IMG/VR virus record: IMGVR_UViG_3300006076_000025
Coordinates: 1-25,287 of that record
Length of the DNA stretch: 25,287 nt
Source: a virus
Strand: one strand, 5' to 3'
Shown in pieces: positions 1-25,287 of the stretch (position 1 is the first letter of the stretch; every line of letters begins with the position of its first letter). The notes below the pieces were generated by a model that saw only the letters and a list, made by a program, of their open reading frames with translations, did not search any database and was not told where the DNA came from. Both the position numbers and the translations under genes were made by a program.

Positions 1-1
1 T

Positions 2-322
2 ACTGGAGAAACTATAAACAAGTTTGCTGTAAGTCAAACTACTGGAGTATTAAATACCATAACTAAAGACCCTAATACTGGAGATAGTGTTTTAGAAGTT
101 ATCTGGCATAGTGGTAATGACGGTGCTGGTAGTGGATTAGATGCTGATACAGTTGATGGTAAACACGCCTCTGAGTTTTTAATTAAAGATGAGATTAGAA
201 TGGTAGCTAGTGATGCTGTGATACCTAAAGGTTGGTATTTAGCTAATGGAGAAAATAATACTATCAATCTACAAAGCCAAGCTCAAAATGGTATTAAATA
301 TATCCAATATAAAGGAGAATAA
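2..322 (+). CDS. Tail fibre protein, C-terminal part (5' end outside window)
   Basis: The reading frame is open from the window edge and gives 106 residues before a TAA stop at 320-322. The motif LDADTVDGKHASEF near the middle is the LDADTVDG-x-A-S-x-F signature seen repeatedly in phage tail fibre and tail appendage proteins, usually in the stem before a C-terminal tip. The stretch after it (PKGWYLANGENN) looks like the start of a collar- or tip-like beta structure. The stop codon abuts the ATG of the next small gene, so the two are co-transcribed. Function as a host-recognition fibre is inferred from the motif and from the virion genes around it; the N-terminal attachment domain cannot be seen. 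Confidence 0.75.
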   Translation, partial: TGETINKFAVSQTTGVLNTITKDPNTGDSVLEVIWHSGNDGAGSGLDADTVDGKHASEFLIKDEIRMVASDAVIPKGWYLANGENNTINLQSQAQNGIKYIQYKGE

Positions 323-460
323 ATGTCTTTATATCATAATCCTAAAAAACAGAGGACTATTGAAGCTAACAATATGGCTGATGCAAAAAAGAAGTTCAAA
401 AAACTTAGAAAAAAGGCTACTAATGCAAATAGAAACGGTAATTCAAGCCGTCAGGACTAG
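323..460 (+). CDS. Small basic protein, 45 aa, unknown function
   Basis: A short frame begins with ATG directly after the preceding TAA stop and has a strong ribosome binding site (AAGGAG, five bases before the ATG at 323). The product is very basic, with a lysine cluster in the middle (ADAKKKFKKLRKKATNANR), and polar at the end. The last 38 bases overlap the start of the adaptor gene in another frame. I do not recognise a family. The ribosome binding site and exact abutment argue that it is real. A small nucleic-acid-contacting virion or assembly protein would fit, but that is only inference from its charge and position. Confidence 0.6.
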   Translation: MSLYHNPKKQRTIEANNMADAKKKFKKLRKKATNANRNGNSSRQD

Positions 461-1160
461 ATTAGGAGATGTTAAAGAGCAAAGGTGGGATACAAATACC
501 TTAGCTCTATACACCTCTCTATGTCAGCAAGATATTTGTATCTACTCAAAACTTTATAAAAAAGATACATACATTGAACTTACTGATGACTCTAAAATTT
601 ATACTCTACCTACTGACTTTTTACAATTACATAGAGTTGAGTATAAAGGTAATGTAATACCTATTGAGAACCGTTACTCAATAGATGCTAAAGATGCTCA
701 ATTACCTTGCATTGTAAGAGATAATTTAAAATTTAACCAATTAGAGTTTATAACTGATAATTCTAATGATACTCTTCAATCAGCATTAGATAGTGCCTTC
801 GGAGTAGTTACTACTGATGATGAGTTAGAAGATGCTTTTGGAGTAGTAACTGATATATCTTATAACTATACTCCTCCTGAAGTAAATCCTAACTCTCTTC
901 ATATTTACTATTCTGCTGTGCCACCTATTAGTTATGATATAACTACAGAGTTAGTATTACCTGATATATGGCTCTCAGCTTTCTTACATTATGTAACTGG
1001 TATGGCTTTGCAAGATGATAATGATGCTAATAACATTCAAAGAGGAGAAATGGAGTTAAAGAAATACTCAAGACACTTAAAAGAGTTATTTACACTTAAT
1101 ACAAAACAATTCACATCTAGCACTCCTGACAGATTAGAAGTAAAACAAAGGCGTATATAA
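423..1160 (+). CDS. Head-tail adaptor protein (DUF6682-like phage adaptor)
   Basis: The 245-residue product begins with the pattern typical of phage adaptor/connector proteins: an N-terminal helix (VIQAVRTRLGDVKEQRWDT) followed by a second helix with many aliphatic residues, then a beta region, then a C-terminal helical tail (LPDIWLSAFLHYVTGMALQ, then a basic/acidic helix). This matches the family I know as DUF6682 phage adaptor, related in role to P22 gp4 and T7 gp11, which sit under the portal and join head to tail. The open frame extends upstream, but 423 is the best start: AAGG lies six bases before it, while the ATG at 381 has no ribosome binding site. The gene overlaps the 45-aa gene upstream and shares a TAATG junction with the next gene. 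Confidence 0.7.
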   Translation: MQIETVIQAVRTRLGDVKEQRWDTNTLALYTSLCQQDICIYSKLYKKDTYIELTDDSKIYTLPTDFLQLHRVEYKGNVIPIENRYSIDAKDAQLPCIVRDNLKFNQLEFITDNSNDTLQSALDSAFGVVTTDDELEDAFGVVTDISYNYTPPEVNPNSLHIYYSAVPPISYDITTELVLPDIWLSAFLHYVTGMALQDDNDANNIQRGEMELKKYSRHLKELFTLNTKQFTSSTPDRLEVKQRRI

Positions 1161-2053
1161 TGGGTTGTAGTAATGGTAGTAATTTTTATATCAACGATAT
1201 AAAAATAGATAAACTCTTTATTAACGATACAAAGATAGATGAACTTTATATTGACGGTAATTGTGTCTTCACATCTTTTAATTGTATAGATGCCATTGTA
1301 TTTGATGTGGCTGGGAGATATACATTTACGGTCCCTAAAAAGTGTGGAGATATTTTCATCTGTATGGTAGGTGGTGGAGGTAGTGGAGGCTCTGTTAGTG
1401 AGAATGACTCTTTAGACTCTACTGCAATGGGTGGGTATGCTGGAAGAGAGGTAACCCAAAGAATAGCTATAACTAGAGATACTACCTTTAACATAACAGT
1501 AGGTAGAGGAGGACAGCCAGTAATAGCACAAGGCGGTAACCAATATTTAGCTGGTAATGCTGGTATGGATACAATTTTTGGTAATTATGTAGCTAAAGGT
1601 GGTGCTGGAGCTTTTTATAGTTCTGGAAACGGTTATAGAGGAGAAGGAGCTATTGGTAGAAATGGTTGTGGTGGAGGTGGCTTCAAGGACGGTAACAAGA
1701 AAGTTATAATTAGTAACTCCTATGGCGGACAAGCTTCATCTTTTGGTAATGGTGGCGACGGAGAAAGAGGAACTACTGATTTAGTAGGACATAATGGTGG
1801 GATAGGAGCTGGTGGAGGCGGTTGCTGTGTTAATAATGGACACCGCAGTCAAAGTGGTGCTGGTGGTAGAGGGGAGGTTAGAGTAGCTCTAAATATCGAA
1901 ACACTAAAAAGATTACAAATAGACCCTCTATATAGGAAACATAATAGTTTTGATAAAGATAGAAAAGATATGTATATTGAAGAGTATTTGAGAGATTATT
2001 ACCCTAATAAAACACAAAGAGAAACATATTTAAGGAGTTTAAAAAATGGCTAA
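1160..2053 (+). CDS. Glycine-rich tail appendage / fibre tip-like protein
   Basis: The 297-residue product has three parts. Residues about 8-38 carry repeated short beta units of the form I-N-D-x-K-I-D-x-L-(F/Y)-I, as in N-termini of several phage tail proteins. Residues about 50-240 are very rich in glycine, with runs such as VGGGGSGGS and GGGGFKDG interspersed with polar turns, the pattern of the glycine-rich domain found on phage receptor-binding tips. The C-terminal 50 residues are charged and helical (DPLYRKHNSFDKDRKDMY), unlike the rest. It starts in a TAATG overlap with the adaptor and overlaps the next gene by eight bases. A role in adsorption is inferred; the glycine-rich domain is clear, the exact location in the virion is not. 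Confidence 0.65.
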   Translation: MGCSNGSNFYINDIKIDKLFINDTKIDELYIDGNCVFTSFNCIDAIVFDVAGRYTFTVPKKCGDIFICMVGGGGSGGSVSENDSLDSTAMGGYAGREVTQRIAITRDTTFNITVGRGGQPVIAQGGNQYLAGNAGMDTIFGNYVAKGGAGAFYSSGNGYRGEGAIGRNGCGGGGFKDGNKKVIISNSYGGQASSFGNGGDGERGTTDLVGHNGGIGAGGGGCCVNNGHRSQSGAGGRGEVRVALNIETLKRLQIDPLYRKHNSFDKDRKDMYIEEYLRDYYPNKTQRETYLRSLKNG

Positions 2054-2297
2054 AGAATATATCCCTACTAAATGGGTAAATGGAACTACTCCTGCTATTA
2101 ATGCAACTAATCTTAATCATATTGAAGAAGGAATTGTAAATGTTACCAATGAAGTGAATTTAATTAGAGAAGAGATTGATTCTGGAGCTATTTTTAAATG
2201 TAATTATGCTACTAAGAATAAAAAAGGTTGTATTAGGATACAAGTAATTGATAATGGCGACGGAACTCATACTGGTAGGATTTGGACACAAGACTAA
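2046..2297 (+). CDS. Small fibre/baseplate-like protein, 83 aa
   Basis: It has a strong ribosome binding site (AAGGAG eight bases upstream) inside the end of the preceding gene. The N-terminus carries the motif P-T-K-W-V-N-G-T-T-P-A-I-N-A-T-N-L-N-H-I-E followed by a short helix; phage tail and baseplate proteins often begin with this W-x-(N/D)-G-x-(T/P)-x-I-N-A-x-N-L-N-x-I-E pattern, where it forms the first helix of a trimeric fibre. Here almost the whole protein is that module plus a short C-terminal beta region ending DGTHTGRIWTQD. It may be an attachment adaptor for the neighbouring glycine-rich protein. The motif is visible; the role is inferred. Confidence 0.6.
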   Translation: MAKEYIPTKWVNGTTPAINATNLNHIEEGIVNVTNEVNLIREEIDSGAIFKCNYATKNKKGCIRIQVIDNGDGTHTGRIWTQD

Positions 2298-4075
2298 TGC
2301 AACCATTAAGACTATCTGAATTAATAGAATTTAGTGGTGGTATTAATACTGTTAAAGCTCCTTATTTATTAAATTTAAATGAATCTCGACATTTAGAGAA
2401 CTCTAATGTATCTAAGGGTGCTTTAACTAGTATCTCTGCTCCATTATTTGATAGAGTTACTAAATTTCCTTATTTCTTTTATTACGCTAATAAAGTCTAT
2501 TTATACGGTAGTTGGCGTAGTAATGTAATATGGGATAATAAATGGTATTGGAGCGACGGTAGTAAGGTAGGTAAAGTATATCCTGACGGCACTGAGTATG
2601 AATTAGGGATAGAAGAGCCTTACAAAGCTTTACAATATTCCACAATAGATAATGAAGATAGTCCCCTATTTAATGATTATAAATATACTTATACATACTA
2701 TGATAACAATCACGGCGTAGAATCTGCTCCTGCTCCTCTTACCCCCTACATTAAAGGGGATAAGAAGAGTATTCAATTAAAAGGTTTTATTAAACCTACT
2801 GAGAAATCTGTAACCCACTACCGTTTATATCGTATAGGTGGTTACTCAACTATGTTTAGTCTTGTAGCTGAAATTCCTATTACTCAAACTACTTACATTG
2901 ATGAGTTAGATGATACACAGATAGACGGTAGAGAGTTACTAACTATTAAATGTGGTAAACCTCCATTTGGATTACACTACCTTATAGAATTAAACGGTAG
3001 ATTATATGGAGCAGTAGGTAATAAACTCTATTTCTCTGCATTAGGTAATCCTGATAGTTGGTATATCTATGACTTTATACCATTTAGAGATACTATAGTA
3101 GCTTTAGCTAAAAGCCCTAATGGCTTATTAGTTATGGGTAACAATTGGATACAGATATATAACCCATATAACAAAATTACTAGAGTCTTATCAGATGTTA
3201 TTGGTTGTAAAAATGTGGAGAGTATAGGTTATTACAATAACAATGTTATATGGTTAAGTCAATATGGCTTAATGATTTCTAATGGTTATAGTATCAACTC
3301 ATTAACTAAAGATAAGATTGAAGAGGTAGGAGGCTTAGTAGCTACTGGAGCTGTAGTAATTAATGACATATATTATATGTCATTTAAACCTGATTTATAT
3401 CCCTCTGAGACTCTTTATCCTGATGATTCTCTTTATCCTAGTAAGGTAATAGGAACTTTTGGAGTTGAGCAAGGTATCTTAAAAATTGATTTTAAGAGAG
3501 GAGTGGGATTTAGTTACTCTCTCATTAATTTACCAAAGGTTCAATATATAGATGAGTATAAAGGTTATATTGGACTTATCTATGGGGATTATGGAACTCC
3601 TGTATTCCCTAATTATGAAGATACTTTAGACTGTGATAGAGTTTTTGAATGTGGTAGTTATCAATTAGCTTATCTCAATAAACATAAAGAGTATAAAGTT
3701 ACTAGTTTAACGCCTAGCGATAACTTATTACCTAATAATTATCTCTATCCTAATGATGTTATTGATTTTGGTTGGAGTGAAGCTAATGAGTTATTACCTC
3801 TTAAATATATCTCTCCATTATTAGTGGAAGGAACTCCTACAACTCTTAAAGAATATGAGAAAGTAAGAATTAGATTTAGAGGTAGTTTTGAATTTACTAT
3901 TCTTATTGATAATGTGCAGATTCAAAAAGTGAAATTATCTTCTAAAGATTTTGCTACGGAAACAGTAGGAATACCTAACAACTATGATAAAGGACACTCT
4001 ATCCAATTCATACTAGAGGGAGTAGGAATTGTAAGAGGTATACAGTATAGTTGGCAAGTAAGGGATAGTATATGA
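2297..4075 (+). CDS. Tail nozzle / stabilisation-like structural protein
   Basis: The 592-residue product is nearly all predicted beta strand with many aromatic residues and repeated short loops. It opens with EFSGGINTVKAPYLLNLNES, an N-terminal arm pattern I associate with the large podoviral tail proteins equivalent in position to P22 gp10 and T7 gp12 (beta-propeller nozzle). The frame is open from a TTG at 2282, but the ATG at 2297 overlaps the preceding stop (TAATG) and is the more natural coupled start; AGGA directly abuts the TTG. An unusual internal feature is a set of L-Y-P steps (LYPSETLYPDDSLYPS, nt about 3392-3440, and a related LLPNNYLYPND near 3718-3755). Its place after the adaptor supports a nozzle role; detailed homology is not provable by eye. 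Confidence 0.6.
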   Translation: MQPLRLSELIEFSGGINTVKAPYLLNLNESRHLENSNVSKGALTSISAPLFDRVTKFPYFFYYANKVYLYGSWRSNVIWDNKWYWSDGSKVGKVYPDGTEYELGIEEPYKALQYSTIDNEDSPLFNDYKYTYTYYDNNHGVESAPAPLTPYIKGDKKSIQLKGFIKPTEKSVTHYRLYRIGGYSTMFSLVAEIPITQTTYIDELDDTQIDGRELLTIKCGKPPFGLHYLIELNGRLYGAVGNKLYFSALGNPDSWYIYDFIPFRDTIVALAKSPNGLLVMGNNWIQIYNPYNKITRVLSDVIGCKNVESIGYYNNNVIWLSQYGLMISNGYSINSLTKDKIEEVGGLVATGAVVINDIYYMSFKPDLYPSETLYPDDSLYPSKVIGTFGVEQGILKIDFKRGVGFSYSLINLPKVQYIDEYKGYIGLIYGDYGTPVFPNYEDTLDCDRVFECGSYQLAYLNKHKEYKVTSLTPSDNLLPNNYLYPNDVIDFGWSEANELLPLKYISPLLVEGTPTTLKEYEKVRIRFRGSFEFTILIDNVQIQKVKLSSKDFATETVGIPNNYDKGHSIQFILEGVGIVRGIQYSWQVRDSI

Positions 4076-4251
4076 GTGAAGAGGAGTTAATTGAAAAAAT
4101 TAGAGAGTTAGAAGATAGAATTTATACTTTAGAGAATCAAAACATTAAACAAGCACCCCCATTACCTACTTTAACTCCCAATTCTGACTTAAATGATGTT
4201 AAAATAGTATTAAATACTATTTTAAGGATTTTGAATGAAAGCTCAATATAA
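4072..4251 (+). CDS. Small coiled-coil protein, 59 aa
   Basis: The ATG lies in an ATGA overlap with the stop of the preceding gene, and the frame runs to a TAA that overlaps the next gene by 17 bases. Residues 2-24 (EEELIEKIRELEDRIYTLEN) form a clear heptad coiled coil, followed by a proline-rich linker (QAPPLPTLTP) and a second short amphipathic helix (LNDVKIVLNTILRIL). Overlaps at both ends and uninterrupted spacing argue that it is expressed as part of the late operon. A trimeric fibre, needle or scaffold peptide would fit the coiled coil, but no family is recognised. Confidence 0.6.
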   Translation: MSEEELIEKIRELEDRIYTLENQNIKQAPPLPTLTPNSDLNDVKIVLNTILRILNESSI

Positions 4252-4672
4252 GGATTTAGAAGAGCTGAGTTTAATGTTAAAGGATATGGCTAAGGAGCTA
4301 TGGGGAGATTTAGCTTCTGATGATGAAAGAGTTTATATAGACACTATCTTAGAGCATTTTAATAACCCTAAAGATACTATTTATATTGAGAGAGGTAAAG
4401 GTTTCTATATAGTAAAAGATGAAACTGAACCTATTACCCCTAAAAGAAAAATTTTAAATGGTATTAGAGTTTATGTTAAACCTGAATTTAGAAAGACTAA
4501 GGTTTTAAAGAATTTTTATGATGAGTTATTTAATAATTACCCTGATTATGAGATATGGGGTATTACAGAGTGGCACTCAGAGCATAATAAAGTCTTACTA
4601 AAAAGACATACGCCAGTAGCCATTGTGTATAAATTAACTCATAATAAAGGAGTAAGAGATGGCGATAGGTAG
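4235..4672 (+). CDS. GNAT-fold-like internal virion protein (T7 gp13-like position)
   Basis: The 145-residue product has an N-terminal helical part (EELSLMLKDMAKELWGDL), a beta hairpin (TIYIERGKGFYIVKDE), then strand-helix-strand elements GIRVYVKPEFRKTKVLKNFY and YEIWGITEWHSEHNKVL. The V-x-P-E-x-R-x-x-x-x-x-x-x-F-Y pattern resembles the acetyl-CoA-binding turn of GNAT acetyltransferases, though the usual Q/R-x-x-G-x-G/A signature is not intact. T7 internal protein gp13 and similar podoviral proteins have this fold at this place in the operon, just before the ejection proteins. It could be a structural relic of an acetyltransferase rather than an enzyme. It starts inside the preceding small gene and overlaps the next by 14 bases. 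Confidence 0.5.
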   Translation: MKAQYKDLEELSLMLKDMAKELWGDLASDDERVYIDTILEHFNNPKDTIYIERGKGFYIVKDETEPITPKRKILNGIRVYVKPEFRKTKVLKNFYDELFNNYPDYEIWGITEWHSEHNKVLLKRHTPVAIVYKLTHNKGVRDGDR

Positions 4673-5402
4673 TATAGTAGGTGGAGTAGCTAACTTAGTT
4701 GGTTCTTACTCCGCTTCTAAAAGTGCTAAAGCTTCTGCTGAACACGCAGAGAAGTTAATGAATGAGCAACTTAAATATGGGCAAGAAGGAGTAGATATAG
4801 CTGATGATTTAGCTCAAACCCTTAAAGATATAGGTAATGAGTATGGGGATAATGCTCATAAAGTATGGGGTGAGTGGGAGTCAATGTATGGGGATTTAGA
4901 GACTAACTTAACTAACTACTACTCATCATTATCCCCTACTAAATACGCTACTGAGTGGAAATCAAACATTGAGAAAGAGTTAAATAAACAATTTCAACAT
5001 TTTAATCAAGTAGCTTCTCAAAGTGGAATTTACACTACTGGTATGAAGTTACAAGCGATGAAAGAGAGAGCCTTTAAACAAGCAGAGGCTAACGCTTTAG
5101 CAGATGTTAAAGCTCCTGAAATGGTAGCTAATCAACAGTCTCAATTCTTTGGTAAGTTTGGTATGCCACAAAAAATGTATGCTGAGAACTTAAATTCATC
5201 AGCTATTTTAGAACAAGCTAATTTAGCTAATTTAGGGGTTTCTCAACAATTAGCATCTCGTAATAACTTAATGACTGCATTAGCTGGAGCTTCTAACGCT
5301 TACTCTCAATCATCTGCTGGTTACGGCACTCAAGCTGGAGTGTTAGCTGGTAGGGGTTGGAGTATGTTATCTGATGGCTTAAATAGCCTGTGGAGTAACT
5401 AA
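4659..5402 (+). CDS. Internal virion / DNA ejection protein (T7 gp14- or P22 gp7-like)
   Basis: The 247-residue product starts with a short glycine-rich hydrophobic segment (IGSIVGGVANLVGSYSASKS) followed by long alanine- and glutamine-rich helices and a small-residue C-terminus. This layout is the usual one of podoviral DNA transfer proteins, which sit inside the head and enter the host envelope at infection. A strong ribosome binding site (AAAGGAGTAAG) precedes the ATG at 4659 within the end of the preceding gene, and the stop shares a TAATG junction with the portal gene. The N-terminal segment is a good candidate membrane-inserting region. The identification rests on composition, order and size, not on catalytic motifs. 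Confidence 0.6.
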   Translation: MAIGSIVGGVANLVGSYSASKSAKASAEHAEKLMNEQLKYGQEGVDIADDLAQTLKDIGNEYGDNAHKVWGEWESMYGDLETNLTNYYSSLSPTKYATEWKSNIEKELNKQFQHFNQVASQSGIYTTGMKLQAMKERAFKQAEANALADVKAPEMVANQQSQFFGKFGMPQKMYAENLNSSAILEQANLANLGVSQQLASRNNLMTALAGASNAYSQSSAGYGTQAGVLAGRGWSMLSDGLNSLWSN

Positions 5403-7297
5403 TGGGTAAGAGAGAAGAGATATTAGCTAAATGTAAAGACTATTATAAAATTAGTGTGGAAGCTTATGAAGATACTCATATTGAAGGGCAAGAGATTATT
5501 GATTTCTATCATAATCGCCATTATACTCAAAAACAGTTAGCAAAGCTAAAAGAGCAAGGGCAACCTGCTGAGACTTTTAATGTTATTAAAATGTTTGCTA
5601 ATGCGATTATTGGTTACTTAGAAACAGTAGTTACCACAGTTACAGCAGTGCCTAGATACCCTAGTAGCTCTATCTTAGCTAACATTACTAATGATGTAAT
5701 ACAATATACGCTAGATGAGAATGATTGGCATAGTAGTAATATTAAAGTCAAATTAGACGGACTACTTACTGGTTTAATGTGCGTATATGAAGAGGTAATA
5801 GATACTGGAGTTAAAGATACCTTTGGACGCCCTATTTATACTATTAAACTTCATCATATACCCTCTTATGAAGTTAGAATAGACCCACAGTCTAAATTAG
5901 ATGATTATAGTGATGCTAGATTTATACATCATTTCAAATGGGTAAATGAAGAGGATATAAGAAAGGCTTTTGGTAATAAAATAGCTGATGAACTAACTGC
6001 ATATTATAACTACTTAATATCAGACCCTTTAGCTGAGTGGGATTATGTTAATAAATTTAGAGAGATTGGGGAGTATAAACAATATGATAATTATCTAATT
6101 GTTAAGTCAATCATTGAGTATAAAGGTAAGATTTACTCTGTAATATGGAGTAATGATTATATTTTAGAATTAGAAGAGGTAACTTTTAAAGAGGTTAGGT
6201 TTCCTTATAGAGTCTTAAAACTTAGTAACTCTAACATTACAGAGTATTATGGAGTATTTAGGGATATTATTGAAACTCAAAAAGCTATAAATCAAGCTCT
6301 ACTTAAAATTCAATTACTTGTAAATACTAGTAGAGTATTTGTAGAAGACGGTAGCGTAGATGATGTTAGTGAATTTAAAAATCTTTTTGAAAGAGTTAAT
6401 AGTGTTATCCCAGTCCTTAATTTAGCTGGAATAAAGATAGAAAATCTAAACCCTGATATAGTCAATCAGTATCAAATCATTGACTCTGCATTAAAAAGAA
6501 TTAAAATGGTATTAGGGATAAATGATAGCTTTTTAGGACAGGCTTATGCCTCTGATAGTGGTAAAAAGGTTCAAATTCAAAAAATGGCTTCTGCTTCGCA
6601 ACTCACTAACATTGTTAATCGTATAACTACTCTCTTTAAACTAATGGGAGAAGATATTTTTAAATTGATAAGGCAGTTTTATCACTCACATCAAATATTA
6701 AGAGTATCAGCTCCACTTAATCGTTATCACTTCATTGAGCTTAATAAACCTATTGAATATCCAATAGGACCTAATCCACAAACTGGAGAACCTATTACAG
6801 TGCCAATCTTACAGCCTGAGATAGACCCTAAAACTGGAGATGTGATGAGAGATGATAGTGGTAATATTATAGTAGTGCCATTAACTGATCCTGATACTAA
6901 TTTAACTTATGCTGATGTGGATATAAAGATAATAGCTACTAGAACCGATAAGACTGAAGAGATTAATCAGCAACTATTAGAGAGTTTCTCTAATTCACCA
7001 GTAGGGCAAGTGTTACTACAAATGAACCCAGTAGCTTATCTCCAAGCTAATGCTATGATGTTAGCTGAGTTAGGCACTAAGCATTCAATAGAGTTAGCTA
7101 AGTTGTTAATAGACACTGCTACTAAAGTTTCTCAAGGGCAGATAGACCCCACATTAGCTATGTATGGTGGAGATTTACAGAAGATATTAGGTAAGGCGTA
7201 TGGTGGCTCAACTGGCAACCCACAAAACACACAAGGTGGGCAAGGAGCTAAAGGTTTTAATCAGCAGATAGGAAGTTTAATAGGTGGAGGTAAGTAA
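5402..7297 (+). CDS. Portal protein (podovirus, P22/T7-like)
   Basis: The 631-residue product has the layout of podoviral portal proteins: an N-terminal helix, then the D-F-Y-H-N-R-H-Y element followed by G-Q-P-A-E-T-F-N-V-I-K, then a helix, the V-T-A-V-P-R-Y-P segment, and a long alpha/beta wing with the I-D-P-Q-S-K-L-D-D-Y-S-D-A-R element. Portals of P22 type share the (F/W)YxxxQW...G-x-P...N-x-I order seen here. The long central helix (IINQALLKIQLLVNTS region) and the QIQKMAS segment fit the stem. The C-terminus is a flexible glycine/glutamine-rich tail. It forms the twelve-subunit DNA channel at the head vertex. Unusually, it lies downstream of the tail genes and between two ejection-protein genes. 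Confidence 0.75.
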   Translation: MGKREEILAKCKDYYKISVEAYEDTHIEGQEIIDFYHNRHYTQKQLAKLKEQGQPAETFNVIKMFANAIIGYLETVVTTVTAVPRYPSSSILANITNDVIQYTLDENDWHSSNIKVKLDGLLTGLMCVYEEVIDTGVKDTFGRPIYTIKLHHIPSYEVRIDPQSKLDDYSDARFIHHFKWVNEEDIRKAFGNKIADELTAYYNYLISDPLAEWDYVNKFREIGEYKQYDNYLIVKSIIEYKGKIYSVIWSNDYILELEEVTFKEVRFPYRVLKLSNSNITEYYGVFRDIIETQKAINQALLKIQLLVNTSRVFVEDGSVDDVSEFKNLFERVNSVIPVLNLAGIKIENLNPDIVNQYQIIDSALKRIKMVLGINDSFLGQAYASDSGKKVQIQKMASASQLTNIVNRITTLFKLMGEDIFKLIRQFYHSHQILRVSAPLNRYHFIELNKPIEYPIGPNPQTGEPITVPILQPEIDPKTGDVMRDDSGNIIVVPLTDPDTNLTYADVDIKIIATRTDKTEEINQQLLESFSNSPVGQVLLQMNPVAYLQANAMMLAELGTKHSIELAKLLIDTATKVSQGQIDPTLAMYGGDLQKILGKAYGGSTGNPQNTQGGQGAKGFNQQIGSLIGGGK

Positions 7298-10200
7298 TGG
7301 GTGGTAATTATGGTGGCTTAGGTGGTTTAGCTGGTGGTAATTATGCTAGAGGTTATTTAGCTGGAGAGAAACAAGCAGATGATTTAAAAACATCAGAATT
7401 AAATAGGCGACTAGCAGAAGAGCATTGGAAATTACAAGCCCAGCAGATGCAACAAGAGATACAAGATAAAGCTCTACAACTTAGAGCTAAGAATGAGATA
7501 GCTAATGATACTTTTAGTAATACACAAGAGAGTGAAACACCTGCTACTAATGAGCAGACTGCTCAGTTAGTTCAAGAGGCTATAAATACCTCTAAGCAAA
7601 CCCTTTCTGCATTAGTTAAAGATAAAGTTAATCAATATAATAGCACTGATAATGTGGAAAATAGAAAGAGGATAGTAGAGAATATTAAATCTCAAAACCT
7701 CCATAAACCTTTAGGAGTTCAAAATCCTAAAACATTAGAGGTAGCTGATGTTAGCGACGGGACTATTACTAAAGCGTATAACTATATGGAGAAGTATAGT
7801 AAGTCTCCTAAATGGACCAATTTAACACCAAAAGAAAAAGTTGAAAGAGTGAAACAGATGTTAGCTAGTGGAGATTTTGTAATGGCAGACGGTTATATAG
7901 TTAGAGCTAAAGATTTAGGTAAAGCTTTAGGAGTAACTCCTTTGGTTAATAACTCTAACATTAATATTAACAATAATACTAACCCTGCTGGAGTGGTAAA
8001 TAATGATAATAGAGCTACTACTCCTACACTTCAAACTCTTCCTAATGCAGGTGGGGGAGGTGGAGGTAGTTATGGAGGAACTCCTAACACTATTAGAGCT
8101 AATAACTCTAATAGCTCTGAACACCCATTAAATGATGATGCAGTAGAGTTAATGAATGCTGTTAGGGGATTAACCTCTAACACTACTGGAACAGTAGATT
8201 CTAATACCTCTACTGTAATCGATACAAATAATTCTGTAATTGATACAAATAGTCCCTCTACATCTAATGACCACTCAATGAGTAATGATGCTAGAGGAGT
8301 AGAAACACCTAAATATAAACAAACTTATTTAGACTTAATAAACAGTTATGATGATAATAACTCTATCTTCTCAGAGGAGGGTAGTAAGAAAAAAGATTAT
8401 ATTGAAGGTTATAATAATTTACACCCTGCTAATCAAAGTGAATTAGATTTATTTACTGCTTTAAATAAAGACCCTGATATTATTAATAAATATTATAAAT
8501 TTAAAACAGAGGGTAGTAGTGGAGATAAAGATTTACTGCCACTAGAAAATGATATTAAAGCTATAAGAAAATCTATGGAAGAGAAATATGGTGCTAATTG
8601 GAATAAAAAATCTATTGGAGAAGAGAAATCTAAACAAATAGGTAATGAGTATAAAGAGAAAATAGATGCACTAAGACTTAAGTATGACCGTGAATCATTA
8701 CCTAATGGCACTGAGATACCGCTTAATAAAGACCAATATTTACCCTCTATAGCTCAAGTGTTTGGACAGACTTATGATGAGTTAATAAAAGCAGGTTATA
8801 CCCCTGAGCAGATTAAAGAGGAGTATCAAAAAGCTATATGGGAGAGTGGTATAGATGAATATAGTAATTTTAATAGAGTTGCTACCATAGAGTATGATAG
8901 AGAAAAACCTCGAAAATACTCTGATGACCCTGTTAAACCTATTAGTGATAAAGAGTATAAAGACTTCTTAAAATCATTCCCAGTAACTATTACTCCTAAT
9001 ATTCCTAACATCAAGAAAGAGTTTATACCACGCATTATTAAAGGTAAAAGAGGAGTTACTAAAGGTATAGTAGTCCATAGAACTGCTGGTAGCACTGCTC
9101 AAAGCGCTATTAATGAATTTAAGAATGGTAGAAGAGGAGTAGGGGTTCCTTATGTTATTGATAAAGACGGAACTATATATTGGTTAGCTCCTGATGAAGC
9201 TAAAACTTGGCATACCAAAGGTGGAGGTAATAACACTACTGTAGGGATAGAGGTTGTAGGCGCTCCTAAAGGTGGTAAGTATGAACCAATGACTAAAGCT
9301 CAAAAACAATCATTAGCTAACCTTATCTTACATTTAAGTCAAAAATATAATTTAAACCCTAATAGAGATGTCGTGGGGCATATAGTTACTGATAGTCGTA
9401 AAGGTTATAACGAGGGTAAAGAGGAGGTAGAACAGGTTAAAGATTTACTATCTCAGAGACCTAATGTGGATAAAGCTATTAAGTCTGATACAGGAACTTT
9501 TGATGCAGATAACCCTGTCTTTGATTATAAAGATAAAATTAAATTATTTAATAATAAAAAAGTAGATACTTATTTTGAGCCTCCTACTGATTGGAAGAGA
9601 GAACCACAAAAAAGAGAAACTGTATTAGCTAACCCTTACTATAAAATAGAATATGCTAATAAAAGACCTATGAAGTTTGATATACCTCTTGATAAACAAA
9701 ATACGCTAGAGGAGATAGTTGGTAAGAAGATGTATGATACCACTACCCCCTCTAAGCCATTGGATATGGTTACCACTACATCTAATGAGCAAACTCAAAC
9801 ATCTAATGACTACTCTTCAAGTGCTAATGGAGTTACAACCTATCAGCAACTAGTAAATAACTCTGAACTACCTAGAACTACTAGATTAACTCTATTAGCT
9901 GGTTATGGAGATTTAAGACCTACTATTCAAAAAGAGTTAGACTTTTTCTCTACTCTAATGCCTAACGCTACTCCACAAGAGCTATTGAAATTCTATGCAG
10001 ACTATAAATCTAAAGGTAGTAGTGGTAATAGAGCATTATCATTAGTTGAAAAAGGTATGAACGGCTTAAGAAGCTTTATGGCTGAAAGATATGGTTCTGA
10101 TTGGGAGAGTAAACCTGAATTACAAGAAATCTATAAAAAGAAACTTGATGAACTATGGACCAGAACTAGAGGTGGTGGAACTACTGAATTAAGTGAGAAT

Positions 10201-10980
10201 AGTGATGTAGAGACTATTCAAAATCTACAAAAACTCTATAACACATACTCAGCTAAAGATGATATACCTACTGAAGTAGTAAATAATGCTTTGGCAGAGG
10301 AAGCAAGATTAAAGAATGACCCTACAATTAAAGAGTATAAAAAACAAGCATTGGCTAAAGTAGAGATAGCTCAAGAGGCTACTAGATTAGCTAATAAAAT
10401 AGATGAAATGGCTAAAGCTGGAACTCTTAATAAGAATGTTATTAAAGAAGTAGGGCAAATGGTTAGTGAGTATTTTAACAAAGGAGTTTTACCTACTGAT
10501 TGGGAGAAAAAAGTAGAAGCTACTGCTGGAACTAATACAGAGCTAACTATGTTAATTAAACGCTACCTAAATTCTATGTCTGGACAAAGTTATACAACTA
10601 AAGAGATGCAAAGTTATGCGGAGATGCTAGGAGATAAGTTTGGACAAACTCCACACATCGCTATTCAACGACTCAGAGCCTTTGCAGATAGTAACGCTAG
10701 ACAAGCTGAATACGCTATTGATATATTAGGGAAAATGGGTAGAGGTGGTTCAGCTTTATACATTAAATCTATTCTCAAATCATTACCTAGAGTAGAAACT
10801 AATAACCATAATGGAGTTAATAATAATAATAATAATAATAATCCTACTAATCAAGAGCAAAAAGTCTATGAACCTAAAACTAAAGTAGAATTAAAACAGT
10901 TACCTGATAACTCTTTAGTAAGGTTGTTTGGTAAATTATGGATTAAGAGAGGTAATAAATTAGAGGAGTATAAACAATGA
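7297..10980 (+). CDS. Large internal virion protein with embedded N-acetylmuramoyl-L-alanine amidase domain
   Basis: The 1227-residue product contains an Amidase_2/PGRP-type domain at about residues 580-715: GIVVHRTAG (H594), VPYVIDKDGTIYWL, TWHTKG (H639) and VVGHIVTDSRKGYNEG (H695). H594 and H695 are in the positions of zinc ligands; the usual third ligand (Cys or Asp near the end of the last motif) is not obvious. The domain would cut peptidoglycan during DNA entry, as in other podoviral internal proteins. On either side of it is a copy of a ~130-residue module (about 340-475 and 845-970). The N-terminus (residues 20-70) is a long charged helix; the C-terminus has eight consecutive Asn. Start is fixed by a TAATG overlap and GGAGG five to six bases before it; it ends in an ATGA overlap with the next gene. 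Confidence 0.75.
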   Translation: MGGNYGGLGGLAGGNYARGYLAGEKQADDLKTSELNRRLAEEHWKLQAQQMQQEIQDKALQLRAKNEIANDTFSNTQESETPATNEQTAQLVQEAINTSKQTLSALVKDKVNQYNSTDNVENRKRIVENIKSQNLHKPLGVQNPKTLEVADVSDGTITKAYNYMEKYSKSPKWTNLTPKEKVERVKQMLASGDFVMADGYIVRAKDLGKALGVTPLVNNSNININNNTNPAGVVNNDNRATTPTLQTLPNAGGGGGGSYGGTPNTIRANNSNSSEHPLNDDAVELMNAVRGLTSNTTGTVDSNTSTVIDTNNSVIDTNSPSTSNDHSMSNDARGVETPKYKQTYLDLINSYDDNNSIFSEEGSKKKDYIEGYNNLHPANQSELDLFTALNKDPDIINKYYKFKTEGSSGDKDLLPLENDIKAIRKSMEEKYGANWNKKSIGEEKSKQIGNEYKEKIDALRLKYDRESLPNGTEIPLNKDQYLPSIAQVFGQTYDELIKAGYTPEQIKEEYQKAIWESGIDEYSNFNRVATIEYDREKPRKYSDDPVKPISDKEYKDFLKSFPVTITPNIPNIKKEFIPRIIKGKRGVTKGIVVHRTAGSTAQSAINEFKNGRRGVGVPYVIDKDGTIYWLAPDEAKTWHTKGGGNNTTVGIEVVGAPKGGKYEPMTKAQKQSLANLILHLSQKYNLNPNRDVVGHIVTDSRKGYNEGKEEVEQVKDLLSQRPNVDKAIKSDTGTFDADNPVFDYKDKIKLFNNKKVDTYFEPPTDWKREPQKRETVLANPYYKIEYANKRPMKFDIPLDKQNTLEEIVGKKMYDTTTPSKPLDMVTTTSNEQTQTSNDYSSSANGVTTYQQLVNNSELPRTTRLTLLAGYGDLRPTIQKELDFFSTLMPNATPQELLKFYADYKSKGSSGNRALSLVEKGMNGLRSFMAERYGSDWESKPELQEIYKKKLDELWTRTRGGGTTELSENSDVETIQNLQKLYNTYSAKDDIPTEVVNNALAEEARLKNDPTIKEYKKQALAKVEIAQEATRLANKIDEMAKAGTLNKNVIKEVGQMVSEYFNKGVLPTDWEKKVEATAGTNTELTMLIKRYLNSMSGQSYTTKEMQSYAEMLGDKFGQTPHIAIQRLRAFADSNARQAEYAIDILGKMGRGGSALYIKSILKSLPRVETNNHNGVNNNNNNNNPTNQEQKVYEPKTKVELKQLPDNSLVRLFGKLWIKRGNKLEEYKQ
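10819..10842 (+). repeat. (AAT)8 microsatellite encoding eight asparagines
   Basis: Eight perfect AAT codons run inside the 3' part of the amidase-containing gene, just before the final ~45 residues. Unit length three keeps the frame if the copy number changes. Confidence 0.9.
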
Positions 10981-13049
10981 GTAACTCTACCATTGATATA
11001 GATTCATTACCTAATGAGTTAAATATAGATTCATTACCTGATAATTTCTCTAATGATAAGCAAACTCAACCTAATAACAGTAGTGAGACTAGAAGTAAAG
11101 TTCCTGACTTTACTTCTGCTAAAACCATTGATATAGACTCATTACCTAATGAGTTAAATATAGATTCATTACCTGATAATTTCTATGTTAATAGTAGTCC
11201 TACCAAAACTAATAACTCTTATAATATAGAGAAAATTAATACTCAAAAAGAACTAGACCGTATGGATTTATGGTTTAACACTCTTCAAAAAACTCCATAC
11301 AAAGCCTTTAGTAATTTTGGTAGATTAGTAGGAGATACTATTGGAGATGATGAAGTTAAGAATTATTGGGATAGAGAGCATAAAAAAGTCTCTAAAGATA
11401 TAGATGATAACTTAAATAAATTACATATCACTAACTCCTTACAGAGAGAAGTATTAGGTAATGCCTTTGGAATAACCGCTGGATTTTTAACTCCGTTTAA
11501 GGGTGGGCTTTTATCTGGTATAGGTAATGGATTAGTAGGTGGTGGAGCTTATGGACTTATGGTTGAACCTAATTTAAAAGAGGTAGCTAAAGATGCTGTA
11601 ATTAGTGGTGGAGCAGTTGGAACATTAACAATGTTAGCTTACCCACTTAAACAATTAAAAAAGATAATGGGAGATGGGGATTTTATCCAACTCTCAAAGT
11701 TTAAAAGTTATAAAGATTTACCTCCTGCATTTAGAGAGAAAATAGACTATGTAGCTAAAACAGGAACTTATGAACCTGAAGAGTTATTTAATAATGTTAA
11801 AAAGTATGTAGGTAGTATAGAAAGAGATGAGAATATAGTAGAGCATTTAAATCCTGCTCATTATAAAGTATTTGATAATAAAGCTACTGATACCCCTATA
11901 TCTCACGCATTATTTAGTAAAGCTTTAGCGGAGACTGGTGGAACTAATGCTCAAAATAAGTTATTACAAGCTAACAAACTTAATCCAAAAGTAGCTGGTA
12001 ACTATGCTAGAGAGGCTAAAGCTCGTTATGAAACCTTAATGAAAACTGCTCCTAAAGAGTTACAAGAGATAATAGAAGTTAATACAAAACATTATGATAA
12101 CAATATCCCTGCTGTTAATTGGAGAGATGTTTATAATGAAGCTAAGGGATTAGATTTACCTAAAGAGTATGTAGATAGATTAGAAGCCTACTCACATTTA
12201 AACGACCATTATATAGCGCCTGTGTTACAAGGTAATCTTTCATCTGATGTGCCTGAGTTTATAAAGAATGCTCTAGTTTCATCATCTGTTACTGGAACTC
12301 TAACTAGAGGGGTAATGTTAAATGTAATTAGTAGGATTAAACAACTCTATTCAATAGATGAGAGATTGATAAGAGATATAGCTCATATAGCAGAGAAAGA
12401 ACCTCTCAAACCTACTAAATTAGCTCAAATATTAGAAGAGAAAGCTAATATACCTCCTGAAGCTACTGCTAAGGTTATGGAGGAGGTTCTTAGTCCTAAT
12501 GACCACTCAATAAGTCCTAATGACCACTCAATAAGTCCTAATGACCACTCAATAAGTCCTAATGATTTAAGGACCAAAGCAGAGCAAGTTAAGAAAGAGA
12601 CTTATGACCCTAATAAAGCTAAGCAGGTTAGGAAGGGTATTAATAGAATAGGTAGTTGGGATACTCACGGCTGGAAAGATGTATTAAACGATGATACTTA
12701 CATTAGTGGTAATGATGTTTATACATTTATCCGCAGTCAATTATTAGATAATCCTGAGTTTGGTTACAAAACCAAAGCTACTCTATTAGGATTAAAAGCA
12801 AGACCTAATAAGGCTGAGAGTGTTAATAAACAAGCTGAAGAGTTTGCTAAAGCTATACTTGATAAAGCAGACGGTAATGTAGATGAAGTTGCAAGAATGT
12901 TAGGAATAGTAATGGATACCAATCCTGAAGATTTTTATAAGTTTATCATTGAGAGGGATTACCCTAAGAAACATTATTGGGGCTTATTACCTTTAACAGC
13001 TCCTGTATATACACCATTTAACACAAAGGATAATAATGGGAAACAATAG
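10977..13049 (+). CDS. Second large internal virion / ejection protein, 690 aa
   Basis: No catalytic motif is seen. The N-terminus carries a duplicated segment (residues 5-24 and 50-69) built on the short motif IDSLP, present four times. Residues about 159-196 and 204-224 are rich in Gly, Ala and hydrophobic residues (TPFKGGLLSGIGNGLVGGGA), a plausible membrane-active region like those of ejection proteins. The rest is charged helix and linker, with a Ser-Pro-Asn-Asp-His repeat at residues 506-530. It begins in an ATGA overlap with the amidase-containing gene and has GAGGAG eight bases before the ATG; the next gene starts inside its end. Being paired with the 1227-aa protein suggests the roles of T7 gp15/gp16, DNA translocation into the host, but this is inferred from position and composition. 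Confidence 0.6.
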   Translation: MSNSTIDIDSLPNELNIDSLPDNFSNDKQTQPNNSSETRSKVPDFTSAKTIDIDSLPNELNIDSLPDNFYVNSSPTKTNNSYNIEKINTQKELDRMDLWFNTLQKTPYKAFSNFGRLVGDTIGDDEVKNYWDREHKKVSKDIDDNLNKLHITNSLQREVLGNAFGITAGFLTPFKGGLLSGIGNGLVGGGAYGLMVEPNLKEVAKDAVISGGAVGTLTMLAYPLKQLKKIMGDGDFIQLSKFKSYKDLPPAFREKIDYVAKTGTYEPEELFNNVKKYVGSIERDENIVEHLNPAHYKVFDNKATDTPISHALFSKALAETGGTNAQNKLLQANKLNPKVAGNYAREAKARYETLMKTAPKELQEIIEVNTKHYDNNIPAVNWRDVYNEAKGLDLPKEYVDRLEAYSHLNDHYIAPVLQGNLSSDVPEFIKNALVSSSVTGTLTRGVMLNVISRIKQLYSIDERLIRDIAHIAEKEPLKPTKLAQILEEKANIPPEATAKVMEEVLSPNDHSISPNDHSISPNDHSISPNDLRTKAEQVKKETYDPNKAKQVRKGINRIGSWDTHGWKDVLNDDTYISGNDVYTFIRSQLLDNPEFGYKTKATLLGLKARPNKAESVNKQAEEFAKAILDKADGNVDEVARMLGIVMDTNPEDFYKFIIERDYPKKHYWGLLPLTAPVYTPFNTKDNNGKQ
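10989..11184 (+). repeat. Pair of 61-bp direct repeats (10989-11049 and 11124-11184)
   Basis: The two copies differ at one base (GAT versus GAC, both Asp) and are 135 bp apart in the same frame. Each encodes TIDIDSLPNELNIDSLPDNF, itself two versions of an IDSLP unit. Near identity at the DNA level indicates recent duplication. Confidence 0.92.
12492..12565 (+). repeat. 21-bp tandem repeat, 3.5 perfect copies
   Basis: The unit AGTCCTAATGACCACTCAAT+A repeats exactly at 12492, 12513 and 12534, with a partial copy from 12555. It encodes the heptapeptide SPNDHSI. A 16-bp match to the unit (CTAATGACCACTCAAT) is found at 8264-8279 in the previous large gene. Confidence 0.95.
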
Positions 13050-13659
13050 TAGATTAACTTGTGGCGACGGTGGTTCAACTGGTAGAGATATTATTGATAC
13101 TATTAACTCTAATACATCTAAAATAGCGACTTTAGAAACTAATGTAAATAATAATATTGCTTCAATCTCTACTCTATCAACTCAAGTGAATAATAATACA
13201 GATATTATAAATAAGTTGATAGACAAGTTGATACCTAAAGTATCAACTAACTTGATAGAGACTAAATCATTAACTCTTAAAGATACAACTAATCCTATCT
13301 TACTACCTACATTTGATACTGTTATTGTAGAGAGAGGCGGATTAGTAGCAGATGTGGCTAACTATGCTTTAGTTAATGAGAGTGCTGGTAGTTTGGTGGG
13401 AGTTGATGTTAGTGTAGGATTAAATGTGGAGTTAGATAGTAATGAAGCTTTTGAAGTATTTATTTATTTAAATGACACTCCATTAAATACTACTGGTTTA
13501 ACTATTAAAGGAGAAGGTAGTGGTAAGCCAGTAACTCTATTTTGGAAAATACCTTTAAACATTAATAATGGCGATAAGTTAGATGTTAGAGGTAGGAATA
13601 AAGCTACAGGAGATTTAGATATTATAATTTATAATACTATATTGGAGGTATCACAATGA
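13036..13659 (+). CDS. Fibre-like protein: coiled-coil stalk plus jelly-roll-like C-terminal domain
   Basis: The 207-residue product begins with a polar segment, then residues about 15-65 form a heptad coiled coil rich in Asn, Thr and Ile (NTSKIATLETNVNNNIASIS), the usual stalk of a trimeric fibre. From about residue 90 onward the sequence is alternating beta strands and turns (DTVIVERGG, VDVSVGLNVELDS, FEVFIYLND, VTLFWKIPL), resembling compact jelly-roll or C1q-like receptor-binding or capsid-decoration domains. It starts inside the preceding gene after AAAGGA. It might be a head fibre, a tail tip or a decoration protein; the fold assignment is by pattern only. Confidence 0.5.
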   Translation: MGNNSRLTCGDGGSTGRDIIDTINSNTSKIATLETNVNNNIASISTLSTQVNNNTDIINKLIDKLIPKVSTNLIETKSLTLKDTTNPILLPTFDTVIVERGGLVADVANYALVNESAGSLVGVDVSVGLNVELDSNEAFEVFIYLNDTPLNTTGLTIKGEGSGKPVTLFWKIPLNINNGDKLDVRGRNKATGDLDIIIYNTILEVSQ

Positions 13660-13979
13660 CTGATGCAACTATGAACGACTTTAACTATACTCTTACTAAC
13701 CCTAATCCACATAAAGCAGTCTTTAATACTAGTGAAGCTGTAAGTGGAGGTAGTATAGATAATAATTTATTAGGTGCATATAACATTACTTATACTCCAT
13801 TTAGTAATACTCAACCTACTAGTCCTAATAATAGTAATAAAAAGGCTTGTAGTAACTACCCAGAAGGTAGTATGCCTTATTCTGTATGTATGCTGAATAA
13901 TTATGGTATGTCGTGGGGTAAAGGTAGAGAACCTAAGGTTAATTATCTAATTTTAACTGGAGATAATATGTGGCGCTAG
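13656..13979 (+). CDS. Orphan protein at the end of the late operon, 107 aa
   Basis: The ATG overlaps the preceding stop codon and has a strong ribosome binding site (GGAGG, about six bases upstream), so translation is well supported. The first 70 residues are polar, rich in Asn, Thr and Ser; the C-terminal 45 residues look more ordered, with two cysteines and aromatic residues (CSNYPEGSMPYSVCMLNNYG, then WGKG). No membrane segment is visible, so I do not call it a holin or spanin. I do not recognise a family. As the last late gene before a terminator it could be a minor virion protein. Confidence 0.55.
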   Translation: MTDATMNDFNYTLTNPNPHKAVFNTSEAVSGGSIDNNLLGAYNITYTPFSNTQPTSPNNSNKKACSNYPEGSMPYSVCMLNNYGMSWGKGREPKVNYLILTGDNMWR

Positions 13980-13986
13980 ATTAAAA

Positions 13987-14014
13987 GAGTTAGAGTTAAA
14001 TTTAACTCTAACTC
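13987..14014. terminator. Perfect 28-bp palindrome between convergent operons, candidate bidirectional terminator
   Basis: GAGTTAGAGTTAAA is followed immediately by its exact reverse complement. It lies in the 65-base gap between the end of the late (+) genes and the end of the early (-) genes, the place where a two-way terminator is expected. It is flanked by A-rich DNA on the left and weakly T/A-rich DNA on the right, without a long U tract, so it could also act as an RNA-processing or stabilising hairpin. Confidence 0.6.
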
Positions 14015-14044
14015 AATATAAATAATAACTATATTTAGACTTTT

Positions 14045-14266
14045 CTATATACTCTCTAAGTAATCTTTATCTTTGAAAGACTTTTCTATATACTCTTGAG
14101 CAGTTTTGAGAGTTGTAAGGTAAATACTATTAATATCTTTAATAATCTTATTTCTCTCCTCTTTGTTTTTGTAAGCAAATACGTGAGTATCCCCTCCAAC
14201 TACATCAAATAATACTAACTTTCTCTTTTTATCAACTCTATACCCATATATACACTTAATTTCCAT
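14045..14266 (-). CDS. Small orphan protein, 73 aa, end of early operon
   Basis: A GTG at 14269 and an ATG at 14266 are both possible starts; I prefer the ATG because it overlaps the TGA of the nuclease gene (TGATG) and lies eight bases after AGGA. The product starts with a small beta part (IKCIYGYRVDKKRKLVLFDV, then THVFAYK) followed by two charged helices. No family is recognised. It is the last gene of the replication operon. Confidence 0.5.
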   Translation of the reverse strand: MEIKCIYGYRVDKKRKLVLFDVVGGDTHVFAYKNKEERNKIIKDINSIYLTTLKTAQEYIEKSFKDKDYLESI

Positions 14267-14541
14267 CACACTATTCCTTTAATAAAATTCTTAACATCTT
14301 TAATATCTCTTGCTACAATAGCAGAACCTTTAGCGTCTCTTATTTGGTTTAATTTAATCTTCTGTAATTCAGAAACTCTACCATATTTAGTCTTAACCTC
14401 TATGGCTACAAAATGCCCTTTTATACAAGCTAGTATATCAGGCACTCCTGCTGTGTTAGCTTTAATAACTTTAGTAGCCCACCCCTCATCTAAGGAGTTG
14501 ATATATTTAAGTATCTTAGCTTGTATATCAGCTTCTTTCAT
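14266..14541 (-). CDS. VRR-NUC domain nuclease
   Basis: The 91-residue product is a single VRR-NUC domain of the usual phage length. It shows the PD-(D/E)xK-type core: GVPDILACIKGHFVAIEVK with Asp35 and the pair E48-x-K50, followed by the conserved S-E-L-Q (57-60), and an N-terminal Glu in MKEADIQ. Enzymes of this family cut structured DNA such as junctions or flaps. It overlaps the helicase gene upstream by 14 bases and the small orphan downstream by one base. A helicase next to a VRR-NUC nuclease is a common phage pair and suggests recombination or resolution of replication intermediates. Confidence 0.85.
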   Translation of the reverse strand: MKEADIQAKILKYINSLDEGWATKVIKANTAGVPDILACIKGHFVAIEVKTKYGRVSELQKIKLNQIRDAKGSAIVARDIKDVKNFIKGIV

Positions 14542-15712
14542 TAAAATCCTTTACCCAATTATCAAAACTTCTCTTAGTAAAATTTTTATGTTTCTTAGCA
14601 ACTTGATTATATACAGCTTCACTAAGTCCTCTTTTAACTAATAAGTAATCTACTTCTATTGGTTTATCTCTTTGCTTATTAGACTGTCTAGCTCTTCTTT
14701 GAATATATTTAGATGTTGAATAACTCATTGAATAGATAATAAGTTTATCAAATTGATGTAAATCAACTCCCTCTGCATACGCATCTCCTTGTAAAATAAG
14801 AGCATTTTTGAAATGCTGTCTTAACTTCTTACCTTCATTGACAAAATGGTGCATAATGACTATCTTATCAGAATCGCCATATAACTCTTTAATTTTAGTT
14901 ATTTTCTCAATGTTGAGATATATTTTATCTTTATAAACTCCCCCCTCTCTTTGATATATAGCATTCCTTAATTTCATTGGAGAGTCTAAAGGTTCTCCGT
15001 CTAATACTAATGTCCTAAGAGCCTTTTTAATATCATCTTTGGTAGTCTTATCCATATTAACATATATTAGATTATCAGTAGGACTATATTCAAATCCTGC
15101 ATCATCTCTACTAAACCATATAAAATTAGATTTAATTTTCTCTAAAACTTTATGGTTGTGGTAGTGAGTATAATCATTAACATAACCATAAGGTATCTTT
15201 TTTACCTTACTTATACCATACACATCAAAGAATTGATAAAAGGTATTAAACTCCCAAAAAGGACTATAAGCTCCTAAGAGTTTTAGTTGTGGATATATCT
15301 GTCCTATATGCTCTGCATAAGGAGTGGCAGAGAGGTATAAGATAGGAGTGTTTTTAACTACTTTTTCTACCTCTTTATATATCACTCCTTGCTTTGGAAT
15401 GGCAGAGAGGTATGCGTGAGCTTCATCAAGTATTACCACATCAAAGGATTGTTTAATATGTTTAACTTGATGATAGTTAGTAAGAGTAACTTTATTTTTT
15501 AAGTGTGGTAAGAGATTTAAAGTCTCCATTATACCTTCTAAAGCTTTCTTTTTAGTAATAATAAGAATTTTGTTATAATCCTCCACAGCTAAAAGGGCTG
15601 TTAAGGTTTTACCTGTCCTTTCCTCCATTGCAAGATAAGCCCAAGAACTACTCCTTAACAACTCTTTAGCCTTTTTAGCTATCTCTATTTGATAAGGGTA
15701 TGGTGTAATCAT
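14528..15712 (-). CDS. Superfamily 2 DNA helicase (DEAH-box, SNF2/Type III-like)
   Basis: The 394-residue product has the SF2 motifs in order: a Q-type element (YPYQ, 5-8), Walker A in the form MEERTGKT (29-36), DEAH (96-99), SAT (128-130), AEGVDL (313-318) and the arginine motif QRRARQSNKQR (338-348). It is compact for a helicase. The Walker A is MEERTGKT rather than GxGKT with two glycines, as in SNF2-like proteins (often E-M-G-L-G-K-T). It starts in an ATGA overlap with the preceding gene and has AAGGA seven bases before the ATG. It probably remodels DNA branches together with the overlapping VRR-NUC nuclease. Confidence 0.85.
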   Translation of the reverse strand: MITPYPYQIEIAKKAKELLRSSSWAYLAMEERTGKTLTALLAVEDYNKILIITKKKALEGIMETLNLLPHLKNKVTLTNYHQVKHIKQSFDVVILDEAHAYLSAIPKQGVIYKEVEKVVKNTPILYLSATPYAEHIGQIYPQLKLLGAYSPFWEFNTFYQFFDVYGISKVKKIPYGYVNDYTHYHNHKVLEKIKSNFIWFSRDDAGFEYSPTDNLIYVNMDKTTKDDIKKALRTLVLDGEPLDSPMKLRNAIYQREGGVYKDKIYLNIEKITKIKELYGDSDKIVIMHHFVNEGKKLRQHFKNALILQGDAYAEGVDLHQFDKLIIYSMSYSTSKYIQRRARQSNKQRDKPIEVDYLLVKRGLSEAVYNQVAKKHKNFTKRSFDNWVKDFNERS

Positions 15713-17001
15713 CTCATAATCCTTAGTTTGGCATTTTCATCTTCTAAAAACTCTTTAGAATAAGGGTATAAAACTATTCCTGTCTTTTTATAAAATTTTT
15801 TAGCACTGTATAGCGATATAACTTCTAAATTTGAGTAGTATGTATTAGCTCTATAATATAAAACATCTAAAATATCAGAGATGAAAAATACATCAAAATC
15901 TCGTATTGCTATACCTATATCACTATATGGATAAATCCATACATTGTATGCTTTAACTATCCTCTTAGCTACATTATAAGAGGGTATATAGCGTCCTCTT
16001 AACCAAGTATTCAAAGTAGAAATATGAACCTTTAATATCTCAGTTATCTCTTCTTTACCATAATTATCTACTAACTCATTAATAGACACAGTAGGATAAC
16101 CATAATGTGGATTAGTAAGTTGAAAAGATTTTACTGTTATTTCATTATAAGGATATAGAATTTTACCTGTCTCTTCATATACCAATCTAGCTATTGGCAG
16201 TGGTATATAATCTACTTTATCAAAAAACTCTTCAGACATATACTTCAAAATATAAGATTTTACATCGTGTTTTGAAACCCCTTTAGTTCTATATTTACTC
16301 ATTATAGGGTATATTGAGTATTTATAGGTTTCATATATCTTAACCTTATACTCTAAAGGTAAATCCCCCATTCGTAAAAAGATACCTAACTGTCTAGTAG
16401 AAATACCTAATACTTCACTTACCCGTTTATTACCTAAGGTTCTAGTTAAAGTTTTTAACTGTTTTTTAACTTTAACTTTAGGATTATCTATTGACTTTAA
16501 GTATTTTTCAGAAAATGGGTAAAGAACTACTCCTAAAGATGTATAAAAACTTAAAGCTGTTAGTTTATCAGGTAGTTGCTTCCCTTTATGTAATTCTAGG
16601 GCATAGTTATGGCTAACATTAGCTACTAACCTAATATCTTTGGTAGAGTAGTTCTTAATATCTACTCCTTCATCACTATAAGGATAAATAAAAACTCCAA
16701 AGATACTTCTTATTCTCATTGGAATAGTATGTGTGGAGAAAAAATACTCTTTGTGGTAATAAGCAACTAAATCTGTGGTTATATAATGTTTGTAGGTATA
16801 TATATCCACTACTTTTTTAAACTCTTCAAAAGTAATATTGCGTCTTTTACCTTTAATCTTTTTTAACTCTTCTACTACAAAAGATAGTTTTGGTATATTA
16901 ACTACTTTCTCAGGTATATTAGCAACTCGTTGTTTTACAATTAGTTTTTTTGTTTGTGTATTAAATAACTCTTTAACTTTTTTTAAACTTGGATAACTCA
17001 T
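15709..17001 (-). CDS. Six-repeat HTH-like (XRE-type) protein with YPYS repeat ends; function unknown
   Basis: The 430-residue product appears to be built of six related ~50-residue units, each ending in G/Y-x-x-(L/I)-Y-P-(Y/F/I)-(S/N/M). The Y-P pairs are at residues 106, 161, 231, 283, 357 and 412. Unit five (ITEILKVHISTLNTWLRGRY then IPSYNVAKRIVKAYNV) looks like a Cro/C1-type helix-turn-helix, and unit three (VSEVLGISTRQLGIFLRMGD) does too; the others keep the L/I-P-x-x-x-A-x-x-x-Y-x-x-x-G pattern but with weaker recognition helices. The N-terminal 50 residues are basic. It lies between the exonuclease and the helicase in the replication operon, preceded by the conserved AAGGAGTGAG leader. 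DNA binding is inferred; regulation, origin recognition or packaging are all possible. Confidence 0.7.
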   Translation of the reverse strand: MSYPSLKKVKELFNTQTKKLIVKQRVANIPEKVVNIPKLSFVVEELKKIKGKRRNITFEEFKKVVDIYTYKHYITTDLVAYYHKEYFFSTHTIPMRIRSIFGVFIYPYSDEGVDIKNYSTKDIRLVANVSHNYALELHKGKQLPDKLTALSFYTSLGVVLYPFSEKYLKSIDNPKVKVKKQLKTLTRTLGNKRVSEVLGISTRQLGIFLRMGDLPLEYKVKIYETYKYSIYPIMSKYRTKGVSKHDVKSYILKYMSEEFFDKVDYIPLPIARLVYEETGKILYPYNEITVKSFQLTNPHYGYPTVSINELVDNYGKEEITEILKVHISTLNTWLRGRYIPSYNVAKRIVKAYNVWIYPYSDIGIAIRDFDVFFISDILDVLYYRANTYYSNLEVISLYSAKKFYKKTGIVLYPYSKEFLEDENAKLRIMR

Positions 17002-17003
17002 TT

Positions 17004-17013
17004 CTCACTCCTT
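17004..17013 (-). promoter_or_regulatory. Conserved early leader / ribosome binding site (six-repeat HTH gene)
   Basis: AAGGAGTGAG, ending two bases before the ATG at 17001. Confidence 0.8.
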
Positions 17014-17026
17014 AAATGATAATAAG

Positions 17027-17299
17027 TTATTTAGACTCTTCAGATAATAGTTCTGCTATTAATTGACTATAACCCCCAATATCTACCCAACTATCTAAAT
17101 GATTAGGGGAGGAGGCTACTCTAGCAACTTTAGCTACTAAATCTTGAATCATAACTTCAAAATCTTCTGGTAACTCTTCTCCATTAACCTCTTTATATCT
17201 CTTACGAATAAGTTTAATTAAATTTCTCCTAAAATTCACATTACCTTTATAATCCCCATAGATTTTAGTTCTTGTTTCTAATATATTATTTAAATCCAT
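17027..17299 (-). CDS. Possible internal-start product: stand-alone DUF6378-like protein, 90 aa
   Basis: The ATG at codon 248 of the exonuclease gene is preceded by AAGGACGAGAAA, with AAGGA seven bases before it. Translation from there would give exactly the DUF6378-like domain (residues MDLNNILETRTKIYGDY onward), the size of stand-alone family members. Whether the phage makes this shorter protein besides the fusion cannot be decided from sequence alone. The domain is often found as an independent small phage protein of unknown function. Confidence 0.45.
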   Translation of the reverse strand: MDLNNILETRTKIYGDYKGNVNFRRNLIKLIRKRYKEVNGEELPEDFEVMIQDLVAKVARVASSPNHLDSWVDIGGYSQLIAELLSEESK

Positions 17300-18040
17300 T
17301 TTCTCGTCCTTAATATTTTGTATTGGTGGTTGCCACAATTTGATAGAACCATCTAATTGTAACTGGTGCATATTAACTAACCGCATAGTAAGTAAAGCGT
17401 CCTCTTCAGTCAATTTAGCTTTTTTATAAGCTTCTACAACCCTCTTCCACATCTCTACCTCATCTGTAACTCCTTGTAAAAGTTTGTTAGCTTTAACTTT
17501 CCCTATATAAGGGCAACCTTTAATATTATCAGCTTTATCCCCTATTAATGTTTGATAATAAGGATATTTAAGAGCTTCTATTTGAGTAATTTCTACAAAT
17601 CTTGGATTATTATGATAATAGTTATAATGCTTACCTGCTACATTATTTAATACATCTTTATCAATAGCACATAGTAAGTATTTATTTGGATATAAAGATT
17701 TAAGTAACACTACTTTATCATCTGCCTCGTAACCTTCACAAATCTCTCCGTCAAAATTCTTATTCAATAACTCTTTAAGCTCTTTAAGTTTTGCTGGATA
17801 ACGGAGGTTTTGCCTATTAGCCTTGTAGGTAGAAGTTAGCTCGTGTCTAAAAGTTGAGCCAGATGAGAAATATAATTCCACATCTTCAACTCCTGTATCT
17901 CTTACAATATGATTTAACCTATCTACTGCTGTTTGATAAGCTAACTCTAAATCTAAGTCAAATACTCCTTCTGATACTTCATACTCTAACTGTTGCGCTG
18001 TTATATAGGCTATTGTATCTGCATCTATTAATCCAATCAT
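17027..18040 (-). CDS. 5'-3' exonuclease (T7 gp6 / FEN family) fused to a DUF6378-like domain
   Basis: Residues 1 to about 235 are a FEN-type exonuclease: IDAD (D6, D8), the Y-K-A-N-R element at 72-76, EADDKV (E105, D107, D108), IDKDVLNN (D127, D129), and the helix-hairpin-helix region LIGDKADNIKGCPYIGKVKA (D168, D171). Such enzymes degrade host DNA and remove RNA primers. Residues 248-337 are a second complete domain: R-T-K-I-Y-G-D-Y followed by D-L-V-A-K-V-A-R-V and N-H-L-D-S-W-V-D-I-G-G-Y, which is the pattern I know from the small stand-alone phage family DUF6378. The start is in an ATGA overlap with the preceding gene with AAAGGA six bases upstream. At the junction is an internal ATG with its own ribosome binding site, described separately. 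Confidence 0.85.
   Translation of the reverse strand: MIGLIDADTIAYITAQQLEYEVSEGVFDLDLELAYQTAVDRLNHIVRDTGVEDVELYFSSGSTFRHELTSTYKANRQNLRYPAKLKELKELLNKNFDGEICEGYEADDKVVLLKSLYPNKYLLCAIDKDVLNNVAGKHYNYYHNNPRFVEITQIEALKYPYYQTLIGDKADNIKGCPYIGKVKANKLLQGVTDEVEMWKRVVEAYKKAKLTEEDALLTMRLVNMHQLQLDGSIKLWQPPIQNIKDEKMDLNNILETRTKIYGDYKGNVNFRRNLIKLIRKRYKEVNGEELPEDFEVMIQDLVAKVARVASSPNHLDSWVDIGGYSQLIAELLSEESK
17303..17311 (-). promoter_or_regulatory. Internal ribosome binding site, near copy of the early leader
   Basis: AAGGACGAG followed by AAA and ATG. Compare AAGGAGTGAG-AAA-ATG in front of the 160-aa gene: the two differ by one deletion and one substitution. It sits in the coding sequence of the exonuclease fusion at the domain boundary. 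Confidence 0.55.
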
Positions 18041-18627
18041 TTTTTATCCTTTGAAATATATGGGTAAATATAACCTCTTTGAGCAAAGGTATCATAGATA
18101 AATACCCATTTAGGTTTAAACTCATTTAATTTAGTGTTAAATGAGTTTATATTTATACTATCAAAACTAGTAATAATAGTATTAGAATTTAATTTAGGGG
18201 GTGAAATATATTTACCTTTAATATTAATGAAGTATACTTCATTATCTGTAACCCATAGGTTAGTATCAGTTAGTAATTTATCTATGTAAGATAGATTTTT
18301 ATAATGTATCCTCTTTGCTCTGTTGTAAGCTTGTAACTGTTTAAAGAGTTTTTTAAATTTAAATATCGAAATATAACCCTCTAAAGCTTTATTTAATTGA
18401 AACTGAGTTAAAAAGGGGAGTCTACATCTTAACTCTTTATACTGTAAAAGCTTCAAGATATATTCCACATCTTTATAAGTTGTAGATAACTTATTAGTTA
18501 AAGACTTAACTAATATTTGATTATCTTTGGTAGTTATTAGATAATCGTGTCTAGTAGCTAATTGATTTAAACTCATTTCTTTAACTATTTTTATTTGTCT
18601 TTTTATATAATTTACTATATAATTCAT
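18037..18627 (-). CDS. Early protein of unknown function, 196 aa
   Basis: The ATG at 18627 has the AAGGAGTGAG leader two bases upstream. The product is rich in Lys, Leu, Ile and Tyr. Residues about 1-110 are predicted mostly helical and basic (NYIVNYIKRQIKIVKEMSLN, later KFKKLFKQLQAYNRAKRIHY); the C-terminal 85 residues alternate short strands (LWVTDNEVYFINIKGKYI, KWVFIYD) and end in RGYIYPYISKDKK. No nuclease, polymerase or membrane signature is visible. It overlaps the exonuclease start by four bases (ATGA), so the two are translationally coupled. It follows the polymerase terminator and so may need read-through or a promoter of its own. Confidence 0.65.
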   Translation of the reverse strand: MNYIVNYIKRQIKIVKEMSLNQLATRHDYLITTKDNQILVKSLTNKLSTTYKDVEYILKLLQYKELRCRLPFLTQFQLNKALEGYISIFKFKKLFKQLQAYNRAKRIHYKNLSYIDKLLTDTNLWVTDNEVYFINIKGKYISPPKLNSNTIITSFDSININSFNTKLNEFKPKWVFIYDTFAQRGYIYPYISKDKK

Positions 18628-18629
18628 AT

Positions 18630-18639
18630 CTCACTCCTT
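18630..18639 (-). promoter_or_regulatory. Conserved early leader / ribosome binding site (196-aa gene)
   Basis: AAGGAGTGAG, ending two bases before the ATG at 18627, preceded on the coding strand by TTATA-rich DNA. Confidence 0.8.
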
Positions 18640-18653
18640 ATAATGTATTTATA

Positions 18654-18692
18654 AAAATAAGAGTAAGAGTAAGAAACTCTTACTCTTATTTT
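18654..18692 (-). terminator. Strong hairpin with U tract after DNA polymerase gene
   Basis: A perfect 17-bp stem (AAAATAAGAGTAAGAGT on one side) with a five-base loop lies two bases past the polymerase stop codon. Read on the - strand the stem is followed by TTTTTAT, as in an intrinsic terminator. The stem is A/T- and GA/CT-rich, so termination may be partial, which would still allow expression of the downstream exonuclease-helicase genes. Confidence 0.7.
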
Positions 18693-18694
18693 AC

Positions 18695-20323
18695 TTATAA
18701 ATCTTTTATACTCTTACCACTATTAACTTCAATTGGACACGGTATATCTCTATAGTAATATTGATTAGATGTTTGAGAGATATATTCCCACGCATATTCC
18801 ATAGCCTCTTTTAATGCTGATTTATACTTAGCTTCTTCACGAATTGGCACTTCTAAGTAAATAGCATCGTGGATAAAGTTTATAATGTAATTAATAGACT
18901 CAGGGTGCTTAGTGATGAGGTAATCAATAGCTACCCTACCTATCTCTCCGCCAGTGCCTTGAATTGGAGCATTAATAGCTTCTGAATAACCTTTAGGAAT
19001 TATCGGATAACCTAAAGCTGTATATACAATTTTAACTTCTCGTGTTACTTTGTTATGGTATTTCTTAATATTAGGGTAAGCTTTAAAGAATTTATTATAT
19101 AAATCTTTAGTCTGCTCAGGAGTCCATTTAATATTATAAAGTTCGAAAGCATATTGTCTTAAAGTATTTATACCCATTCCATAAGTAAGCCCAAAATTAC
19201 AAATTTTAGCTTGTTGGCGCTCTTCAGGAGTAATATCAGATTTACCAGTAATAAGCTGAGCGGTAGCTGTATGTAAATCTTTACCCTCTTTAAGAGCTTT
19301 GTATAGATTATCTTCTCTCATATACTCAGTAGCTATACGAAGTTCCAATGTAGGGTAATCTGCTCCTATTAGGATAGTGTCATTAGGTCCAAGAGAATTA
19401 AATGTAAGAGAATTAAGTTTAAAAATATCTTTAAACTCTCTTGGATAATTTTGTAGATTTTGAAGATATTTAAGCGGAGAGTCTTTAGGAACTCCATTAC
19501 AACTCCAACGGCTAGTGCGTGTTCCTAAGGGATTAAACTTCCCATAAACTCTATCTAAATCTCTAAATCTCTCAAGTTTGGTTAATTTAGTTTTAACTTT
19601 CCTATATTCTAATAGATTAGCTATAACAGGATTATCTTGATGTTTTAAGAGTTCAGCTCTATCTGCTTTAGGTAAATTAAAGTAATCTTTAATCTGTTTT
19701 GGACTATCAATGTTTATATCTAACCCTATCTCCTCTAAAACATCAAATTTCTTAAGAGTCATAAGGGCTTTTAAGTTTTGATAGAGTTTATCTACCTTAT
19801 CTCTATCTACTGGTAAGCCATTCATTTGCCACTGTATAGCTTGTTTTAAAGCTTTAATCCCTAATTGGTATGCTGGGTGTTTAAAGATGTGGAATAGAGT
19901 AGGATACAGATACTCAAGTATCTCTACATCACTCTTGATATATTGAAGTTGCTCTTGTGTTAAAACTTCATCTCTTTTAAACCCTTTCTTTTGTAAGAGT
20001 TTTTTATCAATGTTTTGGTAGAAGGGTAGATTGAAATAAGAGGCTACCTTATCTAGTGAAAACTCTTGTATCTGTGGAATAGCTATTTTAATAGCATAAT
20101 ATAAATCATCAAATGTGTTTGAAGTCCAATTAAGAGTTCCAAAGTCGTAAGCTAAATTGTATCCTACTAAATGTTTATTTTGATATTTAGATTTAAATTT
20201 TTCTATATCCTCATCAGAATTAATTCTGATAATTTCAACTGGTTCTCCTAATGGTTTTAATTGTATGACAGAGGTTTTATAATATAAATCCTCTGTCTCT
20301 ATATCAAAAAATATCGGTTTCAT
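18695..20323 (-). CDS. Family A DNA polymerase with 3'-5' exonuclease domain (compact)
   Basis: The 542-residue product has a proofreading domain with the three Exo motifs: FFDIETE (D7, E9), YNLAYDFGTL (D60) and YIKSDVEIL (Y128, D132). The polymerase half has GTRTSRWSC (267-275), motif A ADYPTLELRIA (D322, E327), motif B R369-x3-K373-x3-F377-G-x-x-Y381 (QQAKICNFGLTYG), and motif C IHDAIYLEV (H485, D486). Motif C has Ala where most family A enzymes have Glu (HDE), while both key aspartates are present. At 542 residues it is clearly shorter than T7 gp5 (704) or E. coli Pol I (928). It has the AAGGAGTGAG leader and is followed by a terminator. It would be the replicative polymerase. Confidence 0.93.
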   Translation of the reverse strand: MKPIFFDIETEDLYYKTSVIQLKPLGEPVEIIRINSDEDIEKFKSKYQNKHLVGYNLAYDFGTLNWTSNTFDDLYYAIKIAIPQIQEFSLDKVASYFNLPFYQNIDKKLLQKKGFKRDEVLTQEQLQYIKSDVEILEYLYPTLFHIFKHPAYQLGIKALKQAIQWQMNGLPVDRDKVDKLYQNLKALMTLKKFDVLEEIGLDINIDSPKQIKDYFNLPKADRAELLKHQDNPVIANLLEYRKVKTKLTKLERFRDLDRVYGKFNPLGTRTSRWSCNGVPKDSPLKYLQNLQNYPREFKDIFKLNSLTFNSLGPNDTILIGADYPTLELRIATEYMREDNLYKALKEGKDLHTATAQLITGKSDITPEERQQAKICNFGLTYGMGINTLRQYAFELYNIKWTPEQTKDLYNKFFKAYPNIKKYHNKVTREVKIVYTALGYPIIPKGYSEAINAPIQGTGGEIGRVAIDYLITKHPESINYIINFIHDAIYLEVPIREEAKYKSALKEAMEYAWEYISQTSNQYYYRDIPCPIEVNSGKSIKDL

Positions 20324-20326
20324 CTT

Positions 20327-20336
20327 CTCACTCCTT
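20327..20336 (-). promoter_or_regulatory. Conserved early leader / ribosome binding site (DNA polymerase gene)
   Basis: AAGGAGTGAG, ending three bases before the ATG at 20323. A weak 6-bp A/T-only hairpin (20344-20359) separates it from the stop codon of the ssDNA-binding protein gene. Confidence 0.8.
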
Positions 20337-20360
20337 ATTTTAATTTTAACACTTTAAAAC

Positions 20361-20936
20361 CTAAAAAGGTATCTCTTCATTATTAATGTTAGTATTATTT
20401 ACATCAGGCATAACATCAAGTCCATCATCAACCTCTAAAACTTCAACTGGATAATCTTCTTGATAAGGAACAAACTTAATAAATTGTATAGCCTTGAGTA
20501 TAAGAGTTATCCCATTAATAGCTGATGATTTTTTATATATGAAAGGCATACCTATAACAACTCCAATAGAACCGTTACCTACCTTTTTTTGAGCTTGATG
20601 AAAAGAGGTAGTTACATCAAGCCCATTAGCTTTAAAAACTTTTATAATAGTTTTATGAGTTATACCGTCTTGAGTGGTATAAGTAGCATTAGTCTTAAAT
20701 CTGAATGCTACTGTGCCATCTTCTAATTCTTTATAAGGTAAAAACTTTGGAGGTTGTTTATTACCCTCTGCATACCATAAGTCATTTAGTTCTTTAATGT
20801 AAGATTGCGCTTGATTCTTAGGAACTATTACTGTAGTTACAAATTCTCTCTTTGGAGGATTAACTAAGTCATTTAGTTGCCCCTCGCCAGAAATTGTAGT
20901 CCATCTTAATTCACCTCTAACTTTGAAAAAACTCAT
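20361..20936 (-). CDS. Single-stranded DNA-binding protein (T7 gp2.5-like, OB fold)
   Basis: The 191-residue product starts with a beta strand and conserved-looking aromatic positions (MSFFKVRGELRWTT), continues with the strands expected of an OB fold, and has the element KVGNGSIGVVIGMPFIYK followed by G-I-T-L-I-L-K-A-I-Q-F-I-K-F-V, a pattern I know from phage ssDNA-binding proteins of the gp2.5/DUF2815 type (GNGS-x-x-x-V ... G-V-x-L-x-L-x-A-V-Q). The C-terminus is an acidic tail ending in EEIPF; acidic tails with a final Phe are used by SSBs and T7 gp2.5 to contact polymerase and helicase. It lies directly before the polymerase gene, with the AAGGAGTGAG leader and two hairpins upstream. Confidence 0.85.
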   Translation of the reverse strand: MSFFKVRGELRWTTISGEGQLNDLVNPPKREFVTTVIVPKNQAQSYIKELNDLWYAEGNKQPPKFLPYKELEDGTVAFRFKTNATYTTQDGITHKTIIKVFKANGLDVTTSFHQAQKKVGNGSIGVVIGMPFIYKKSSAINGITLILKAIQFIKFVPYQEDYPVEVLEVDDGLDVMPDVNNTNINNEEIPF

Positions 20937-20938
20937 AA

Positions 20939-20948
20939 CTCACTCCTT
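20939..20948 (-). promoter_or_regulatory. Conserved early leader / ribosome binding site (ssDNA-binding protein gene)
   Basis: AAGGAGTGAG, ending two bases before the ATG at 20936. Confidence 0.8.
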
Positions 20949-20960
20949 GTTAATAAATTG

Positions 20961-20984
20961 TAGAGGTTACCTTGATAACCTCTA
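20961..20984 (-). promoter_or_regulatory. Hairpin in the leader of the ssDNA-binding protein gene
   Basis: A 9-bp stem (TAGAGGTTA with TAACCTCTA) and six-base loop lies about 12 bases upstream of the leader. It could stabilise or be processed at the 5' end of the mRNA; no U tract follows, so a terminator is less likely. Confidence 0.5.
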
Positions 20985-20996
20985 TCAGTTATTAAC

Positions 20997-21038
20997 AATA
21001 TTATCTGTAGGGGATTATAAACTCCTACAGATAATATT
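20997..21038 (-). terminator. 17-bp stem-loop between 160-aa gene and ssDNA-binding protein gene
   Basis: A perfect 15-bp stem (AATATTATCTGTAGG with its reverse complement), extended by one G-U and one G-C pair to an eight-base loop. It begins six bases after the stop of the 160-aa gene. On the - strand it is followed by GTTAATAACTG, a poor U tract, so attenuator or RNase III-type processing hairpin are alternatives to a terminator. Confidence 0.5.
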
Positions 21039-21043
21039 AATTA

Positions 21044-21526
21044 TCAACTCTCAGGAGAGCAGGGACGCTTATCTTTAATAAAAGGATAGTTAGCTAATAT
21101 CCACTCTTTTGGAGGTAGATTAGTAGTAACAGCAGTTTCAATATACTTAGTATATTCTTCTTCACTCATAGTCTTTTTAGCGTCTTCTAATAACTTAGGT
21201 AATATCTCTGAGAGATAATTTTTCTTTAACTTACGAATAATTTTAGAGTAGCGTGTATAACCAGTCTTACTATTACCTTTATAAAACTGAGTTTTATTTT
21301 GGTAAATTATCGGTATCCAAAGTCCGCTATCTAAATCTTTTAAATATTCAGTGCCATCATTACACTTCACATAGTAATCATCAGTTGTGAGATATTTATC
21401 TCTTCTCTTACTTTCCAAAATAGTCTCTAAAGCCTCTCTAACATCATTAGGCATATCGTAATTATATATGATATTAGATATATACCTTTTTATTTTAGCT
21501 ACTGAATTAAACTTTGTATTATTCAT
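21044..21526 (-). CDS. Early protein of unknown function, 160 aa
   Basis: The ATG has the AAGGAGTGAG leader three bases upstream. The N-terminal third is helical (SVAKIKRYISNIIYNYDMPN, then VREALETILESKRRDK), the middle has a beta-like part (YYVKCNDGTEYL, GLWIPIIYQNKTQFYKG), and the C-terminal third is helical and charged, ending with PPKEWILANYPFIKDKRPCS. No family is recognised. Being between the primase-helicase and the ssDNA-binding protein suggests a replication accessory role, which is only inferred from position. Confidence 0.65.
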   Translation of the reverse strand: MNNTKFNSVAKIKRYISNIIYNYDMPNDVREALETILESKRRDKYLTTDDYYVKCNDGTEYLKDLDSGLWIPIIYQNKTQFYKGNSKTGYTRYSKIIRKLKKNYLSEILPKLLEDAKKTMSEEEYTKYIETAVTTNLPPKEWILANYPFIKDKRPCSPES

Positions 21527-21529
21527 TTT

Positions 21530-21539
21530 CTCACTCCTT
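21530..21539 (-). promoter_or_regulatory. Conserved early leader / ribosome binding site (160-aa gene)
   Basis: AAGGAGTGAG, ending three bases (AAA) before the ATG at 21526. An exact TATAAT at 21560-21555 (- strand) lies just upstream and could be a promoter, but such hexamers are common by chance here. Confidence 0.8.
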
Positions 21540-21593
21540 ATTTTTAATTATATTATTATATCTAAATTAAGTTTAAATATACCTTAAATGTAA

Positions 21594-21618
21594 TTAAATA
21601 ATCATATTGATTATTTAA
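21594..21618 (-). terminator. A/T-rich 11-bp hairpin overlapping the primase-helicase stop codon
   Basis: TTAAATAATCA and its reverse complement around a three-base loop. Only one G-C pair is present and no clear U tract follows, so it is at best a weak terminator or a processing site. Confidence 0.35.
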
Positions 21619-24133
21619 CATAATTATATAAAAACTCGAATTTACTCTCATCTCCAAAGAGGTAGGTATTAATAAACCACTTCTTTACTGCTTCTTTTTT
21701 AGAAAAATCTATACCTTTAGTTGCACAGAATAATTTAAATTTAGTATAAGGAAGTGGATTAAGTAAAGTGGTTGAGTATGTAATATATGCTTGTTTTGTA
21801 GAATATAAATCTGTAGTTTGTGGAGATATTAAATATTGAAATATCCACTCTTCTATACCATATAAGTTAGTTGCTAACTCTTTTATCCCCTCTCTCGTAA
21901 TAGTTGATAGCTGATAGGTATTTAAATCATATTTATAATTTTTGTAGTGATTAAAAGTTATCTCTTTCCCACCATTATCCCACCATTTAATAAGAGATTG
22001 AAAGAAATCCATATTACCTTTATAGGTAGATTCCATATTATATATTAACCACCTACGATCATCGTTCTGCTGAATATATGTGTTAGAATTATTTGTAGAT
22101 AAGAGTAATCGTAAGAAGTTTGGTATCTCATAACTATTCTTACCTTTAGCCTCTATGGTTAGTGTAGAAGAGGTTGTTAAGTTTTTAATATACTCTATAA
22201 CTTCTTTATTATTTTTGGAATGTAAGCTAATCTCTTCTCCTATTACTAAAAGTTTGTTTGCTAAATGAGAATTAAATTTACCTATTAAAGCGTCTGCTCT
22301 TTGAATATTTGATACATTAGATGGGTGTAACCAACTCCCTATTAATCGTTGAAATAGAGATTTACCAGTTCCTTTTTGCCCTTTAATAATAACCCCTAAT
22401 CTAACTTGTGTATCAAATGGGTGTTGTATAAGATTAGCTAACCACATCTCTAACCATTTACGATCATCAGAATTAGGTGCTATAGCTGTTAAGAGTTTAT
22501 AGAAAGGAGTTGTTTGATATGTGGAGGGTGGTAGTGAATTATGAGTAGTCTTTGATTTATTAGAGGTAACTGCAAACCCCCTCCATAACTCTAATTTAGG
22601 ATATGTATCAGAAGTATTAGTAATGAGAGAGATTAAATCATCTCCTAATGAAATAGTATTAGAATCATCAGGAAATTTAAGTCCAATAGCTGATACTTTA
22701 GGAATAGAATTAAGTATTAGGTTATTAATGTGTGATATAGGGATAGTAAGATTACCTATAGCTGATTTTTGGAAGAAATTAGTGTTAGCAGGTATTATCT
22801 TATAATCAGAATTTGTAGGATTAGTGAAACCTATAACACTATTACTACCTAATGTAGGAGTATGGACCAAAAAGAGTTTATTGTTATAAAGATTTTGTTG
22901 AATTTTAGGTATATAATGAGTAAGATAGTTAAATCTTTTAGAAATTAAGGAGGGATCGTTTAAGAAACCAGATAAATCAATATTTAACTCTTTTAAATCT
23001 GATAAATGCTGTAAAGTGGCTTTATCAGAAAGAAAAAGTTGGAAATTACACTCCCCGTGTCTAAAAGAATGTAAGATAATGTTTTGTTTGTTGAAAAATA
23101 ACTTAGCTTTATTCAGCGCTTGATCAGGGTGTCGAGGATCTCTAAAATAATCATCAATAGTTTTTTTATGTAAGAGATAGTCAAGGATAATATCATCTGT
23201 GTGATACTTTTTCTTTTTCCCTCTAACTGTATATAGATATGTATCTGTTAAATAAACTTTATCTATTATAGGAATATAAGTAGTTGTAGTTCTATTAGTT
23301 GTAGTAGAGTTCCTAGAATCTGTAACTTTAATGGTGCGTTTAAGTTGATAGATAAGAGAAGTATAAGAATTAATCTCTTCAGTTGTAAGTGGTTTAACTT
23401 TAGCAAGAGATAATGGAGCGCCTTGTTTATATGTAATATTTGAATTATGAAATAATTTTTCATTAAAACTAAAAGGTTGTTTGTAGATGATAGTAGGAGG
23501 GGTTTCAAAGAAAATTCTTTCTGGGGAGAATACTTTTTCATCAAAAATTGTAACAATTCTTTTAGACTTGATGAAATACAAGTTATTTAATATAGCTCGG
23601 ACATATAAAATATTAATATATTCCTTAATTTCCTCTTGATTTTTAGTATCAAACTGAACCCAAAATTTCCTTTTATATGGATTTAATAAATATGGATTTT
23701 GTTTGTTTTTAGGATAAAAACATAGGTTAGAACTACTATTATTAATTACATAACCCACCTTTTTCCATTGTGGGTCTAGTTGTGAAAGTAATTCAATAGT
23801 AAGATACTTATCATTAATAATATAATCACAATCGAATGCAATAAAAGGGTTATCTATACCTCTAATATTAACTTTAGTGCGCTTAATAAGGTTATTTTGT
23901 AGCGCTTCTGATTTAAACAGTCCATACATTAATGTATGGTTAGGAGATAATGAGCGTAGGAGAGTTGCAAATTCCTTTGGAGATGTAGGATTTACCTCTT
24001 CTGCTGATGTTATAGTATAAGAGTATCGCGGTTTGGTTATATAAATATCAGAGTTAGAGGTATTAATAGTCGCTGGTTGGATTTGTTCAATTAATTTATT
24101 AGCTGGGGCTTTCATTAATAATCTAGTAATCAT
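21611..24133 (-). CDS. Primase-helicase (AEP-like N-terminus, SF3/DUF5906-type helicase C-terminus)
   Basis: The frame is open from a GTG at 24139, but that GTG lies inside the leader AAGGAGTGAG; the ATG at 24133 is the right distance from it and I use it (840 aa). N-terminal part: IAFDCDY (D101, D103), NSSSNLCFYP (about 132-141), KFWVQFD and TIFDEKVFSPERIFFE (about 195-210) resemble archaeo-eukaryotic primase motifs I-III, although the usual His of motif II is not present. A H-S-F-R-H-G element (355-360) follows, as in phage primase-helicases. C-terminal helicase: Walker A GQKGTGKS (585-592), Walker B-like LLVIGEE (628-634), sensor LLLSTNN (676-682), DDRR (691-694). It would prime and unwind for the family A polymerase. 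First gene of the early operon. Confidence 0.85.
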   Translation of the reverse strand: MITRLLMKAPANKLIEQIQPATINTSNSDIYITKPRYSYTITSAEEVNPTSPKEFATLLRSLSPNHTLMYGLFKSEALQNNLIKRTKVNIRGIDNPFIAFDCDYIINDKYLTIELLSQLDPQWKKVGYVINNSSSNLCFYPKNKQNPYLLNPYKRKFWVQFDTKNQEEIKEYINILYVRAILNNLYFIKSKRIVTIFDEKVFSPERIFFETPPTIIYKQPFSFNEKLFHNSNITYKQGAPLSLAKVKPLTTEEINSYTSLIYQLKRTIKVTDSRNSTTTNRTTTTYIPIIDKVYLTDTYLYTVRGKKKKYHTDDIILDYLLHKKTIDDYFRDPRHPDQALNKAKLFFNKQNIILHSFRHGECNFQLFLSDKATLQHLSDLKELNIDLSGFLNDPSLISKRFNYLTHYIPKIQQNLYNNKLFLVHTPTLGSNSVIGFTNPTNSDYKIIPANTNFFQKSAIGNLTIPISHINNLILNSIPKVSAIGLKFPDDSNTISLGDDLISLITNTSDTYPKLELWRGFAVTSNKSKTTHNSLPPSTYQTTPFYKLLTAIAPNSDDRKWLEMWLANLIQHPFDTQVRLGVIIKGQKGTGKSLFQRLIGSWLHPSNVSNIQRADALIGKFNSHLANKLLVIGEEISLHSKNNKEVIEYIKNLTTSSTLTIEAKGKNSYEIPNFLRLLLSTNNSNTYIQQNDDRRWLIYNMESTYKGNMDFFQSLIKWWDNGGKEITFNHYKNYKYDLNTYQLSTITREGIKELATNLYGIEEWIFQYLISPQTTDLYSTKQAYITYSTTLLNPLPYTKFKLFCATKGIDFSKKEAVKKWFINTYLFGDESKFEFLYNYVK

Positions 24134-24134
24134 A

Positions 24135-24144
24135 CTCACTCCTT
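24135..24144 (-). promoter_or_regulatory. Conserved early leader / ribosome binding site (primase-helicase gene); fixes the start
   Basis: AAGGAGTGAG, ending one base before the ATG at 24133. The alternative GTG start is contained in this motif and would have no spacing from the AAGGA. Confidence 0.8.
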
Positions 24145-24159
24145 AGTGTAATTAATTAA

Positions 24160-24185
24160 TAACAATATATAATAATCTATTGTTA
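24160..24185 (-). promoter_or_regulatory. Hairpin near the expected 5' end of the early transcript
   Basis: An 8-bp inverted repeat (TAACAATA and TATTGTTA) with a ten-base loop lies between the candidate -10 box and the primase-helicase leader. It would fold almost at the mRNA 5' end and could stabilise it. Confidence 0.4.
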
Positions 24186-24193
24186 CAGGTAGT

Positions 24194-24199
24194 ATTATA
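24194..24199 (-). promoter_or_regulatory. Candidate -10 box of the early promoter (TATAAT)
   Basis: An exact TATAAT on the - strand about 60 bases upstream of the first early gene. No good TTGACA lies 16-18 bases upstream (GACTTT / AGACTT). In such AT-rich DNA the hexamer is weak evidence by itself; position upstream of the operon is the main support. Confidence 0.35.
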
Positions 24200-24299
24200 A
24201 CGATATATATCTTAAAAAGTCTTTAATTAATAAAGTGATAAAAGTAAATAAAGTAGTTACTTAAGTGTTTTTTAAGTTTAAAATATCTTTTTTATAAAA

Positions 24300-24446
24300 G
24301 TTAATAGAATTGTTACTAAAAAGGGGGGTAGTTTTTAGATAGAAAAACATAGATTTGGGTAGTTAATAGGGTAGTAAAAGTTAATAACGACCCCCCTTGT
24401 TAAAAATAATAAAATAACCCTAACAAATCCCATTTTATGGTTAATA
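24300..24446 (+). repeat. Four GTTAATA words (24300, 24362, 24380, 24440)
   Basis: Same-strand copies at intervals of 62, 18 and 60 bases; three are GTTAATAG. They are interleaved with GGGTAGT words (about 24326, 24357 and 24369). Could be protein-binding sites; A/T-rich composition makes chance partly possible. Confidence 0.4.
24321..24398. repeat. Inverted repeat of G6 and C6 tracts
   Basis: AAGGGGGGT (24321-24329) and its exact reverse complement (24390-24398), with three more pairs after one mismatch, enclosing 60 bases. Six-base G and C runs are striking in this AT-rich DNA. Confidence 0.6.
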
Positions 24447-24549
24447 GAGATAGAGAAGGAGGGTTAAAATAATAAAAATAGGTAGAAATATGTGGAAAGT
24501 CTAGTTGTTAATTTTTTATTAATAAAATAAAAATTACCCATTTTATGGG
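24429..24549. repeat. Two CCCATTTTATGG boxes (24429-24440 and 24537-24549)
   Basis: The second box is CCCATTTTATGGG, a 5-bp inverted repeat around TTT; the first lacks the last G. Candidate operator-like or origin sites. Confidence 0.45.
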
Positions 24550-24614
24550 AGTTAAGTATAAATTTTTAAGGTAATTTAACTACAATCTAAATTAGGATTA
24601 TAATAAACACTTAC

Positions 24615-24640
24615 ATATATATATATATATATATATATAT
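24615..24640. repeat. (AT)13 tract
   Basis: Uninterrupted alternating AT, likely easily melted or cruciform-forming. Confidence 0.95.
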
Positions 24641-24839
24641 GCAGGGATTTAAATTTTAATTCAGGAAAAATACTACTTAAAGTTTTCTTATGTGGGGAGA
24701 TTTCTACCCTATTCCTTACCTTACTTTATACCCTAAATTATAAATATTACCCTATATTAATATTAAAGATTTCTTAAATATTAATATAACCTCTATATTA
24801 AATAAATGTTAGGGGTGGAGGTTACTTTTTATTTTATTC

Positions 24840-24878
24840 TTTTAGATATGAATTTAGGATATATTTTAATATCTAAAA
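24840..24878. repeat. 10-bp inverted repeat TTTTAGATAT / ATATCTAAAA
   Basis: Perfect arms separated by 19 bases, immediately left of a second alternating tract, (AT)9 at 24883-24900. Confidence 0.6.
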
Positions 24879-24936
24879 TAAGATATATATATATATATAT
24901 TATATTAAGAAAAATAATATAAAAAGAGAATAATAA

Positions 24937-24948
24937 ACACGCGCGTGT
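24937..24948. repeat. 12-bp palindrome ACACGCGCGTGT
   Basis: Perfectly self-complementary and alternating purine-pyrimidine, the most GC-rich dozen bases of the surrounding region. Candidate protein-binding site or Z-DNA-prone element. Confidence 0.7.
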
Positions 24949-25193
24949 ATATCATATATAGAGGAATTTTAGAGTAACTCCACTAATTTAGAAATTTACT
25001 AAGTTTCAGTTTTTAAACTTATTTATGAAGACTAGTATGGATTAGTATGGACTACTACTACTACATCTAAAACCTTATTTGTGGCTAGAAGTTACAGAAA
25101 TAGCTCTTAAATCGATTTTAACTACTTAAAGCAGTAATGATATTACCTAAACCTACTTTTTAGCTTTAAAGGGTATTTCTGTGTTTTTTAAAG

Positions 25194-25287
25194 GGTATAT
25201 AGAATTTCTAGGAAACTGGTATATAGAATTTCTAGGAAACTGGTATATAGAATTTCTAGGAAACTGGTATATAGAATTTCTAGGAAA
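25194..25287 (+). repeat. 24-bp tandem repeat, three full copies plus 22 bases, cut by window edge
   Basis: Copies start at 25194, 25218, 25242 and 25266 and are identical: GGTATATAGAATTTCTAGGA+AACT. Each holds nested short inverted repeats (AGAA-T-TTCT and TTTC-TAG-GAAA). There are no spacers. The array may continue beyond the window. Such iterons occur at replication origins and next to terminal repeats of T7-like genomes. Confidence 0.95.

Follow-up and report, generated by a model that had tools for sequence, protein, structure and literature searches.

We find that a 430-residue protein encoded in the replication operon of a podovirus is built mainly from six tandem units related to the XRE-type helix-turn-helix (HTH), and that these units are organized as three copies of a two-unit module. 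The DNA analyzed here, hereafter the window, comprises the 25,287 bases of a virus record. The array protein corresponds to an open reading frame at positions 15709–17001 on the minus strand, with an ATG start codon and a AAGGAGTG ribosome-binding site; its assignment draws on the reading frame itself, self-alignment, BLASTP of its thirds and a profile of single HTHs. The array gene lies immediately upstream of an SF2 helicase gene (14528–15712, minus strand), which is the syntenic anchor of this slot, and the TGA stop codon of the former overlaps the ATG of the latter as ATGA. The initial annotation had placed the protein in a replication operon, and this placement is borne out.

Self-alignment of the array protein, a check that the initial annotation had proposed, detects significant internal similarity, with a score of 159 as against 47±10 and a maximum of 73 in 60 composition-preserving shuffles. 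BLASTP between the thirds of the array returns E-values of 2e-14 (N-terminal vs C-terminal), 3e-11 (middle vs C-terminal) and 5e-5 (N-terminal vs middle). Six unit ends of the form (L/I)YP(Y/F/I) place their tyrosines at residues 106, 161, 231, 283, 357 and 412, exactly as listed earlier. The dominant internal lag, the strongest by far, is 251 residues or twice 125.5, and the true period is therefore a two-unit A+B module of ~125 residues, present three times. Unit-to-unit scores bring units 2, 4 and 6 together and group units 1, 3 and 5 more loosely, with pairwise z-scores of 10.9 (units 2 and 6), 9.5 (units 4 and 6), 8.8 (units 1 and 5) and 5.9 (units 3 and 5). Read from the sequence, the architecture is a basic 52-residue N-terminus followed by three tandem A+B modules, a period that the initial annotation had missed.

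The N-terminal extension (residues 1–52; 16846–17001) lies outside the repeats and carries a net charge of +9. It is followed, again on the minus strand throughout, by unit 1, an A type with a degenerate HTH (residues 53–111; 16669–16845), and unit 2, a B type (residues 112–170; 16492–16668), both defined by unit comparison and profile. The second module comprises unit 3, an XRE-like A type with a net charge of +8 (residues 178–237; 16291–16470; comparison, profile and charge), and unit 4, a degenerate B type (residues 238–292; 16126–16290; unit comparison and profile). The third comprises unit 5, an A type with a canonical XRE HTH (residues 305–362; 15916–16089), which is recognized by Pfam, phmmer, profile and model, and unit 6, a B type (residues 363–420; 15742–15915; unit comparison, model and profile).

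The kinship of these units to HTHs was assessed with a profile that draws on 12 single-HTH proteins, all from other phages and none from the window, which makes the test non-circular. With this profile the array scores 87.7 bits and resolves into exactly six domains, whereas none of the 1,001 controls, comprising 1,000 shuffles plus the reversed sequence, exceeds 7.4 bits, and in the per-unit search every unit cut out alone scores above all 2,000 shuffled units. The profile covers the HTH itself in unit 3 and in unit 5, the latter showing the best preservation of all. In units 1, 2 and 4 the alignment lies largely in the C-terminal helix and the YPY segment, and in unit 6 in the C-terminal half; in these four units the match spans profile positions ~27–71, mostly 40–71, and the recognition-helix regions are poor, so that these units may not touch DNA. 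The alignments thus agree with the initial annotation, which had called units 3 and 5 XRE-like and the others degenerate. Pfam sees unit 5 alone, as HTH_3 (PF01381, E=3.4e-4), just under the curated cut-off of 23 bits (21.0 bits for the whole protein, 22.7 bits for unit 5 by itself).

The composition of the protein is biased, with 42 tyrosines among 430 residues, and the repeats might in principle be a chance pattern of a Tyr/Lys-rich protein encoded by AT-biased DNA. Shuffles that preserve the composition, however, all fall far short of the array in both self-similarity and profile score; these tests refute a chance origin, to which we assign practically no probability.

A structural model of the last A+B module (residues 301–430), computed from six aligned sequences, has a mean pLDDT of 74. 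Unit 5 is modeled with a pLDDT of 77–94 over most of its length and consists of four helices with short flanking strands, the YPY motif following directly after the last strand. Unit 6, the B unit, is modeled less surely (pLDDT about 53–79), and the pTM of the A+B pair is 0.49. Foldseek returns the XRE repressors DdrO, CylR2, SinR and HigA, the first three matching unit 5 with an rmsd of 1.5–2.0 Å over ~50 residues; the PDB E-values all exceed 0.1, as is expected for so small a fold. Unit 5 is accordingly predicted to be an ordinary XRE fold of four helices, and it is for this unit only, among the six, that the models give such a fold. A full-length AlphaFold model of the array from the single sequence (pLDDT 34) is uninformative. 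The XRE structures of DdrO, CylR2, SinR and HipB resemble unit 5 in fold, but these proteins carry one HTH per chain and act as homodimers, whereas the array carries six.

The podovirus from which the window derives is a relative of Edwardsiella phage KF-1. Its portal (41–45% identity), DNA polymerase and VRR-NUC proteins match those of KF-1-like podoviruses, namely Edwardsiella KF-1, Vibrio VPMS1, Dickeya Amaethon, Pseudoalteromonas PH1 and Manatee Spring contigs. The matched genomes measure 40–43 kb, and the window is therefore incomplete; no terminase or capsid gene is recognized within its 25,287 bases. The helicase gene of VPMS1 is directly preceded by that of a 61-residue XRE HTH, and the two overlap as ATGA just as in the window; Amaethon and ctXG1253 carry comparable small HTHs upstream of the helicase. 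An alignment of the helicase retrieved 80 further viral contigs. Among the 81 dereplicated contigs, window included, an HTH of this family occupies the slot itself in 24, lies within 700 bases upstream but outside the slot in 8, is found elsewhere in the fetched stretch in 12 and is not detected in the fetched stretch of 35 in which the helicase is present, while 2 are truncated; the counts vary with the profile threshold and with the flanks fetched. The slot HTHs of the sister phages are single XRE/Cro-type domains of ~60–85 residues, often with overlapping stop and start codons at the helicase junction.

Such a conserved position, together with the frequent overlap that recurs as ATGA in the window, would suit an HTH protein that is produced along with the SF2 helicase as its DNA-targeting or regulatory partner and brings it to phage DNA, with the array as a multivalent loading platform, and the YPY/PF tail is indeed kept in units whose recognition helices have diverged. 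We consider this helicase partnership unlikely, if plausible. Gene overlaps are common in phages, 35 of the 81 contigs possess the helicase with no detectable family HTH, and 12 have the HTH elsewhere. A second group of single HTHs, which ends in (L/V)(F/H)P(F/Y)(G/A/S)E, is encoded elsewhere in the operon, so the link to the helicase is not obligatory. The proteins of L053, L021, L029 and L097–L103 belong to the array's family by profile, share a hydrophobic-(Y/F/H)-P-(Y/F) ending and lie in the same operon; unlike the array, they possess one domain each and are encoded further upstream, between nucleotide-metabolism genes.

The nearest single HTHs are two that occupy the slot, on contigs L022 and L008, and one that is encoded a gene further upstream, on contig L041, with phmmer E-values against the array of 4e-7, 2.6e-4 and 6.5e-7, respectively. 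All three end in IV(V/I)YPY, or more fully IVxYPY(S/A), and resemble unit 5 most, with z-scores against that unit of up to 17.7, as compared with 2.1–3.3 for the ordinary slot HTHs of VPMS1 and L025. Only the YPY/PF subgroup matches the array well; the commoner slot HTHs that end in 'VTDA' match weakly. The single-HTH relatives match phage transcription-regulator families, phrog_4779 and phrog_6831 among them. In operon place and fold, the single HTHs of VPMS1 (MS_031), L008, L022 and L041 are like the array, which shares with the slot family both homology and the ATGA-overlapped location upstream of the helicase; the array differs in possessing six domains in 430 residues instead of one HTH in about 60–85.

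The shared slot, the IVxYPY ending and the likeness to unit 5 indicate that the array is best read as the in-place expansion of a small gene. Sequence comparison supports a course in which one small XRE/Cro-type HTH of the operon would first have doubled to give an A+B pair, whose triplication would then have yielded six units, the single HTHs of sister phages being the likely ancestral states. Intermediates of two to five units were not found in ~100 fetched loci. HTH proteins of 122–137 residues (L010, L026, L060, L072 and L076) were considered as intermediates and rejected, each consisting of one HTH joined to a different C-terminal part.

The expanded slot HTH is most likely a single-chain, multivalent DNA binder that controls the replication operon, a reading to which we give about half of our confidence. 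In this mechanism the A units, and units 3 and 5 in particular, would read or grip DNA, and the degenerate B units would act as built-in partners that replace dimerization and space the A units. Multivalency would confer high-avidity binding to clustered or distant sites on phage DNA, and binding of the array would in turn control the operon. XRE-fold regulators usually gain reach by dimerizing, and one phage lineage appears to do so covalently; the array would offer a natural parallel to engineered repeat DNA-binding proteins. What is gained by multiplying a DNA-reading domain, and whether decayed copies still touch DNA, become testable questions.

The array may perhaps be partly a scaffold, given that chiefly the C-terminal helix and the YPY segment survive in its degenerate units. 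The stronger proposal, that the HTH folds have been co-opted wholly as protein–protein modules that hold replication or host proteins and read no DNA, would fit the match of units 1, 2, 4 and 6 to the family mainly in their C-terminal halves, the very high Tyr/Phe content (42 Tyr) and the acidity of the closest single-HTH proteins (pI 4.75 for L022 and 4.45 for L041), which is unusual for a plain DNA binder. Against it, HTH-like recognition regions persist in units 3 and 5 and the full protein is strongly basic (pI 9.55, net +25), and we judge a pure scaffold to be improbable.

A candidate target for a DNA-binding array is a 24-bp perfect tandem repeat, GGTATATAGAATTTCTAGGAAACT, found by repeat search in 3.9 copies at 25194–25287 (no strand assigned), where it runs off the contig end. 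With its inner TTTC-TAG-GAAA dyad and its position about 1 kb upstream of the primase, and given a chain that appears to carry several DNA-binding modules, the repeat suggests that three A+B modules could sit on consecutive 24-bp units, or on other sites in the non-coding DNA at 24.1–25.3 kb, and organize an origin. We regard such origin or iteron binding as rather unlikely: the contig of L022 lacks a comparable repeat array, that of L008 has an unrelated 39-bp one, and the window, where the repeat is cut by the contig end, has no further occurrence of the motif. Nor do the other viral contigs searched contain the 24-bp repeat. Wrapping of the protein along DNA, which the initial annotation had also suggested, is a conceivable role as well. 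A more elaborate version, to which we accord only a small probability, casts the protein as a single-chain DNA organizer with six HTHs, in which three A–B pseudodimers would track a tandem iteron array, replace a homodimeric regulator and structure the phage origin.

The initial annotation went too far in limiting known phage regulators to one or two HTHs, for relatives of this phage encode phrog_26674 proteins with about 4–5 predicted HTHs. Members are KF-1 gp18, Dickeya phage Amaethon AWD90265.1 and VPMS1 MS_046, encoded upstream of the primase in cultured relatives. Five HTHs can be discerned by eye in AWD90265.1, for which pairwise support between segments is weak (z up to 4.7), and a profile of the Amaethon segments scores KF-1 gp18 at 41.6 bits, as against 5.9 for controls. 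Like the array, phrog_26674 proteins combine several HTHs per chain and are encoded in the replication regions of related phages; in contrast to it, their 4–5 units, as counted by eye, are homeodomain/resolvase-like HTHs of ~40 residues that lack YPY ends. The array has no match to phrog_26674, and the three members used as queries find no array. The phrog_26674 loci at L004:8087–8740, L006:5554–6255 and L007:3398–3946 represent an independent multi-HTH case of unknown function. Multi-HTH proteins are thus already known; the novelty of the present case lies in six XRE-type units in one chain that appear to stem from a small operon HTH.

A second array was not found by array 8-mers in viral_contigs and genome_contigs, by tblastn in phages and plasmids, by profiles A2, A3 and A7 in viral_contigs, or in 397 genomes from the phylum of one Campylobacterota MAG, although the collections searched may omit records very near the window and absence from them is not proof of uniqueness. 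One phage tblastn match (E=0.3) is a 67-residue single HTH beside a cI-like repressor and not an array. Three Campylobacterota matches (E~1e-3) were judged to be chance, two containing in-frame stops and the third being an open frame at a locus with nothing array-like. Matches to defence (PADLOC) and NCBIfam models are negligible, and nothing relevant on tandem-HTH arrays in phages was found in the literature.

Several other elements were observed. The 1.1 kb upstream of the primase (24140–25287) is AT-rich and apparently non-coding, and relatives have many small early genes there. The contig of L008 carries its 39-bp tandem repeat in 3.3 copies just after a 526-residue ORF (L113:1629–1755), comparable in place to the 24-bp repeat of the window. 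A 107-nt leader of the gp2.5-like SSB gene (20937–21043, minus strand) forms a pair of long neighboring hairpins (-37.9 kcal/mol, z = -7.7); it has no Rfam match and is likely a regulatory or processing element. A 21-bp perfect repeat at 12492–12565, within a 690-residue ORF, encodes PNDHSIS repeats. Finally, the 5'-3' exonuclease at 17027–18040 has a C-terminal DUF6378-like domain (PF19905, 27.6 bits, cut-off 27.1), a possible fusion.
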